This document shows positions 1-64,000 of a DNA stretch of 64,000 nt, one piece after another (position 1 is the first letter of the stretch; every line of letters starts with the position of its first letter). The stretch lies in the IMG/VR virus record IMGVR_UViG_3300037492_000285, positions 1 to 64,000 of that record; one strand, written 5' to 3'. The notes beneath the pieces were generated by a model. It was not told the DNA's origin, searched no databases, and was given only the letters and a program-made list of their open reading frames with translations. The translations under genes and the position numbers were made by a program. Source of the stretch: a virus.

Positions 1-34
1 TAAGCAACTGTTTTTAGCTTTGAACGTTAGGTGC
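1..34 (-). other. Possible partial attC-like recombination site at the window edge
   Basis: Read on the minus strand this stretch contains ACCTAAC followed by GTTC, which fits the attC core consensus RYYYAAC. It lies 3' of the small minus-strand frame at 70-339, where the attC of an integron cassette would sit. The pairing partner would be outside the window, so the fold cannot be tested. The call rests mainly on the better site at 388-484. Confidence 0.35.
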
Positions 35-69
35 AATAAAAAATAAATTTCCCACCGCACCTGTACTAA

Positions 70-339
70 TCAATATCTGTATCCTATTTCAAAATACAAT
101 TTCCAAAATCCAAACATCACCGATTTTTGGCAGTTGTTTCCAGTTGGCCATATCGGGAATAGTTGCCACATATCACTTCGTCTTATTCCAAACAATATAA
201 ATACGTGCCTCCAACTCTTTTCTTTGTTTGAAGTTTGCCAAACTGTAAAGTAGTTATGACACCAAAAATCGCCTAATCTGGCTTTGTTTTTCCAAGGATT
301 GATTTCATTCGTTGGAGATGCTTTTAATGTAAGTCCCAT
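70..339 (-). CDS. Small ORF in an integron-cassette-like unit (89 aa)
   Basis: This is an 89-residue, Trp-rich frame that I do not recognise. Its position is the main support: on the minus strand it starts about 50 nt after the GTTATGT end of the attC-like site at 388-484, and it ends about 40 nt before a second attC-like core near position 30. That is the usual layout of a promoterless integron cassette gene. The base composition is richer in GC than the neighbouring phage genes. It may be a chance frame, because cassettes often hold non-coding or unrecognisable ORFs. Confidence 0.35.
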   Translation of the reverse strand: MGLTLKASPTNEINPWKNKARLGDFWCHNYFTVWQTSNKEKSWRHVFILFGIRRSDMWQLFPIWPTGNNCQKSVMFGFWKLYFEIGYRY

Positions 340-387
340 TTTGTAAATTGTTTTTTAAAGCCCACGCTAAATTTATTTTTTACAGAC

Positions 388-484
388 ACATAACAGCAGG
401 TAGGCAAAATGCCGCTATGACTGAGTGCTTCGATTTAAAATTTGTGGTAAGCGGCACCATCGCCTACCTGCAAAACGTTAGCAA
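388..484. other. attC-like integron recombination site
   Basis: The site is an imperfect palindrome of about 95 nt. GCAGGTAGGC (396-405) pairs with GCCTACCTGC (462-471) over 10 bp, and inside it TGCCGCT (410-416) pairs with AGCGGCA (450-456) over 7 bp. The outer ends are TAAC (391-394) and GTTA (477-480), matching the R'' and R' boxes of attC. The length, the two stem blocks separated by unpaired bases, and the unpaired terminal loop are all typical of attC sites recognised as folded single strands by integron integrases. No integrase gene is visible in the window. Confidence 0.7.
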
Positions 485-492
485 ACATAAAA

Positions 493-972
493 CTACTTCC
501 CGTTTGCTATCTTTCTCCACTCATCAGATATACCATTAAACCAATTATCAAAGCTACTCTTATATCCTTTTTCACATGCTATAGCAAAATTTACTGCTAT
601 ATGTCTAAGTTCATTTATATTAAATTTACGTTTGTTAACATTGTGTTCTATCTCATCTTCCATTTTTTTTAATTCTTTATCATAAGTTCCATTTAATTCG
701 CATTCATCAAGAACAGCTTTCACTATTTTTGAAGAGTAAAGTCGTGCTTTATTGTATCTAATATTGGTATTAGAAGATTTTATCATATCAAGTATTTTTT
801 CATCAGATAAGTAATCAACACTTCTCACATCATCTCCTACTACTGCGTGTAGAGCACCTAAATCATATGCTTTTAATAGTAATGGACTTAAATCAGATAT
901 TCTTTCTTTAACATCTAATTCATTATTAAATCCACACATATAGGTTTCTAGTATAGTTTTATCGTCTTCCAT
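493..972 (-). CDS. Hypothetical protein (159 aa)
   Basis: This frame is AT-rich like the phage genes. The product is mostly charged and probably helical, with no signal peptide or membrane segment. I recognise no domain. Its TAG stop lies about 10 nt from the GTTAG edge of the attC-like site, so on the minus strand the order is gene then attC, as in an integron cassette. It could equally be an ordinary phage gene truncated or juxtaposed at a recombination or assembly junction. The start at 972 follows an A-rich stretch and the structured RNA region at 1000-1184. Confidence 0.65.
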   Translation of the reverse strand: MEDDKTILETYMCGFNNELDVKERISDLSPLLLKAYDLGALHAVVGDDVRSVDYLSDEKILDMIKSSNTNIRYNKARLYSSKIVKAVLDECELNGTYDKELKKMEDEIEHNVNKRKFNINELRHIAVNFAIACEKGYKSSFDNWFNGISDEWRKIANGK

Positions 973-999
973 AAGTTATTATTTTATTAGTTAAAAATC

Positions 1000-1184
1000 C
1001 TTTGAAAATTCTTCTGACCGTATGCCTACGGGATACCTTATCTAATTACTTTGGGAGAGCTTATCTCTTATCCTATACAGAATGTATCTATCCACAAACA
1101 ACGACCTTTGCAAGAGGTCTAAGGTTTTGCCAGTATGTCGGTGAGCTTCCTTTTCAGTTTGCTTCAATCAGAAGAATTTCAAAG
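1000..1184. ncRNA. Structured RNA candidate closed by a 17-bp stem
   Basis: CTTTGAAAATTCTTCTGA (1000-1017) is complementary to TCAGAAGAATTTCAAAG (1168-1184) over 17 bp with one bulged base, enclosing about 150 nt. Inside are smaller hairpins, CCGTA-TGCC-TACGG near 1019-1032 and GACCT/AGGTC near 1110-1126. The segment is less AT-rich than its neighbours and has no convincing gene; the plus-strand frame running through it resembles nothing. It lies between the tRNA-like gene and the 493-972 gene, so a minus-strand transcript is likely. I could not match it to 6S RNA, RNase P RNA, tmRNA or a group I core. Confidence 0.45.
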
Positions 1185-1292
1185 AACTTAAACCATACAC
1201 ACTCTTCAGCATTCTACTCCCAGCTCCGAGGAATTGTATCTAACTTAGCCCATCTCACCGCTGTAAGGGTACTGAAGTTTATATGTATGTTG

Positions 1293-1383
1293 TAGTCAGG
1301 ACAGGATTCGAACCTGCGTAAATCAACACTCAGTTAGGGATTAACCTAAAGGATGATGCATAACCTATCTCTGCCACCTGACT
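1293..1383 (-). tRNA. tRNA-like gene with long variable region; anticodon not assignable
   Basis: On the minus strand AGTCAGG (1383-1377) pairs perfectly with CCTGACT (1300-1294) as a 7-bp acceptor stem. The T arm is GCAGG-TTCGAAT-CCTGT, and the D arm has GCA/TGC closing a loop with the conserved AG and GG. The total of about 90 nt fits a class II tRNA (Leu, Ser or Tyr). The centre does not give a normal 5-bp stem with a 7-nt loop. The best helix is TTAGG/CCTAA around a 6-nt loop, displaced from the expected place. CCA is not fully encoded. It is either a divergent tRNA or a degenerate tRNA-like RNA. Confidence 0.55.
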
Positions 1384-1445
1384 ATGTACACCCCATTTTT
1401 ATCATTCTCTTTGAGAGAGGTGAGCCTCGTCCTCAAATCATCAAG

Positions 1446-1535
1446 GCATGACCTTGCATCTTCTTTTTATTCTTAATTTGGCAGCATTTTACTTCCCTAT
1501 TTGGCAATATAAATGCATTACCTTGCATCTTCTTT
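1446..1535. repeat. Short direct repeat at the end of the 63-aa gene
   Basis: ACCTTGCATCTTCTTT occurs at 1451-1466 and again at 1520-1535, each preceded by GCAT plus one base. The second copy encodes the C-terminus (KEDAR) of the 1518-1709 gene on the minus strand, and the first lies just beyond its stop. TTTGGCA is also duplicated between them. This looks like a local duplication of the gene's 3' end. Confidence 0.5.
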
Positions 1536-1709
1536 AAGGGTTATTTTTACAGATGTTTCATTATTCCAATAATACTCACATTTTTTCAATTCCTTATTAT
1601 AGGCAAAATCAGCATAAGACTGTCTATATTCAGAAGGTATTGCTGTATATCTGTAACAACTTTCTTTTATAGGGCAATGTTTGTCCGTACACATACTTAT
1701 ATCTGGCAT
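1518..1709 (-). CDS. Small Cys-rich protein (63 aa)
   Basis: The N-terminal half has C7, C12 and C18 followed by a YRxS/T-rich stretch, and another Cys lies in the second half (KKCEYYW). The pattern suggests a small metal-binding or disulfide-containing protein. It resembles small conserved proteins of unknown function I associate with Bacteroidota phages, but I cannot name a family. It follows the 1722-2273 gene by 12 nt and is probably the last gene of the polymerase operon. Its 3' end is duplicated downstream. Confidence 0.7.
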   Translation of the reverse strand: MPDISMCTDKHCPIKESCYRYTAIPSEYRQSYADFAYNKELKKCEYYWNNETSVKITLKEDAR

Positions 1710-1721
1710 AATTTCTATTTT

Positions 1722-2273
1722 TTAGTCCCACCATTGTTCAAGATTTTGTTCTAAAATTTTATAAAGAAGCTTTTTAGCTCTATTATGATTTATTAATCCC
1801 ATATTAATACCTATACCAAATTTAGTATTGGTTGTAATGTATGGAGGATCTTTCATAGCTATCACTTGTTTATAAATACGAGAATATTTATCAAAATATT
1901 CTTTATGACGCTCTGAAACTAATTCAAATGATAATGATGTACTTTTTGTATCCTGAATAGGCGTAAATATCGGCTTATTTTCATAATAACTATGAAATTC
2001 ATCTGTATAATATTCAGTTTTAATTCTATTTATGAGAGTAATACATAACTTTATTCTTTCAACTGAACGTTCTGTAGAATCATGCTTATTACGTTTCTTT
2101 AAATAAGCAGATTGTTTACTAAGTTTAAATTTTAAAACTTCCCAAATATAACAATGATCAAAATCTCTATCATTCCATATAATGGGAAACCATTTCCATA
2201 AATTCTTTATCCCATAGATAAAATTTATATAGAAATATTTGATTCTATGATTATACCATCTATATAATTTCAT
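1722..2273 (-). CDS. Conserved hypothetical phage protein (183 aa)
   Basis: The product is rich in aromatic and basic residues at the N-terminus, with a WFPIIWNDRDFDH segment at about residues 28-40, and ends in a helical region finishing EQWWD. The WxxRDFDH type of motif recurs in hypothetical proteins of replication regions of Bacteroidota phages; I know of no assigned function. Its ATG overlaps the TGA of the upstream 207-aa gene as ATGA, so translation is probably coupled. It is not a membrane protein despite the aromatic N-terminus. Confidence 0.75.
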   Translation of the reverse strand: MKLYRWYNHRIKYFYINFIYGIKNLWKWFPIIWNDRDFDHCYIWEVLKFKLSKQSAYLKKRNKHDSTERSVERIKLCITLINRIKTEYYTDEFHSYYENKPIFTPIQDTKSTSLSFELVSERHKEYFDKYSRIYKQVIAMKDPPYITTNTKFGIGINMGLINHNRAKKLLYKILEQNLEQWWD

Positions 2274-2893
2274 ATATCTGTTCCTCCTGCAATTTTAGGT
2301 GCTTCCATAATTTTAGTTCCTTCTTGTATTAGTTCAATGAATGGTTCATAACTACGTTGATTTAAATAAGTAAGACTATTTTGCATAAATGTAAGTTTAT
2401 TAGTGTTAGATTTGACAGAATTTTCTTTTTTCTGAAGGACATCATAAGTTAATGCTGAAATTAATTGCGTTGCTGTATGTTCTCCTTCAATTAAAATCTT
2501 ATCAAATTTTAAACGACAGTTAACTTTATCTTGTCTAAGACTTCTTGAACCCTTAAAAAATCTACCTTCATGTTGAAATGTATCTGTTCCAGGATATGCT
2601 CCCCACCATTCTTCAAATTCTGTATTAGCAGGTTTTCGTTTTATAAGTTTGGTAGTCTCTTCAGTCTGCATGAAATTTAATAATGTTTGTCCAATTAATG
2701 TAAGACAATCATTCTCTGTAATCAATCCCTTTCTTATAAGAGATTGATAGAGGGCAGCAATTTTCATACTGCCCTCACAAAGTAATTTAATATCAAACTG
2801 ATTTTCAATCAACTTTAACAAATAAATTTGATCAAGACTATATCCTTTCTTAATAAACTCTTCAAAATGGAAAGGTGTCACTTGTAGTTTCAT
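2270..2893 (-). CDS. Hypothetical replication-module protein (207 aa)
   Basis: The protein has a helical N-terminal half with a winged-helix-like pattern (about residues 15-70), then EFEEWWGAYPGTD near residue 92. FxxWWxxYP segments of this sort occur in DnaT-like and phage replisome-organiser proteins. The C-terminal part (KLTFMQNSLTYLNQRSYEPF) is helical. It sits two small genes downstream of the DNA polymerase, so a role as initiator, helicase loader or accessory factor is a reasonable inference, but no catalytic motif is visible. It overlaps the upstream gene by 32 nt and the downstream gene by 4 nt. Confidence 0.75.
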   Translation of the reverse strand: MKLQVTPFHFEEFIKKGYSLDQIYLLKLIENQFDIKLLCEGSMKIAALYQSLIRKGLITENDCLTLIGQTLLNFMQTEETTKLIKRKPANTEFEEWWGAYPGTDTFQHEGRFFKGSRSLRQDKVNCRLKFDKILIEGEHTATQLISALTYDVLQKKENSVKSNTNKLTFMQNSLTYLNQRSYEPFIELIQEGTKIMEAPKIAGGTDI

Positions 2894-3059
2894 CTTCTTC
2901 TAATTGTTTTATTGGTAAATACACATTAATTATAGCAGGTTTTCGATAGGTAGTTTCCCATTCCATCCATTCTGCTTCTACTCTACGTTTTTCTTCATAA
3001 AGAAATTGCTTTTCTCTATAATAATCAGTTTCCCAATCTTCAAGTGTTAGATCTTTCAT
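2862..3059 (-). CDS. Small acidic helical protein (65 aa)
   Basis: The first 40 residues are Glu- and aromatic-rich and probably helical (DWETDYYREKQFLYEEKRR), and the tail is acidic. No family is recognised. It starts 3 nt after the stop of the 85-aa gene and overlaps the next gene by 32 nt, consistent with one compact operon behind the DNA polymerase. Confidence 0.65.
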   Translation of the reverse strand: MKDLTLEDWETDYYREKQFLYEEKRRVEAEWMEWETTYRKPAIINVYLPIKQLEEDETTSDTFPF

Positions 3060-3062
3060 AGT

Positions 3063-3320
3063 TTAGTTTTTAATTCTTATTCCGAACTGTGTGTTAAACC
3101 ATACAAACATTCCTTCTGCTTTTGATTTATTACATTTAAATGTTTTTTTCAATAAAGGAATTGCATATGCTGTGAATTCTTCAAATTGACTTCTTGTTAA
3201 TGTCCAATTGAAGAACCAACGATCATCATCAAGTATATCAATTCTAGATTTACCAATTATTGTTAATTGATAGTCTAATAAATGTTCACCTATGTTTGTT
3301 CTATCAATTTTCTTTTTCAT
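3063..3320 (-). CDS. Hypothetical protein (85 aa)
   Basis: This is a compact basic protein with a DDDRWFFNWTLTRSQFEEF segment at about residues 30-48 and a FVWFNTQFGI end. No known family is recognised; similar short proteins occur beside phage DNA polymerases. Its ATG overlaps the TAA of the polymerase 3' exon by one base (TAATG), so it is probably translated by reinitiation after the polymerase and may be a polymerase partner. Confidence 0.7.
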   Translation of the reverse strand: MKKKIDRTNIGEHLLDYQLTIIGKSRIDILDDDRWFFNWTLTRSQFEEFTAYAIPLLKKTFKCNKSKAEGMFVWFNTQFGIRIKN

Positions 3321-4120
3321 TAACTAAAAAGATTTAGTTGTCCTGGAATAATTTTAACTTTATTTTTCTTACCTTCTAATAAGATTTTGTTTGTAATTCT
3401 ATTAGCTTTTTCAATATAAAAATCATAATTGATATCAGCCGTATTTACATCTATATCTTTAGGAAGATAATTACGCACCGTACAAACCCATTCTCCTGCT
3501 TCCACTTGACTTACAGCAGCAGCATTTGTTTGACATTCAGGATTTTTTACCTTTAATAATTTTTCTCCTGAATTACTTACATAATATCTAATAAGTTTAT
3601 TATAGACCACCTTAGTATTAGACTGTTTATTTATTCCTTCATAGTGGAAATCTTTATTTGCTTTCTGTCTAATACAGAAGTCATATAAATTGCTATGATT
3701 TCTAATAGTCTCATCAATTGGAATGTTATTAACAAACCATTGTTCAAGAGCAATAGGTACAACACGAGCAGATTTATTCTTATGAAGTTCAAAATCTGTG
3801 AGAAAATCTCCTTTTTTCTTAATTTCACCATCGGTTTTAATTGCTAAGTAATCATTAACTGTACTAAATATGATTTTACTATAATCTGTACGCTCAAGTT
3901 CATAACTTGTAAGAGTCATCCACCATTCATTAATCTCATTCATTTTATCAATGAGAGATTTATTAATAATGATTGTTACACCATCAGTATTTGCAGAAAT
4001 TACGTGTATGCCTGATAATTCATATGCTTCTATTAACATCATAAGAGATAATTCTCCTGTAATGGTAGTAAACATTGTTAATTGTCTATCATATACCCAA
4101 TTTTGCATATCAGAAGATTT
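3320..4120 (-). CDS. DNA polymerase family B, 3' exon (palm motif C, thumb, C-terminus)
   Basis: This exon continues the palm and carries NWVYDRQ just after the splice point, then motif C as SANTDG (a variant of DTD, with NTD) and the YLAIKTDGEIKKKG-type segment. The protein ends KIIPGQLNLFS, where QLNLF matches the bacterial sliding-clamp-binding motif. I place the exon start at 4120 so that NSVYG joins KSSDMQ-NWVYD, which keeps the usual six residues between YG and the (N/S)WxYD segment, leaves U as the last exon base and makes G the last intron base. From its first internal ATG (4108) the frame alone would lack exonuclease, motif A and motif B, so it needs the 5' exon. The spliced product is 655 aa. 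Confidence 0.88.
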   Translation of the reverse strand, partial: KSSDMQNWVYDRQLTMFTTITGELSLMMLIEAYELSGIHVISANTDGVTIIINKSLIDKMNEINEWWMTLTSYELERTDYSKIIFSTVNDYLAIKTDGEIKKKGDFLTDFELHKNKSARVVPIALEQWFVNNIPIDETIRNHSNLYDFCIRQKANKDFHYEGINKQSNTKVVYNKLIRYYVSNSGEKLLKVKNPECQTNAAAVSQVEAGEWVCTVRNYLPKDIDVNTADINYDFYIEKANRITNKILLEGKKNKVKIIPGQLNLFS

Positions 4121-4372
4121 CGGTTTTGTTATCCTATAGGCTTTTTATCCTATAGTTCTTACAGTTCTTTTTCCTGTAAGCCCAGCATATATTTTCATCC
4201 CTAAGGATGTCGGGCACTCGTGGCGGTTTATATTCTATTATCATCATCTATCACTTCAGGTGTTTACACCTTCCTCCATCATGTGATGTTACGAGGCTTG
4301 ATGATAATAATAGTTTCACCCACTATGCGTTACACTGACATAAGTTTGTTAATTCTTATGTTTAGCACGGTA

Positions 4373-5197
4373 TTAGGAGTCACACCCTTCACCGTTTTTG
4401 CCCAATTTTTCAACATGAATTACTTCATGAAGTGGCTGATTGCTAAATATCAGTCCTTTATAAGATTTATTAGTTTTACAAGCTTTATTAATATTTCCAG
4501 AACTCAAGAATTTTAATGGTTTATTCATACGTTCTTGATTAAATCTTCCATTTATAGGAAGATTATTTTGTTCTGTCAAAGACCATTCTTCAAGATCTTT
4601 ACTACTTCTAAAGCACATAAGAAAATTATAATTTACATCATACACGTACACTTCTGGGGAAGCTATTCTTCTTTGTTCTCCTTGGTCTTTCCATTTTTTA
4701 AGAACTTTTTCAGATTTAGTCTTTTTTATATTTTTTAAATATAAACACTCTCCTTTAATACCTTTATTCCAAGGAATGTGTCCTTTTATAAAATTAGACT
4801 GTATTTCTCCAGTTGCGTATTTTTTCTTCATTGTAGCTGCTCTCTTTAATATTGTCTCATTAGACATATTTGGAGTGCCTGATGCAAGAGGGTTAATGTT
4901 GTATAGATTTTCTTTTTCTTCTTTATCTATCCAATATTGTTCTCTTTCAAGAGTAGTTGATTTTTCTGTATTTTCTATAATAGAAGCATAGAAACTAGTT
5001 TCACCATATTTATTAAAAGCATGTTGTAAGTAGGAATTTTTATGTTTCCCTACTCTTAACATTGAAATATGATGTTCTATTCTTTTTATTACTCTCATTG
5101 TAGAAGATCCAATATATACTTTATTAGTAATTAGATTTTCTAATACATACACCCCAGGTTTTTCTAAAGAACATCCATGTGCAATTATAATTTCCAT
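4373..5197 (-). CDS. Intron-encoded GIY-YIG homing endonuclease (274 aa)
   Basis: The N-terminal catalytic module spans about residues 14-100: GVYVLENLITNKVYIG is the GIY...YIG core, followed by R35 in the helix VIKRIEHH and by E87 in ERE-QYW. A linker and a C-terminal DNA-binding region follow (SNETILKRAATMKKKY is like NUMOD3 repeats, then VYVYDVNYNFLMCFRSS is like NUMOD1). Such enzymes cut intron-free alleles and cause intron homing. The stop codon abuts the conserved CCGTGCTAAA of the ribozyme core. An intact promoter sits directly upstream inside the intron. Confidence 0.9.
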   Translation of the reverse strand: MEIIIAHGCSLEKPGVYVLENLITNKVYIGSSTMRVIKRIEHHISMLRVGKHKNSYLQHAFNKYGETSFYASIIENTEKSTTLEREQYWIDKEEKENLYNINPLASGTPNMSNETILKRAATMKKKYATGEIQSNFIKGHIPWNKGIKGECLYLKNIKKTKSEKVLKKWKDQGEQRRIASPEVYVYDVNYNFLMCFRSSKDLEEWSLTEQNNLPINGRFNQERMNKPLKFLSSGNINKACKTNKSYKGLIFSNQPLHEVIHVEKLGKNGEGCDS

Positions 5198-5209
5198 AAG
5201 TATTTTTTA

Positions 5210-5240
5210 CAAATATACTTAAACTTTCAATCAATTCAAA
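5210..5240 (-). promoter_or_regulatory. Intron-internal promoter for the homing endonuclease
   Basis: On the minus strand TTTG (5240-5237) is followed by 19 nt and TATATTTG (5217-5210), an exact match to the Bacteroidota promoter consensus TTTG-N19-TAnnTTTG. The endonuclease start codon is at 5197, only 13 nt further on. This would allow expression independent of polymerase mRNA. Confidence 0.7.
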
Positions 5241-5271
5241 GAACTATTTTAATATTTAACAACTTTTAACA

Positions 5272-6438
5272 ACCATAAACACTATTAACAGCTAATTTTA
5301 AAGCTCCAACAATCCCTCTGATTCTTTTATCCTTTTTAGCCAAAGGTTTAAGTTCTAATCGTCTATCAAACATTTGTTTGTAGCCTCTTAAGAATTCTTT
5401 CCCTAAATGTGCAGGATAACGACCATTGTTAATGATAATAGCAGGATAATATGAACTTACATCCCAATCAATGATTAAATAATCATCATCTTCCTTAAAT
5501 ATTTTAGGAGTGTTAACAGAATGAAGTCCACCTCTTGCAAATGTATAAGTATTACCATAAAAATGTAATTCTTCAAGAAATTCATCTTGCATTTTCATAG
5601 TTCGTTTCTGTATATCCTTATAAAACTTTGTTAATTCAGGAGTTTGAAACACAACATACTTTGCAATACAATTTTTAACTTCAATACTTTTTCTAAATGT
5701 TCCTTTTTTGGGAAGTTTTTTATAATCTATTCTTTTTTCCTGACAATAAAACTTCTTAATCATTTCATCACCAATTTTACTATCAGAATAATTTAGACAA
5801 GAAATATTAAATTCCTCTTCTATATCCAACCTAAGTTCCACCTGATTATTTCCTTTATATAAAGGATGTTCAGTGTTCCCAATAGTAATGTTATAAAAAT
5901 CATAGGTAGCCATAACATCATTCTTACAATACTTTTTAGTTTGTATAACTTCTTCAAGAGTCATATCAACTTTAGTATGATGTATAGGCATTTCTTCTAT
6001 GTTCTCAAAATCCATTTCAAATTCAAGTCTTTTAAGACTAACCATTCGATTCTTGTTTGAATAATGATTTATTTCAAAAACATCTAATATTTTAAAACTT
6101 AAATTATTTTCTCTGTATTTTGGTAAAACGTTATACTTACTATCATTAATAGTGTCTTGTGCTATTTGAGAAATTTTAGAACATATTTCAAGTCCTGTCA
6201 AACTATGCCATTGATCACAGTTCCTAAATATATATTCTAAGACTTGACTATCGAATCTTAACCCATTATACGTTACAAAGTAATGATCTTTTTTTTGTTC
6301 AAAAAAGATTACCATATTATCTAATGTGTTTTTCCATCTACTAACCTCAAAGGTATGATATTTATCAGTTTGAGGATCGTAACAAACACATAGAAAATAC
6401 TCTAACAATGTTTCTATATCTGTAATTATAACTTTCAT
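5272..6438 (-). CDS. DNA polymerase family B, 5' exon (3'-5' exonuclease, motifs A and B)
   Basis: This exon encodes the replicative polymerase's proofreading domain and most of the palm. Exo I is DIET (D7, E9), Exo II is NGLRFD (58-63), Exo III is YCKND (170-174), motif A is DVSSYYP (326-332), and motif B is KLAVNSVYG (381-389). After G389 the gene is interrupted by the group I intron; unspliced, it ends one codon later (Cys, stop). The N-terminus starts directly at Exo I, as in other crAss-like family B polymerases, so it appears complete. Its ATG overlaps the stop of the upstream GIY-YIG gene (ATGA), suggesting coupled translation. Confidence 0.92.
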
Positions 6439-7184
6439 CTTTCTATTTTTAATGTTTTTAAATAAGTATTTCTTTTTATAGAAGTCGTTATTGCATTAAT
6501 ACTAATATTTAATATATTTGCCAAAGATTTAGAATTAATAGTTCCTATATATCTATGAAAACAATCATAAATTTTATATTTACCATTATATAATTTAATA
6601 TGATTAAATATATTACTCCAATATATTTTTACATCTTCTATTGACTCATTTTCATCAAGAAATATAAATTTACTAGAAATTGAATCAATTAAGTTTTTTT
6701 TAAAAAACTTTATATTCATTTTTCTATGAATATTAGGAGCTACAGTATTAAAATGTTCAGCACATTTATATAAATCAGAAAAACTTTGATAAAACTCTCC
6801 ATAAAGAGTATATGCCATAACTTTTCTTTTTATTGCTGAATGACTCATTTTTACTTTAGTTTCATTAGAAACTGCACACTTTCCTTCAGGACAAGTAGGA
6901 TCAATGTTGTATCCATATTTTCTATTATGTGTATCTAACATGTTACACCAATAATTTTCTTGTGAATAAATATACTTAGAGTCGCATTCTTCAAGAGTTT
7001 CAAATATAAAATTTTCTTCTTTGTATTTATTAAAAGAATTTTGTAAATGAACATTATCATGAATGCCGACTCTAAGTTTCCATTTATGCATACATAATCT
7101 ATTATATAGATCTTTTGTCGCACCAATGTAAATTTTATTTGTAATTATATTTTGAATAGTATAAACTCCTGAAATTTTCTTCAT
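6435..7184 (-). CDS. Free-standing GIY-YIG endonuclease (249 aa)
   Basis: The GIY-YIG module occupies residues 1-95, with GVYTIQNIITNKIYIG at the core, R29 in the following helix and E78 in SQENYW. SNETKVKMSHSA (about 110-121) resembles a NUMOD3 repeat and YTLYGEFYQSFSDLYKC a NUMOD1-like segment. It is related in plan to the intron-encoded enzyme but clearly divergent. No intron core follows it, and the polymerase reading frame starts intact at its stop codon, so it is probably a free-standing homing enzyme beside the polymerase. It is first in an operon led by its own promoter (7206-7237). Confidence 0.88.
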   Translation of the reverse strand: MKKISGVYTIQNIITNKIYIGATKDLYNRLCMHKWKLRVGIHDNVHLQNSFNKYKEENFIFETLEECDSKYIYSQENYWCNMLDTHNRKYGYNIDPTCPEGKCAVSNETKVKMSHSAIKRKVMAYTLYGEFYQSFSDLYKCAEHFNTVAPNIHRKMNIKFFKKNLIDSISSKFIFLDENESIEDVKIYWSNIFNHIKLYNGKYKIYDCFHRYIGTINSKSLANILNISINAITTSIKRNTYLKTLKIER

Positions 7185-7205
7185 AATGATATTGTCTTAA
7201 TGATG

Positions 7206-7237
7206 CAAATATACAAAATGTAATTGAGACTATCAAA
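7206..7237 (-). promoter_or_regulatory. Promoter of the GIY-YIG / DNA polymerase operon
   Basis: On the minus strand TTTG (7237-7234), 20 nt of spacer and TATATTTG (7213-7206) match the Bacteroidota consensus. The first start codon downstream is 7184. The -7 box is identical to that of the intron-internal promoter. Confidence 0.65.
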
Positions 7238-7284
7238 CAAAAGTCAATTAATGTCATTTTGTTTATAAGGATAATGTTCTCCAC

Positions 7285-7722
7285 TTATTTCATTCGTTTT
7301 AGAAGTTTAACATAATTTTCATCTGCTGCATAATTCTTTCCTAAATATGCATAATACTTATTCTTTGTATTTAGCTTATGAATTATTCTATCTTGCCATA
7401 ATTTATAATCCTGAACAGAACTCATCCAATTAGAATACACAGAATGCCCTCTATTCTCCCCTGTAGCAGTAGTTTTTCTCTTACGTGGGAGTTTCATGCC
7501 AAATAGGTTATGGTTCTCTCTAAAGATCTTAGATTTGAAATGAGAAGATTCTAATTTAGCTTGAGCAAAAACTATTTCTGGGTATTTAATCTCCATTGCA
7601 ATAATATATGCATAGAGATTATTTTCTGAAAATATAACATTTTCATATTTCTTTATTTCCTGCACATTTAAATGTTTTACAGAAAAAAGAATAAACAGTA
7701 TTGTTATTGCTATTGCTTTCAT
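7285..7722 (-). CDS. Secreted N-acetylglucosaminidase-type lysozyme (145 aa)
   Basis: Residues 1-21 form a signal peptide-like segment (MKAIAITILFILFS). The rest matches the glucosaminidase/FlgJ-like fold (GH73): AQAKLESSHFKS places the catalytic Glu at E58, NHNLFGMK follows, and the GHSVYSNWMSSVQDYKLWQ segment is typical. It would cut glycan strands of peptidoglycan in the periplasm, probably as the phage endolysin. It lies next to the polymerase operon but has its own candidate promoter box. Its signal sequence means it may not need a holin for export. Confidence 0.88.
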   Translation of the reverse strand: MKAIAITILFILFSVKHLNVQEIKKYENVIFSENNLYAYIIAMEIKYPEIVFAQAKLESSHFKSKIFRENHNLFGMKLPRKRKTTATGENRGHSVYSNWMSSVQDYKLWQDRIIHKLNTKNKYYAYLGKNYAADENYVKLLKRMK

Positions 7723-7740
7723 AGACAGTTTAATTAAGAC

Positions 7741-7784
7741 CCCTATTCTTATATAAATAAGAACAGGGATCTATTACAAAGATA
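7741..7784 (-). promoter_or_regulatory. -7 box and hairpin upstream of the lysozyme
   Basis: On the minus strand TATCTTTG (7784-7777) is a -7 box, without a clear -33 box. Just after it CCCT(G)TTCTTAT pairs with ATAAGAA(T)AGGG (7768-7741), one mismatch. The hairpin could terminate transcripts of the ParB-like gene or form the 5' end of the lysozyme mRNA. Confidence 0.45.
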
Positions 7785-7788
7785 ACGA

Positions 7789-8541
7789 TTATTTTGATAA
7801 AAGTGAACGTAAAGTTTCAATATCATTAGAAGCAATAAGTAAATCCTTCTTAATAGAAGTTAAATATTTCTTATATATTTCATGTTTATATGAACCTCCA
7901 TCAGCTTTAATTTTTTCAATCATGATTGAAATAATCAATCGCTGTTCTTGTCTACCAAGATCATTAGTAACATCTCTAAGATCTGTAATATAATCCAGCA
8001 CTTTTACAGCTAATTGTAAATTAAGGATTTTAAATTGTCCTTTCTTTATAACTTTTGGAATTGATGATCCTCCTACACGACTTGCTGTTACAATGCCTGT
8101 ATGTAAAAGTTCTGCTAATATAGATCGTTCTATATTATATAATTGATATAACCTTTTTAATTCTTGATATGAAGGTTTATAATATCCCCAACTAGTAATA
8201 TAATCTTCCAATACCCAAGGTTTAGAAGTAGTATTAACTTGAGCTATTCGTTCAATTAATTCTTCTAACGAATTTACTTCCATTTCTATATATGGAATAT
8301 CAAGTTTTAATCTCAAAGCAGCAATATACAAATGTTGCCCATCAATAATATACCAAGCTGGTCCACTAGGAAGAAATTTTACATGTGCTACTAATACAGG
8401 TCTGATAAACATACCAAAATCACGAATAGATTCTGCTAATTTACTAACATGTGCAGGATTTATTGGTCTATTTATACCTGCTAATATTGCAAATCCTTTT
8501 TTAGAATTTACATCTAACCATTTCCAAGAGTTCTTTTTCAT
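7789..8541 (-). CDS. ParB-like nuclease-domain protein (250 aa)
   Basis: The N-terminal 100 residues have the ParB/sulfiredoxin-like fold. NRPINPAHVSKLAESIRDFG (24-43) is the ParB box I type helix, and YIIDGQHLYIAA (64-75) matches the IDGxHR box with Leu in place of Arg. A helical C-terminal part follows (EELIERIAQVNTTSKPW onward), seen in phage ParB-like proteins whose role is unknown. It probably binds DNA or nucleotide rather than partitioning a plasmid, because no ParA is present. It precedes the lysozyme on the same strand. Confidence 0.82.
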   Translation of the reverse strand: MKKNSWKWLDVNSKKGFAILAGINRPINPAHVSKLAESIRDFGMFIRPVLVAHVKFLPSGPAWYIIDGQHLYIAALRLKLDIPYIEMEVNSLEELIERIAQVNTTSKPWVLEDYITSWGYYKPSYQELKRLYQLYNIERSILAELLHTGIVTASRVGGSSIPKVIKKGQFKILNLQLAVKVLDYITDLRDVTNDLGRQEQRLIISIMIEKIKADGGSYKHEIYKKYLTSIKKDLLIASNDIETLRSLLSK

Positions 8542-8563
8542 TTTGCTTTAAGTTGAATTTGCT

Positions 8564-9025
8564 TTAAGTGATGTTAAATCCTTCACAATAATGAAGAAAT
8601 TCAATAAATTGTTTTACATTTAAAATTGTAGTCTTATGAGAAGGATAATATATTTCTCCATCCTCACATATAATTGGATTTAGTAAAACTTGTCCTATAG
8701 GATATTCCTTGTTTAATTTAGTTGTTATATCATTATTATAAACAAAATCATTAAACATATCTCTCCATGTTCCAGAATTTACATATACAAGTTCAAGATC
8801 AGAATAGTTTAAATTCTTAACATATTCTACCATTCCATTTGCTAACTTGTCACATTGTTCTTGGTTTTCAAGACCTGCACCATCATTATATCCCCAATAT
8901 TCGGTGTTATAATTAAGCTTTTGATCTTCTATAACCTTTTCACAAATAGCGAGTATAGGTCTCCAATCCCAATAACTGCGATTGAAGACATACTCACTAT
9001 TTTTTCCAATTATGGATACACTCAT
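8564..9025 (-). CDS. Hypothetical protein (153 aa)
   Basis: The protein has an aromatic N-terminus (FNRSYWDWRPILAICE), a helical segment and a C-terminal TILNVKQFIEFLHYCEGF. I do not recognise the family. It has neither signal peptide nor membrane segments, so it should be cytoplasmic. It starts within the stop of the upstream acidic gene (ATGA overlap), so the two are probably made together. Confidence 0.7.
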   Translation of the reverse strand: MSVSIIGKNSEYVFNRSYWDWRPILAICEKVIEDQKLNYNTEYWGYNDGAGLENQEQCDKLANGMVEYVKNLNYSDLELVYVNSGTWRDMFNDFVYNNDITTKLNKEYPIGQVLLNPIICEDGEIYYPSHKTTILNVKQFIEFLHYCEGFNIT

Positions 9026-9474
9026 AACTCTTCGAGTGTTGAAAAATCATCAAAGAATTCCTCATAATCTTCAACAGGAAATCTTATAACAACTTTTTGT
9101 TCTCTAAATATAGGAATTACTTCATTTTCTTCTATTGTAGCATCTATTTCTAACATACCACCATATTTAGAAAGAATCTCATTTAGATCACGTAATGTTA
9201 TGTCTCTAAGAGTATCAAGTTCATCTCCTTCATCAAAATATCCAATATCATGATGTTCAGCCATTATATTCTGTTCTTGATCAATTATTAGAAATTCAAC
9301 AGGATATCCATTCTTTATGGTAAATGTTTCTATATCTTGAGGAAGTTTATCTAATGCCCACACCTCAACACATTCCTTAGGAGTTCCTATATGAATAGTA
9401 TTCATAAATAACATACCCTTTTCAAGAACTAATGGTTTATAATTAGCTAATACAAGTTCTGCTGTTGTATACAT
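9022..9474 (-). CDS. Acidic hypothetical protein (150 aa)
   Basis: The product is strongly acidic (about residues 55-150 are rich in Glu and Asp, ending YEEFFDDFSTLEEL). Acidic small proteins expressed from phage early regions are often DNA mimics or host-enzyme inhibitors, but nothing specific supports that here. It follows a 49-aa gene by 2 nt and overlaps the 153-aa gene by 4 nt. Confidence 0.7.
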   Translation of the reverse strand: MYTTAELVLANYKPLVLEKGMLFMNTIHIGTPKECVEVWALDKLPQDIETFTIKNGYPVEFLIIDQEQNIMAEHHDIGYFDEGDELDTLRDITLRDLNEILSKYGGMLEIDATIEENEVIPIFREQKVVIRFPVEDYEEFFDDFSTLEEL

Positions 9475-9476
9475 AG

Positions 9477-9626
9477 TTAAAATCCTAATTTAGTTAAAAA
9501 GACTTCGTTTGCTATCACTTCATAAAATGCTCCAGGAAGAATCTTACATATAAATTCTTCTTCTGCTTTAAATGCTTCTTTTCTAAAATTTAGAAATTCC
9601 TTTAGAGACATAATTTCTTTTTTCAT
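9477..9626 (-). CDS. Small helical protein (49 aa)
   Basis: This short frame begins MKKEIMSLKEFLNFRKEA and ends VFLTKLGF. It fills what would otherwise be a gap and ends 2 nt before the next start codon, as expected for an operon member. It is charged, helical and without a membrane segment. It overlaps the end of the upstream 66-aa membrane-protein frame by 44 nt, which lowers confidence slightly. Function unknown. Confidence 0.6.
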   Translation of the reverse strand: MKKEIMSLKEFLNFRKEAFKAEEEFICKILPGAFYEVIANEVFLTKLGF

Positions 9627-9783
9627 AGGTTAGTTTGTTAAATGTTATACTTGTGAGAGCTCTTCCATATTTTTTAAATACATCATCACAACCTAATATA
9701 TATAAGATTGCTAAAAATGGTAGAGACAATACAAATAAACATATTGATACTACTCCTGCGAGAATTAATGGTAATCTTTTCAT
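9583..9783 (-). CDS. Small membrane protein (66 aa)
   Basis: Residues 3-34 (PLILAGVVSICLFVLSLPFL and following) form one long or two short membrane segments, followed by a basic cytoplasmic-type tail. There is an A-rich leader (CCCAAAAAACA) before the ATG, as at other genes in this arm. It could be a holin, an antiholin or a superinfection-type protein. Its location in the early arm and the lack of a lysis cassette leave the role open. Confidence 0.6.
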   Translation of the reverse strand: MKRLPLILAGVVSICLFVLSLPFLAILYILGCDDVFKKYGRALTSITFNKLTYEKRNYVSKGISKF

Positions 9784-9846
9784 TGTTTTTTGGGTTTTAT
9801 AAGGTTAAAAAAATGTTTGAAACGGTATTAAATTTTTCATTTTATA

Positions 9847-10248
9847 TTATTTTAGGGTTTCAACTTCATATCTAATTCCAAAATCAGGATATATAAGCGT
9901 AATTATATACGCATATCCTTTTATTTTAGGAATGGTTTCTGTAACTACAACATATACACCATCCTGATCAAGAGTTTCAAACAAATAACTGACTGTATTA
10001 GCAGTTTCTTTAATTTGTTCAATCGTTATAATGTTCAATACAATAATCTTTTTTGCATATATTACATATGAACGATCCGCAATATTAGTAACAATCCCAA
10101 TATTTATATCTTTAGGATTATCCCAATTCCATTCTTCACGATTTTCATTCCACACTCCAATTGTAGCGTGAAAGGCTCTGTAATTATTTACTTGTCCTAC
10201 AACCATTAACGGGAGAACAAACATTGCTATTATCAATAATTTTTTCAT
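9847..10248 (-). CDS. Secreted hypothetical protein (133 aa)
   Basis: Residues 1-19 are a clear signal peptide (MKKLLIIAMFVLPLMVVGQ), probably cleaved after about residue 18. The mature part is small, mostly beta-strand by eye, with no Cys. A phage-encoded periplasmic protein may modify the host envelope or block a second infection; this is inference. Its ATG overlaps the TAA of a 31-aa membrane peptide gene (TAATG). Confidence 0.7.
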   Translation of the reverse strand: MKKLLIIAMFVLPLMVVGQVNNYRAFHATIGVWNENREEWNWDNPKDINIGIVTNIADRSYVIYAKKIIVLNIITIEQIKETANTVSYLFETLDQDGVYVVVTETIPKIKGYAYIITLIYPDFGIRYEVETLK

Positions 10249-10343
10249 TATTTCAGTATTAATAATACAATGAGAAGAATTATTATTGCAACCATTCCAT
10301 AAAATGTTAAGGCTGCAGAAGCTTCATATCTATCTTTGCTCAT
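10248..10343 (-). CDS. Tiny single-span membrane peptide (31 aa)
   Basis: The peptide starts MSKDRYEASAALTFYG and has one hydrophobic helix (MVAIIILLIVLLILK) at the C-terminus. Its stop overlaps the start of the signal-peptide protein by one base, a tight linkage that supports it being real despite its size. Function unknown; a small membrane effector or spanin/holin-like role are possibilities. Confidence 0.6.
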   Translation of the reverse strand: MSKDRYEASAALTFYGMVAIIILLIVLLILK

Positions 10344-10350
10344 CTTATAA

Positions 10351-10515
10351 TTATTTAATCCATTCATCTATACCAATATCAATGGCATGAATTATGGAAA
10401 TTTTAGGATCGTCTTTTATTGCAAACAAAGCAGAGGCTACTACCTCTGCCATTAATCCATGTTTTTCTGCTTCCATTAAACAGAAATGTATATGATTGAT
10501 TTCTTCTTCTATCAT
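10351..10515 (-). CDS. Small helical protein (54 aa)
   Basis: I choose MIEEEINHIHFCLM as the start because its ATG overlaps the stop of the upstream membrane gene as ATGA. A longer frame beginning at 10629 would run through that gene. The product is helical (EAEKHGLMAEVVASALFAIKD) and ends IDIGIDEWIK. Function unknown. Confidence 0.6.
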   Translation of the reverse strand: MIEEEINHIHFCLMEAEKHGLMAEVVASALFAIKDDPKISIIHAIDIGIDEWIK

Positions 10516-10709
10516 AACTTTTCGTATATTTCGTGTGAACATAGTCCTGCTGACCACCAACCTATAAATAAAGTGTAAAATACGAACCAACCTTGCTCTG
10601 CAAGTACACTTCGATAAGAATTTGTCCATATTATACCAATTAGACTTAACAAGAAAAATAGTCCCATAAATATAAATATAAATGAGAGAATTGCTATTAA
10701 TGTTTTCAT
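10512..10709 (-). CDS. Small membrane protein, two spans (65 aa)
   Basis: The chosen start is MKTLIAILSF at 10709, after an AATCAAAAACAA leader; the longer in-frame start runs into the terminator hairpin at 10731-10773. Residues 3-26 and about 38-55 are hydrophobic helices separated by NSYRSVLAEQG. It is holin-sized, but placement in the early arm makes this only a possibility. Confidence 0.6.
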   Translation of the reverse strand: MKTLIAILSFIFIFMGLFFLLSLIGIIWTNSYRSVLAEQGWFVFYTLFIGWWSAGLCSHEIYEKL

Positions 10710-10730
10710 TTGTTTTTGATTAGATTTTAA

Positions 10731-10773
10731 AAAAGATTCACCCTCAACACATAGTCTGTGTATATTGGGTGAA
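10731..10773 (-). terminator. Terminator hairpin after the 62-aa gene
   Basis: TTCACCC (10737-10743) pairs with GGGTGAA (10767-10773), with an inner ACACA/TGTGT stem. On the minus strand it is followed by TCTTTTTTA. It lies 12 nt past the stop of the gene at 10785-10973 and closely resembles the hairpin at 12416-12457. Confidence 0.7.
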
Positions 10774-10784
10774 CCCAAAATTTC

Positions 10785-10973
10785 TTATAATGCTATTAAC
10801 CTATTATAGGCTTTTAGCCTTTTCTTTTCGTTGTGACTTTTTCTTTCCCAATACCTTGTATCAAAGTCTTGGGATTGTTCTTTTTCAGGAAGACGTGAAC
10901 TTTCACATCTATAATCCTTCAGGCTCAACACTTGCGTGGAACCTGTATTACTATTTGCTATTACTGTTTTCAT
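10785..10973 (-). CDS. Small basic protein (62 aa)
   Basis: The start MKTVIANSNTGS (10973) is preferred over the longer frame because it follows the A-rich leader CCAAAAACAA shared with the neighbouring gene. The product is hydrophilic and basic (RYWERKSHNEKKRLKAY). It stands between two hairpins (10731-10773 and 11004-11036), so it may be transcribed alone. Function unknown. Confidence 0.55.
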   Translation of the reverse strand: MKTVIANSNTGSTQVLSLKDYRCESSRLPEKEQSQDFDTRYWERKSHNEKKRLKAYNRLIAL

Positions 10974-11003
10974 TTGTTTTTGGGTTTGGTTTAAGTTTAA
11001 ATC

Positions 11004-11036
11004 AGCCAAATGTCCTTATTATTTAGACATTTGGCT
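11004..11036. terminator. 11-bp perfect hairpin between small genes
   Basis: AGCCAAATGTC (11004-11014) pairs perfectly with GACATTTGGCT (11026-11036) around an 11-nt loop. It sits 12 nt beyond the stop of the minus-strand gene at 11049. T-rich sequence follows on both strands, more strongly on the plus strand, so it may stop transcripts from either side. Confidence 0.6.
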
Positions 11037-11048
11037 GTATATATTTTA

Positions 11049-11276
11049 TTAATCTCCCATATCTACAGAATACATCACTCTGTAAATAGGATCTACATAT
11101 AAACATGAACTACCACTCCTATTACTATATGCTTTTTGAAAGATAAAGTAATCAGGAATTTGTATGCCAGAATTCAACCAACCAAGATGTTTACAATCTT
11201 GATTGAAAAGATCATCATATGCCTCAGTATAAGAAGCATATGATGATTTTACCAAAACTTCAAGAATATTTGTCAT
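11049..11276 (-). CDS. Hypothetical protein (75 aa)
   Basis: The start MTNILEVLVKSSY (11276) is chosen because the longer frame would overlap the upstream gene by more than 110 nt. The product contains a CKHLGWLNSGIQIPDYFIF segment and ends YSVDMGD. No family recognised. It begins 2 nt beyond the stop of the 94-aa gene, so they form a pair. Confidence 0.6.
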   Translation of the reverse strand: MTNILEVLVKSSYASYTEAYDDLFNQDCKHLGWLNSGIQIPDYFIFQKAYSNRSGSSCLYVDPIYRVMYSVDMGD

Positions 11277-11277
11277 A

Positions 11278-11562
11278 TTAATTAATATAACGTTCTCGTA
11301 CATAATAGACACAACGATAATTACCGTAATGTGAACGGTAATATATAGCAGATAATCCTTCTGAAGGACTATAATATAAATCCTTACCATCATATTCTTT
11401 TAACTCACCATTAATGTCCTCAATAACATTAGTTGGGTTTATCCGTAAAAGACTTTTTCTGCAATATTCAAAGGCATCTGTTTTCAATGCAAATAATACA
11501 TTGGTAAAACTGCCATCATTGCAGTCTAAATTAGTGGATACAACTTCATATACGTTATTCAT
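11278..11562 (-). CDS. Hypothetical protein (94 aa)
   Basis: I start at MNNVYEVVST (11562), just after the leader CCCAATAAAACAAATATT; the longer frame from 11610 has an unlikely N-terminus. The protein is mixed alpha/beta with many Tyr residues in its second half (SAIYYRSHYGNYRCVYYV). No known family. It heads a two-gene unit with the 11049-11276 gene. Confidence 0.6.
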   Translation of the reverse strand: MNNVYEVVSTNLDCNDGSFTNVLFALKTDAFEYCRKSLLRINPTNVIEDINGELKEYDGKDLYYSPSEGLSAIYYRSHYGNYRCVYYVRERYIN

Positions 11563-11648
11563 AATATTTGTTTTATTGGGTTTGTTTCTATGTGTTGAAT
11601 CGAACAACAAATGCTATATAATATAGCACTATTCCAAATCAAGAATAA

Positions 11649-11686
11649 AGTAATGATTCAATATATTTCTACATTGAATCATTACT
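11649..11686. repeat. 14-bp perfect inverted repeat
   Basis: AGTAATGATTCAAT (11649-11662) and ATTGAATCATTACT (11673-11686) are perfect inverted copies around a 10-nt loop. The element lies in the 289-nt gap upstream of the 94-aa gene and downstream of the 63-aa gene. It may be a terminator for the latter or an operator for the former. The rest of the gap (11687-11851) shows only a weak ACTGA/TCAGT pairing. Confidence 0.6.
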
Positions 11687-11851
11687 AAATATAACTGAGT
11701 TTTATTGAATTCAGTCTTCTCTGACTCTCCATAAACTTAATGGTTAGGACCTATTCTGTCATAAATCCAATTACAAGAGCTCTCCCTATTATTTGTACAT
11801 GTACACCCCAAAAGAGCAAAGGGTAAAATCAATCAAAGCAACATTTAAATA

Positions 11852-12043
11852 TTATTTAGGTATATTAACAGACATAGATTGATCTTCTCTACAATTTATA
11901 GAGCCTCCAATAATCCAATCATCTGTATCACAACCTGGCATATATATTTCATGTAATCTAACTGCTGCTTCATCATAACTATTAGCAACTATTATAATTA
12001 CTTCATTATAATGCCTTGACCAAAATGTATATATTTTTAACAT
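11852..12043 (-). CDS. Hypothetical protein (63 aa)
   Basis: The product starts MLKIYTFWSRHYNEVIIIVA and has an ANSYDEAAVRLHEI helix, giving a small beta-alpha pattern. No family is recognised. It belongs to the series of short early genes separated by non-coding spacers of 50 to 450 nt with hairpins. Confidence 0.6.
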   Translation of the reverse strand: MLKIYTFWSRHYNEVIIIVANSYDEAAVRLHEIYMPGCDTDDWIIGGSINCREDQSMSVNIPK

Positions 12044-12113
12044 GATTTCTATAAGTTAGTTTGTTAAATAGTCTCCCCTCACCTATTAAGGATATTGAGA
12101 AAACTCAAAGATT

Positions 12114-12281
12114 TTAGAGATAAATAGTATTAGTAGCTGTAACCCATTTACCATGAGTAAATATCTCATGATTAACTGAATATTTAGCCTCTTCTAATGT
12201 TATATCTTCAACAATGTATTGAGCAAGGTGTTTCTCACCTTTAATATTAACCCATACGTCTGTAATTAGTTTACCTTTCAT
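12114..12281 (-). CDS. Hypothetical protein (55 aa)
   Basis: The protein begins MKGKLITDVWVNIKGEKHLAQ and ends HGKWVTATNTIYL. An alternating strand-helix-strand pattern resembles the 57-aa product of the next gene (12465-12638). Its leader contains GCTCAAACTCAAAA, shared with that gene and with the one at 13096-13335, which supports the start and suggests common regulation. Function unknown. Confidence 0.65.
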   Translation of the reverse strand: MKGKLITDVWVNIKGEKHLAQYIVEDITLEEAKYSVNHEIFTHGKWVTATNTIYL

Positions 12282-12415
12282 GATTAATAAGTTTTGAGTT
12301 TGAGCATCTTATAGACCTAATCCTATATACATAGAACTAACAGCATTATCTGTTATGCACTCAATTTAAGCAAGAAACACATCCCTATTCATTATCCTTT
12401 ATATACAAAGGAAGA

Positions 12416-12457
12416 GAATTCACCCTCACCATATCTCTATGTATATTGGGTGAATTC
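12416..12457 (-). terminator. Terminator-like hairpin after the 57-aa gene
   Basis: GAATTCACCC (12416-12425) pairs perfectly with GGGTGAATTC (12448-12457). An inner CATA/TATG stem lies where the copy at 10737-10773 has ACACA/TGTGT. It begins 8 nt past the stop of the 12465-12638 gene. The following U tract is weak (TCTTCCTTT). Confidence 0.6.
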
Positions 12458-12464
12458 AAATAGA

Positions 12465-12638
12465 TTATTCCAATTCAATTTTATCAAGAAATGAAATAGG
12501 AAGCTGAATATATTCTCCTTTAATATCAGTAAAAGAGAAATGAGTAGTATCTAATGATACAGAAATAGCACTTGCAATATCAACAGTGTACACCATATTA
12601 CCAATAGTATATACACGCATTCTAAGTTTAGTTTTCAT
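12465..12638 (-). CDS. Hypothetical protein (57 aa)
   Basis: The start MKTKLRMRVYTI (12638) is preferred. A longer frame from 12668 (MVAQTQ...) would translate the conserved leader, whose sequence is shared at nucleotide level with another gene and so is more likely untranslated. The product appears to be a small beta-rich protein ending FLDKIELE. Function unknown. It is flanked by the duplicated leader (12650-12721) and a hairpin. Confidence 0.6.
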   Translation of the reverse strand: MKTKLRMRVYTIGNMVYTVDIASAISVSLDTTHFSFTDIKGEYIQLPISFLDKIELE

Positions 12639-12649
12639 GACTAATGTTA

Positions 12650-12721
12650 TTTGAGTTTGAGCTACCATGCACTCCTTGTATTTATCATTGTTTATACTCT
12701 ATGAAAGGAACATAAAGAGTT
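12650..12721 (-). promoter_or_regulatory. Duplicated leader element, copy A
   Basis: On the minus strand this reads roughly AACTCT-hairpin-AGAGTATAAACA, then AGGAGTGCATGGTAGCTC and AAACTCAAA before the gene. Copy B (13347-13418) is nearly identical over about 70 nt. The hairpin arms differ between copies but still pair, which points to a conserved RNA or operator structure. Confidence 0.6.
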
Positions 12722-12859
12722 AAAAGTAATAAAGAGCCAACACTACATCTCTGTAGCATAAGTCAATACTTTCTATCTGAAAATATATTCTCTCTATTGT
12801 ATTAATGTGTATTCGCTTAACACATCAATATTTGACTTTGCGAATGTTTTAAACAGTCT

Positions 12860-12890
12860 ATACACCTCTACCAATTGAATAGAGGTGTAT
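12860..12890. terminator. 11-bp perfect hairpin in a 374-nt gene-free stretch
   Basis: ATACACCTCTA (12860-12870) pairs with TAGAGGTGTAT (12880-12890). The gene-free stretch 12722-13095 also holds GTGTG/CACAC near 12949-12964 and otherwise AT-rich sequence with no reading frame I would support. The stretch separates two genes with duplicated leaders, so it probably contains the end of the upstream transcript and the promoter of the downstream one. Confidence 0.5.
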
Positions 12891-13095
12891 GCTGTTCTTC
12901 TGTCTTTGCTGCCTGACTCCTATTAAGGTTTAGAGGAACATCCTCATTGTGTGTTAGCGCACACCTCGGTTTGTTTTAGGACATAAATATAATCTAATTA
13001 CTACTATCGTTAGTTCAAGATTTATGTAATTTGATTAGTAAAGTTTTTATTAATAAGCTATATTCAGAGCATTCAAATGTGGAATTGATTAGATT

Positions 13096-13335
13096 TTAAT
13101 CCACATCAGCAATATCTTCAACAGACCAATCAATTGGTCTTGAATCATTCCAATATGTGAATGGTGGAAGTTCTTGAATATCTCTGTTCTTATTAGTTGT
13201 CTCCAACCTAATAACAGAGTGTTGATTTTCATGAGAGCCTTCAATAGCTCCTGAGTAATATCCTGCTGGTATTTTACCATTTGCCTTGGCTGTATTTATT
13301 AATCTCGTACCATAGAGATATATAAGATTTTTCAT
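13096..13335 (-). CDS. Hypothetical protein (79 aa)
   Basis: The start MKNLIYLYGTRL (13335) follows the conserved leader; the longer frame from 13365 would translate it. The protein contains a GKIPAGYYSGAIEGSHENQH segment and an acidic C-terminus (DWSVEDIADVD). No recognised family. It is one of at least three short early genes with related leaders and is probably expressed early as a separate unit. Confidence 0.6.
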   Translation of the reverse strand: MKNLIYLYGTRLINTAKANGKIPAGYYSGAIEGSHENQHSVIRLETTNKNRDIQELPPFTYWNDSRPIDWSVEDIADVD

Positions 13336-13346
13336 TGTAATGGGTT

Positions 13347-13418
13347 TTTGAGTTTGAGCTACCATGCACTCCTGTTATTTAGAACTGTTTATACTCTGTT
13401 CAAGGAACATTCAGAGTT
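13347..13418 (-). promoter_or_regulatory. Duplicated leader element, copy B
   Basis: This is the second copy of the element at 12650-12721. Here the hairpin is ACTCTG-AAT-GTTC with GAAC-AGAGT, with different bases but the same pairing. The shared core AGGAGTGCATGGTAGCTCAA lies about 10-30 nt before the chosen start codon. A shorter relative (GCTCAAACTCAAAA) precedes the 12114-12281 gene. Confidence 0.6.
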
Positions 13419-13626
13419 TCAAGCGGTAAATCTCATTATTATATTAAGGAAAGAATATATAAATATATTATACAAGAGAGAGAAAGAATAAATTCTTTTC
13501 TTATTGTAATGCTATATCTTTCCAACTTTTTTCAAACAAACGTTCTTTCAAAGAGCGTTGTTATTGAGGAGAGGGTTATTCCCCTACCTATTATGACATC
13601 ATTATGATATCATTTTAATATCAAAC

Positions 13627-13670
13627 ATTGATTTGTTAGAAGAATATATGTTTCCTTCTAACAAATCAAT
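13627..13670. terminator. 16-bp perfect hairpin
   Basis: ATTGATTTGTTAGAAG (13627-13642) pairs with CTTCTAACAAATCAAT (13655-13670) around a 12-nt loop, followed on the plus strand by AGTTTTTC. It is in the 446-nt gene-free stretch 13336-13781. It may protect the small early genes from read-through or act as an mRNA 5' structure. Confidence 0.6.
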
Positions 13671-13751
13671 AGTTTTTCAATTCCTTATTTAAAAATGGTT
13701 GCAATACCCCGCCCAAATGTGACATTATCACCCACCCTTATATATGGAAAA

Positions 13752-13775
13752 GGAAAGCCTCTTTCGAGGCTCTCC
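13752..13775 (-). terminator. Rho-independent terminator of the first early gene
   Basis: On the minus strand GGAGAGCCTC-GAAA-GAGGCTTTCC forms a 10-bp stem (one G-U pair) with a GAAA tetraloop, followed by TTTTCC. It starts about 7 nt after the stop of the 136-aa gene and makes that gene monocistronic. Confidence 0.85.
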
Positions 13776-13781
13776 TAAAGA

Positions 13782-14192
13782 CTAGACTCCTGCTACCGAA
13801 TGGTAGTCACTAAGATTGAAGGCTTTCACCACAATCTTACTCACCTCAATCCAACCTGCGCTTGGTAGTCCAACAGAAAGTCTTGGAGTAATTGCTACTC
13901 CCTTTTCATTCTTATCAATGTAGTAGACCTCTAAGCCTACTACTTGGTCTTCGCTAATCTTATTCTCCCTAAAGAGTTTAGATAGCCTCGGAGACATTGT
14001 TACATTGACCATTTTCTTCTCCTTCTTCAGGAGGATGGTGCACCGTGTAGCGTCGGTCTTGCTCAACTTAACGAAGAACGAAGTCCAATCAGGGAACATA
14101 GTCTTAATAGTGCCTAAGACTTTCAGGGTGTTGTCACGGGTTTCTGCGTCGTAAATTAACGCATTCACTAAAGCAATTTCTTCTGTGTTCAT
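13782..14192 (-). CDS. Insulated first early gene, unknown protein (136 aa)
   Basis: The product is soluble, basic in the middle and without Cys-rich or membrane segments; I recognise no family. The gene has its own promoter-like box (14248-14255) and a strong terminator (13752-13775), so it makes a separate transcript. It is visibly richer in GC than neighbours and uses more C/G-ending codons (for example CTC, ACC, GTC). Together these suggest a highly expressed early protein, perhaps a host-takeover or DNA-binding factor, or a recent acquisition. Confidence 0.8.
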   Translation of the reverse strand: MNTEEIALVNALIYDAETRDNTLKVLGTIKTMFPDWTSFFVKLSKTDATRCTILLKKEKKMVNVTMSPRLSKLFRENKISEDQVVGLEVYYIDKNEKGVAITPRLSVGLPSAGWIEVSKIVVKAFNLSDYHSVAGV

Positions 14193-14247
14193 AGTTTTGT
14201 TTTTATTTGTGTGGAGTATGAGTTCAGGGGAGATACTCCAACTCTCC

Positions 14248-14255
14248 CAAAGATA
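14248..14255 (-). promoter_or_regulatory. Minus-strand -7 promoter box
   Basis: TATCTTTG on the minus strand matches TAnnTTTG and lies 56 nt before the start of the 136-aa gene. The -33 box is not obvious. A second match, TAAATTTG, is at 14314-14307. The divergent spacer 14193-14520 also contains G-rich tracts near 14297 and 14332. Confidence 0.5.
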
Positions 14256-14472
14256 GGTGGAGTTGTAATTGGTAGTAACCTCCTCTCACAAATACAAGGG
14301 GGGCTTCAAATTTAAAATTTCAAAGGGGGAGGGAATAAAAACGTCCCCACATTTAAAATTTTTTATTGCATACGAAGGATAAATTGTCTTCCTTGTTGAT
14401 AAAGATCTTATGTCCTTTATATAGGATATAAAAATTTAGGGCATAATATAGCATTCACAATAAATAATAATA

Positions 14473-14503
14473 TTAGTTATAAAATAAATTTTATGTATCT
14501 TTG
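14473..14503 (+). promoter_or_regulatory. Promoter of the plus-strand packaging operon
   Basis: TTAG (14473-14476), 19 nt of spacer and TATCTTTG (14496-14503) match the Bacteroidota consensus apart from one base in the -33 box. The first gene starts at 14521, giving a very short leader. This argues against the GTG at 14503, inside the promoter, as a start codon. Confidence 0.65.
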
Positions 14504-14520
14504 TGCTTATTAATTACATT

Positions 14521-14892
14521 ATGACCAACAAGATTATATTACAGAAGCTAAAGAAGGAGGCAGAAGATAAGTTTGCCCTTGCACAGGATTATTATAGTGT
14601 GCTTTCTGTGCTTAATAAATTACATCTCACGGAGAGAGAAATACAATTGGTGGCGTTTGCTGCTATAAGGGGAAATATTTCTTATGCTAATATTAGGGAA
14701 GATTTCTGTAAGAAGTATTCTACAAGTTCTCCTACAATAAATAATATTATTTCCAAGCTTAAACGTCTTGGTGTGTTTATTAAGGAGGGGAATAAAGTGA
14801 GGGTTAATCCTGTGATAGTGCTGGATTTTGAAAAGGATGTTGTTTTAGAAATAAAATTGACGCATGGAGAAGCCAGTAAGTCTATCAATTAA
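14521..14892 (+). CDS. Winged-helix DNA-binding protein (123 aa)
   Basis: Helices at about residues 10-60 and a helix-turn-helix (STSSPTINNIISKLKRLGVF, about 69-88) followed by a wing (IKEGNKVRVNPVIVLDF) suggest a winged-helix regulator. It is the first gene of the rightward arm, directly behind the divergent promoter, and probably regulates late genes or takes part in packaging. The next gene overlaps its end by 29 nt. Confidence 0.72.
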   Translation: MTNKIILQKLKKEAEDKFALAQDYYSVLSVLNKLHLTEREIQLVAFAAIRGNISYANIREDFCKKYSTSSPTINNIISKLKRLGVFIKEGNKVRVNPVIVLDFEKDVVLEIKLTHGEASKSIN

Positions 14893-15214
14893 GGAATGGC
14901 TTATTCGTAAGCTCTCTGTGAAGATGATGATTTCTGAAAGGATAATTGAGGAAGTGGTTAATCATCAGTTTAACGTGGCACGTAGTGCTTTGGACACAAA
15001 CGATAGTCTTGAGTTTTCTGGATTTGGGAAGTTTTGGTTTAATAAGAAGAAGGCAGGATATAAGGTGAAGAGTCTGCTTTTACAGAAGAAGAATTGTGAG
15101 GATATTATTTCAAATCTTGACAGTTCAAGCCAGAAGAAAAAGGCTGCAGAATTAAAACTAATTTCAACAACAAAGAATATAGAATTATTAAAATCAAAAC
15201 TCCATGAAGATTAA
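14864..15214 (+). CDS. HU/IHF-like DNA-binding protein (116 aa)
   Basis: Residues 20-65 match the HU/IHF subunit fold: ISERIIEEVVNHQF is the first helical pair, and LEFSGFGKFWFNKKKAGYK is the conserved GFGxF turn leading into the DNA-wrapping arm. The C-terminal half is an unrelated, probably coiled region (SSSQKKKAAELKLISTT). crAss-like phages encode IHF-like proteins near TerL. It probably bends DNA for packaging or gene control. Confidence 0.82.
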   Translation: MEKPVSLSIKEWLIRKLSVKMMISERIIEEVVNHQFNVARSALDTNDSLEFSGFGKFWFNKKKAGYKVKSLLLQKKNCEDIISNLDSSSQKKKAAELKLISTTKNIELLKSKLHED

Positions 15215-15503
15215 TGAATTATATGAAGGGTGGAGAAACAAATTAATTCCTCCTTCTGATATAAAGGAATTAATAGGTGTTGTAGGGAATGAGAGAATGG
15301 AAATGTGCAATGCGTGTGAACATCATTCCAAACATTTAAAATCCTCTATGCGTCCAGATGATTATTGTACACGATGTGGATGTACATTGAGTGCTAAAAC
15401 CAAATGTCTTTCTTGCAAATGTCCTATGGATTATTGGAAGGCAGTGTTAACGAAGAAACAGGAACACGAAATAACACAAGACGATGATGAAAAAGAAGAA
15501 TAA
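15204..15503 (+). CDS. Zinc-ribbon protein (99 aa)
   Basis: The central part has CNAC (C36, C39), CTRCGC and CLSCKCP, spaced for two zinc knuckles of a rubredoxin-like ribbon (about residues 36-76). The N-terminus is helical and the tail is acidic (TQDDDEKEE). Similar small zinc-ribbon proteins precede TerL in crAss-like phages. It probably binds nucleic acid or a packaging or transcription partner. It overlaps both neighbours slightly. Confidence 0.78.
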   Translation: MKINELYEGWRNKLIPPSDIKELIGVVGNERMEMCNACEHHSKHLKSSMRPDDYCTRCGCTLSAKTKCLSCKCPMDYWKAVLTKKQEHEITQDDDEKEE

Positions 15504-15729
15504 CCAAGTGGTATTACAGAAGATTCCTTTGGAACCATTTATAAAAACGCTCGAAGAACTCTATCAGGAGGGGGCTAATTACGTTGATATTGTAGGAATT
15601 GCCAATCAAGATCAGGATGTAATGAACCTTATTGTTAGAGTGGAATATATGGACCCAGAAGTGGTAGGATTTATTCCTGAAGGCGAAGAAAATATTTTAT
15701 CAGATGACGACATAAACCAACTAATATGA
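15484..15729 (+). CDS. Acidic hypothetical protein (81 aa)
   Basis: The protein has a short basic start and a strongly acidic second half, with segments YVDIVGIANQDQDV and VGFIPEGEENIL. The family is not recognised. It overlaps the zinc-ribbon gene by 20 nt and the following gene by 4 nt (ATGA), so it is embedded in the packaging operon. Confidence 0.7.
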   Translation: MMKKKNNQVVLQKIPLEPFIKTLEELYQEGANYVDIVGIANQDQDVMNLIVRVEYMDPEVVGFIPEGEENILSDDDINQLI

Positions 15730-15914
15730 CAAATAACCAAACTACACAAGACGCAATGATGTTAATAGAGAGGTTGGCAGCATTATGTGCCACACCAGGA
15801 ATTGACGAAACTACACAAAAAATAGCTAATTCACAGATTCAAACGCTTCTACATTCTATTATAAAGGATGCTGTAGCAAAACTCTCTGCAAAGGGTGCAG
15901 GAATTATGCTGTAA
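15726..15914 (+). CDS. Small helical protein (62 aa)
   Basis: The product is almost entirely helical (QDAMMLIERLAALCATPG ... QIQTLLHSIIKDAVAKLS), compatible with a small oligomer-forming virion or packaging factor. Its ATG overlaps the previous stop, and the next gene starts 4 nt after its own stop. Confidence 0.68.
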   Translation: MTNNQTTQDAMMLIERLAALCATPGIDETTQKIANSQIQTLLHSIIKDAVAKLSAKGAGIML

Positions 15915-15917
15915 ATT

Positions 15918-16196
15918 ATGAAAAAGACACAACCTTATAATAAGGTGATAAAGGTGATAGAGGCATTACATGCTAAATATCCCAGTTATAATATGGGAAA
16001 ACATTTATCTACAGCATTAGATGGGTATGATCTTTGGTCTTTATCAGACAAAGAGATGTTGTTTGCCCTAACCAAATATAGTGCTGAATTAGAGTTTGAT
16101 ATTCCTCATGAAGACAACATAGAACTTATTATAAAGGATGGGATGAATCTTAATGCATTATTAAAGGAAGACCTATATGGCGAAGACTACGAATAA
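15918..16196 (+). CDS. Hypothetical protein upstream of TerL (92 aa)
   Basis: The protein is helical, with KVIEALHAKYPSYNMGKHLS near the N-terminus and an acidic C-terminus (LKEDLYGEDYE). Short proteins of this type occur just before TerL in crAss-like genomes. It may be part of the terminase small-subunit group, but no signature is visible. Confidence 0.7.
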   Translation: MKKTQPYNKVIKVIEALHAKYPSYNMGKHLSTALDGYDLWSLSDKEMLFALTKYSAELEFDIPHEDNIELIIKDGMNLNALLKEDLYGEDYE

Positions 16197-16512
16197 AACT
16201 ACATATATTAATACGGAACTTGATTGGGCTGAAGAACAACTCTCCTCTTGGAAAATGTATGTGGATGCAAATCCATTACACACATTAAAGGATAGAATTG
16301 AATGGAAGCCAACAGCTAAAGGAGGATTGCTTCCTATGGTGATTGCCTCAATTGAGAGTCAGGGAAAGTTTATACAGGAAACAATGAAAAACTATCTTGC
16401 CCTTCTTGAGGTGGTAGATAATCTACGTAAGAAGGAAGAAGCAAAGATAGAAGTGAGAGGTGGTGTAGGACTAGGTTCTATGGCTGAAGACTTCTTAAAG
16501 AGTAGAAAATGA
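16177..16512 (+). CDS. Candidate small terminase subunit or adaptor (111 aa)
   Basis: It lies immediately before TerL, with an ATGA overlap, and has the size and helical content expected of a small terminase subunit. Residues 60-90 (IQETMKNYLALLEVVDNLRK) look like an oligomerisation helix. No DNA-binding motif is evident, so the assignment rests on position. Confidence 0.55.
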   Translation: MAKTTNKTTYINTELDWAEEQLSSWKMYVDANPLHTLKDRIEWKPTAKGGLLPMVIASIESQGKFIQETMKNYLALLEVVDNLRKKEEAKIEVRGGVGLGSMAEDFLKSRK

Positions 16513-18530
16513 TATTAGAGACTATAGATTATAAAGATTGGTTCATAAATCAAAAACGAATTCCAGATAGAGAGTCAGATGAACATAAAGCGTTCTTTGA
16601 ATTTCATAAAGAATTATGTATAAATGGGTTTATGATGAATGGGGTATATATAAACCCCTTCTTATATTGGCATTTAAATATTTGGCATACAGAGGTTGAT
16701 ATTATAGATGAGCGAGGAAGAATAGCACAGAAATATGCAAATCCGTTATTAAGAGATAATGAATGGATTGTCACAAACGAGATAGATAGGGCACATCAAG
16801 AAAGGAAAGGATTAGTTATTCTTGGCATTAGACGTTTTGCAAAGAGCGTTATTGAGGCTTCATATATAGGATGGGGAGCCACGTTTGATGAGAACTCCCA
16901 GAATATTATAGCTGGTTTGAATGCTCCTGACATAAAACTAATTACAGACAAACTTGATAAAGGATTAAACTTTATTCCTGAAGCCTGGAGATGGCAAAGA
17001 GTTGAAGATAATTGGAAAAATCAGGTTACACTTGGTATTAAAACAAGAGCAGGTGAACGTATTCCTTTTTCACAGATACTTATTCGAAATCTTGATGAAG
17101 GTAATAATGAAGAAGCTATTGCTGGTACAAAACCCAGAAAACTTATAATAGATGAAATAGGAAAAGGAAACTTTTTAAGAGGTTTCCAAGCTGCTGTTCC
17201 TGGTTTCACCACACCTTATGGATGGGGATGTTCTCCAATCCTTACAGGAACAGGTGGTGATATGAAGAGATTTATGGATGCTAAGAGTCTTATGTTCGAT
17301 GTTGACAATTTTAATTTTCTTACTTATAATAACAGCAAGGATGAAAATAGGGTACATGGATTATTTCTATCGAATAAATATAGGATGGAGGCTAAAGAGC
17401 CTTCTACGCTTGGAGCATTTTTGGAATCAGATACAGGCAGTCCTTTGTATGATGTACCTATGTTGGTATCTAATGAAGAGAAAGCTGCACAGATTACAGA
17501 CACAAATCTGGAAAGATTAAAGAAAGCTGGAGATCGTATAGCTTATTTAAAAGAGAAAATGTACTATCCAAAAGAAGTGGATGATATATTTTTAAATGAA
17601 GACACAAACATTTTTGATATTGAGGCTGCTAAACGTCAGAAGTCCAAATTGTTACAACAAGAACGTACAGGAATTCCTGTAATCTTGTTTCAAAATGAAG
17701 GAGCAGTTTCACATGAGTTTACAGACAAGTTACCAATTACAAACTTCCCACTTAAGAATAGTGATAATAAGGATGCTCCAATTGTGATTTATGAGTTTCC
17801 TGTTGAGAGTCCTCCTTATGGATTATATACAGCAGGAGTTGACCCTTATAGACAAGGAAAGGCTGCATATAGTTCGTCCTTAGGATCTGTATACATATAT
17901 AAACGTATGCATGATATAATGGGAGAAAAGTATCAGGATATGTTTGTAGCATCTTATTGTGCACGTCCTGATAAAAAAGAAGTTTGGGAAGAACAGGCAA
18001 GACTCCTTATTAAATATTATAATGCAAGAACTCTATGTGAGAATGATGATATTTCCTTCATAGAATATATGAAGGCTAAAGGAGATTCTCACTATCTTGA
18101 AAAACAACCTGAATGGTTATTAGAGATTGTTCCTAACACTACAGTTAAACGTGAGTTTGGATTACATAGAAGTGCACAAAAGATTATTGATTATTTGCAC
18201 AATTGTTATAAAAAATATCAGGAAGAAACTGTATATAAGGAAACTGATGAGAATGGTAAGGTTATAAGAGAGGTAATAGGAGTGAGTAGAATTCTTGATC
18301 CTGTATTATTAGAAGAAACCATTCAGTATAATGATCAGGGAAACTTTGACCGTATTGTTGCAGCAGAACTAGCTATAGCTCAAGCAATTAAGATGGACCC
18401 TATTATGGGTAGAGTAGGGGGGAGTGGTGATGGACGAATAAAATCTCTATCAGCAAACCGAGCTAAGAACCCATTGTTCACAGAATCACGAGGATTATTT
18501 AATAGAAAAAAACAAAAATTATTTACATAA
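16509..18530 (+). CDS. terL: Large terminase subunit TerL (673 aa)
   Basis: This is the packaging motor ATPase and headful nuclease. The Walker A-like motif is GIRRFAKS (106-113), a variant with Ala in place of the usual Gly before Lys; Walker B is LIIDE (212-216). The nuclease domain begins near residue 440 with TAGVDPYRQGKAAY, whose Asp is a metal ligand, and CENDD follows about 70 residues later. Length and order fit crAss-like TerL. The portal gene starts at its stop codon (TAATG). Confidence 0.93.
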   Translation: MILETIDYKDWFINQKRIPDRESDEHKAFFEFHKELCINGFMMNGVYINPFLYWHLNIWHTEVDIIDERGRIAQKYANPLLRDNEWIVTNEIDRAHQERKGLVILGIRRFAKSVIEASYIGWGATFDENSQNIIAGLNAPDIKLITDKLDKGLNFIPEAWRWQRVEDNWKNQVTLGIKTRAGERIPFSQILIRNLDEGNNEEAIAGTKPRKLIIDEIGKGNFLRGFQAAVPGFTTPYGWGCSPILTGTGGDMKRFMDAKSLMFDVDNFNFLTYNNSKDENRVHGLFLSNKYRMEAKEPSTLGAFLESDTGSPLYDVPMLVSNEEKAAQITDTNLERLKKAGDRIAYLKEKMYYPKEVDDIFLNEDTNIFDIEAAKRQKSKLLQQERTGIPVILFQNEGAVSHEFTDKLPITNFPLKNSDNKDAPIVIYEFPVESPPYGLYTAGVDPYRQGKAAYSSSLGSVYIYKRMHDIMGEKYQDMFVASYCARPDKKEVWEEQARLLIKYYNARTLCENDDISFIEYMKAKGDSHYLEKQPEWLLEIVPNTTVKREFGLHRSAQKIIDYLHNCYKKYQEETVYKETDENGKVIREVIGVSRILDPVLLEETIQYNDQGNFDRIVAAELAIAQAIKMDPIMGRVGGSGDGRIKSLSANRAKNPLFTESRGLFNRKKQKLFT

Positions 18531-21124
18531 TGGCAATCATTAGATATACAAAAGACGCTACCATACGGTATGCCTATCTCAATATTTTTCCTGATCAGTT
18601 TAAGACTGACAAAGAAAAACAAGATGAGAGTTGGGTGAAAAACACTATGGATTACTTTTCAAATAAGGCTTATGCCGAATATGTAAAGAACAGGGACACC
18701 TTCGTTAAGAATTACGATCTTATGAAGGGGATTCTTAGAATGGAAGATTTTTACCAAGAGCCTGAGGTTAAGAGCTTTACAGAAATGTTACAAGCAGATC
18801 TTGAACTTCCTGCATATGTAAAACATTATTCTATAATTACTACTCCTATAAATGAATTGATTGGGGAAATATCAAAAAGACCTGATACATTTAGGGTGAA
18901 GGCATTTGATGATGATAGTCAGTCTGAAGAATTAGAATTTAAAACACAGATTCTTCAGGAGTATGTGCTTCAAGAAGCTAAACAAAAGATTCTTGAAAAG
19001 GCAGCAATGGAAGGAGCTGAAATTTCAGAAGAAGATTTACAGAAACTAACAATGGAGGAAGTTAAGGATGAATTAGATTCTTATACATCTGTTGCAGAAA
19101 AATGGGGAAATCATGTCTTAACTTGTCAGAAAGCTGAATTTAATTTAAAAGAAAAGAGTGAAGACACCTTTAGGGATCTTCTAATTTCAGCCAGAGAGTT
19201 TTATCATATCTATGAGGACAATTCAAAACTTGGATTTAACATAGAAGTGGCTAACCCTAAGAACACTTGGTTTCTTACAACACCTGATAGGAAATGGATT
19301 TCAGATCCAACAGGTAGAGCACAGGGAGCCTATGCTGCTGGTATGGTGCAAGTTATGGAACTTTCAGAAATTATTGAAAGTATTCCAGATCTTACTAAGG
19401 AAGAAATAGATCACTTACGTTCTTCTCTTCAAGACTATGGACTTATAAATGTTCGTGAATCCAATCTTGGAAATCCAGATGTCACTCCTGGTACAGATTC
19501 TGTAGTGTATGATACTTTTGATCCACTTGTTTTACAAACAAGAATGATGATTGAAAGTGAAATGAAAGAGAACAATGATGGACTTAAAGACTTCTTAGGA
19601 TTAACATCAAATGTTTCTTCCTTTGGATATAAATATGTAGTGGTAAGAGGCTATTGGCTTTCTAAAAAGAAAATAGGTAAATTGATTTATGAAGATGAAA
19701 TGGGAAATGAGCAATCAATTCTTGTTGATGAAAATTATAAATCAGGAACTATCCCAACACAACAAAGTCTTGAATGGGGATGGATTAATCAATGGTATCA
19801 AGGAATTAAAATTGGTCCAGATATCTATCATATTAAACCATTTAAACTTCTAACCTATTGTCCTATTATAGGAACAACGTATGAAGTGAAGAATACAGAA
19901 GCCAGAAGTCTTGTTGATCTCATGAAACCTTTTCAGGTGATATATAATGTATGTATGAATCAACTTTACAAACTTCTTGAAAAAGAAATAGGAAAGGTGT
20001 ATTTAACATCTATTAGACATATTCCTGTTCCAAAAGATGGAGATGCACAAGATGCATTAGATATGTGGGAATTAGAAGCACGTAATAGAGGAGTAGTATT
20101 TATTGATGATAGTCCTGAGAATTTAAAAAGTCCATCAGGGTTTAATCAATTTAGAGATATAGATTTAACCAGAACACAGGAAATCCAATCTCGTTATACA
20201 TTAGCACAACAAATGAAGAATGAGTGTTGGGAACTTGTAGGTATGTCTAAACAGCGCATGGGCTCCATCTCAGCGAGTGAATCTGCTACAGGGACCAATA
20301 CTGCCATGCAACAAAGTTATTCGCAGACAGAGCCTCTATTCGTTGCTCACGAGTATGTATTAGGGCAATTATATCAGGCAGTTATTGATGCTGCCCTTTA
20401 TGTAGAAAGTAGTAAGCCACAATCAACCCTTTCATATATTACATCAGAAGGAGAATCTGCATTTGTACAAGTGAATGGTTCAGATATTAGATTCCGTGAT
20501 CTTAAAGTATTCTTAACAAATCGTCCTGAAGATACACAAATGTTTAATGAGTTACGTCAACTCTCACAAGCTGTTATTCAGAATGGTGGATCACTCTATG
20601 ATATCATTGAACTTTATTCTACCAAATCAACAAGGGCAATGAAAAAAACCTTTAAAGGTTTGAGAGACAGACAGATAGCTGTACAAGAACAGCAACAACA
20701 ACAAGCACAACAGCAGTTGGAACAACAGCAACAACAGGCACAGGCACAATTACAACAGCAAGCACAACAACATCAGGAGCAAGTTGCAAATGATAATTAT
20801 CAGAAAGAACTTGATAGAATTAGCAAAAAAGAAATTGCTATTATTCAGGCTACAGGATTTGGTAAGGTGGAAGGTGAAGATGCTAATAATAATGCTATCC
20901 CTGATGTACTTGAAATGAGTAGACTTGACAATGATTTGAATAAAGCTTCGAAAGATTATCAACTTAAAATGTCAGAAATTCAATCAAAGAATTCTCAAGC
21001 TCTACAGAAATTACAATTAGAAAGAGAACGATTACAAGTAGATCGTGAAAATCAAGCAAATGATCTTGCTATTGCAAGAGAAAACGCAAAGGGTAGAGCA
21101 AAATCTGCAAGTAAGAAAAAATAA
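18530..21124 (+). CDS. Portal protein (864 aa)
   Basis: It directly follows TerL and has the size of crAss-like portals. The body is mixed alpha/beta and the C-terminal region is helical. Residues about 717-754 form a Gln-rich tract (repeated Q, A and E), and the tail ends in a long Lys/Glu helix and KSASKKK. The portal forms the dodecameric DNA channel and docks TerL and the ring proteins. Identification is by position and length more than by a motif. Confidence 0.88.
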   Translation: MAIIRYTKDATIRYAYLNIFPDQFKTDKEKQDESWVKNTMDYFSNKAYAEYVKNRDTFVKNYDLMKGILRMEDFYQEPEVKSFTEMLQADLELPAYVKHYSIITTPINELIGEISKRPDTFRVKAFDDDSQSEELEFKTQILQEYVLQEAKQKILEKAAMEGAEISEEDLQKLTMEEVKDELDSYTSVAEKWGNHVLTCQKAEFNLKEKSEDTFRDLLISAREFYHIYEDNSKLGFNIEVANPKNTWFLTTPDRKWISDPTGRAQGAYAAGMVQVMELSEIIESIPDLTKEEIDHLRSSLQDYGLINVRESNLGNPDVTPGTDSVVYDTFDPLVLQTRMMIESEMKENNDGLKDFLGLTSNVSSFGYKYVVVRGYWLSKKKIGKLIYEDEMGNEQSILVDENYKSGTIPTQQSLEWGWINQWYQGIKIGPDIYHIKPFKLLTYCPIIGTTYEVKNTEARSLVDLMKPFQVIYNVCMNQLYKLLEKEIGKVYLTSIRHIPVPKDGDAQDALDMWELEARNRGVVFIDDSPENLKSPSGFNQFRDIDLTRTQEIQSRYTLAQQMKNECWELVGMSKQRMGSISASESATGTNTAMQQSYSQTEPLFVAHEYVLGQLYQAVIDAALYVESSKPQSTLSYITSEGESAFVQVNGSDIRFRDLKVFLTNRPEDTQMFNELRQLSQAVIQNGGSLYDIIELYSTKSTRAMKKTFKGLRDRQIAVQEQQQQQAQQQLEQQQQQAQAQLQQQAQQHQEQVANDNYQKELDRISKKEIAIIQATGFGKVEGEDANNNAIPDVLEMSRLDNDLNKASKDYQLKMSEIQSKNSQALQKLQLERERLQVDRENQANDLAIARENAKGRAKSASKKK

Positions 21125-21168
21125 TTAATGCTATATTATCTACAAAAATAAGCATTTTGTCAATCAAA

Positions 21169-21200
21169 TTTGTTAATTGTAATTAGAATTGTTATATTTT
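21169..21200 (+). promoter_or_regulatory. Promoter-like site before the capsid genes
   Basis: TTTG (21169-21172), 20 nt and TATATTTT (21193-21200) match the Bacteroidota consensus with one mismatch at the last base. The following gene starts at 21236. The spacing supports separate transcription of scaffold and capsid genes. Confidence 0.55.
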
Positions 21201-21235
21201 TACATTGTAAACCAATATTTTTAAAATAACTACAT

Positions 21236-22480
21236 ATGGCTGATAATTTAGATAGTCCATCATTTGGAAACTTTAGTATTGAAAATACTATGGAAATGGG
21301 ATTAGGAAACGCTGAACTCTTAAATGACTTAATGAGTCCAGAAACTTCCACAAGTAATCCTGATGAGGTAAAACCTATTATTAAGGAAGTGGAAGACACA
21401 ATTGACCCACCTAGTAATAAACGCCCTAAAGGCAAAGAGATTGTTCAAAAGATTGAAGGTGAAGAAGAAGATACAAGTGGTCAGAGTCTTATTTCTAATT
21501 TCTTAGGAGATGATAATGAGGAAGATGAAGAAGATCTTGTAATTACAAAACCTTTACCTAAGACTGAAGAATCTGAAGAAGAAGAAGAACAAGTTTCTCA
21601 ATTCACTGCACTATCACGAGATCTTTATAAACTAGGTGTCTTCACTAATGAAGATGATACGGAAGAAGATACACCTATTAATACTGCTGAAGATTTTCTT
21701 GAAAAATTTAATGCAGAAAAGAAAAAAGGTGCAATTGAAGTGGTAAATAATTTCATTGCACAATTTGGTGAAGACTATCAAAATGCATTTGATGCCATAT
21801 TTGTTAAAGGAGTAAATCCTAAAGAATATTTTGGTGTATATAATAATGTAACAAGTTTTGCAGAATTAGATCTTACTGATGAAATGAATCAGACCATTGT
21901 TCTGAAACAAGCATTAACTGACCAAGGGTTTGAACCTGAGGATGTTACAACAGAAATTGAACGACTTAAAAATTATGGTGACCTGGAAACAGTAGCAATA
22001 AAACATCATAAGGTCTTAGTTAAAAAAGAAGCTGCTAAACTTCAACAAATGGAAGCTGTTGCAGAACGTGAATTGCAACAAAAGACAACATACAAGAATC
22101 AATACATACAAAACGTTCAGTCTATCATTCAAGAGAAACTGAAAACAAAAGAGTTTGATGGTATTCCTATCAATCCAAAATTAGCAAGTGAACTACAAGA
22201 CTTCCTGTTGGTGGATAAATATAAAACCGCATCTGGAGAAACGTTGACCGATTTTGATCGTGCTATTTTGGAAATGAAAAGACCTGAGAATCATGCAACG
22301 AAAGTAAAACTTGCTCTGCTTCTTAAAATTTTAGAAAAAGATCCCACATTATCTACTATCCAAAGGACAGGTGTTACAAAGAAGTCTAATGAGCTTTTCG
22401 GTGAAGTAGCCAGACAAGTAACAAAATCTAAAACAGGAAGTACTAATACACAGAGTAAACAGAATTCATGGTTCCAATAA
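21236..22480 (+). CDS. Scaffold-like capsid assembly protein (414 aa)
   Basis: The first 170 residues are very acidic and probably disordered, with runs such as EEEDTSGQ and DDNEEDEED. The rest is helical, with a coiled segment around 255-310 (KKEAAKLQQMEAVAERELQQ). This composition, the position between portal and major capsid, and the length are those of a scaffolding protein, which shapes the procapsid and then leaves. No protease motif is visible. Confidence 0.72.
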   Translation: MADNLDSPSFGNFSIENTMEMGLGNAELLNDLMSPETSTSNPDEVKPIIKEVEDTIDPPSNKRPKGKEIVQKIEGEEEDTSGQSLISNFLGDDNEEDEEDLVITKPLPKTEESEEEEEQVSQFTALSRDLYKLGVFTNEDDTEEDTPINTAEDFLEKFNAEKKKGAIEVVNNFIAQFGEDYQNAFDAIFVKGVNPKEYFGVYNNVTSFAELDLTDEMNQTIVLKQALTDQGFEPEDVTTEIERLKNYGDLETVAIKHHKVLVKKEAAKLQQMEAVAERELQQKTTYKNQYIQNVQSIIQEKLKTKEFDGIPINPKLASELQDFLLVDKYKTASGETLTDFDRAILEMKRPENHATKVKLALLLKILEKDPTLSTIQRTGVTKKSNELFGEVARQVTKSKTGSTNTQSKQNSWFQ

Positions 22481-22506
22481 ATTAATAACAAACAAAAAGT
22501 AACAAA

Positions 22507-24060
22507 ATGTCAATTCAAACTATCCCAGGATTAACTGGTTTTACCTACGCTAGGGTTGCCTCTATGGACAAACGTGCAGTAGGGAAACTTACAGATTCGA
22601 ATCACTTGGAGTCATTCCACAGCACTGAACCAGCAGACTATGATAAGAAAATTATCAGTCTCTATACTCAGAGCTCATTGTACAGTAATGATTTCCTTGA
22701 CATGATTAACAAAAGCACACCTTATTACATTGATAATAATAGTGATGCTTGGAAATGGCAAGTAGCCGTTCCTTACAAATTTCCTAAAATCATTGACATT
22801 CCTTCGTCAACTATCGCTTTACAAAAGCCAGGTGTTGATGGTCAGGAATTTCAGGTGGTATTGGACACTAACGAATTCTCAAAGAACGCTATTGTTTCTG
22901 TGGGTTCACGTCAGTATGGTCCTCGTTGGTATGTTATAAAAGATCCTATTCCTTGGAATATGGGTTATTTATACAGCTTTACGTTGGTTACTGATAATCC
23001 ACAAGTAGATTTCGTAACTTCTACATTCTTACAAGTAGGTATCGAACTTGAAATGGTTGATGCTGCTATTGGTGAATTCGATCAGGATCTCTTAGGTCTT
23101 CCTCGTTTGGGTGAGCAAATCACAATGTTTGAATCTTTGGGTTCAGGTTATGGTTTCGAACACAAAATCACTGAATGGGCTGATGACAAAATGATGGTTG
23201 ATGCTTCGGGCAAACCTTTAGATATTCTTGTCTATGCTCCTCAACGTAGGAATCAACTTCCTTTAACTCGTAATGATGTTAAATGGGAACCGTTTATTGA
23301 ATTCTGGATGCGTAAGTCAATGCTTGAACTGAAAGTTAAGCGTATGATTTGGAGCAAACCTGGTACTGTTAAGACTAATGGTAGCAAACAGGAACTGAAA
23401 CGTACGTCTGCTGGTGTTTATCATCGTATGCGTAATAACGGTAATCTTGTTCAGTATAACCGTGGTGAGTTCTCAGCAAATTTGATTCGTTCAGTATTTG
23501 GTGATCTTTTCTACAGGCGTGTTGATGTTAAAGACCGTAGGGTTAAAATGTATACCAATGAAGCAGGGTTTGATGTATTTCAACAGGCTCTTAAATCTGA
23601 TGCTCTGAATTCAGGGTTGACGTTTATGGCTGATAGTGGAAATCGTTATATGCAAGGAGAAGGACAGCACATCACTTATAACTTTGCGTTTGATGCAATG
23701 GTTACTCGTGAAACTGGTCGTGTTGAACTTATTCACTTGAAAGAACTTGATCTTCCACAGTCAAACCTGGAATTTGGTCAGAATAAAAAATCAACTCCTG
23801 TATTTATGGTGTTTGATGTTTCTCCTATGAGCGATGGTTCATTGGTAAACAACATTCGTGAAGTCAGGATGAAAGGTGCTCCTTCAATGACTTGGGGATA
23901 TATTGATGGAACTCGCCATCACTTAGGTTTTGCTAAATCACAGGGTATGAGTTCTGCAAATAAGTTCCCTGGATATGAGATTTGGATGAAAGACCGTTGT
24001 GATGTATTCATTGAGGATTTGTCTCGTACCGTTCTTATCGAAGAGATTCCTCAGTTCTAA
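22507..24060 (+). CDS. Major capsid protein (517 aa, HK97-type)
   Basis: The position after portal and scaffold, the length near 500 aa and the beta-rich, Trp/Tyr-rich sequence match crAss-like major capsid proteins, which have the HK97 fold with an extra insertion domain. The gene stands out by codon use: it uses more C-ending and CGT codons than neighbours (for example CGTCAG, CGTACG, TTCGTA), as expected for the most expressed gene. A pair of strong hairpins follows. Confidence 0.9.
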   Translation: MSIQTIPGLTGFTYARVASMDKRAVGKLTDSNHLESFHSTEPADYDKKIISLYTQSSLYSNDFLDMINKSTPYYIDNNSDAWKWQVAVPYKFPKIIDIPSSTIALQKPGVDGQEFQVVLDTNEFSKNAIVSVGSRQYGPRWYVIKDPIPWNMGYLYSFTLVTDNPQVDFVTSTFLQVGIELEMVDAAIGEFDQDLLGLPRLGEQITMFESLGSGYGFEHKITEWADDKMMVDASGKPLDILVYAPQRRNQLPLTRNDVKWEPFIEFWMRKSMLELKVKRMIWSKPGTVKTNGSKQELKRTSAGVYHRMRNNGNLVQYNRGEFSANLIRSVFGDLFYRRVDVKDRRVKMYTNEAGFDVFQQALKSDALNSGLTFMADSGNRYMQGEGQHITYNFAFDAMVTRETGRVELIHLKELDLPQSNLEFGQNKKSTPVFMVFDVSPMSDGSLVNNIREVRMKGAPSMTWGYIDGTRHHLGFAKSQGMSSANKFPGYEIWMKDRCDVFIEDLSRTVLIEEIPQF

Positions 24061-24068
24061 TAATACCA

Positions 24069-24151
24069 CTTAGAGAATATTTTGAAAATCTCTAAGCCAT
24101 TTAATTTACCGAGAAAAGCCCCCCTCGCCCCATCCCACCTAGAGGGGGGCT
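24069..24151. terminator. Two strong hairpins after the major capsid gene
   Basis: CTTAGAGA (24069-24076) pairs with TCTCTAAG (24089-24096). AGCCCCCCTC (24117-24126) pairs with GAGGGGGGCT (24142-24151), a very GC-rich 10-bp stem for this genome. No T run follows on the plus strand, while TTTTCTC follows on the minus strand. They may attenuate transcription beyond the capsid gene or protect its mRNA 3' end. Confidence 0.65.
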
Positions 24152-24180
24152 AATTCTCAAAACCAAACAAATAACTACAT

Positions 24181-25149
24181 ATGGGTAAAATAGGAAAAAT
24201 TTCTACAATCAAACGAGATTATAGTACCTCTGGACTACAAACAATGCAAGGAGGATTATCGTTAAAAGGTCTTACAAGAATTCCTGGTACAGGAGTATTT
24301 AAGTATCCTTATAAAGAATTAGATGGTAAGTATAGAACAGGACTAGATCTTGACGCTGCTTATCTTAAAAGAATTGCTGATCCTATAGAACGAGAATTGG
24401 AGATGGACAGAATCAAAGCGTTACGAGCTAAATTACAATCAGCTCTTGGTGATGTAGATTTTGGTCCTCGTGCCTCTTTTTGGAACTATGGATTATCTAC
24501 CTCCACAGACGATGTATTACACGTACAACCTGTTAAATTGATTGATGGTGATAATTTCTTTGATTTGGTTTCTCCATTACAAGAGTTAGCTTTTTCTTGG
24601 TTACGTGTTCATCCTACTATAGCTTCTAGTTATCAAGCTTGGGAACGTGGTGAATATCCTGCAGATACACAATTTTATGTTGCAGATGAAGAAATAGAAA
24701 ATGCGATAGTCTTTAAGAAGAAACAATTAATCAATAAAGCTATAGCCAAGTTTGATAGTATGACTCCTGAAAAGAAGAAAAAAGTTGCAAGACTTCTGGG
24801 ACTTCCTGTTTCAGATAATTCAACAGAGGAGTTTGTATACAATCAAGTAGATAATGTTCTGAAAGAGACTGAATTCAAAGTTGGTAAATACCAAGGACTT
24901 TCAACGGTTGAGGTGTTTAACAGGTTTGCAGACATGAAAGAAAATTTACTCCATATAAAAGATCTTGTCAAGCAAGCTATTATTCATTCCGTATATAGGG
25001 TTAAACCAAGTGGTAAAGTCTATGAAGGTGAATATGAAATAGCTAAAGACGAAGATGACCTTATTAAATTTCTTGCTGATGATGATAATCAAGATCAATT
25101 GATTACATTGGAAGGAAAATTAAAAACAAAGAAAATTGCGTCTATTTAA
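24181..25149 (+). CDS. Conserved crAss-like structural protein (322 aa)
   Basis: The N-terminus is Gly- and Lys-rich with KISTIKRDYSTSGLQTM, followed by an alpha/beta body and an acidic C-terminus. Proteins of this type follow the major capsid gene in crAss-like genomes and are probably head-completion or connector components. I cannot assign a specific role. It starts directly after the hairpin-containing spacer. Confidence 0.7.
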   Translation: MGKIGKISTIKRDYSTSGLQTMQGGLSLKGLTRIPGTGVFKYPYKELDGKYRTGLDLDAAYLKRIADPIERELEMDRIKALRAKLQSALGDVDFGPRASFWNYGLSTSTDDVLHVQPVKLIDGDNFFDLVSPLQELAFSWLRVHPTIASSYQAWERGEYPADTQFYVADEEIENAIVFKKKQLINKAIAKFDSMTPEKKKKVARLLGLPVSDNSTEEFVYNQVDNVLKETEFKVGKYQGLSTVEVFNRFADMKENLLHIKDLVKQAIIHSVYRVKPSGKVYEGEYEIAKDEDDLIKFLADDDNQDQLITLEGKLKTKKIASI

Positions 25150-25160
25150 TATTTATTATC

Positions 25161-25376
25161 ATGGCAACAATTAAGAAAGCTCAAAGGGGTACAACTATTA
25201 GTGGGTTACCCACTGCAGATAGTACTTTTACAAAAGCATTGGGTGATACCACTAAATGGAAAAATATACCTAAACAAAGTAATCCTATACCAAGTAGACT
25301 AAAACCTAAAAGTGCTCCAGTTTATAAAGGTAAAGCATTAAAATGTGGTGGTAAGGTTTCTAAAAAGAAAAAATAA
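25161..25376 (+). CDS. Small basic Gly/Pro-rich protein (71 aa)
   Basis: The product is short, basic and low in hydrophobics, with KCGGKVSKKKK at the end. Such proteins usually bind DNA or fill contacts in the capsid. Its TAA overlaps the start of the next gene (TAATG). Family not recognised. Confidence 0.68.
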   Translation: MATIKKAQRGTTISGLPTADSTFTKALGDTTKWKNIPKQSNPIPSRLKPKSAPVYKGKALKCGGKVSKKKK

Positions 25377-26107
25377 TGATACCTGTAGATAGTTTATTAT
25401 ACAAGATAGATCAGAAACTAAATAAGCTATCTACTAATGATCATCAACAGATTCAGCTAGAAGATAAAATCTTAGCTTTAAATGAAGCACAGATTAAATT
25501 AATAAAGCAAAAGGTTGATGGAATTAGTGTGGTAAGCGGTATGGGATTTGATGCGTTTAAAAAACGTTATGAAGACCTACAAAGTTTAGTCATTAATTAT
25601 AACCATCAACCTCTATCTTTAGCAATTAAAGATGTAGAGTTGAATCAATGGGTAGCAAATGTGCATACATTAGTTCCTCAATATATGTTCTATATAGATT
25701 CATATATTTTAGCAGATAAAGGAAGATGTAAGAATAGAAAAATTTGGATTAATAGAGATCTTGCTAAACATGGTGATCTTCAGTTTATTCTAAATAATGA
25801 TCATTACAAACCGTCCTTTGAATATCAAGAAACGTTTAACTTTTTATCTTCTGATGAAATTTCTGTATTTACAGATGGAACGTTCACTCCTTTAGATATC
25901 TACATAATGTATATGAGATATCCAGTTTATATTGATAAAGCAGGATATGTTAAGTTTGATGGAACTCCATCAACTAATCAAGATTGCGAATTAGAATTAT
26001 ATCTAGAGGACGAACTATTAGATCTAACAGTACAAAACTTAGCAATGTACACCGAGAATGCTGCTGCTGTACAAAGCGCACAATTTAGAATTCAAACAAA
26101 TGAATAA
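25376..26107 (+). CDS. Head-neck structural protein (243 aa), role uncertain
   Basis: A helical N-terminal third (DQKLNKLSTNDHQQIQLEDK) precedes a beta-rich body with LSSDEISVFTDGTFTPLDIYI and a C-terminal ELYLEDELLDLTVQNLAMY. It lies between the major capsid and auxiliary capsid genes and is probably a virion component, perhaps a connector. No motif confirms this. Confidence 0.68.
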   Translation: MIPVDSLLYKIDQKLNKLSTNDHQQIQLEDKILALNEAQIKLIKQKVDGISVVSGMGFDAFKKRYEDLQSLVINYNHQPLSLAIKDVELNQWVANVHTLVPQYMFYIDSYILADKGRCKNRKIWINRDLAKHGDLQFILNNDHYKPSFEYQETFNFLSSDEISVFTDGTFTPLDIYIMYMRYPVYIDKAGYVKFDGTPSTNQDCELELYLEDELLDLTVQNLAMYTENAAAVQSAQFRIQTNE

Positions 26108-26134
26108 TTATTAACAATTTAATCTTAAACAAAA

Positions 26135-27271
26135 ATGGCTGATTTTTCATTAACCACGCTTTTCGTAGTGCCAATAGGACAGATTGCTCTTCCTACACCT
26201 GGTAGTGCTACACAAGCTTTAACTGCTGGTCAAGTGGGTATCTTTGATAACGCTTACGAAGCAACTCCAACTCCTTCTTCAGGTCCATATTTCTATGTGG
26301 CTCAAGGTAGGACTAACACTTATCTACAAGGATCAAAACGTTCAGATAAAATTGCTGGATGTGGTGCTGATAGGGGATGTAACTCTAACGTTACAGAATG
26401 GTACAAAGTTTCAGGATGTCCAACTCCTGTAACTCAGATTACTGATGTTGACAGTTGGGATGTAAAATGTGGTGATGTTATCACCCTTACCCTTCGTGCA
26501 CATTCAAGTTATCTTGACACTCTTTATTTCAATGGTTTTACACGTTCAGTAACTGTTCAGGCTCCTTGTTGTGACTGTGGTGCTGATCCTTGTGATCCTA
26601 TTGCAGATCTTAGTGCTCTTATTGATCTTTTCATTGTAAAACTTGAAGCTCAGGCTCCTGGTATTAACTCAGACAATATTCATTTGACTCAGTTCTATAC
26701 ATTTGAAAATATTGGTGGAACTATTCTTCGTATCACTGGTAAAGCTCTCACCGCATATGGTCAGCCATGTGACGTTGCTGCATTCCCATTTGAATATGAC
26801 AGGATGTATTTCCGTACATTTGTATATAGTGGACCTGCAACTACTGCAGACTTCATTGTTGCTGATGCTTGTAACATCGTAGCAGAAGCTACTGTTGTTC
26901 AGACTTCAAATTATGCAACTGGTACTTCTGCTGAAATTGCACAACTTGAGAAGAACTTCTATAGCTATCAGGCTGGGTATCTGAAACATCTCTATAGGAT
27001 GGCAGGATATAATGGTAACTTCGAAAGTTGGGTATCAAGTGGTTCTACTTATGATACTTTCTATATCAAATTTAATGAGCTAGACAAATCAGCATATGCT
27101 TGGGGTGACTACATTAAAGAAGATTCGATGGTTATTATTGCTGCTATTGCGGGTGGTCCTGCCTCTATTGCTTTTCAAGATGCTCTTGAAGATGCTTTAG
27201 GACCTGTTGCTGATAATAATGTTTGTATCACTACTACATCAACAACCACTACTAATTTGGTGGTTATCTAA
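26135..27271 (+). CDS. Auxiliary capsid or head-decoration protein candidate (378 aa)
   Basis: The sequence is Ala/Thr/Gly-rich, beta-type, with a Cys-rich patch (QAPCCDCGADPCD, about residues 145-158) and ends CITTTSTTTTNLVVI, a short version of the poly-Thr linkers in the fibre genes. Codon use resembles the major capsid gene, suggesting high expression. The position matches auxiliary capsid proteins of crAss-like phages. A 10-bp terminator follows. It might instead be a head fibre. Confidence 0.65.
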   Translation: MADFSLTTLFVVPIGQIALPTPGSATQALTAGQVGIFDNAYEATPTPSSGPYFYVAQGRTNTYLQGSKRSDKIAGCGADRGCNSNVTEWYKVSGCPTPVTQITDVDSWDVKCGDVITLTLRAHSSYLDTLYFNGFTRSVTVQAPCCDCGADPCDPIADLSALIDLFIVKLEAQAPGINSDNIHLTQFYTFENIGGTILRITGKALTAYGQPCDVAAFPFEYDRMYFRTFVYSGPATTADFIVADACNIVAEATVVQTSNYATGTSAEIAQLEKNFYSYQAGYLKHLYRMAGYNGNFESWVSSGSTYDTFYIKFNELDKSAYAWGDYIKEDSMVIIAAIAGGPASIAFQDALEDALGPVADNNVCITTTSTTTTNLVVI

Positions 27272-27298
27272 TTCTAACATTTATTAAATCATAAACCT

Positions 27299-27337
27299 AT
27301 GCCAGAGGGTGAGAGGATCTCTCAAATCCTCTGGCAT
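27299..27337 (+). terminator. Rho-independent terminator
   Basis: ATGCCAGAGG (27299-27308) pairs with CCTCTGGCAT (27328-27337). An inner GAGAG/CTCTC stem extends it, and ATTTTATTT follows. It lies 28 nt after the stop of the 378-aa gene and before the 27354 start. Confidence 0.85.
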
Positions 27338-27353
27338 ATTTTATTTAAATAAT

Positions 27354-27893
27354 ATGGCAACTATATTAAATTTCTTGATACTTCCAACGTACGATCTTAA
27401 TACAATAGCTATTGTAGATGCATCCACATATGATGCTCCTCCAGTATTTGCTGTAGTTGAAGTAGAAGTTCCAGGATTTGGTACAATAAGCAATATACCT
27501 ATTGTAACAGAAGGCACTACTATTTTAAATTCGGTTATTCTTGAAATTTCAGTTGACATACAACCTCTTCCTGATGGAATATATTGTTTCAGATTTGATG
27601 TAGATGATAATATTGTGGAGAAGAGGATTATGCGTACAGATAAAATTCAAGAAAAGTTTGATGAAGCCTTTATGAAACTTGATATGATGGAATGTGATAG
27701 AGCAATCAAGACACAGTCAAAAGTTGATTTAAATACTATCTACTTCTTTATTCAAGGATCTATTGCATCAGCAAATAATTGTGCAACAATTGAATCAACA
27801 AAATTATATATCCAAGCAGACAAAATGTTAAATAATTTTATTAGAACAAATTGTGGATGCTCTGGAAATAACTATTTAATAAACTTTCAATAA
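27354..27893 (+). CDS. Conserved virion-module protein (179 aa)
   Basis: The start MATILNFLILPTYD (27354) is used because an earlier in-frame ATG lies within the terminator stem. The N-terminal 90 residues are beta-rich and the C-terminal half is helical with Cys near the end (CGCSGNNYLINF). It resembles proteins placed after capsid genes in Bacteroidota phages. The next gene starts in its stop codon. Confidence 0.68.
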   Translation: MATILNFLILPTYDLNTIAIVDASTYDAPPVFAVVEVEVPGFGTISNIPIVTEGTTILNSVILEISVDIQPLPDGIYCFRFDVDDNIVEKRIMRTDKIQEKFDEAFMKLDMMECDRAIKTQSKVDLNTIYFFIQGSIASANNCATIESTKLYIQADKMLNNFIRTNCGCSGNNYLINFQ

Positions 27894-28036
27894 TGGGATG
27901 TCAACCAACAAAATGTAAAATATGTCAGGCTAATGTGCCTGCATGTCAGTTGAGTAATGGACTTTGTGGAGCTTGTAAAAGCAATCAATCAAAACTTGCA
28001 GTTCCTCAACCAAAACCAACAAATCCTAATCAAGTA
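27893..28036 (+). CDS. Cys-rich mini-protein (47 aa)
   Basis: The sequence begins MGCQPTKCKICQANVPACQ and continues NGLCGACK. Two CxxC pairs (CKIC, CGAC) plus further Cys suggest a small zinc ribbon. The start overlaps the previous stop (TAATG). Its size and the shared overlap pattern support a real gene. Confidence 0.6.
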
Positions 28037-28049
28037 AAGACATATTAAC

Positions 28050-28316
28050 ATGTTAATGCCAAGACTTATAAATTGTGCTGACTGTTCTGATATTACAATC
28101 TTAATCGCAGATATAGATTGTAAATTAGCAGAATTAGGTAGCAATTTATATAACAATATCGTATTTATGTTGAATAAACCTATTCCAGCAGGAGCAATTC
28201 TTGATCTGTTGAATTACAAACGGATTTTACAATATAAATATTTCAATCCAGATTATGCAATCCATTTTACAATAGAGATGATTGCAAGTAGAGTTAACCT
28301 TTTAAAATACAGATAG
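28050..28316 (+). CDS. Small conserved protein (88 aa)
   Basis: The protein opens MLMPRLINCADCSD and is otherwise helical with aromatic residues. It ends with TAG, so TAG is read as stop in this arm. The following gene begins 3 nt later. Small CxxC-containing proteins of this kind sit before tail-fibre genes in related phages. Function unknown. Confidence 0.65.
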   Translation: MLMPRLINCADCSDITILIADIDCKLAELGSNLYNNIVFMLNKPIPAGAILDLLNYKRILQYKYFNPDYAIHFTIEMIASRVNLLKYR

Positions 28317-28318
28317 AT

Positions 28319-29410
28319 ATGTCTTGCACGAATTGCTTTAACGGTTGTGTAGAAACAACCTCTGACCAGTGTGTCAAATATACAGGAAATGCTTTTTCTT
28401 TTGGAGAAACATTAAATATTCAATATGGTGATACTTTATCCCATGTTGAACAAGTTATTTTATTATATCTTGAAAAAGTATTAGATGGTACAGGAATATT
28501 CCCAACTATTGATTCTCCTATATGTGATCTTGTGGCAGCATATCTTCCTATTCCCGCCACATTAAATGACACTTTGACAGCAATATCAAAAGTCATATGT
28601 GATCTAAAGGATAGGATAATTGCTACAGAAGATGATTTAGCAACACTTAACGCAGACTATACTATAGACTGTCTTAATGGTGTAATTCCATCCTCAGGAA
28701 CACATGATGTTTTACAAGCAACTATAGATGAACTTTGTGCATTAGAAATCACTGTAACTGCAATAAGTGATAATTTTGCAAATTATTATACTATTGCTGA
28801 AACACAAGCATATGTAGCCAGTGCTATATCATCCACAATAAATAATGGTTTGATGAGTAGTCGAATGGTTCCTTATACAGCTGTTGAATATTATGGAACA
28901 TTAAGTAATTTTGATCTTGCTGGTGCAGGATTAGGTGCTTGGGATAAAATATATTTATGTAATGGTGATCATGGAACTCCTGATAAAAGAGGTAGAATTC
29001 CAATTGGTGTTACAGATATGGCAGGAGTTACTGTAGATCCTGTTGTTGCTCCTGGAGGAGATAATCCTGATTATAATGCATTATATACTAAAGAAGGAGC
29101 TAATTCTATAGTTCTTTCAATACCCAATCTTGCTCCTCATAGTCATGTTGCAGCAAGTGTTGTAGTTGATCCTGGACATACTCATAGTACAATAGCAGGT
29201 AAATATATATTTGGTACTATTGATGTTAATGGAGGAAGTGCTGGTTCTCAAGCAGTAGATAGAAATGGTCCAAATAGAACAACTGATGGACTTACTTCTA
29301 ATACAACAGGAATTACTGTAGCTACAGGAATTAGTTTAACAGGAAGTGGTACAGCTCATTCAAATATTCCTCCTGTATTATCTTGTTATTATATAATGTA
29401 TATTCCGTAA
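28319..29410 (+). CDS. Tail-collar-type fibre / receptor-binding protein (363 aa)
   Basis: Residues about 180-363 match the phage tail collar fold: LCNGDHGTPDKRGRIPIGVT, then PNLAPHSHVA and DPGHTHST with the His-rich beta hairpins, and SNIPPVLSCYYIMYIP at the C-terminus. The first 170 residues form a helical stalk with repeated LNDTLTAISKVICDLKDRI-like heptads. It is likely a short tail or head fibre that binds the host surface. The adjacent gene carries a FISUMP domain, making this a fibre cluster. Confidence 0.85.
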   Translation: MSCTNCFNGCVETTSDQCVKYTGNAFSFGETLNIQYGDTLSHVEQVILLYLEKVLDGTGIFPTIDSPICDLVAAYLPIPATLNDTLTAISKVICDLKDRIIATEDDLATLNADYTIDCLNGVIPSSGTHDVLQATIDELCALEITVTAISDNFANYYTIAETQAYVASAISSTINNGLMSSRMVPYTAVEYYGTLSNFDLAGAGLGAWDKIYLCNGDHGTPDKRGRIPIGVTDMAGVTVDPVVAPGGDNPDYNALYTKEGANSIVLSIPNLAPHSHVAASVVVDPGHTHSTIAGKYIFGTIDVNGGSAGSQAVDRNGPNRTTDGLTSNTTGITVATGISLTGSGTAHSNIPPVLSCYYIMYIP

Positions 29411-29411
29411 T

Positions 29412-30221
29412 ATGGCACTAGCAAATAAAGCAGATTGTAGTGATTTCTTTTTACCAGTAAATCCAAATTGTACTACTACTACCACAACAAGTAGTAGTAG
29501 TAGTACAACAACTACGTCTACTACTAGTAGCACAACTACCACAACAACAAGTGATTATCCTATAGTGACTACAACCACTACCACTACAATTTCTCCATCT
29601 ATATATGGTCTTCTTTATAATTGGTTTGCTGCAAGTAATCCATTATTAGCACCTGTAGGATGGCGTGTTACAACTGATTCAGATTGGACAGGATTATTTT
29701 CCTCTCTTGGTAGTACAACTGTTCCTATGAAATCCATAGGAAATATGACAGATGGAACAGGTCTTTGGTTAAAAGCAAGTAATCCTGCAATGGAAGGAAC
29801 TAATACTTCTGGGTTTAAAATAAATCCAAGTGGAGTTGTTGGGAATACAGGAGTTATGTCAGGACGACATGCTTATGCAAATTTCTGGGGATCAGGATCA
29901 AGAAGTCTAACATTAGGAGATTATAGAAATTTTGGGTATAATGGAAATACAATGTATTCAAGTCCAATACATTATCTAAAAAATTATGGATTTGATATTA
30001 GACTTGTTACAGATAATACTAGTGGATATACTCCAGGAAGTACAGGTACATTAATTGATATTGATGGAAATATTTATCCAACTAAAATGATGCCTGATGG
30101 AAAGGTGTGGATGACAGAGAACTTGAGAACAAGTAGATATACCAACGGTGTATATATTCCTGTAGATCCTATTGATTGGTCTACAACAATAATAGGAGCA
30201 ATACATACATACACATTATAA
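29412..30221 (+). CDS. Fibre protein with poly-Thr linker and permuted FISUMP domain (269 aa)
   Basis: A short N-terminus with Cys (residues 1-20) is followed by a Thr/Ser linker (21-59) and then a Fibrobacter succinogenes major paralogous (FISUMP) domain. Segments usually in the C-terminal half come first: IYGLLYNWFAA (64-74), GWRVTTDSDW (83-92) and KNYGFDIRLVTD (190-201). The usual N-terminal half follows: LIDIDGNIYPTKM (214-226), DGKVWMTENLRTS (229-241) and WSTTIIGAIHTY (256-267). It is probably an exposed fibre tip or adhesin of C-type-lectin-like fold. Confidence 0.8.
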   Translation: MALANKADCSDFFLPVNPNCTTTTTTSSSSSTTTTSTTSSTTTTTTSDYPIVTTTTTTTISPSIYGLLYNWFAASNPLLAPVGWRVTTDSDWTGLFSSLGSTTVPMKSIGNMTDGTGLWLKASNPAMEGTNTSGFKINPSGVVGNTGVMSGRHAYANFWGSGSRSLTLGDYRNFGYNGNTMYSSPIHYLKNYGFDIRLVTDNTSGYTPGSTGTLIDIDGNIYPTKMMPDGKVWMTENLRTSRYTNGVYIPVDPIDWSTTIIGAIHTYTL

Positions 30222-30230
30222 ACCTACAAG

Positions 30231-30464
30231 ATGACAATATTAATAACATTAACAACAATAGGTACTAATGCTGGACCATTTGACATATATACAAGTCCTG
30301 ATGGTATTACATATACTATATTCGACACAAACATTCCTGCAAGTACATTATCTTCAGGATACATTGCATCTTCTGTACCAATAAACACTATATGTTTTAA
30401 AATACAATCTTTAGAAGATTGTTTAAATTATATTATATTAAATATAATTCCAAGTACTACATAA
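30231..30464 (+). CDS. Stand-alone fibre-module protein (77 aa)
   Basis: The protein is a single small beta domain with AGPFDIYTSPDG (14-25). The same pattern (SGPFDIYDQFGN) opens the 288-aa protein at 40045. It seems to be a modular unit of fibre or baseplate proteins. A terminator follows, so it is the last gene of the fibre group. Confidence 0.65.
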   Translation: MTILITLTTIGTNAGPFDIYTSPDGITYTIFDTNIPASTLSSGYIASSVPINTICFKIQSLEDCLNYIILNIIPSTT

Positions 30465-30511
30465 ATTATAAACATACAAAAAGGTCCTGTTTTGTTGGTT
30501 TTACAGGATTT

Positions 30512-30543
30512 CTCCCTAGACGAAAGTCTGGGGAGTTTTGTTT
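30512..30543 (+). terminator. Rho-independent terminator
   Basis: CTCCCTAGAC-GAAA-GTCTGGGGAG forms a 10-bp stem (one T-G pair) with a GAAA tetraloop, followed by TTTTGTTT. It ends the fibre-gene transcript. A weaker CCTGT/ACAGG stem lies just before it. Confidence 0.88.
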
Positions 30544-30632
30544 ATAACTAAACTGATTATAAATAATAACGATATTAATTAAATTAATTTTGAAAATATA
30601 AAAATTGTTTTTACCTTTACGTAAATTTTAAC

Positions 30633-30640
30633 TAACTTTG
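30633..30640 (+). promoter_or_regulatory. Plus-strand -7 promoter box before the phosphoesterase
   Basis: TAACTTTG matches TAnnTTTG and lies 7 nt before the ATG at 30648. The -33 region is T-rich without a clean TTTG. With the terminator at 30512, it indicates a new transcription unit. Confidence 0.6.
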
Positions 30641-30647
30641 ATACCGT

Positions 30648-31898
30648 ATGTCTGAAAATCAAGATTTATTAAGTCAATTGGAAGAAATGCTTCATTGGAA
30701 GAGAAGCAAAAAGTTTTATGCAGATAAACTATCTGTTACAGAAGCTACAATTTCTGAACTACTACGAAAACTTAGAGGACAAACGTATGATGATAATATA
30801 TCAACATACATCACAGATATCCAAATTGATGATCTATCAATAAACTTTGCAGAAGATTTAACAAAAGGTACAGGAGAACTAACCTTTGACTCTAAAGAAG
30901 AAATCAAAACACTAGAAGAACTAATAATAAAGTGCAATATAGACGTAACTAAATGGGATATAATTAAATACGTTCAAAATTATTGGGGAAATGCAAGTAC
31001 TCCACATTGGCAAGTGAAAGCTTGGCTAGGAAAAAAGTCTACTGAACAAGTCCTTCAAGATGCGTTTGTAGACTTTTTAAGTACATATACACCAAAGTCA
31101 ATAGATATATCTGCTCCACTTTACGAACTTGATAAACCTTTTGGTTGTCTTCTTATTAATAAACAGGACGCTCATTATAATAGACAAGATGGTGTAGGTT
31201 CAGATAATGACATAGATAAACGTTTTAAAAATATTTTTGATAAGACAGAAGTAATTATAAAACAAGCAAAACTCTCAAACAATCTTGAAAAAATTCTATA
31301 TATCCTTGGTTCTGATGCATTTAACAGCGAACATACAGGATTAACTACAGGAGGTACACCACAAGAAAATATTCTTAAATTTCATGAAGCTTTTGAAAAA
31401 ATATGCAATCATGAGGTAGAAGTTATACAAATGATGTTAACTCTTGGAACAAATATAGAAATTGTATTTATGCCTGGAAATCACGATGAATATGCAGGAT
31501 GGCATATGATTAGTTGGCTAAAGGTTTATTTTAGAAATGAAGAAAGATTAGTCTTTGATATTAGTCCTGAATATAGAAAGTATGTAAGTTATGGTGAATC
31601 AGCTATGATGTTTAATCATGGTGATAAAATTAAACCTGAAAGACTTGCTGCAATGTTTCCTATAGAATATAGAGAAGCTTGGTCTTTTCATAAGAACTTC
31701 TATATCTTTACAGGAGATAAACATACAGAAATGAGTCACGATTATAATGGTATTGAATTCTATAGAATCTCTGCATTTTCAACAGTATCAAGTAAATGGG
31801 AAGATAAGAATGGTTTTACAGGAAGAAAATCTGGAGTTACAGGATTCTTAATAGATAAAACATATGGAATAACAAATATATTCAAACAATATTTATAA
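30648..31898 (+). CDS. HTH plus calcineurin-like metallophosphoesterase (416 aa)
   Basis: Residues about 15-45 form a helix-turn-helix (LSVTEATISELLRKLRG). The catalytic domain from about 165 has the dimetal motifs DAH (D174, H176), GSDAFN (221-226), GNHD (277-280), NHGDK (323-327) and GDKH (356-359), all intact. The family includes Mre11/SbcD-type nucleases and cyclic-nucleotide phosphodiesterases; the DNA-binding N-terminus suggests DNA as substrate. It is isolated by terminator and promoter in the middle of the virion module. The next gene starts at its stop (TAATG). Confidence 0.88.
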   Translation: MSENQDLLSQLEEMLHWKRSKKFYADKLSVTEATISELLRKLRGQTYDDNISTYITDIQIDDLSINFAEDLTKGTGELTFDSKEEIKTLEELIIKCNIDVTKWDIIKYVQNYWGNASTPHWQVKAWLGKKSTEQVLQDAFVDFLSTYTPKSIDISAPLYELDKPFGCLLINKQDAHYNRQDGVGSDNDIDKRFKNIFDKTEVIIKQAKLSNNLEKILYILGSDAFNSEHTGLTTGGTPQENILKFHEAFEKICNHEVEVIQMMLTLGTNIEIVFMPGNHDEYAGWHMISWLKVYFRNEERLVFDISPEYRKYVSYGESAMMFNHGDKIKPERLAAMFPIEYREAWSFHKNFYIFTGDKHTEMSHDYNGIEFYRISAFSTVSSKWEDKNGFTGRKSGVTGFLIDKTYGITNIFKQYL

Positions 31899-32626
31899 TG
31901 TCAACTTTAAGAAAATTAGTTTCAGATGTACGTTCAATGCACAAACTGTTATCAACTGATAATTTGATAACAGATCGTGCAATTGCATCCGAGATTAGAA
32001 ACAACTCTTTATTATTAATTAAGAGAGAAACCAATCTCAGAAAACTCTGGGCTACAGATACTGTTTTTACAACTATTCCTTGTTTAGAAATGATGGAAGT
32101 TCCTATTTCTGAATGCTGTAATTATGTAGATGAATGTAGTGTAGCAAGAACTAAAGTTAAACTTCCTCGTGTATCTGAAGGAAACTATCAGTATGTAATA
32201 CAAGGAGTGTATTCTATTAATGCAATGAGCGGTCAAGGTAAGAAATTAAAAGAAATTACTGTTAACCGATACATTAATCTTTTAAAACTTCCTATTATTA
32301 AAAAGGAAGAATATTATTGGATAGCCAATGGATATCTATATGTAAGTAATCCGTTAGTAGCAACAATAAGATTTGTAGCTTTATTTGAAGAAGATATCCC
32401 AAATGAAATAATGTATCCTGATTGTGGGTGTGGTACACCACAGGCTACGTTAGATGAGATTTGTAAGAATCCTTTAGATAAAGAATTTTCTATTCCTGGT
32501 TATCTTGAAAAGCAAGCATTAGAATTAACTTCTCAAAAATTATTAGCTACCTACTTCCAACTTAAAACAGACATTACACAAGATGGTGTAGATGGTCAAG
32601 CACCAAATGCTCCCGCCCTAAAGTAA
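31898..32626 (+). CDS. Ring or head-tail connector protein candidate (242 aa)
   Basis: The N-terminal 60 residues are helical (IASEIRNNSLLLIKRETNLR), and the centre is beta-rich with Cys residues (SECCNYVDEC; PDCGCGTP). A helical C-terminus follows. Its position between the phosphoesterase and an IHF-like protein matches crAss-like proteins that form rings below the portal. The role is inferred from context. Confidence 0.68.
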   Translation: MSTLRKLVSDVRSMHKLLSTDNLITDRAIASEIRNNSLLLIKRETNLRKLWATDTVFTTIPCLEMMEVPISECCNYVDECSVARTKVKLPRVSEGNYQYVIQGVYSINAMSGQGKKLKEITVNRYINLLKLPIIKKEEYYWIANGYLYVSNPLVATIRFVALFEEDIPNEIMYPDCGCGTPQATLDEICKNPLDKEFSIPGYLEKQALELTSQKLLATYFQLKTDITQDGVDGQAPNAPALK

Positions 32627-32636
32627 AATATAGTTT

Positions 32637-33116
32637 ATGAGTAGAGTTCATGTTGATTGGAGAAGTTCAAGTAAAGAAAATTACAATAGTTTTTGCGATA
32701 AACATCCTAATATACATTTATCATTTGATGATTGGAAAAACATAATATATTCTTTTAACGAATCCTTTAAAGAATATATATTAGAAACAGGAGAAAAAAT
32801 AAAGTTTCCTTTTGGATTTGGTGAATTTTCAATCAATAAGAAAAAACGAAGGAGAATAAAGGGAGTAAATGGTAAAGAGTTTATTAATCTTCCTATAGAT
32901 TGGCAGAAAACCAAAGAAAAGGGAAAAGTTATATACAACTTTAACTTTCATACAGAAGGATACTTCTTTGGGTGGATGTGGTTTAAAAAGACAGCAAGAA
33001 TCAAGAATTCAGATCTTTGGTACTTTAAACCTTCCAGAACAACTTCCAGACTATTGTCACATTACATAAAAACCAATGACAGATATCAGCAGTTATATTC
33101 AGAATGGAAAAAATAA
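32637..33116 (+). CDS. Second HU/IHF-like protein (159 aa)
   Basis: Residues about 28-75 show the HU/IHF pattern: a helical pair (LSFDDWKNIIYSFNESFKEY) and IKFPFGFGEFSINKKKRRR, the GFGxF turn and basic arm. The C-terminal part is aromatic and basic (WMWFKKTARIKNSDLWYFKP). crAss-like genomes encode an IHF-like protein among tail genes as well as one near TerL. It may act with the virion DNA or be structural. Confidence 0.72.
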   Translation: MSRVHVDWRSSSKENYNSFCDKHPNIHLSFDDWKNIIYSFNESFKEYILETGEKIKFPFGFGEFSINKKKRRRIKGVNGKEFINLPIDWQKTKEKGKVIYNFNFHTEGYFFGWMWFKKTARIKNSDLWYFKPSRTTSRLLSHYIKTNDRYQQLYSEWKK

Positions 33117-33121
33117 AATAG

Positions 33122-34090
33122 ATGTCATACTATTATAAATATAATTTCACTACTCCTGAAGTAGTTTACTCCACTGTAAAAGAGGAGTTGAAAAGTTATT
33201 TCGATACAGGAGCTGTAGACGATTTAATGTTTCCTACATATTTAGACAAATGTCTAAAGAAGTTAGGAAGGGCAACTTATGTAATCACTGAAGAAGTTCT
33301 TTACATTGAGGATTTTCAGGCAAGACTTCCAGATAATTTTTATGCTGTAAGGGAAGCTTGGCTTTGTACAGAGGTAAATGGATATCCCCATCAGTCTGCT
33401 AATTCATTCTATTCACAAGCAGCCTCCTCCACTACAATACAGATTGCTCCTATGGTGGTAGATGGACAACCTTGTAATAATCCACATTGTGTGGACGGAT
33501 GTGATGAGTGTATGCCTAATCTTGTACAGGCTGTATATAAAACAAACAACTCAGTAGCAGTATCATATAAAAAGGAATATCTTCTCAAGCCAGGAAATAT
33601 TTCTGCAAGACATAATTGTGATGTATCTTATACAGATGCATGGAACACTTATGGACAACTTCCTCCAGTTAACACATTTACAGCAGGAGCTGCAAGTTAT
33701 GATTCATTTGATATTAGAGATAATAAATTTGTTACTAATTTCAGAATAGGAGTAGTACATTTAATATTTTACGCCATAGAATATGATAAGATAGGGAATC
33801 AATTAATTCCTGATAACTTTCGTATTAGGGAATATGTTGAAGCCTTTATTAAATATAAAGTGTTCGAGACTCTTTCTAATCAAATTACTGATGAAACATT
33901 CAATCAATTACAACAAAAATTAATCTATTATAAACAACTTTCAGAAGAAGCCTTTATTATGGCAGATCTTGAAATCAAGAAACAAGATCCTTGGGCTAAA
34001 CAGCGAAGGATTAAACAAGACTTGAATAGATTTAATATGTATGAATTGCCAAATCGTATTAATAGGTACGGCAGACGCAGAAACAACTAA
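33122..34090 (+). CDS. Tail ring/hub (tubular) protein (322 aa)
   Basis: The N-terminus resembles tail tubular and connector proteins (TPEVVYSTVKEELKSYFDTG, LMFPTYLDKCLKKLG), followed by a beta region with a Cys cluster (CNNPHCVDGCDECM) and a long helical C-terminus rich in basic residues (WAKQRRIKQDLNRFNMY). P22 gp4/T7 gp11-like proteins precede large tail proteins in crAss-like phages. It probably forms a dodecameric ring under the portal. Confidence 0.75.
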   Translation: MSYYYKYNFTTPEVVYSTVKEELKSYFDTGAVDDLMFPTYLDKCLKKLGRATYVITEEVLYIEDFQARLPDNFYAVREAWLCTEVNGYPHQSANSFYSQAASSTTIQIAPMVVDGQPCNNPHCVDGCDECMPNLVQAVYKTNNSVAVSYKKEYLLKPGNISARHNCDVSYTDAWNTYGQLPPVNTFTAGAASYDSFDIRDNKFVTNFRIGVVHLIFYAIEYDKIGNQLIPDNFRIREYVEAFIKYKVFETLSNQITDETFNQLQQKLIYYKQLSEEAFIMADLEIKKQDPWAKQRRIKQDLNRFNMYELPNRINRYGRRRNN

Positions 34091-34095
34091 TACAA

Positions 34096-37000
34096 ATGGC
34101 TGATCAGGAACAAGGAAATATTAGACAAGAGTATAATAATGCTACAACTGGTTTAAATTTAGATCAAAGTTTAAATCAAATCCCTAAAGGTAAACTAAGT
34201 TATGCGTTAAATGCTGCTGTTGAAAACTTTGATGCAAATTCTGTAAATTATCAGAATGAATCAGGGAATGAACTTTGTGTTTCATTTCCTGAAGGATATG
34301 TATTAATTGGCACTCATTTCATTAATGAGGAAAGTAAACATATATTTTTCATTACTTCTCCTAATACAGGAGATAGTCAGATAGGATATATGTACAATAA
34401 TGATTGCCAATATCAAGTTTTGGTAAATTCTCCTTGTTTAAATTTCAATGTACATCATCCTATACATAAATGTGTACATAAGATAAGTAATTGTACTACA
34501 GAAATTTATTGGACAGATGGATTTAATCCTAGAAGGTATTTAGATATAAATGATATTCCAAAGATATTAAGATCAGGATTACCTCTTTGTAGTCCTATAT
34601 ATACAGATGATGTAGATTGTAATCAACTTAAATTACAACCTAATTTTAGTATTCCTCAACTTAATATAACAGATATTACTAATGGTGGAAATCTTCTTGC
34701 AGGAACATATCAATTTGCTGTTCAATATTCAGATGCTGCAGGAAATCCTTATACATCATATTATTCAATTACCAATCCCACACCAATAGCAGACATTCAT
34801 ATTACATCTGTTAATTTTAATTATCCTGTTGGAAAGTCTATTATTTTTAATGTATCAAATCTTGACCTTACTGGACAATTTCAGTATTTTAACATTGCTG
34901 TTATTAAAACAGTTAATGCCATTACATCTGTAGAATTAATAGGAACATATTTTATTAATCAAGCTGATAGGCAGATTACATATACAGGACAAAATCAAGA
35001 GAATATTCGTTTATCTATTAATGATATATTTGAAAAAACTCCTTATTATGATATAGCACAAGATGTTACAGCTGTTCAGGATATATTAGTCTGGGATAAT
35101 TTAACATCTGTAGATAGAATTAACTATCAACAAATTGCTAGTCAAATTACATTACAATGGGAAACTTGGAAAATTCCTGCTACAGAGAATTATTCAGATG
35201 AACTTAATGCTACAAATCTAAGAAGTTATCTTAGGGATGAAGTATATGCATTTGAAATTGTATTCCTTCTTAGAAATGGAAAACAAACAGATGGTTTTCA
35301 TATTCCTGGAAGAGTAATAAGTTTATTAGAAACATCTTTTCCTAATGTACCTAATACAAATCCTGATTTCATAGGAGATGGTACAAGTGCCCCTTATTGG
35401 AAGATATATAACACTGCATCAGTTGATGCAACCTATTCAACATATTCTACTAATCCTTCATATAAAGGACCCTATCAATATGGTGAATTTGCATATTGGG
35501 AATCAACAGAAGAATATCCTTGTAACATAGACGTATGGGGAGATCTTGCTGGACAAAAGATTAGACATCATAAATTTCCTGATGTATTAGTTTCACCTAT
35601 AATTGAATCAAAGTTATTTATAACTGCTGATTCAATGGTTATGGGAAATGATGCTGTATTTCCTATAGGTGTTAAAATTAATAATCAACAAATACTTAGT
35701 TTAATTAATTCATCCAATCTTACAGTTGATCAAAAATCAGATATTATTGGATTTAAAATAGTAAGAGGAGATAGAGGAACAAATAAATCTATTGTTGCTA
35801 AAGGCATTCTTAGGAATGTAGGAAAATATACAAGAGAAAAAAGAGATGTTTATTTTCCTAACTATCCCTATAATGATCTTAATCAAGACCCATTCTTATC
35901 TGGTACAAATAATGCATATGCACAAATTTGTAAAAACTATGATGTAGAAATATATACATTAGATCCTATAACTTTAATTAGCACTGTTCAATATACAGAT
36001 TGTAATACTGATACTATTACTGAAATAACATATGATAGTATAGGAATTAAAGATACAATTTGTTCAACAAGCAAACCTACAATATTGGGTGGCACAGGAA
36101 GAAGTGGTGTATCCACATATGAAATTTGGGAAGCACAACAAAATTGTCAACTCTGTAGAGGATATAGAATTGGGTATTATGATAGATTCTTAGGATGGAC
36201 AGAATTATGGATAAATGGATCCCCATTTGGTGGTCAGGTAACAGTTATTCAAGTTGTTCCTGATACAGGAGGTGTATCCTATATTCAAGGTCCTGGTGAT
36301 CCTAATATTGATTATATACGTACTGTAATTGGTGGAACTTGTGATGGTGCTCAAGAATTACTTCCTATTAAGGATGTTCCTGATCTTGCATATAGACAAA
36401 TTTTTAATTCTCCTGAAACATCCTTTGGACAACCATTCTTAGGAAACATACTCAAACTTGAGAATGTAATGTTTGGTGCAGGAGAGGCACACTTTATCAA
36501 AGTTAAAAATAACGCAAAATATAGACTGCTTACAAAGGAAGCGCAACAAGATGCACTTAAAAGTTCATCTGATCTTGCAGCAATGACTACGGATTTTAAT
36601 TCGATTGCTATGTTTACCGCATATCAGGCATATCTTTCTATTTATATAAATGGTATAACAAGAAAGAATTATGCTTATTCGTTTAATTCTATAGCAGATT
36701 ATAATTATAATCTTGGTATTCCTAATAATCAAGGAGTAAAACAGCGTAATCTTGATTTAAAACAATATCTTATTCCTGGAGTTATTTCTACAGGAGATAA
36801 TTTTAATATAAATAACTGGCACAGAGAAACATCAGTATATTTAAGAACAGATATTACTAATACTGCTCTTCCTTTTCCTGATCAAAGTCCTGAGATGATT
36901 TCTACAGGAACTAGTCTCTTAACTGATAAGTCAAGATTTACAATATCAGAAATTGGAAATTGTACTACTCCTGAAAAAGAAATGAAAATTAATGTTGTTT

Positions 37001-40000
37001 CATATTATGCAGCATTAAAAAATCTTTTTGTTAACCAATGGGGACAAATTTATTCATATGATACAATAGATACAGGATTTCAACAAACATTTGATAATCT
37101 TAATTCTTCCACTATTTTTGGCGGAGATACATTCATTAGTAGGTTTGCATTTAAAACCAAACTCCCATTCTTTATTGATAATAGAGTTAATGCTCCTGAT
37201 GATAGTGATATTTTTTATGATGAAATTGGTAATGTAGCATATCCTAAATATTGGCATTCAGCACGATCTATACTTGCAAATTTCACATTTCCTGTATACG
37301 ATAATGGTAATATTGAAACTCCTGCAGGAATGACTAATATCATATCTTATAAGGCTCATAACTTTGATTGTCCTAATAGTCAAGGTGGTCCTACTGATAC
37401 AAATGCTGCAGGAAGAACATATTATGATGGATATTTTTATTTATTTGCATATGGTATTCCTAATTTCTATTGTGAAAGTGCATATAATACTGATCTTCGT
37501 CAAGCATTTAACAATAGAGAGGGAGATTTCTTTCCTCATGTAAGTACAACTATTCCTGATGATTGGTTCCAAGAAACATTTGTACCAATTATTCAGGACA
37601 ATACTTATTATTATAATATAACCTTTTCCAAACAGAATAAAGAAAATACATTTACACATCTTCCTCCAGATTGGGAGGATAAACTTTGTTATACACATTA
37701 TCCATTTAGGGCAATTTATTCAGACACTCAAAATACTGATGCTGATAATAGAGTGAATGCTTGGCTTACTTATAGAGCTATTTCATATTATGATTTTCCT
37801 CAAAATTTTGGAAAACTTACATCTTTAGATGGTATCCAAAATAGAGCAATACTTGCCAGATTTGAAAATAAGAGTCTTCTTTATAACACTCTTCTCACCA
37901 TTGACACAAGTAACCCTCAAGCTGCCTATATGGGGAATCCTACATTATTTAGGGGATCTCCTCCAGTTGATTTTGCTGAAACAGATCTTGGATATGTAGG
38001 TTCACAGAATAAAATGTTGTTAAAGATTCCACAAGGACAAGTTACAATAGATGCAAAGAGAGGACAAGTCTTTTTAGTTTCAGGACAACAAGCTAATGAT
38101 CTTTCTGCATTTGGTTCTGGGATGAACAGATTCTTTACAGATCATTTAGCATTTGAAATATTAAGATTTTTTCCAACTGTAAATACAGATAATAACTTTA
38201 CAGGAGTAGGACTTCACGGAGTATATGATAGTAAGTTTGATAGGATTATTATAACTAAACTTGATTATGTTCCTATAGATCCAAATGTTAAATATGATCC
38301 TATTACAGAAGAGTTCTATATTGAAACAGTCTATCCTATTCTTTTATATTCGTGTGAGTTAGTAGGTAATGCTATTCAAGTTGATGATGAATATATTGTA
38401 ACAACTAGTACAACAACTACAAGACTTCCTGAAACAGAAATAGATTATATAGTACGTACAGTTGTTTCTTTAAAAGATCGTGATTATTTCTGTAATAAGT
38501 CTTGGACACTTTCTTTTAACATGAATACAAAAAGTTGGATATCCTTCCACAGTTATATTCCTAATTGGTATATAGCTGAAAATAACTTCTTCTATTCAGG
38601 ACTAAATAGTTGCTGTGAAGATTTTGATTTTATTGCAGGAACCATTATTCCAAATCCTCCTACCACTACCACCACTACAACTACTGGCGTTCCTCCAACT
38701 ACTACTACCACCACCACATCAACAAGTACAACGAGTACAACAACCACTTCTACAACAAGTACAACAACAACTACTACAACAACTATGTATGTATGTCAAA
38801 GACCTCAAGGGTTAACAAGATATCAACTTGTTACAGGTTATACTACTATTTCTCCTGTAACAACGTTTGTTTCAACAGCAAATGCTGAAGATGCTTGTGT
38901 TGCTGCAGCATTTATAGTTAGTGAACCTGTTGATAATGTTATACCAACTTCTATTTATACAGATACAGCAAGTATATCAATTAATAGTCAAGTCTATTTA
39001 GTTAATGGTACAACTGATTGCACATGTGTTCCTGATGGTTGGTATTTCACACCTGAAATGGCATATGATGGTCAAGTATTGGAAGTTAGTTCTTGTTATA
39101 TTGTAAATATAGTAGATTGTATACCTACAACTACTACTACTACTACATCTACTACCACCACAACTACCACTACTATTCCTTTACCGATTCCTTGTGGTGT
39201 TCCCACAACATTCTCTGGAGGAATATCTTATCCATTTAACCGAACAATTACATTAGATGCTACTACAGGTATAACCTTATTTGATTATGATGCATATAGT
39301 GTTCCTGATAGATTTATTGTAAGTTGGAATGCTGGTGTAGAAATAGATACTGGTTATGTAGGAACTGTTAATTTTGATTTTGGTGGTGTAAACAGAAGCG
39401 CATTTAATTTTGCACTTCTTGGTAGAATAGATCCAATTACGAGTAATGTTTATCCTGACCTTATCACTTATCCTGATGATGGTTATCCAAGGATTACAAG
39501 TCCAGGCATTGGTACAATGTCATTTAATAAAACATTAGCTGCTCCAGCAGATGCATATGTTGATGTATACGCACCTATGAATGGTACTGCTTGGACGTTC
39601 AAGTTAAATTGTCCAGGAATAACTACAACAACTACCACTACTTCTACAAGTACTACTTCTACGACTAGCACAACAAGTACAACAAGTACAACAACAAGTA
39701 CTACTAGCACTACAACAAGTACAACAAGTAGCACAACTACTACTACTACCACCACTGCAATTCCTGTATATGACTATTTAATATCAACACTTACATATTT
39801 GAATAGTGCTACAGTATGTGCATTGCCATCAGAACCTGTAACAACTATCGTATATTCAAGTTATGCCCCATCAGGATTAATTACTCATCAATTATACACA
39901 GATGCAGGATTAACTACTCCTTATATAGGAACTGATGGATATCATTGGTTTTCAGAAAATCCATCTGGTGGTCAGGTATATTGGGTACGTACAGCGTCTG

Positions 40001-40029
40001 GTGTTGTTACAACTGGTGGTTTCTGTTAA
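34096..40029 (+). CDS. Giant tail protein with poly-Thr linked C-terminal modules (1,977 aa)
   Basis: The N-terminus (TGLNLDQSLNQIPKGKLSYALN) and overall length match the tail-stabilisation or muzzle protein that closes the short tail of crAss-like phages. After a beta-rich body to about residue 1,520 come three Thr/Ser linkers (about 1,520-1,563, 1,677-1,693 and 1,842-1,888) separating small modules. Modules 1 and 3 share a Y-T-D ... DG-(W/Y) ... GQV-x-x-V pattern, so they look related. The linkers may be glycosylated or flexible, and the end modules probably contact the host. Confidence 0.82.
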   Translation: MADQEQGNIRQEYNNATTGLNLDQSLNQIPKGKLSYALNAAVENFDANSVNYQNESGNELCVSFPEGYVLIGTHFINEESKHIFFITSPNTGDSQIGYMYNNDCQYQVLVNSPCLNFNVHHPIHKCVHKISNCTTEIYWTDGFNPRRYLDINDIPKILRSGLPLCSPIYTDDVDCNQLKLQPNFSIPQLNITDITNGGNLLAGTYQFAVQYSDAAGNPYTSYYSITNPTPIADIHITSVNFNYPVGKSIIFNVSNLDLTGQFQYFNIAVIKTVNAITSVELIGTYFINQADRQITYTGQNQENIRLSINDIFEKTPYYDIAQDVTAVQDILVWDNLTSVDRINYQQIASQITLQWETWKIPATENYSDELNATNLRSYLRDEVYAFEIVFLLRNGKQTDGFHIPGRVISLLETSFPNVPNTNPDFIGDGTSAPYWKIYNTASVDATYSTYSTNPSYKGPYQYGEFAYWESTEEYPCNIDVWGDLAGQKIRHHKFPDVLVSPIIESKLFITADSMVMGNDAVFPIGVKINNQQILSLINSSNLTVDQKSDIIGFKIVRGDRGTNKSIVAKGILRNVGKYTREKRDVYFPNYPYNDLNQDPFLSGTNNAYAQICKNYDVEIYTLDPITLISTVQYTDCNTDTITEITYDSIGIKDTICSTSKPTILGGTGRSGVSTYEIWEAQQNCQLCRGYRIGYYDRFLGWTELWINGSPFGGQVTVIQVVPDTGGVSYIQGPGDPNIDYIRTVIGGTCDGAQELLPIKDVPDLAYRQIFNSPETSFGQPFLGNILKLENVMFGAGEAHFIKVKNNAKYRLLTKEAQQDALKSSSDLAAMTTDFNSIAMFTAYQAYLSIYINGITRKNYAYSFNSIADYNYNLGIPNNQGVKQRNLDLKQYLIPGVISTGDNFNINNWHRETSVYLRTDITNTALPFPDQSPEMISTGTSLLTDKSRFTISEIGNCTTPEKEMKINVVSYYAALKNLFVNQWGQIYSYDTIDTGFQQTFDNLNSSTIFGGDTFISRFAFKTKLPFFIDNRVNAPDDSDIFYDEIGNVAYPKYWHSARSILANFTFPVYDNGNIETPAGMTNIISYKAHNFDCPNSQGGPTDTNAAGRTYYDGYFYLFAYGIPNFYCESAYNTDLRQAFNNREGDFFPHVSTTIPDDWFQETFVPIIQDNTYYYNITFSKQNKENTFTHLPPDWEDKLCYTHYPFRAIYSDTQNTDADNRVNAWLTYRAISYYDFPQNFGKLTSLDGIQNRAILARFENKSLLYNTLLTIDTSNPQAAYMGNPTLFRGSPPVDFAETDLGYVGSQNKMLLKIPQGQVTIDAKRGQVFLVSGQQANDLSAFGSGMNRFFTDHLAFEILRFFPTVNTDNNFTGVGLHGVYDSKFDRIIITKLDYVPIDPNVKYDPITEEFYIETVYPILLYSCELVGNAIQVDDEYIVTTSTTTTRLPETEIDYIVRTVVSLKDRDYFCNKSWTLSFNMNTKSWISFHSYIPNWYIAENNFFYSGLNSCCEDFDFIAGTIIPNPPTTTTTTTTGVPPTTTTTTTSTSTTSTTTTSTTSTTTTTTTTMYVCQRPQGLTRYQLVTGYTTISPVTTFVSTANAEDACVAAAFIVSEPVDNVIPTSIYTDTASISINSQVYLVNGTTDCTCVPDGWYFTPEMAYDGQVLEVSSCYIVNIVDCIPTTTTTTTSTTTTTTTTIPLPIPCGVPTTFSGGISYPFNRTITLDATTGITLFDYDAYSVPDRFIVSWNAGVEIDTGYVGTVNFDFGGVNRSAFNFALLGRIDPITSNVYPDLITYPDDGYPRITSPGIGTMSFNKTLAAPADAYVDVYAPMNGTAWTFKLNCPGITTTTTTTSTSTTSTTSTTSTTSTTTSTTSTTTSTTSSTTTTTTTTAIPVYDYLISTLTYLNSATVCALPSEPVTTIVYSSYAPSGLITHQLYTDAGLTTPYIGTDGYHWFSENPSGGQVYWVRTASGVVTTGGFC

Positions 40030-40044
40030 TAATAAATTTATACT

Positions 40045-40911
40045 ATGTCAAAGATTATATCTATAAAACTGACAAAATTTGGACCTAATTCAGGACCTTT
40101 TGATATCTATGATCAGTTTGGAAATGTTATTGCTAAAGGTGTTAGTAAAAAAACACTCATTAACGGTATTAGTTATACTGTTGATGATAGTGTAACATTG
40201 ATTGAATTAATATCTATTGGTGAATGTAAATTAGAAAAACGTAAATTTATTATTGTAATCACTCAACAAGAATTTTTTGAAACTAAACCTAAAGAAATTG
40301 CTACTGGTTGTACGTGGAGACATTTAACAAATGCTACCATATACAATACCTTCTATGGAAATATTGCACCTTATATAATTGAATACCCATTTGCTTATAC
40401 ATATCAAGATGAAATTCTTCAGAATGTAAAAGACTATACAAAGGTGTATAAATATTTTAATCACAGTGAAGGTGTACCAAGTAACTATAATAAAATAGAA
40501 GTGAACGATGCTTGGTTCAATAAAGCTATTCTATACAATGGACAACAATGTACAGGACTTCTTGAACTTGTTCCAAAACCTTTACACAATCTTAGTCAGT
40601 ATTTATCCTATCCTAAATATAATGTTGATAGTAAGACTATAACATATACCAAGAGTGATAACTTCTATCAATATAATACATTCTGGTCAGTATTACAAAA
40701 TAAGACTACACCAATGTTTGAAAGAAGTTGTGATAATCTTTCTATAGACAAAGTACTTGTACAGGCTAATATGGATTATTCAACAAGATCATTTAAAAAG
40801 GAACCACTTAGAGCAAAAGAATTAAAGGTGAGACATATATTAGATGATAGATCTGATGTAAATGTAGTTTCCCAATTTATTATAACCCCGTCTCAAATCT
40901 CTTATAAATAA
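40045..40911 (+). CDS. Tail-associated protein with N-terminal fibre module (288 aa)
   Basis: Residues 1-75 carry the GPFDIY module (SGPFDIYDQFGN, 15-26) shared with the 77-aa protein at 30231. The rest is alpha/beta with many Tyr and no recognised motif. It follows the muzzle-type gene and precedes the cargo block, so it may attach to the tail exterior or help inject cargo. Its stop overlaps the next start (TAATG). Confidence 0.7.
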   Translation: MSKIISIKLTKFGPNSGPFDIYDQFGNVIAKGVSKKTLINGISYTVDDSVTLIELISIGECKLEKRKFIIVITQQEFFETKPKEIATGCTWRHLTNATIYNTFYGNIAPYIIEYPFAYTYQDEILQNVKDYTKVYKYFNHSEGVPSNYNKIEVNDAWFNKAILYNGQQCTGLLELVPKPLHNLSQYLSYPKYNVDSKTITYTKSDNFYQYNTFWSVLQNKTTPMFERSCDNLSIDKVLVQANMDYSTRSFKKEPLRAKELKVRHILDDRSDVNVVSQFIITPSQISYK

Positions 40912-43900
40912 TGAAAAAAGGTTGGTTAGATAAATACATAGAAATTGCTGATGGTGGAACAACTATATCTGGTCCCACTATATTAAGTAGACAGAAGTAT
41001 AATCAAAAAAATATAACTCCTAAACAAGCATTAACACAGGAGGCACTACAATATATTTTTGGAAATCCCTCTGAAAATTATAATCCACAACCAATAGAAC
41101 AAGTCCCCAATGATGCTACTAATAGACAACCTTATATATCTAAACAACAAGCAGAACAAATATCTAAAGATGTAAGGAATCCTTATTATGGAAGTCCTAA
41201 TTATCATGTTCCTGTAAAAGAATATTCTATTTCTCCTGATAAGCAAGAGAATAAAATGGATAATGAATTAGCAGAAAGAATTAAAAAAGAAGAAGAGAAA
41301 CACACACAATGGGATAGAATACATTATGGATCTAAAACAGCAATTAATTTAGCTAATATGTTCACAGCAGGTACGATGCCCCCATTAGCATATAGTGCAG
41401 GGGCAATGGATGCTTGGGATGCAGGAATGGATTATAGTGAAGGAAATTATACAGGAGCAATGAATAATGCTACGGGAGCTTTATTAAATATACTTCCACA
41501 AACATTAGGGTTAAACACAAGGTCTTTTACTCCATCAACAAATTCTTATGCTACTGCAAGATGGTGGAAAAATAATCCAAGTGCTTTAGTAGCACCTACA
41601 ACTATTACACCAAATTTAATTGATTATGCTAATAGAGGATTAGGACTTTCTACTCAATATGTAAATCCTGCGTTAAATGCATTTGTTAATAATAAATTAA
41701 ACATAAGAGGAGTTCAAACACCTATAACAGGTAAACTTGCCAGTGATATAGGATTATCTGTTGATGATGCGTATAAAACAATACATAAAAATGGAGGAGA
41801 AGTAAATTATAACAATAGCAATGTTTCTCTACCTGAAGGATTTGTAGGAATGGGTAATGATACAAGTGGTAGAAATTATTCTCCTGCTTGGGGAGGACAG
41901 TTTCAGAATGGTGGATGGTTGAGCAAATATATATCAGAAGACAAATTTCTTCAACCAAATAGTGAAAAACTTCCAACAGGATATAAAATACCAAATAGAG
42001 ATCCAAGTTCTGAATTAGCTATGTCTATAGGAGGAGAAGATGGAGAACCTGCTTATTTAATTCCTTCATTTAAATATGGACAACCTCTTGAAGATCCTTT
42101 AAAAGAATATAGGGAAACAGGTGATTATTTAGGTGGACCTTTTAAAACGTGGCAAGAAGCAGATGATTGGGATATAAACGTTAGACATCCTTATGTGGAA
42201 AAGAATCAAGCCATTCCTTTCCCAATAAGAACAAAAGGAAAAGATATGCAAATGGGAGGAGTTCTCCCAAGTGCATTTGTAAGAACAGGAGATATTCCAT
42301 CAGAAGGAAAATATGCAAAGAAAACAATGCCTTCTGCACAAACAGGTTTAATATCACATCCTGGTGGAAACAGAAACATTAATACAAATCAAGTTACTAT
42401 TTCTCCAAGACAAGAATATGAGAATATACAAGCAGAAAAAAAGAAACAAAGTGAACTTTTCAATTATATTCAAAAAAATAATGAAATTCAAAAAGCAAGA
42501 TCAGACATATATACAGATCCACAAACAGGAAAACAAGTAATACAGAATATAGGAATACAACCATCAGCAAGTCCTATTGATGCTGCTGTATTAGGTGTAG
42601 GTGCTTTATATTCAGGAGGTATGGGATTATTAGGTAGTATGGCAAATATGTTAAGTCCTGTTCCATTACCATCTAAAAATATACTATCAAATATATATAA
42701 AAGATTCCCTTTAACAAATAATGCAAAAATTAAACTTATAGAAGAACAAGATAAAGCATTTCAAACCGCAAATGCTTTTACGGAAGCTTGGGCAACACAT
42801 CCAGTAACAAAAGAAAAAATTAATAATATTTTAAATACTAGAAAAGGAAATTATATACAACATGATTTAGATACTCCATTTTATAATTATAATAATGTTT
42901 TAGTAGATACTAAGAATTACAATCCTTATGATTTTCCTGGAGACGTGGCAGATTTGTTAAATAAAGGAGAAAGAAAATTTGCAGGATTTAATAATCCCCA
43001 AGGATATTCTGTTACACTTAGAAATGGTATTATAGGAAAAGTACCTGCAAAAAAAATAGGAGAAATAGCAGTACATGAAGGAGGACATACGATGCAACAT
43101 ATGGGAGGAGATCCTGCTAATTATTATCATGGTGGTTGGAACAATGAAATAACAGCATATAATCCTAAAACAAATTATTATTCTGCAAATTTAGATACAG
43201 ATTTAGGTAGATATTTTGGTAAAAATATGAAAACTCCTAATAAATTTGATAGCTGGGAAGCTTCACCCAATGAACTACATGCTGATTTAATGAAAGCTAG
43301 GTTTAAAGCAAACATAACTCCCGACACTGAACTTACTGATAAAGTAGTTGATAATTTAATAAAACAAGGAAACCTAAACAAATTTTTTAAATACGGAGTA
43401 TCTAAAAATATTAAAAGAGATATGATAAGAATGTTACCTGTAGTAACAGGAGTAGCACTACTAAAAAATAAACCTCAAGATGAATCCTCTTATGCATCAG
43501 GCGGACAAATAAAAACTGATAATAGAGGATATTGGAATCCTAAAAATTGGGGACATCCTGTTAGAATAAACAGTAATGATATTACAATGGAAGGTGTAGA
43601 TCAACCTCTATGGGGTATATCTGACACAGGAGACACTAAATACATGGAACCTGGACAAGATTATAGATTCAAAGGAAAGTCTGTTACAGAGTATCCTATG
43701 GCTCAAAATGGACTTGTTAGTACATCGGATAAAGAAATATTATATGACGATAGAAGTTTATCTCCGAAAGATTTTACATTAAAATATATATCTTCTCCAA
43801 AGTATAAAGAGAGATTATCTAAATGGGCATATACAGATATTAATAATACAATAAAGGATAGAACAAAAGATGTTCAGAATACAAAAGTATATTATCAAAA

Positions 43901-44525
43901 TGAAAGTCCAAATGTTGCACAACAACTCAAAAATGATTTAAAAGGTATTCCGTATAGTACAATGGGGAGTACAGCTTTTTTTCCTGGTAAAATAATAATT
44001 GATAAAAAGCAAGTAAAAGAATTAGCAACAACTTCTGATGATGTATTAGCACATGAGTTTGCTCATAAAGAACTTATGAGTGGTTTTGCTCCATATGGGA
44101 AAGGATTAGATACAGAAGATTCTTATCAAATATTAACTCATATGAAACCTGTAGGAAGATATACAGAACATGATTTAATTCCTTCTGAAAACAAAGCTGA
44201 TTTAAATGCTGCGAGATATGAATTATATAAACAAGGGGTAGATGTTTTTAAAAAAGATTTTACAAAAGAAGATTTAAATTTACTAAAGACTTCTAAAAAC
44301 TTTACAGTAAAACGTCTTTTTAAAAATTATGAAGATAAAGATATCATATGGCTCATGAATAATATTGCTCAGAATAAACAGACTTCGTCAGATGTACCTT
44401 TAGCCCTAAATGGCATAAATAATTTAGATGAAAAAACTACTGAACATCTTGATCAATTAACTAACTTTACAAATTATAATAAACCCACCGTTGGTGGTTG
44501 GTTATCAAAATACTCTCAATCATGA
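40911..44525 (+). CDS. Cargo protein with two zincin metallopeptidase motifs (1,204 aa)
   Basis: The protein contains HEGGH at 722-726 (IAVHEGGHTMQHMGG) and HEFAH at 1048-1052 (VLAHEFAHKELM), both HExxH zinc-binding signatures of gluzincin/metzincin-type peptidases. GWLxKY recurs at residues 4, 335 and 1196 near the N-terminus, middle and C-terminus, and a P-x-AQ-x-G-L motif occurs near 474 and 929. This suggests repeated units. In crAss-like phages, large proteins in this position are packed in the head and injected. The peptidases may degrade peptidoglycan cross-links, host proteins or cargo itself. Confidence 0.8.
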   Translation: MKKGWLDKYIEIADGGTTISGPTILSRQKYNQKNITPKQALTQEALQYIFGNPSENYNPQPIEQVPNDATNRQPYISKQQAEQISKDVRNPYYGSPNYHVPVKEYSISPDKQENKMDNELAERIKKEEEKHTQWDRIHYGSKTAINLANMFTAGTMPPLAYSAGAMDAWDAGMDYSEGNYTGAMNNATGALLNILPQTLGLNTRSFTPSTNSYATARWWKNNPSALVAPTTITPNLIDYANRGLGLSTQYVNPALNAFVNNKLNIRGVQTPITGKLASDIGLSVDDAYKTIHKNGGEVNYNNSNVSLPEGFVGMGNDTSGRNYSPAWGGQFQNGGWLSKYISEDKFLQPNSEKLPTGYKIPNRDPSSELAMSIGGEDGEPAYLIPSFKYGQPLEDPLKEYRETGDYLGGPFKTWQEADDWDINVRHPYVEKNQAIPFPIRTKGKDMQMGGVLPSAFVRTGDIPSEGKYAKKTMPSAQTGLISHPGGNRNINTNQVTISPRQEYENIQAEKKKQSELFNYIQKNNEIQKARSDIYTDPQTGKQVIQNIGIQPSASPIDAAVLGVGALYSGGMGLLGSMANMLSPVPLPSKNILSNIYKRFPLTNNAKIKLIEEQDKAFQTANAFTEAWATHPVTKEKINNILNTRKGNYIQHDLDTPFYNYNNVLVDTKNYNPYDFPGDVADLLNKGERKFAGFNNPQGYSVTLRNGIIGKVPAKKIGEIAVHEGGHTMQHMGGDPANYYHGGWNNEITAYNPKTNYYSANLDTDLGRYFGKNMKTPNKFDSWEASPNELHADLMKARFKANITPDTELTDKVVDNLIKQGNLNKFFKYGVSKNIKRDMIRMLPVVTGVALLKNKPQDESSYASGGQIKTDNRGYWNPKNWGHPVRINSNDITMEGVDQPLWGISDTGDTKYMEPGQDYRFKGKSVTEYPMAQNGLVSTSDKEILYDDRSLSPKDFTLKYISSPKYKERLSKWAYTDINNTIKDRTKDVQNTKVYYQNESPNVAQQLKNDLKGIPYSTMGSTAFFPGKIIIDKKQVKELATTSDDVLAHEFAHKELMSGFAPYGKGLDTEDSYQILTHMKPVGRYTEHDLIPSENKADLNAARYELYKQGVDVFKKDFTKEDLNLLKTSKNFTVKRLFKNYEDKDIIWLMNNIAQNKQTSSDVPLALNGINNLDEKTTEHLDQLTNFTNYNKPTVGGWLSKYSQS

Positions 44526-47500
44526 TAGACACGATTTTAAAAATTGCTAAAGTTAAGGATATAAAATCCTTTTACAAAAAATTCCCAACAGAAGCAGCCT
44601 TTATGAAGGCTCATGGAAAAGAATTTAAAAAAGCTCAAGTGGGAGTATCTATAGATAAATCTTCTCCTACTACAGGTTTTACACCACTTGACTATGGTCA
44701 ATATTATAATCAAGCTGATAAATCTATTACAGGGTCTACTGAAGCAGAAAGACAACAGCAAGCATATCAACAAGCTATGCTTCAAGCCACACAACAAGGA
44801 GCTACTTCTGGAAGTAGTGGAGGATTTGATCTTGGAAAGATTGCATCCTCTATAGGGGATATTGCTAAAGTTGCTGGTAGTATGTCATCGGGGAAAAGAG
44901 GAATAAATATTCCCAAAGCATATCCAGGAACTGAAGTAAATTTTGGTTCAGCTATGAACACTCAATGGAATCCTAATGGTACATCTCCTCCTACATATGC
45001 AACTAGTCCAAATGCTGTCCCTGTTGATCAATATACTATGGAGGGGGATAATAATAATATTTCTAATTTGCTTAATCAAACTGCTGGTAGTGGTCAAAAT
45101 AAACCTGGAACAAAAGTTAATTGGGCACAAGGACTTCCTATTGTTGAAAAAGTGGTAGGACTAGTTCAAAAAGTACAAGATGAAAAAGAAGCAGTAAGAA
45201 AAGCTAGACAAGCAGAAGGTGTTAGTAAGGCAACTGCTAAAGCTACTGAACAGGTAGATGTTGATTCTCAAAGACAATTATCTGAAAACATAAATAAAAA
45301 AAGAGAGGCAATGATGCCTGTTAATACAGGTCAAGAATTTTTTCCTATATATGGTGTGGGTACAAATCCTCTTGCAAGAAATGGATATATGTTACAAGGT
45401 GGGGGAGAAATACAGAATACGTATGCTCCTAATACATTATATGATGATCTTGGATTTGAACCTCTTAATGATTCTGATATAGTTAAACAATATAGAATGG
45501 GAGGAAATCTTCGCCAAGCACAATGGGGAGAACTTATATCAGCAGCATCAAAAGGAAAATTTGGAAGCACTTCACAATTTGCAGGAGGAGCAGGGGGAGG
45601 AGTTGGACAATTTGCTAATGCAGGAGGTACAGAAGCAGTAGGAAATGCTGCTACACAACTTAGTGGTGGTGATAGTGCAGGTGCTGATATTGGAGGTGAA
45701 GTTGGTGGAGCAATTGGTAGTATATGGGGACCTGTAGGACAACTTATTGGTAAAACTGTAGGTACAGTTGGTGGAAATCTAATTGATACAAATCCTGAAA
45801 AGATTAAAAATGCCCAAGCTGCCACTACAAGAAATACTGGAAGAACAGCAGGAGCAAACTTTGGCAAAGGTGTTCAAGATCAATATAATTCTTATGTAAG
45901 AGATGGTGGAAATATTAATCCACAACTTATTAATTATTTTGGAGACCACATAGCACAAGACGTTTATGATTTTGCACACGAAGGAATGGATTCTCTTAGA
46001 ACAGGAGGTAACATAAGACAAAATCTATTCACACAACAATCTATGGCAATGGGTGGAGAATTAAAAACTCTTTGGGGGGGACGTGCTGAACCTATTTCTT
46101 ATAATCCTTATCTACCTGATGGTGGAGAAACTGTTATGTTTAAAGGAAACTTACATAAAGAATCTGATGATCAGGGTAATACAGGAATAGGTGTATCATA
46201 TGGAAATACACAACCATCATATTCTAAATTTGAAACAGGTGGTAATGCTGAGGCTAATGTAGAAGTAGAAGGAGGAGAACCTGCTGTAAAATTACAGAAT
46301 GGTGGACAAGAGGAGAGTCTTGTTGTATTTGGTAATCTTAAATTTGATAAAAAATTAGCAATGGCAACTAACGATAAAGAACTCATAGAACTTGCTGATG
46401 AATATGGTGGAAAGAAATTTAAAAGAATAGAACACCACATAGCTAATAAAACTAATCGTGAGAATAAAAAGATTGCAAAAGCTATAAGTGAATTAAATGA
46501 ACTTGATTCAACTACATCTTTTGATAAACTTAAACTTACATCATTAAAGGCAACTATTGATGGTGGAAATATGAAGTTGAAAAAATATGCAGCAGATACA
46601 CAAAACTTAGCTAACTATCAGGAAGCATTAAATGCAACAGCAGATGAAAATGGATTTATAGCTGACAATCTTGCTCGTGGTGAAGTTAAGATAGATAAAA
46701 ATGCTTTCTCAAATTCTGCTGAATTTGGTACAAGCATTCCTAAAGCACAACATGGTTGGGATTCTGAAAAAGAAACTGCATATAGTAATTGGCTTAATGA
46801 AATTACTAGTAGAATAGGAAGTAATAAAAATAATATAGATACTCCACAAAATAAGAAAATTTTTGAAGAAAAATGGAAAAGTGAAACAAGTCATCGTAAA
46901 GATATTCAGTTAGAAAAAAATCGTAATATACACCGAGATATTTATAATAAATATTTGAAAGATAAACGTATTGGTGAAATGAATTTATCATATGAAGATT
47001 TTGTAAAAAATATTCTTCATTATGGAATAGAAGGTGCTCAAACTCCTGAATTTAAAGCATGGTATAGTAAGACTACAGGAAAACCTATTAGTCCATCTCC
47101 TGTTCAAACTACTGGTAAATCTACTACAAAACTTGCTGGTGATAATGCTACAAAACGTGAAGCAGCAATAAGAAGTTCAGGACAACCTCCTGTAGCACAA
47201 CCATCTGGATATGTAAGTAAATATGGATTAGTTCCTTGGAAAGGAAACACTAGTCCTGGTGATCGTTATGGGATGAAAACTAAATCAAGTTTTACTGGAG
47301 AAGAATGGGATAAAATTGCAGAAAATCTTGGATTTACAGGACAAGGAAATGAAGAATTTCAAAAGTTTCTTTTAAATAATCCTCAATCTAAACCTTTAAT
47401 TGAAGCAAGACATAAAGAACTTTATGACAAAGCACCGTTCATTGATAAGAAACTTGGATATGGTTGGGCTTCTAAAGAACTATTAAATCTTATTCCTCCT

Positions 47501-48352
47501 CCACAAGATACTCCAAAACTTCCTGGAATGTCTGTTACAACAGATAACACAACTACAAGAATTCCATACACTCCTCCTATTGAAGATAAACCCAAGTTTC
47601 CTTGGATACCTGCATTAAATACATTGATTCCTTATCTTAGACCAACAGATCAAGAACAATTAGATCCTAATCAGTTAGCAGGAGAAATGTATGCTATGTC
47701 TAATAATAAAGTGGAACCTGTTCAATATCAAAATTATCAACCTGAGTTAACTGTTCCTTATGATATATCATTGCAAGATATAATGAATGAGAACCAAGCT
47801 GATTATAGAAGTGCACAAAGAATGTCAGGATATAATCCTGCTGCTCTTGCATCATTAAATGCACAGAAATATGGAGCTAATCAGAAAGTGTTAGCTGAAC
47901 AGTTTAGATTAAATCAAGCTGAGAAAGATAAAGTGTATAGTGAAAATAGAAATATTCTCAATGATGCTCAATTGAAAAATCTGCAAGGACTTGATCAACA
48001 GTACGTAAGACAACAAGAAGCATTGTCAAATACTAAAGCTACAACACTTGCTGCTTTAAATTCTATTAGTGATAAATATGCTAAGAATAAATTAGAAAAT
48101 AGACAACTTGGTGTATATGAAAATCTATATAACTATAGATACAACGATCAAATGAAAGCTCAGAATTACAATCCTTTTGCACAATTTGATATAAATGGAG
48201 GAATGGGAACAACTGGTTTAGAAGGATTAACGGAAGAAGAAAAAGCGATAGCAATAGCAGATGCAAAACTTAACAGAGCTAAAAAAGCTTTAGCTACAAC
48301 CAAAACTACAGTGAGAAATGGCGCAATTGTACAATCTGCCAACAAACTCTAA
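44522..48352 (+). CDS. Large cargo/tail protein (1,276 aa)
   Basis: I start at MIDTILKIAKVKD (44522), whose ATG overlaps the previous stop as ATGA, instead of eight codons upstream. The protein has a Gly/Gln-rich first half with a glycine-zipper stretch (ADIGGEVGGAIGSIWGPVG, about 395-413) that could insert in membranes, a VEVEGGEPAVKLQNGG segment, and a helical C-terminus. AQxG motifs occur near residues 38, 332 and 740, matching those in its neighbour. It is probably virion cargo injected with the DNA. Confidence 0.75.
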   Translation: MIDTILKIAKVKDIKSFYKKFPTEAAFMKAHGKEFKKAQVGVSIDKSSPTTGFTPLDYGQYYNQADKSITGSTEAERQQQAYQQAMLQATQQGATSGSSGGFDLGKIASSIGDIAKVAGSMSSGKRGINIPKAYPGTEVNFGSAMNTQWNPNGTSPPTYATSPNAVPVDQYTMEGDNNNISNLLNQTAGSGQNKPGTKVNWAQGLPIVEKVVGLVQKVQDEKEAVRKARQAEGVSKATAKATEQVDVDSQRQLSENINKKREAMMPVNTGQEFFPIYGVGTNPLARNGYMLQGGGEIQNTYAPNTLYDDLGFEPLNDSDIVKQYRMGGNLRQAQWGELISAASKGKFGSTSQFAGGAGGGVGQFANAGGTEAVGNAATQLSGGDSAGADIGGEVGGAIGSIWGPVGQLIGKTVGTVGGNLIDTNPEKIKNAQAATTRNTGRTAGANFGKGVQDQYNSYVRDGGNINPQLINYFGDHIAQDVYDFAHEGMDSLRTGGNIRQNLFTQQSMAMGGELKTLWGGRAEPISYNPYLPDGGETVMFKGNLHKESDDQGNTGIGVSYGNTQPSYSKFETGGNAEANVEVEGGEPAVKLQNGGQEESLVVFGNLKFDKKLAMATNDKELIELADEYGGKKFKRIEHHIANKTNRENKKIAKAISELNELDSTTSFDKLKLTSLKATIDGGNMKLKKYAADTQNLANYQEALNATADENGFIADNLARGEVKIDKNAFSNSAEFGTSIPKAQHGWDSEKETAYSNWLNEITSRIGSNKNNIDTPQNKKIFEEKWKSETSHRKDIQLEKNRNIHRDIYNKYLKDKRIGEMNLSYEDFVKNILHYGIEGAQTPEFKAWYSKTTGKPISPSPVQTTGKSTTKLAGDNATKREAAIRSSGQPPVAQPSGYVSKYGLVPWKGNTSPGDRYGMKTKSSFTGEEWDKIAENLGFTGQGNEEFQKFLLNNPQSKPLIEARHKELYDKAPFIDKKLGYGWASKELLNLIPPPQDTPKLPGMSVTTDNTTTRIPYTPPIEDKPKFPWIPALNTLIPYLRPTDQEQLDPNQLAGEMYAMSNNKVEPVQYQNYQPELTVPYDISLQDIMNENQADYRSAQRMSGYNPAALASLNAQKYGANQKVLAEQFRLNQAEKDKVYSENRNILNDAQLKNLQGLDQQYVRQQEALSNTKATTLAALNSISDKYAKNKLENRQLGVYENLYNYRYNDQMKAQNYNPFAQFDINGGMGTTGLEGLTEEEKAIAIADAKLNRAKKALATTKTTVRNGAIVQSANKL

Positions 48353-48393
48353 TTAATTTGATTAAATAAAATTACCAGAATATATTATAATTC

Positions 48394-48424
48394 TTTGATT
48401 GTATAATATTTTCTATTACATTTG
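48394..48424 (+). promoter_or_regulatory. Promoter of the 796-aa and RNA polymerase genes
   Basis: TTTG (48394-48397), exactly 19 nt, and TACATTTG (48417-48424) match the Bacteroidota consensus fully. The start codon at 48442 is 17 nt further. It lies in the only gap of the cargo block. Confidence 0.75.
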
Positions 48425-48441
48425 TTAACTTTATAAAAGAC

Positions 48442-50832
48442 ATGGCTTCATTTACCGATAAACAGATCCCAACTTTCAACCCATACGTACAACAATTACC
48501 TGTTCAGGCAATGGTTGAAGTGGGTATGCAGAAACAAAAGCAATATGATGAGGGTGTTCAAAAAATACAGACCCAAATTAACAATGTTGCTGGACTTGAT
48601 TTTTATAAAGATGTAGATAAAACTTATTTACAGTCTAAACTCAACGCATTAGGTAATAATCTTAGAGGAGTTGCAGGTGGAGATTTCTCTAACTCGCAAC
48701 TTGTTACCTCTGTAGGAGGAATGGTTAGTCAAATTGGAAAAGATTCCTTTATACAAAATGGTGTATCATCAACTGCCAAACTCAGAAAACAATTAACTGA
48801 GATGGATAGATACAAAAAAGAAGGTAAATCTGATAAAAATAATGAACAGTTCTTTTATGAAAAATTTGTAAATCCTTATTTAAATAGTGGTTTAACAGAT
48901 GATCGTGGAGCACCAATTGCTTTTTCAGGAGAATATTCTCCTTATGTAAACATAACAGAAGAAATACAGAAACAAGTTAAAGATGCAGGAATAGAATCAT
49001 CAATTCTTGAACAAATGTTTCAAACTGATACACAGGGCAATATAAAGTTTAATCCTGCAACAGGTGAAGCACTTCCTGCAAGAACTATGACACATGTTGA
49101 AGAAAGTAGCAATGCAAAAGCAGTTCAGGCAATTATTAATAATGTGTTAAAACAAGGGAATGTTCAAAATCAAATACATATTGACGCTTGGGCAAATACA
49201 AAAAATGTTCCTGTGGAAAGTATATTATCTGTATTTGCTACCAAATATGAAGGAGTCTTTTCAGAAATAGATCAAAGTTTAGGGCAATTAAATACTCTAC
49301 TTACAGGAAAAACTACTCCCGAACAAAAACTTGCTCTGGAAGCTCAAAAGAAAAAGTTATCTGATGAACGAATTACTTATGAAAAACAATATACAGATCT
49401 TGCAGAATTAGCTACAAAATCTCCAGATGCATTTAAAGAAAGTTATTATAGAACAAATTTTCAAAATAGTTTAGTTACACAATTTACAGACACTACAAAG
49501 AAGATTACAAATCTTACAAATCCTTTAACACAACAACTTAATAACGAAAGAGATTTTAGATTTAAACAAGGACAAGAAGCATTTGATCAAAAAATGGCTT
49601 TAAGAGCTGCTGATTTAGCAGATTTAAAATTTACAGCGGAAAATGAATTTGATAGAGCAACAGGTCAATGGAAAGCAAAACCAAAAGAAGGAGAAGGGGC
49701 TTCTGGAGAACTATTGAGATTAAGTGCTGATGTTCCTGGAACTATGGGAAAATCTGCAGTGGAAAGAACTACGGAACAATTAGCATCCTGGGAAGCTACT
49801 AATTATGCTAATGGTGTTGATGTAATATTTACATTATTAAGTAAAGGTAATAATGGTAAAACTCAAAGTGGTAAACCTTTAACTAAGAATGATATATTAC
49901 AAAATATAAAAGGTTGGTCAAAATCAACTAATGAAACTCCACAACAATTTGTTACACGATGGATATTAAATTTAGATAATAAAGCTAAAGATCTGGGAGT
50001 AACTTTAACTCATGCAGATAAACAAGCAGTAGCAGACTATAAAACAAGTCATTATAATTATACCACATTACTTGCAGCAAGAGAAGATATTTATAGACAA
50101 GTTGCACAAACAGGAGTATCCCCTGAAGTAGCAAGTAAACAGATAGAAGAAAGATTAGGTAAATTTACAACAACAGATGATGTATTTTCTTTCACTCCTA
50201 CAGATGAGAAAGAAATGAAAATTGTAAAAAATAGAGTGAGTGCCTTTATTTCTAATGCAACAAACTTAGCTGGAGCAGAATATGATCAAACTGCTGCATT
50301 AAAAGCTTTAACCGATCCTAATTCAAAGGTATCATTTAAAGCAAGTGCTCCTTACGAAGTTGGTGGAACTTGGAAAGGTGTTGCTACAATAACTGATGAT
50401 ACTGGAAAAGTTAGAGAAGTTAATATAGATTCACAAAATGATTTTGAACAATTAACAGGACAATCTTTCAATGCTTATAAATTTAATCCATTACAAGTAA
50501 GAGCTGCAACTAGTCAATATGGTTCAACAAATTTAGGTGCATACACTACAAACCCTGACGCTTGGCAAACTGCAGCTATTCCTTCTGAAGAACTTTATCA
50601 ATTGCGTACATCAACTAAATATACACCACTTGGTGCAGATTTAGTGGTTATGCCAAGAGGGGGGGGATATATCGCTAGTGTATATGTTAAAAATAATACT
50701 ACTAAAAAAGTTGAAAATGTTGAATTTGATAGAATTTATTTGAATGAAGATATTGCTAAAGCAGATTTAGCTTTATTGAGTGAATCAATGATTACAGCAC
50801 AAATCAATAAAAATTTAAACTTACAGAAATAA
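48442..50832 (+). CDS. Internal virion (cargo) protein (796 aa)
   Basis: The N-terminus TFNPYVQQLPVQAMVEVGMQ and the helical, Gln/Lys-rich body with LDFYKDVDKTYLQSKLNALG match the cargo protein found just before the virion RNA polymerase gene in crAss-like phages. Residues about 280-400 are coiled-coil-like. The C-terminal third is more beta-rich. No enzymatic motif is seen. Its stop overlaps the RNA polymerase start by one base (TAATG), so the two are probably made in fixed ratio and packaged together. Confidence 0.78.
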   Translation: MASFTDKQIPTFNPYVQQLPVQAMVEVGMQKQKQYDEGVQKIQTQINNVAGLDFYKDVDKTYLQSKLNALGNNLRGVAGGDFSNSQLVTSVGGMVSQIGKDSFIQNGVSSTAKLRKQLTEMDRYKKEGKSDKNNEQFFYEKFVNPYLNSGLTDDRGAPIAFSGEYSPYVNITEEIQKQVKDAGIESSILEQMFQTDTQGNIKFNPATGEALPARTMTHVEESSNAKAVQAIINNVLKQGNVQNQIHIDAWANTKNVPVESILSVFATKYEGVFSEIDQSLGQLNTLLTGKTTPEQKLALEAQKKKLSDERITYEKQYTDLAELATKSPDAFKESYYRTNFQNSLVTQFTDTTKKITNLTNPLTQQLNNERDFRFKQGQEAFDQKMALRAADLADLKFTAENEFDRATGQWKAKPKEGEGASGELLRLSADVPGTMGKSAVERTTEQLASWEATNYANGVDVIFTLLSKGNNGKTQSGKPLTKNDILQNIKGWSKSTNETPQQFVTRWILNLDNKAKDLGVTLTHADKQAVADYKTSHYNYTTLLAAREDIYRQVAQTGVSPEVASKQIEERLGKFTTTDDVFSFTPTDEKEMKIVKNRVSAFISNATNLAGAEYDQTAALKALTDPNSKVSFKASAPYEVGGTWKGVATITDDTGKVREVNIDSQNDFEQLTGQSFNAYKFNPLQVRAATSQYGSTNLGAYTTNPDAWQTAAIPSEELYQLRTSTKYTPLGADLVVMPRGGGYIASVYVKNNTTKKVENVEFDRIYLNEDIAKADLALLSESMITAQINKNLNLQK

Positions 50833-53800
50833 TGCAAGACCCTATAGTTAATCTTTCTGGTAGTCCAGAAGTTCCTGATTTAGTTAATGCGAATGGTTCA
50901 GCAAGACCTGTTTCTAATAATGTTCAAGCTGAATATAATCCATTGAATGATACATCGTTAAATTATATTTCTGCCCCCACAAGATCTTATGATGCTTCTT
51001 CTGTAACTATGGAAGAAGCTGCGCCATTTAGAACAGGAAGATACAATAATGTATTATATGGATATAATAATGAGGACGCAGCTGCACAAAGACAAGGATG
51101 GACTTCTAAAATGGTTAATGGTGTAGGTAAAGGTTTACTATTAACTGGTACTACCTTTGTACAATCTACAGCAGGATTATTGAATGGTTTATATCAAATG
51201 GTAGATGATGGTAGATTTGCATCATTCTACGATAATGATTTTAATCGTAAGATTGATGAAATTACTAAAGCAGCAGAAGATATTTTACCAAATTATTATT
51301 CAGATGCTGAGAAAAATTCTAGGTGGTATTCTCCTTCTAAATTATTTAGTGCAAACTTTCTTTGGGACGGTATTGTTAAAAACTTAGGATTTGCTGCTGG
51401 AGCTGCTTTATCAGGAGGTGTATTTGCTACAGGATTAAAATCATTAAGTCTTTTGCCAGGATTAGCAAAATTAGTATCTATAGGAAAAGGTGCAGAAGTG
51501 TTAGCAGCTAGTACAGAAGAAGCTGTAGCAGCTGCTGCCACTGCAGGAAAAGTTGCTGAAGGATACGGTAAGTTAAAAGCTATATCAAATCAATTTTTAG
51601 GTTCATATAAAACATTAAATGCTGGTAATAGAGCAGTTGTTGCAGGACTTGCTACAACTGGTGAAGCTGGATTTGAAGCATTTAATAATCTGAATCAATT
51701 TAGGGATGATAAAATAGAAGAATATAAAAATACTCATGGTGGTCTTGATCCTATTGGTGCAGAGTTAGATAAAATTAATAAGGCTTCTGAGTCTGTTGGT
51801 AATAGTTCCTTTTTAGCCAATGTAGCACTATTAAGTGTTACTAACTATATTCAATTTCCAAAAATATTAGGATCTTCCTATCGTGCAGAAAAGGATATAA
51901 TTAATGGTGTTAGTAGAAAAATTGGAGAAGTAACAACAGATACCACTGGTAAATTTATAGAAAAAGCTGTAACTGGTAATAAATTTTTATCTGCTTTAAA
52001 TAAAATAAGACCATATACATTTTCTGTACCTGAAGGATTTGAAGAAGGTGCGCAGTATGCTATTCAAATTGGCACACAAGATTATTATGATAAGAAGTAT
52101 GATAATAGTGCTACAAGTGCTATAGGTAGTATATTTGAAGGAATTAAAGAAACAGTTGGTACAGATGAGGGTATGGAAAATATTCTTATTGGTGGACTTT
52201 CTGGAGCATTGATGTTAGGCAGAGGTAGATATAAAGAAAATTCTGCAAAAGATATAAACACTAAAGCTGCGATTGAATCTTTTAATAAATCTAAACTTTC
52301 TGATTTTACAAGTGACACAATAGATTCTGTTAATAGAGGAACTGTTTTACAAGAAGATAGGGAAGAACTTTTAAAAGCAGGAAAAATTACTGATAGTAAA
52401 GATAAAGAAGCTGATTATATTATTAATTATTTATCTCCTCGTATTAAATATGGTAGATTTGATCTTGTAAGATCAGACATTGCTGAATATAGAACTCTTG
52501 CTAGTACTGAAGAAGGATTTGCACAACTTCAAGCTGAAGGAAAAGCTCTTGCGTCAGATACAAGAGAAGCATATTTAACCAGACTTGCGAAATTTGAAGC
52601 CACTGCAGAAAACACAAAATCATTATATCAATCACTCAATCTTCGCTATGGAGGAAAAGTAGATGTGGATAAAAATCCCATGTATACTTCTGCAGTGATG
52701 GATAAGATGGTCTATGCTGCAGCAAAGGTAGCAGATTATGATGATAGGCTTCCTTCTGTTGAAGCAACTCTTGTTAATGCAGGCATTGATATTGGTACAG
52801 TTAATGCAGACCTTATAACAGGAAATTTCGAAAGTTATAATGCTGCTATGGAAAAAGTCAAGACTCTTGATTCTACTATTCAGGAAGATGTTGGAGAAGC
52901 ATTATATAGTGTTGGTCAAATGACTGTTCGTAGAAATTTATTTTTACAGGAATATACTGATATAAAAAATAATCCTAAAGAATATACATCAAAAGAAGAA
53001 AAGGAAGCATTAGAAAAGAAAGCTTCAATTGCAGCTGTACCTCCCACTTCTGAACCAACTGCTCCTGAAATAGAAAAAACTAATATAACTATTCGTACAA
53101 AATTTGGAGAAACTACATATCAAACTAATACTGAATATATATTAGGAAAAGTATCAACCTTTAATACTAATGGTGATGAAATTATTCATCTTCCTAGATT
53201 AACGATACTTAAAGATAATGGAGATAAAACAATTGATGTACAAGATTCAAAAGGGAATGTTAAAACTATAGAAAAAACAGAACTTGAATCTTATAACTTA
53301 ACTCCTTCTAGCAGACTTGCTACAGATAAAAAGTTTAAATTTTTTCATGATAATAGAAATATGTTATATTATCATCATGGAATAAAATTAAAAAATGGTA
53401 AGTCTGCAGTTGGAAGATTAAGATTTAGTGGTAAAAAAGGCAAATTAATATTTGCTTATGTAGATGATAAAGGCGTAGTTCAAGAAAAAGAAATATGGAA
53501 CACTTTATTTAAGGCTAAACCTGGATTTCATCAAGGAATGGTTGCCCCAATAAATATACTTACAGAAGATCAACAGAAATCTGAGAAAGCTTTTGTTGAA
53601 GATAATACTACAGTTTCTGATAGTCTTCAAATGAGAAACGATGTTATTGCTGATTTATATGAGAAAAGTTTAGATCGTCTTGCTAAAGTACGCAAAGATC
53701 TTGAACAAGCAAGAGATAAAATTAGTAAAAGTCAAGAAATTCTTACTGAAAAATCAACAGCACTTGATAATGAAAATTCAAAAAAACGCAGAAGCATTAA

Positions 53801-56800
53801 AAAAATTAATGCTATCAAAAATGAACTTGCTGTTTTATCTGAAACACATAATAAATTAACCATAGAACTTGCACAATTAGAAAATGAAAAAGAAGAATTA
53901 GAAGCAGTGCTTCCTAATTTTTTAAATTTTATCGCTGATCTTGAAAATCTTCCTGATGATGTAACTGATATTATCAATATACTTAAAGGGGATATTGATA
54001 CTATAGATCAAACTATAAACAATGTTAAAGATAGTATCACTCAAACCACCACTTTGTTAAAAGATATTGAGGATACATTAGTACGTGCACTTTCTCTTTT
54101 TAATGATTACATTAAAAGATTAAAAGAAGAAAACCCCAATGTTCCTTTGTTTATTGAGGACTTTCAAGACAGAATAGAAAAAATATATGGTGAAGAGGGA
54201 GCTAAACAATTTATTGCTGAACGATTAGGATTTACAGAAACAGTAATAGAATTACAATCTAACATTGCTGATTTTCAAAATGAATTACGGATTCCTGAAT
54301 TTACTAATAAGTTAGAAAAAGTTACCGATGAACTTAAAAGTCTTGATACTCAATTAAATGACTTAATTAATTTACAACTAGCTAAACAAGAATTATTAGA
54401 AAGTTTTAAAGAAGTAATCGAAAAACAGAAAAAAGAAGAAGAAGAATCAGAACAACTCCAGAAAAATGAAAGTCTTAAACATGCATACATAGGTACTCAT
54501 GAATTAAGTATTCAAAATTTTATTACAGGAACACAATATGAACCTGCAAGTAAAAAAGATAACAAGGCTGTAGTTCGTGGAACAAGACCAATTGCTAAAG
54601 GAAAAGATCATCAGGTACGAGCAAATAATTTTGGATTTAATTTTCCTAAATTTACAAAAAAAGTTCAAGAAAAAATCAAAGGAATAGTTGTAACTTTTAA
54701 TACAGAAGATCAAATTCTTAAAGGACTTTCTGATCATTTATTGGCTGGTCTTACTGATGCAGAAAAAGAAAAATATAAAAAAGAAGAACTTGTTGCTCTT
54801 GTATTAGTACAAGATAATGGAGACGGTACTTTTACATTGATTAATGAAAAAGGAAAACCTATTAGTAAAACTAAAACTGGTAAATATATTAATCCATTAA
54901 ATCTTGCTATTTATCAAACTTTCCCTATGGGAGATTTAATGGGATCATATCCTGATAAAAATAATCCAAAAATATTTACTCGTCAAAGTATGTTTAGGGA
55001 AGATATTAACCCTGACTTAAAAACAAGATTAGAAAAAGAATATACTGCATGGAGAATAAACCAACTATCTCAAAAAACACTTGGAGGATTACATGAAATT
55101 AAAGTTTCATTTGGTATTCCTGAATATGTGGGGGAAATGAGAAGGGATGAAAAAACTGGAAAAGAATATTTTGATAGAGATACTTCCGCTAGAGTTCCTG
55201 TGCAAAAATCAGGACTTATAACTGATAATGATTTAAAAGAAAAACAAGTTGTTACTGTTGCTACAACTAATGATGATATTACTGAAGGAGGTGTAACATT
55301 TAAAACTCCTAGAGGTAGGGTATTTTTAAAAATTGCTAATTTTGGAATTGCTAAACTTTTCAATAGAAAATTTAATGAATCTGAAGCTTCTGTAATATTT
55401 GATGTAATTCATCAAATTTCTAAAGAAGGTGCAACATCAGGAAAAATGACTCCTGAAACCAAAAAATTAATAGAATGGTTAAAGACTGTTGTATATTGGG
55501 GAATTGCTAAAGATAGGTTTACAAATGAAAGAAAACCTGCAGGATATAATAATGTTTGGTTTGAGACAGTTAAAACTGAAGATGGAGGAGATGTAACAAA
55601 ATTATTTATTTCTGGTATTAGTAATACGCCTACTCAAGGATTTACTTTTACTCCTATGTCATTACAAGATAATAAACGTGATATTATATATTTACTTACA
55701 CAATTATATCATAATACAAATGCACATCGTGTAAATGAAGGATCGTGGAAAAAACCTTATATTCAAATAATAGGAATTGATAAAACTGGAACTTTAATTA
55801 CTAAAAAATGGTCTAATTATCAAACTTATTTACTTTCAGATAAATCTCCTGATAGTGAAGGTAATTTAACTATTGCTAGAAATGTTGATGATATTCCATT
55901 AGTTACACAACATAGACCTCTAAAAAATGCAGAAGATGTAAATCGACATAGTATTTATTTTACATTAAATTCTCCCACCACAGATTTTGATTTTACTGAA
56001 CCTGCTCCAACTCCAACAGTTGAAACTCCTACACCTACTTCTAAAGTAGTAACTGCTCCCACAGCTGCTCCTGCAACTACCACTCCTGCTGCCAGTAATC
56101 AAGGTGCATTTGCTGCCTCAGGGGCATTTATTTTTGATGGATTAACTATAAATATAATAACTACTACATATGGAAAAATTTATTTTAGATTTAATAGTAA
56201 AACAAATGAAATAAATTATGTTAATTATGATGATTCAATTATAGATCAATTAAAACTTCCAGTTAATGAGGGGGGATATGGACTTACAACAGATGCGGAA
56301 ATAGAAAAATCTATTCAAGGAAGTATTCAAAGAAGAATATTACAACATCTTGAAAATGCTGCAGTTCCTGAAGCATCTCCTATAATTGATGCCCCTACTG
56401 TTACACCTGCTGTTTCGGTAGATGAAGATGTTGCTGCAAAATTAGCAAATATAATTGTTGACGATGAAGGACAAGTTCCACCTATAGACGATGATGAATG
56501 GAATGAACCTGGAGGACAGGATAATAAGGCTTATCGTTTAGAAATTGTAGAAAATTATAAAAATTTCAAACGTGAAGATTGGAGTAAACTTGAAGAATGG
56601 TTTAAAACTCATTTTAAAAATATTCCTATATATAGGGTAAAGAATATAATACAAGCTACTAACGGAAAACAAGCATGGGGTATGTTACACAAAGGTGCAA
56701 TATATCTTTATGAGAATGCTGAAGTTGGTACAGCTTATCATGAAGTATTTGAGGCTGTATGGAAAATGTTTGCTGGTCCAACAGATAAACAACTTATTAT

Positions 56801-59800
56801 TGATGAATTTAGAAATAGAAAAGGTAGTTATACAGATAGATTTAATAAAGATGATTCTGGTAAACCTATTGTAATAAAATATTCAAAAGCTACTCCTGAA
56901 CAAATAAAAGAAGAAATCGCTGAAGAATTTAGAGAATTTATTCTTTCAGGTAAAACAGTAGCAACTACACAAAAAGGTAAATCTTTAATTTCAACATTAT
57001 TTCATGATATTATAAATTTCTTTAATACATATTTTTTTGGAAAATCTGCCAGATTAAATACTCAAAAATTATTTGATAAAATTGGCAATGGTTATTATAA
57101 TGAATTTAATCCTTATGCTTCAAAATTAAATTATGCAGAAACAGGCATCATAGATATTGAAGATATGCAAGGAGATACTACTTCTGAATTTAGTAAAGTA
57201 AAAAATATTCCTGCACTTCAGGTACATGAAGTTATACAACATATGACTTTTCATGTATTACGTTCTCTTACCAGAACAAACCAAGATTTATTTTCTATAC
57301 CTAATTTAAATAAAACAGAATTATATAGTAATCTAAAAAAACAGGTTGAACTTACAATTAGAAGTAAAAGAGATGCTTATGTAGCATTGTCGAAAAATGG
57401 AGAAATACCCGAAGAAGAAGCTAATTTTAAAATTAATAATCTTAAATATTTATATGGACAATTTCAAAGTAATTGGAATGATATTATTTTAAAACATGAA
57501 GATTATTTAAAAAAATTCAATATTGAATTTGATGAAAACGATGAACTTGCATTAGATGAAGATAAGGGCAAAGAAGATCCTTATGGTAACGCAAGACAAA
57601 TAGATACGTTTAGAAAAGCCAATAGTGCAATTAAATTACTATTTGGATCTTTACCTTATGTAAAAAGAATAACTACCAGAGATACTACAGGTAAAGAAAT
57701 TAGTACAACAATCACACAATCATCATCTTTTGGAGGAGTAACGTTATTGCCTGCAGATAAAGTAAATATTGAATTATTAAATAAATTACATGATTCAGTA
57801 GACTTAAATGAAATGTTAACCAGACTTCAAAAATTAGCGATAGATAATCCTAATTACGAAGCTCTTTATTATCGTCTTACTAAAAGTGAATCTTCAAATG
57901 CTGTAGATTATGATACACTTAAAGATCATGATTGGCATCTTATTAATGCTTTTTGGAAAGCAATGAAAAAACAGAATGCAGATGTTATTACTGTATTCAT
58001 TCTTCCTGCAGGAGATATCGTAATAAGTGATTCAGCATTAAGTAGTGCTACCAAACAAGCTAAACGTACGTTAAGTAATAGTATGATTAGCAAAATTAAA
58101 AAAACCAATAATAAAGATGATTCTGGTACAAAATATTTTACATATAATGATCGTACTGGAAAATATACAGTTACTCCACTTGCAAAAAATATCAAATTTA
58201 GTTCTAGTCAATTAGAAGGATATATAAAATTTTTATCAGAACTTGGTATTGATTTTACAATGGATGATTTAGATAAACTTGATACTATTGAACACAGAAC
58301 TAAACTTAATATATTTAGGAACGCGGTGGAAGGGATTCAACTTAGTATTTCTAAACTTGAACCTATACTTGAAAATGGTAAAGTAAAAACAGACGCAGAA
58401 GGTCACCCTATAGATTTTAGTATTAGTTCAATTAGTTCTAGAACTTTAGATATTGATAAGAATTTAATGCAACTTGCTACTATTAAAGCTGTTCTTGAAA
58501 ATCCTGAATTTGAAAGTACTTATTTTAATCTTAATGGTGATCGTACCCAAACATATGTTGGTACAAATGCATTAAGCAACCTCCATCATGTCTTGTCAAA
58601 ATTAGAAAATATCAACGAATTGACTGATGATATTAGAGGATATTCAGAATTTAAATTCCTTCTTACAGATAAATTTGCTAAAGGTTCCATTCTTTTACAA
58701 AGAATGTTTAATTTAAGTGATGATGGATCTGGGAATCGTATTTCTGGTACTGAATACATTTTAAAACCTGTATTTATTGATGGTACAGTTAATGAACAAA
58801 ACGGAAAGAAAAAAGAATCTTCAAAACAAACATATAAACAAAGATTAATACAAGAACTTAATTTAAATATAGATGGTGTTTACCTTAATCTTGTTCCTGG
58901 CGATGCCTCTATGGAACATGCATCAAGATTACATGATAGAGAAAATCCATTTGTAACAAGTGATGACTATGATAATAAAGAATATCTTGAAATATTTAAA
59001 GATTATTTTATGTCTGAAGTTGAACTTTCAAGGGATGATCGTAGAGTGGTTGGTAAAAATAAGTCTACAGATCTACGATTCTTTAAAGCTATTCTTGCAG
59101 ATAATAGTAAGACAAAAGATGAAGATATAAATAGATTACATAATAAAATTATAAATACTTCAAAAAAAGTTTCATCACAAAAACTTTATAAGGATAATAA
59201 AAAAGAAATAGATGCAGCTGTAGAAAAATTTATTAAACAAGAAGGTGACGATGTATATGCATTACTTACTGCTTTTGAAATTATAAAAGAAACAGAAGAA
59301 GGAATTACTGTTGAAAATCTTTTATTGACTGAAGGTTTAGAATTAACAGAAACTGCATTAAGAGAAAAACTTAATATTCTTTCTATTAATTATATAATTG
59401 CAAATATTGAGTTTCATAAAATTGTATATTCTGATCCTTATCAATATTCTGATGAACTAAAACGTATTAAGAATTTTCTTTCTCCTAGAGAGCCTTTAAT
59501 GCATGGTTCTGCTACAGTCATGAGTGCCATCAATACTCAATATAATCAGGACTATCTTGAAACTGAAAACGATCTTGGATATTCAGATATGAATAGAGAT
59601 CATTTTAGATCAATTACTCTTGCTGATTTATTTAGTTATGATGATACTATTCAAGATTATTCAAATGCCTATGAAGAGCCTGAAGGAGGAGGATATATCG
59701 TGATGAAAGGTCTTAGGTTATTTAGAATTTTAGGAGGAACTTGGTCAGATGATAATGAACGTCAATACAAATATGATGTAGCTTGGGAAAAAAGGAAAAA

Positions 59801-62800
59801 AGCAGAAATTGCTAAAGCTGCAGGTAACATTACACTTGCAACTACTCTTTATGATAGCATAAGTCTTAAAGAAATTGATCTATTAGATAGAGGAAATCCT
59901 AACATAAGAGATACTTATACACCTATTAAACCTATTGTTTCTGGTAATAAAAATAATGGTAGAGATTATAATGACGTAGTCCTACATAAATTTGCATTAG
60001 TACCAATATCATATAGAGTTATGTATGAATTAAATCCTAATTCAAACATGTTAAAACTTTATGATAAAATGGAAACTGAACAAGTTGATTATGCTGTATA
60101 TGAATCAGGTAGTAAAGTAGGTACTGAAAAACTTACTAGATTATATGATGATAAGGGAAACTTTAATACTGCTCCAATACAAACTCCTGAAGAATTATTA
60201 GATCCATATTCAGAACAAGCTATATCTAATATTCCTTATTCTATCGTAAGTGTACAAACAGAAGTTCCCTCAAAAGATACTCCTAAAGTTACACAAGGTT
60301 CACAAATTACCAAACTTGTCACTCTTGATTTCATGGATGCAGGCGTACCCATTGATTTTCATATAAAGGACAATAAAGGAAATCTCATAACAGATTTTGA
60401 TCAAAGATTTATTGCTTGGACAGCATTGAAAACAGATGCTGAAAAATTTGAACAATCTTCATTATATAAAGAAATAAAAAATAATCAAAAACTTTTAGAA
60501 GCTAAGATTGAAAATGGTTATTATTCTTTATTAAAAAAATTAGGAATTAAAAAAACAGATGATGGATTTGTTCTTTTTGATAAAGCCAGATTAATAAATA
60601 CTTTAAAGGATGAAATTTTAAAAAGAGAAGTAAATGATAATATATTAGATGCATTTGATGGATTTAAGAAAGGAGATGTTGTACTTGAAGCTACTCCTGC
60701 ATATCAACAAATAAGGAACATTCTTTATTCTATTGCGGATCATAATGTTGTAAGACCTAAGATTTCTGGTGGTATGAAGGTACAAATTCCATCTACTCTT
60801 TTAGAATCCGTTAGGGCAGTTCCTGTAATAAAAAAAACTAGAAAAGGAAAAGAAGTATTAGGATATTCCTCTGATGTTTTAAAATTTTATGAAGATGTTG
60901 ATGGAAAACGTTATTGTGAAATAATGATTGGTAGATGGTTTAGTAGTACAAAAACTGATAAAGAGTTAATTGAATATTTTAATAATACAAAAGAAGGACA
61001 AGCACAAATGGCTGCTTTAGCAGGTGTTGCTTTTCGTATTCCTACACAGAAACAAAATTCAATTGATGCTTTTAGAATTAAACAATTTCTTCCTACTGAA
61101 TTTGGTGATTCAGTTGTAATTCCTTCAGCATTAGTAAATAAATCAGGATCTGACTTTGATATTGATAAACTTTCAATTTATTTAAAAAATGTTATCACAG
61201 GTAAAAATGGTTTTCCTGAAGTTATTAAACTTCTTACAGATGAAAATTCTACTATAGAAAAAAGATATACTAAATGGGTAACTTCAGTTAGTGATAGAGA
61301 TGTATCTAAATATGTACATTTTTTGAATAAAGGAATTATAAAAGAACTTAGGAGTAATTTTAAAAATGAATTAGTTGAAATAAGTAAAAAATATAAATCT
61401 GAAGTAAGTCTTGAAAAAACTAAAGCTTATGAGGAACTTGTTAATCTTTACGAAAACGATCTTAAGAAAAATTTAGCACATTCTGATCAAGAATTATATT
61501 TAGAAGAATTATTTGATGTAGGTAGATCTGTATTCTTTAGATTATCTCCAACAACTAGAGTAGATTATTTTGAACTTAAACAAGAATTAAAAGAACAGAA
61601 GATTGAAGGTCCTGCAGAAATAGAACAGTATCTTGCTTTAACTATATCTAAACTTTGGAGTAATCAAAATCCTAAAGATGCTGAAGAGTTAACTAATCTT
61701 GCTAAAATTTATGAAGAAGAATTAAGAGCAATAGGTATAGCGACTGATTATATAAATGAATATAAAACAAAAGCTCTTGCTGCATTTAGAGAAAAGAAGA
61801 CTACCGCAATTCGTGAAGTTATTGATATAATTAATCGTGTAAGAGAAGGTATAACCTATGATTATTATGTTGAAAAAGATGAATTAGAATTACTTGCAGC
61901 TAAAGAAATGGCTGAAATGGATGAATTATTATCTATTGAAGAATTTGCAAAATTATCTATACTTCAACAAAATACTAAAGAAGCTCTTGAAAATTCATAT
62001 ATTGAATCTTTAGAAAATTTAATATCACATCCCTTAAATTTTGCAAATTTAGTTAAACCTAATTCTGCAGAACAAATGAAGGTTTTATCAAAAACTATTA
62101 ATACAAAACTTGGTATAGCTGAAAAGGATTATTCTTCTGTAGGAAATATGCTCAATAGAAGATTTATGACAGGTTTAAGACAAGCTTTTGTAGGAGGTAG
62201 ATATGCTATTGGTATTGCTGCAGTAGCACAAACTAATCATGCTCAAAATCAACGTGCAGTAACATTTCTTGATCCATCTAGATTAGCTACTATTAATATA
62301 CCAGATTCTGATAAAACTATTCTTGGATACAATAAAGATGCAAAAAGTTATGCAACAGATTCAAATATTAATTTTGCAGAATATAATTCAATCAAAATTA
62401 ATGGAATAAAAAAACCTACATTATCTAAAATAAAAGATGCATTAGGAATAAATTTTATATCAGATATCATTGGACAATTTATTGATGGATATGTTGATAT
62501 ATCTAAAGGACCTTGGATTATGGATTTAGGAGCAACTCCTAATGTAGCAGGAACTTGGTTATTCCTTATTAAATTAGGTGTACCAATTAATAGTGTTGCT
62601 TATTTTATGAATCAACCTATTATTCGAGAATATCTACAAAAAATAGATAATAAAGGATATTCCTGGTTATTTATTGGTACGTTTGTTGACCAAATGTTAT
62701 TAAAATATAAAACAAACGCAACTTTTAATGAGACAGGAACAGTAGTAACAACTATTCCAGGAGAAACCCTTCTTGGTAATAATGTTGGTAAAGCTCTATC

Positions 62801-64000
62801 AGAAATGTCAGAACTTGAAAAAGCTGAACAACAATATATGCTTAAAGAGTTTTTGAAATATGCTAAAATGGCTTCACATTTATTTGATGTTACACAGGGT
62901 TCTAATTTTGATACTGCTAATCTTAATGATCCTTATTTAATATTTAAAAAACTTTTACAATGGAAAAAGGCACAAAACACAATGATATCATCTGTAGATG
63001 ATTTAATGGAAAATTCTTTTGTGGCATTCTTAAAAACTGCAATGCTTAATGTAAGAGATGCGTTTACAACTATTCTTATTTCTGATAGTAATAAAACTGA
63101 TGGTACTAGAGCATCGGTTAGAGACGTTATTGAAACTGTATTAACTCCTTATATAAGTATTAATGATAGAGATTTTATTAGACTTTCTCAAAAAGCAGTC
63201 AATGATCTGTTTGATTGGGCAGTACAAACAAACACCCAACTCAATAATAAAATAGCAAACATATTACTTGGTGTAAAAGATCCAGCTACTAAACAAATAC
63301 TGATTGATAGTGCTGCTGTTGAAATAATGAAGTTTAAAGAAAGTATATTAGGAAATAAATCTGGAACTATAAAAGCTCAAGAAAATCATCCTTTATATAA
63401 CAATATCATATTAAGATCAATAGATATAGAAGTAGGAGGAAAAGAAAATAAAGTTAACAATATCTATATAACAGGAAGAGACAATAAAGTATATGATCAA
63501 AATCTTATCATATATGGATTTGAAGAATTAAAGAAAAACTTAACTGATAATAATAATCTTGAACTGTATACTAAATTAGTAAGTCTTGCAGTAATACAAT
63601 CAGGTCTTACTAATTCAAAAATTGCTTTTACTAATCTTCTTCCTTATGATGATTTCAAAGAAATATATAATGAAACCTTGTCTGAATTAGAAAATATGAG
63701 TAATTTAGCAGACTTTGCTAAACTTAATGTATTTGAAAGAAACAATTGGAATAATGACGATGTTGCACCATTTCTTAAAGATGAACTAACTAAAAGTAAA
63801 AGTGGAAGATATTATTATAAAAATCAATTTTTTGTAAATGAAGGTCTTAGAAAAGCATCTGAAAAAGGATTACTCCCTAAATTAATTAGAATCTCAACAG
63901 CTTCATTTGAAGGACGTTCTGATTTTATGGTATATAGTTGGGAAGATAAAATAGGAAGTGCTGAAAGAATTAGAAGAAGAAAATCTGATAATAAATCACA
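50832..64000 (+). CDS. Giant virion RNA polymerase polyprotein, truncated by the window end (>4,389 aa)
   Basis: A single open frame runs from 50832 to the window end. The N-terminal 450 residues include Ala/Gly-rich hydrophobic stretches (about 176-220). Residues about 940-1,205 are coiled coil, a Pro/Thr linker lies near 1,720-1,755, and a degenerate zincin-like HEVFE is at 1,970. The RNA polymerase part has SGSDFDIDK with the catalytic Asp triad D3441, D3443 and D3445, preceded by AFRIPTQKQNSIDAFRI. This is the crAss-like, QDE-type two-barrel polymerase fold. It is packaged and injected to transcribe early genes. The part after 3,500 is typical of the family (NRRFMTGLRQAFVGGRYAIG). Confidence 0.92.
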   Translation, partial: MQDPIVNLSGSPEVPDLVNANGSARPVSNNVQAEYNPLNDTSLNYISAPTRSYDASSVTMEEAAPFRTGRYNNVLYGYNNEDAAAQRQGWTSKMVNGVGKGLLLTGTTFVQSTAGLLNGLYQMVDDGRFASFYDNDFNRKIDEITKAAEDILPNYYSDAEKNSRWYSPSKLFSANFLWDGIVKNLGFAAGAALSGGVFATGLKSLSLLPGLAKLVSIGKGAEVLAASTEEAVAAAATAGKVAEGYGKLKAISNQFLGSYKTLNAGNRAVVAGLATTGEAGFEAFNNLNQFRDDKIEEYKNTHGGLDPIGAELDKINKASESVGNSSFLANVALLSVTNYIQFPKILGSSYRAEKDIINGVSRKIGEVTTDTTGKFIEKAVTGNKFLSALNKIRPYTFSVPEGFEEGAQYAIQIGTQDYYDKKYDNSATSAIGSIFEGIKETVGTDEGMENILIGGLSGALMLGRGRYKENSAKDINTKAAIESFNKSKLSDFTSDTIDSVNRGTVLQEDREELLKAGKITDSKDKEADYIINYLSPRIKYGRFDLVRSDIAEYRTLASTEEGFAQLQAEGKALASDTREAYLTRLAKFEATAENTKSLYQSLNLRYGGKVDVDKNPMYTSAVMDKMVYAAAKVADYDDRLPSVEATLVNAGIDIGTVNADLITGNFESYNAAMEKVKTLDSTIQEDVGEALYSVGQMTVRRNLFLQEYTDIKNNPKEYTSKEEKEALEKKASIAAVPPTSEPTAPEIEKTNITIRTKFGETTYQTNTEYILGKVSTFNTNGDEIIHLPRLTILKDNGDKTIDVQDSKGNVKTIEKTELESYNLTPSSRLATDKKFKFFHDNRNMLYYHHGIKLKNGKSAVGRLRFSGKKGKLIFAYVDDKGVVQEKEIWNTLFKAKPGFHQGMVAPINILTEDQQKSEKAFVEDNTTVSDSLQMRNDVIADLYEKSLDRLAKVRKDLEQARDKISKSQEILTEKSTALDNENSKKRRSIKKINAIKNELAVLSETHNKLTIELAQLENEKEELEAVLPNFLNFIADLENLPDDVTDIINILKGDIDTIDQTINNVKDSITQTTTLLKDIEDTLVRALSLFNDYIKRLKEENPNVPLFIEDFQDRIEKIYGEEGAKQFIAERLGFTETVIELQSNIADFQNELRIPEFTNKLEKVTDELKSLDTQLNDLINLQLAKQELLESFKEVIEKQKKEEEESEQLQKNESLKHAYIGTHELSIQNFITGTQYEPASKKDNKAVVRGTRPIAKGKDHQVRANNFGFNFPKFTKKVQEKIKGIVVTFNTEDQILKGLSDHLLAGLTDAEKEKYKKEELVALVLVQDNGDGTFTLINEKGKPISKTKTGKYINPLNLAIYQTFPMGDLMGSYPDKNNPKIFTRQSMFREDINPDLKTRLEKEYTAWRINQLSQKTLGGLHEIKVSFGIPEYVGEMRRDEKTGKEYFDRDTSARVPVQKSGLITDNDLKEKQVVTVATTNDDITEGGVTFKTPRGRVFLKIANFGIAKLFNRKFNESEASVIFDVIHQISKEGATSGKMTPETKKLIEWLKTVVYWGIAKDRFTNERKPAGYNNVWFETVKTEDGGDVTKLFISGISNTPTQGFTFTPMSLQDNKRDIIYLLTQLYHNTNAHRVNEGSWKKPYIQIIGIDKTGTLITKKWSNYQTYLLSDKSPDSEGNLTIARNVDDIPLVTQHRPLKNAEDVNRHSIYFTLNSPTTDFDFTEPAPTPTVETPTPTSKVVTAPTAAPATTTPAASNQGAFAASGAFIFDGLTINIITTTYGKIYFRFNSKTNEINYVNYDDSIIDQLKLPVNEGGYGLTTDAEIEKSIQGSIQRRILQHLENAAVPEASPIIDAPTVTPAVSVDEDVAAKLANIIVDDEGQVPPIDDDEWNEPGGQDNKAYRLEIVENYKNFKREDWSKLEEWFKTHFKNIPIYRVKNIIQATNGKQAWGMLHKGAIYLYENAEVGTAYHEVFEAVWKMFAGPTDKQLIIDEFRNRKGSYTDRFNKDDSGKPIVIKYSKATPEQIKEEIAEEFREFILSGKTVATTQKGKSLISTLFHDIINFFNTYFFGKSARLNTQKLFDKIGNGYYNEFNPYASKLNYAETGIIDIEDMQGDTTSEFSKVKNIPALQVHEVIQHMTFHVLRSLTRTNQDLFSIPNLNKTELYSNLKKQVELTIRSKRDAYVALSKNGEIPEEEANFKINNLKYLYGQFQSNWNDIILKHEDYLKKFNIEFDENDELALDEDKGKEDPYGNARQIDTFRKANSAIKLLFGSLPYVKRITTRDTTGKEISTTITQSSSFGGVTLLPADKVNIELLNKLHDSVDLNEMLTRLQKLAIDNPNYEALYYRLTKSESSNAVDYDTLKDHDWHLINAFWKAMKKQNADVITVFILPAGDIVISDSALSSATKQAKRTLSNSMISKIKKTNNKDDSGTKYFTYNDRTGKYTVTPLAKNIKFSSSQLEGYIKFLSELGIDFTMDDLDKLDTIEHRTKLNIFRNAVEGIQLSISKLEPILENGKVKTDAEGHPIDFSISSISSRTLDIDKNLMQLATIKAVLENPEFESTYFNLNGDRTQTYVGTNALSNLHHVLSKLENINELTDDIRGYSEFKFLLTDKFAKGSILLQRMFNLSDDGSGNRISGTEYILKPVFIDGTVNEQNGKKKESSKQTYKQRLIQELNLNIDGVYLNLVPGDASMEHASRLHDRENPFVTSDDYDNKEYLEIFKDYFMSEVELSRDDRRVVGKNKSTDLRFFKAILADNSKTKDEDINRLHNKIINTSKKVSSQKLYKDNKKEIDAAVEKFIKQEGDDVYALLTAFEIIKETEEGITVENLLLTEGLELTETALREKLNILSINYIIANIEFHKIVYSDPYQYSDELKRIKNFLSPREPLMHGSATVMSAINTQYNQDYLETENDLGYSDMNRDHFRSITLADLFSYDDTIQDYSNAYEEPEGGGYIVMKGLRLFRILGGTWSDDNERQYKYDVAWEKRKKAEIAKAAGNITLATTLYDSISLKEIDLLDRGNPNIRDTYTPIKPIVSGNKNNGRDYNDVVLHKFALVPISYRVMYELNPNSNMLKLYDKMETEQVDYAVYESGSKVGTEKLTRLYDDKGNFNTAPIQTPEELLDPYSEQAISNIPYSIVSVQTEVPSKDTPKVTQGSQITKLVTLDFMDAGVPIDFHIKDNKGNLITDFDQRFIAWTALKTDAEKFEQSSLYKEIKNNQKLLEAKIENGYYSLLKKLGIKKTDDGFVLFDKARLINTLKDEILKREVNDNILDAFDGFKKGDVVLEATPAYQQIRNILYSIADHNVVRPKISGGMKVQIPSTLLESVRAVPVIKKTRKGKEVLGYSSDVLKFYEDVDGKRYCEIMIGRWFSSTKTDKELIEYFNNTKEGQAQMAALAGVAFRIPTQKQNSIDAFRIKQFLPTEFGDSVVIPSALVNKSGSDFDIDKLSIYLKNVITGKNGFPEVIKLLTDENSTIEKRYTKWVTSVSDRDVSKYVHFLNKGIIKELRSNFKNELVEISKKYKSEVSLEKTKAYEELVNLYENDLKKNLAHSDQELYLEELFDVGRSVFFRLSPTTRVDYFELKQELKEQKIEGPAEIEQYLALTISKLWSNQNPKDAEELTNLAKIYEEELRAIGIATDYINEYKTKALAAFREKKTTAIREVIDIINRVREGITYDYYVEKDELELLAAKEMAEMDELLSIEEFAKLSILQQNTKEALENSYIESLENLISHPLNFANLVKPNSAEQMKVLSKTINTKLGIAEKDYSSVGNMLNRRFMTGLRQAFVGGRYAIGIAAVAQTNHAQNQRAVTFLDPSRLATINIPDSDKTILGYNKDAKSYATDSNINFAEYNSIKINGIKKPTLSKIKDALGINFISDIIGQFIDGYVDISKGPWIMDLGATPNVAGTWLFLIKLGVPINSVAYFMNQPIIREYLQKIDNKGYSWLFIGTFVDQMLLKYKTNATFNETGTVVTTIPGETLLGNNVGKALSEMSELEKAEQQYMLKEFLKYAKMASHLFDVTQGSNFDTANLNDPYLIFKKLLQWKKAQNTMISSVDDLMENSFVAFLKTAMLNVRDAFTTILISDSNKTDGTRASVRDVIETVLTPYISINDRDFIRLSQKAVNDLFDWAVQTNTQLNNKIANILLGVKDPATKQILIDSAAVEIMKFKESILGNKSGTIKAQENHPLYNNIILRSIDIEVGGKENKVNNIYITGRDNKVYDQNLIIYGFEELKKNLTDNNNLELYTKLVSLAVIQSGLTNSKIAFTNLLPYDDFKEIYNETLSELENMSNLADFAKLNVFERNNWNNDDVAPFLKDELTKSKSGRYYYKNQFFVNEGLRKASEKGLLPKLIRISTASFEGRSDFMVYSWEDKIGSAERIRRRKSDNKS

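Follow-up and report, generated by a model that had tools for sequence, protein, structure and literature searches.

Integrons are regarded as gene-capture platforms of bacteria, and phages are seen to carry fragments of them. The window analyzed here (64,000 nt, positions 1 to 64,000 of the IMG/VR virus record IMGVR_UViG_3300037492_000285) opens with what resembles an integron gene cassette abutting phage genes, raising the question of whether this cassette belongs to the phage and, if so, which recombination system placed it there. Our analysis supports the presence, at the left edge, of a gene cassette with an attC-like site that is physically part of a crAss-like phage. Judged by comparison with related contigs, the cassette appears to be a real movable unit, and it probably stems not from an IntI integron of bacteria but from a dedicated integron-like system owned by Bacteroidota phages.

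Alignment with the viral contig L006 delimits a complete gene cassette of 451 bp at positions 27–477, with its attC frame on the plus strand and its cargo ORF on the minus strand. The alignment spans the cassette at 95.2% identity, and the copy in L006, a phage contig without the crAss capsid, sits within a seven-hairpin array. The left boundary is formed by an R box, GTTAGGTGCAAT (26–37, plus strand), whose 5′ end is identical in other loci. The second attC core suspected near position 30 in the original prediction was located here, as G26|TTAGGTGCAAT, the start of the cassette, and recombination would take place between G26 and T27. Further left, positions 1–26 (plus strand), read directly and clipped by the contig edge, look like the distal end (...CTTTGAACG|) of the attC-like site of another cassette; window positions 7–61 align with contig L005, in which another cassette's hairpin abuts an identical cassette start. 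The 99-kb record contains no match to the integrase family PF00589.

The attC-like hairpin of the cassette (391–480, plus strand) begins with an R″ box TAAC (391–394) and a single spacer base, A395. A 10-bp outer stem (GCAGGTAGGC, 396–405, paired with GCCTACCTGC, 462–471), an internal loop, a 7-bp inner stem (TGCCGCT, 410–416, paired with AGCGGCA, 450–456) and a 33-nt loop follow, and the 5-nt spacer AAAAC (472–476) leads to GTTA (477–480), with the cassette boundary at G|TTA. Folded as DNA, this segment gives –17.8 kcal/mol (z = –3.0), and none of 200 shuffles folded equally well. Its conservation in 12 other viral contigs, together with these values, bears out the fold proposed for 388–484 and indicates that the hairpin exceeds a chance structure; an Rfam search of the window at gathering threshold gave no attC match. 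Relatives have a cassette start, GTTAGGTG, that exactly complements the R″ box CACCTAAC (the window reads CACATAAC), as expected if the cassette was excised as a circle.

The cargo is an 89-aa ORF (70–339, minus strand) with a near-identical counterpart in L006 and no PHROG or Pfam match. The original prediction had placed it in cassette orientation; it in fact runs opposite to a classical cassette gene, as do the ORFs of 141 of the 144 phage cassettes catalogued below. At the G|TTA junction (477–480, plus strand) the cassette gives way to phage flank, and a 159-aa phage gene (493–972, minus strand) lies at the distal end of the array, outside any cassette. A blastn search of window positions 1–1000 against isolate phages returned no match.

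A 20-mer from the window hairpin occurs exactly in 12 other IMG/VR viral contigs. All 12 have the right 100–125 bp in common with the window and most also the left 37–50 bp, the middles between these conserved ends and the flanks outside them differing. Scanning for the structure (TAAC, a stem of 8 or longer, GTTA, score of at least 10.5) gave 39 sites of this kind in 14 sequences, made up of 13 loci and the window itself, counted again as L001, vs. 0.6 in shuffles, counts that depend on a purpose-written finder and on base-pair shuffling, a rough control, as the sole background. In viral contigs, a looser hairpin pattern recovered no family other than this one. The hairpins fall into three length classes of ~48, 88–93 and 125–128 nt.

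Extending this reading, we catalogued 144 cassettes (median ~0.4 kb) in 40 phage contigs, comprising 116 ORF families, mainly singletons. Each has one hairpin and exact G|TT boundaries, begins with GTTAKNNNCAAT (the R-box consensus derived from cassette and attI boundaries) and closes with its reverse complement ahead of the hairpin. In 89 of 140 adjacent pairs the cassette start is complementary to its own R″ at 6–7 of 8 positions, vs. a median of about 3 of 8 for the sequence on the cassette's own 3′ side, as expected for a circle opened at G|TT; the test ruled out pairing of R″ with the cassette's 3′ flank. The contigs are IMG/VR records, and TerL of one family (phrog_2) was matched in 17 of 46, so not every record is proven to be a phage; phrog_2 had to be abandoned as a universal hallmark, since crAss-like and other phages fail to match it.

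Three of the 12 contigs sharing the hairpin encode closely related tyrosine recombinases of 263–268 aa, in two cases adjoining the array. A search with these recombinases showed that at least 107 IMG/VR contigs encode a relative of ~266 aa, and 80 of them were fetched. At least two hairpins lie within 5 kb upstream of the integrase in 29 of the 44 loci with enough sequence, none were present within 5 kb downstream in 67 loci, and hairpin strand at the fetched loci is biased 162:8. An attI-like motif, TAAC|TATNATATAT, lies between array and integrase, 37–59 bp upstream of the integrase match, with a variable cassette side. This attI beside the integrase gene, a hallmark of integrons, is found in ~60 loci; the window is cut by the contig edge at the corresponding place. 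In nine of the 44 loci, integrase and attI motif are present and the scan detected no hairpin, which counts against the model proposed below.

Alignment of 37 of these integrases shows that R132, K157, H216, R219, H242 and Y251, the active-site residues of tyrosine recombinases, are invariant. The IntI model TIGR02249 scores 150–158 bits against a cut-off of 265, with the match split into two stretches because the IntI-specific insertion is absent. Relative to residues 182–265 of VchIntIA the phage recombinase is ~48 residues shorter, and a gap at the insertion is visible also in alignment with phage-borne IntI. The enzyme thus lacks a feature that defines integrons sensu stricto. This is a point against our preferred explanation, as the insertion is said to be essential for IntI function (Smyshlyaev et al., PMC8138268). 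The best NCBIfam and PDB matches are XerA (NF040815; PDB 4a8e and 5hxy), below the XerA equivalog cut-off. Like XerA, XerC and XerD in length and catalytic residues, the phage recombinase differs from them in lying beside cassette arrays and not a dif site. A quick tree unites the 32 phage sequences in a single group (SH-aLRT 95), next to recombinases from Bacteroidota chromosomes. Ingeline carries a related integrase and was set aside, as a scan at lowered threshold found no hairpins there.

The layout is in several respects that of canonical integrons (IntI, class 1, the Vibrio superintegron): the integrase diverges from the array with the attachment site between, each cassette has one hairpin site with a G|TT core and R′/R″ complementarity in the excised form, and the cargo is small and diverse. 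There are also differences. The recombinase is phage-encoded, lacks the IntI insertion and scores far below the IntI cut-off; the spacers are 1–2 and 5 nt, the R box is extended to roughly GTTAKNNNCAAT, and the genes point toward attI, whereas in integrons they lie 5′ to attC and are read outward from attI.

Integron elements in phages, which the original prediction did not know to be established, have already been described. From temperate phages, Qi et al. 2023 (PMC9892861) reported three complete integrons with IntI and a single In0; they also reported 17 CALINs. Their elements share with the present arrays attC cassettes in both temperate and virulent phages and DNA methyltransferase cargo. 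Unlike those elements, the present lineage comes with a recombinase and an attI of its own and extends to at least 107 IMG/VR contigs, and for such a dedicated phage version we found no report, many subscription papers and preprints lying outside the search. A crAss-like phage paper that mentions integrons and cassettes (PMC11054128) proved to concern diversity-generating retroelements and the use of IntegronFinder.

Could ordinary bacterial cassettes nevertheless be stranded in phages as CALINs and moved by the host IntI alone? CALINs occur in virulent phages, and of six phage attC sites assayed, five proved to be substrates for IntI1 (PMC9892861); Polaribacter phage P12002L, used experimentally in that study, itself bears two hairpins of the present type (30008 and 38879, beside methyltransferase genes in reversed orientation; TAAC, one with a CATTAAAACGA core; GTTAGNNNCAAT), and the crAss-like array has no adjacent integrase. 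Host IntI alone, however, would not readily account for a dedicated clade of phage recombinases (SH-aLRT 95) adjoining arrays with a conserved attI, nor for a polarity (141:3 reversed) opposite to that of chromosomal Bacteroidota arrays (25:3 forward), and IntegronFinder 2.0 lists very few Bacteroidetes integrons (PMC9024848). We consider this reading improbable, though the best of the alternatives.

The chromosomal comparison comprises 11 Bacteroidota recombinase loci with hairpin arrays, which lie 3′ of the integrase in most examples inspected by position. One exception, L104, is arranged as in the phages and may itself derive from a phage or prophage. Chromosomal-type arrays with XerA-like recombinases, in classical gene orientation, with larger genes and with recombinases below the IntI cut-off where tested, were seen in L154, L155, L157, L126, L142, L143 and L174 (Bacteroidota genomes) and in L108 and L132; they are possibly an unrecognized integron class of Bacteroidota and relatives.

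Natural variants support the view that the phage system moves whole cassettes. L026 and L030 match at 100% for 2536 bp, a stretch that starts at attI and takes in the integrase, and have no similarity upstream, and L074 and L077 are likewise identical downstream of attI and different upstream save for one weak (74%) block. L036 and L043 have a 960-bp block in common (99.9%) at different array positions. The cultured Polaribacter phages Freya_1–10, with closed genomes and one host strain, encode an integrase that is 38.6% identical to that of L003 and 100% identical among the ten isolates. In the seven Freya arrays read, with Freya_10 as the reference, Freya_1 has none of the 4.9-kb array, Freya_3 has 842 bp and Freya_5 1744 bp, Freya_8 is missing an internal 902-bp cassette, Freya_9 is missing the attI-proximal 307-bp cassette and Freya_6 has a new block of ~470 bp. 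Next to the integrase, the isolates thus gain or lack entire cassettes; the breakpoints fall at (C)AAC, and the attI side, AAC|ACCCC, is constant. Among the Danklef phages, Danklef_1 and Danklef_5 are identical over the compared stretch of the array, and Danklef_2 differs mainly in lacking one cassette, which in Danklef_1 encodes an adenine methylase; both of its ends are cut at TAAC. The array-associated integrase of Danklef_1, _5 and _2 (L194, L195 and L196) is truncated, the C-terminal part alone being annotated; that a cassette nevertheless varies between these isolates counts against our explanation.

Such differences might also arise by modular exchange if conserved intergenic hairpins or terminators supplied the homology for recombination; the integrase would then have no part in it and serve, for example, lysogeny. 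Some cassette families do have conserved ends of 40–125 bp, Freya encodes RecT, and Bartlau et al. (PMC8776804) take the integrase of Freya, Danklef and Leef as a marker of a temperate lifestyle, the word integron being absent from their paper. The partners at several natural junctions, however, share 3–8 bp only (CAAC in Freya_8, TAACTATC at attI), which is too short and argues against homologous recombination, and the breakpoints always fall at AAC/GTT, many beside the integrase. This alternative is very unlikely.

The site in the window can be followed in the same manner. The window is a genuine crAss-like phage (Crassvirales), carrying TerL (phrog_6681, 16509–18530), portal (phrog_6547, 18530–21124) and the Crassvirus major capsid protein (PF23898, Crass_capsid, 22507–24060), all on the plus strand, as well as the muzzle crAss_MUZ (PF25731), with capsid and muzzle above cut-off. 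The genes after 493–972 (DNA polymerase and others) are on the minus strand, as is that gene. L197, which comes from a different metagenome, aligns with the window at 97.8% identity along a collinear 3.66 kb that includes gene 493–972 (96% identical protein). In L197 the flank continues unchanged to the same base, after ...ATGTTTGC(A)TAAC, and then enters four cassettes of a different set, which indicates cassette turnover at this site in the same phage. Three of its hairpins were found by the scan and a fourth was read by eye; with no integrase beside them, they form a CALIN in the sense of Qi et al. 2023 (at least two attC sites, no integrase). Past the array the contig runs on for ~3 kb, a search of these 3.2 kb yielded no integrase, and no continuation of this right flank was found in the window's record. 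Being independent of the window and combining its backbone with another array, L197 supports the physical linkage to the phage, on which the original prediction was conditional, and answers the chimeric assembly that had been raised as the main alternative. That a bacterial integron was artificially joined to the phage contig, as the location at a contig edge might suggest, is scarcely credible given that the L197 backbone enters an array at the same base and leaves it into further integrase-free DNA, that arrays are found within other phage contigs and that they occur in closed genomes of phage isolates.

The window and L197 show other features. After position 6640 of L197 the end of the array, GTGCTATAAC|TCGTTGATAGTAACAAGTT, bears a faint likeness to attI as seen in other phages (TAAC, 10 nt, NAACAAGT); no integrase follows it, and it might be an attI in decay or, in crAss-like phages, a secondary site. 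In the window, ~1.16 kb with a GIY-YIG gene (4115–5270; gene at 4373–5197) splits the DNA polymerase gene into pieces at 5266–6438 and 3320–4108, both on the minus strand. Since the polymerase frame of L197 is unbroken at the corresponding point, this segment is a recent intron or homing insertion. A tRNA-like gene at 1292–1383 (minus strand) has an odd anticodon call (‘tt’, 92 nt) and an Rfam tRNA score of 44.8 bits.

The window thus very probably starts inside an array of a phage integron-like system, in which a XerA-like recombinase moves cassettes in tailed phages of Bacteroidota. The mobile unit would be a small gene with a single attC-like hairpin, which the phage-encoded XerA-like tyrosine recombinase would excise and insert at the hairpin GTT core, and insert also at the attI-like site directly upstream of its own gene, so that the phages gain, lose and reorder cassettes. 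The substrate may be a folded single strand. The sequences themselves show how the cassettes and arrays are built, where attI and the integrase lie, that natural variants have gained, lost and reordered cassettes exactly, and that there is turnover at the window's site; the phage recombinase is the presumed agent of movement, and comparison of natural variants suggests that the system is active. That neither the window's 99-kb record nor the 3.2 kb past the L197 array holds an integrase speaks against the model, and in the crAss-like phage the recombinase may act in trans or be encoded in the missing part of the genome.

IntI integrates single copies of cassettes at secondary (attG-like) sites. 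Integration of this kind would offer a possible in-trans route into a crAss-like phage without an adjacent integrase; a difference is that the related phage L197 has an array of at least four cassettes at one fixed site. Off-target integron activity is the subject of a published study (PMC10127599).

Among 120 cassette proteins, few match any family. The matches include two C5 and one N6/N4 methyltransferase, a Lar-type restriction alleviation protein, an RNA ligase, YopX, DUF3850 and others, on the basis of which cargo with a known family seems to lean toward counter-defence, most cargo having no assigned function; such cargo may serve the phages in this role. The Bacteroidetes –7 promoter motif TAnnTTTG was not clearly enriched within cassettes (15 of 134 vs. 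9.7 in shuffles). Several cassette proteins of different phages start alike, with the leader MSK.[MI]R..I.K...F..F (for example L003, 5612–5833; L197, 4014–4343 and 4557–5141), which suggests that cargo otherwise unalike bears a shared N-terminal signal.

We consider it likely that a phage integron lineage, whose recombinase is not an IntI, whose attI is its own and whose cassettes are reversed, keeps a shared pool of small, often counter-defence genes that move between unrelated Bacteroidota phages (crAss-like, large or jumbo, and siphophages) and change the arrays between co-occurring isolates of one species. If so, integron-type recombination would be possible by a recombinase without the IntI insertion, ‘integrase’ genes such as those of Freya and Danklef, now taken as signs of lysogeny, would need reinterpretation, and the cassette boundaries would define a catalogue of candidate anti-defence genes. 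The existence of cultured phages with variant arrays makes direct testing possible. Phages of the Bacteroidota seem to use an integron-like system to pick up, exchange and rearrange small genes, including anti-restriction genes, which would give them a site-specific route for rapid turnover of small accessory genes.
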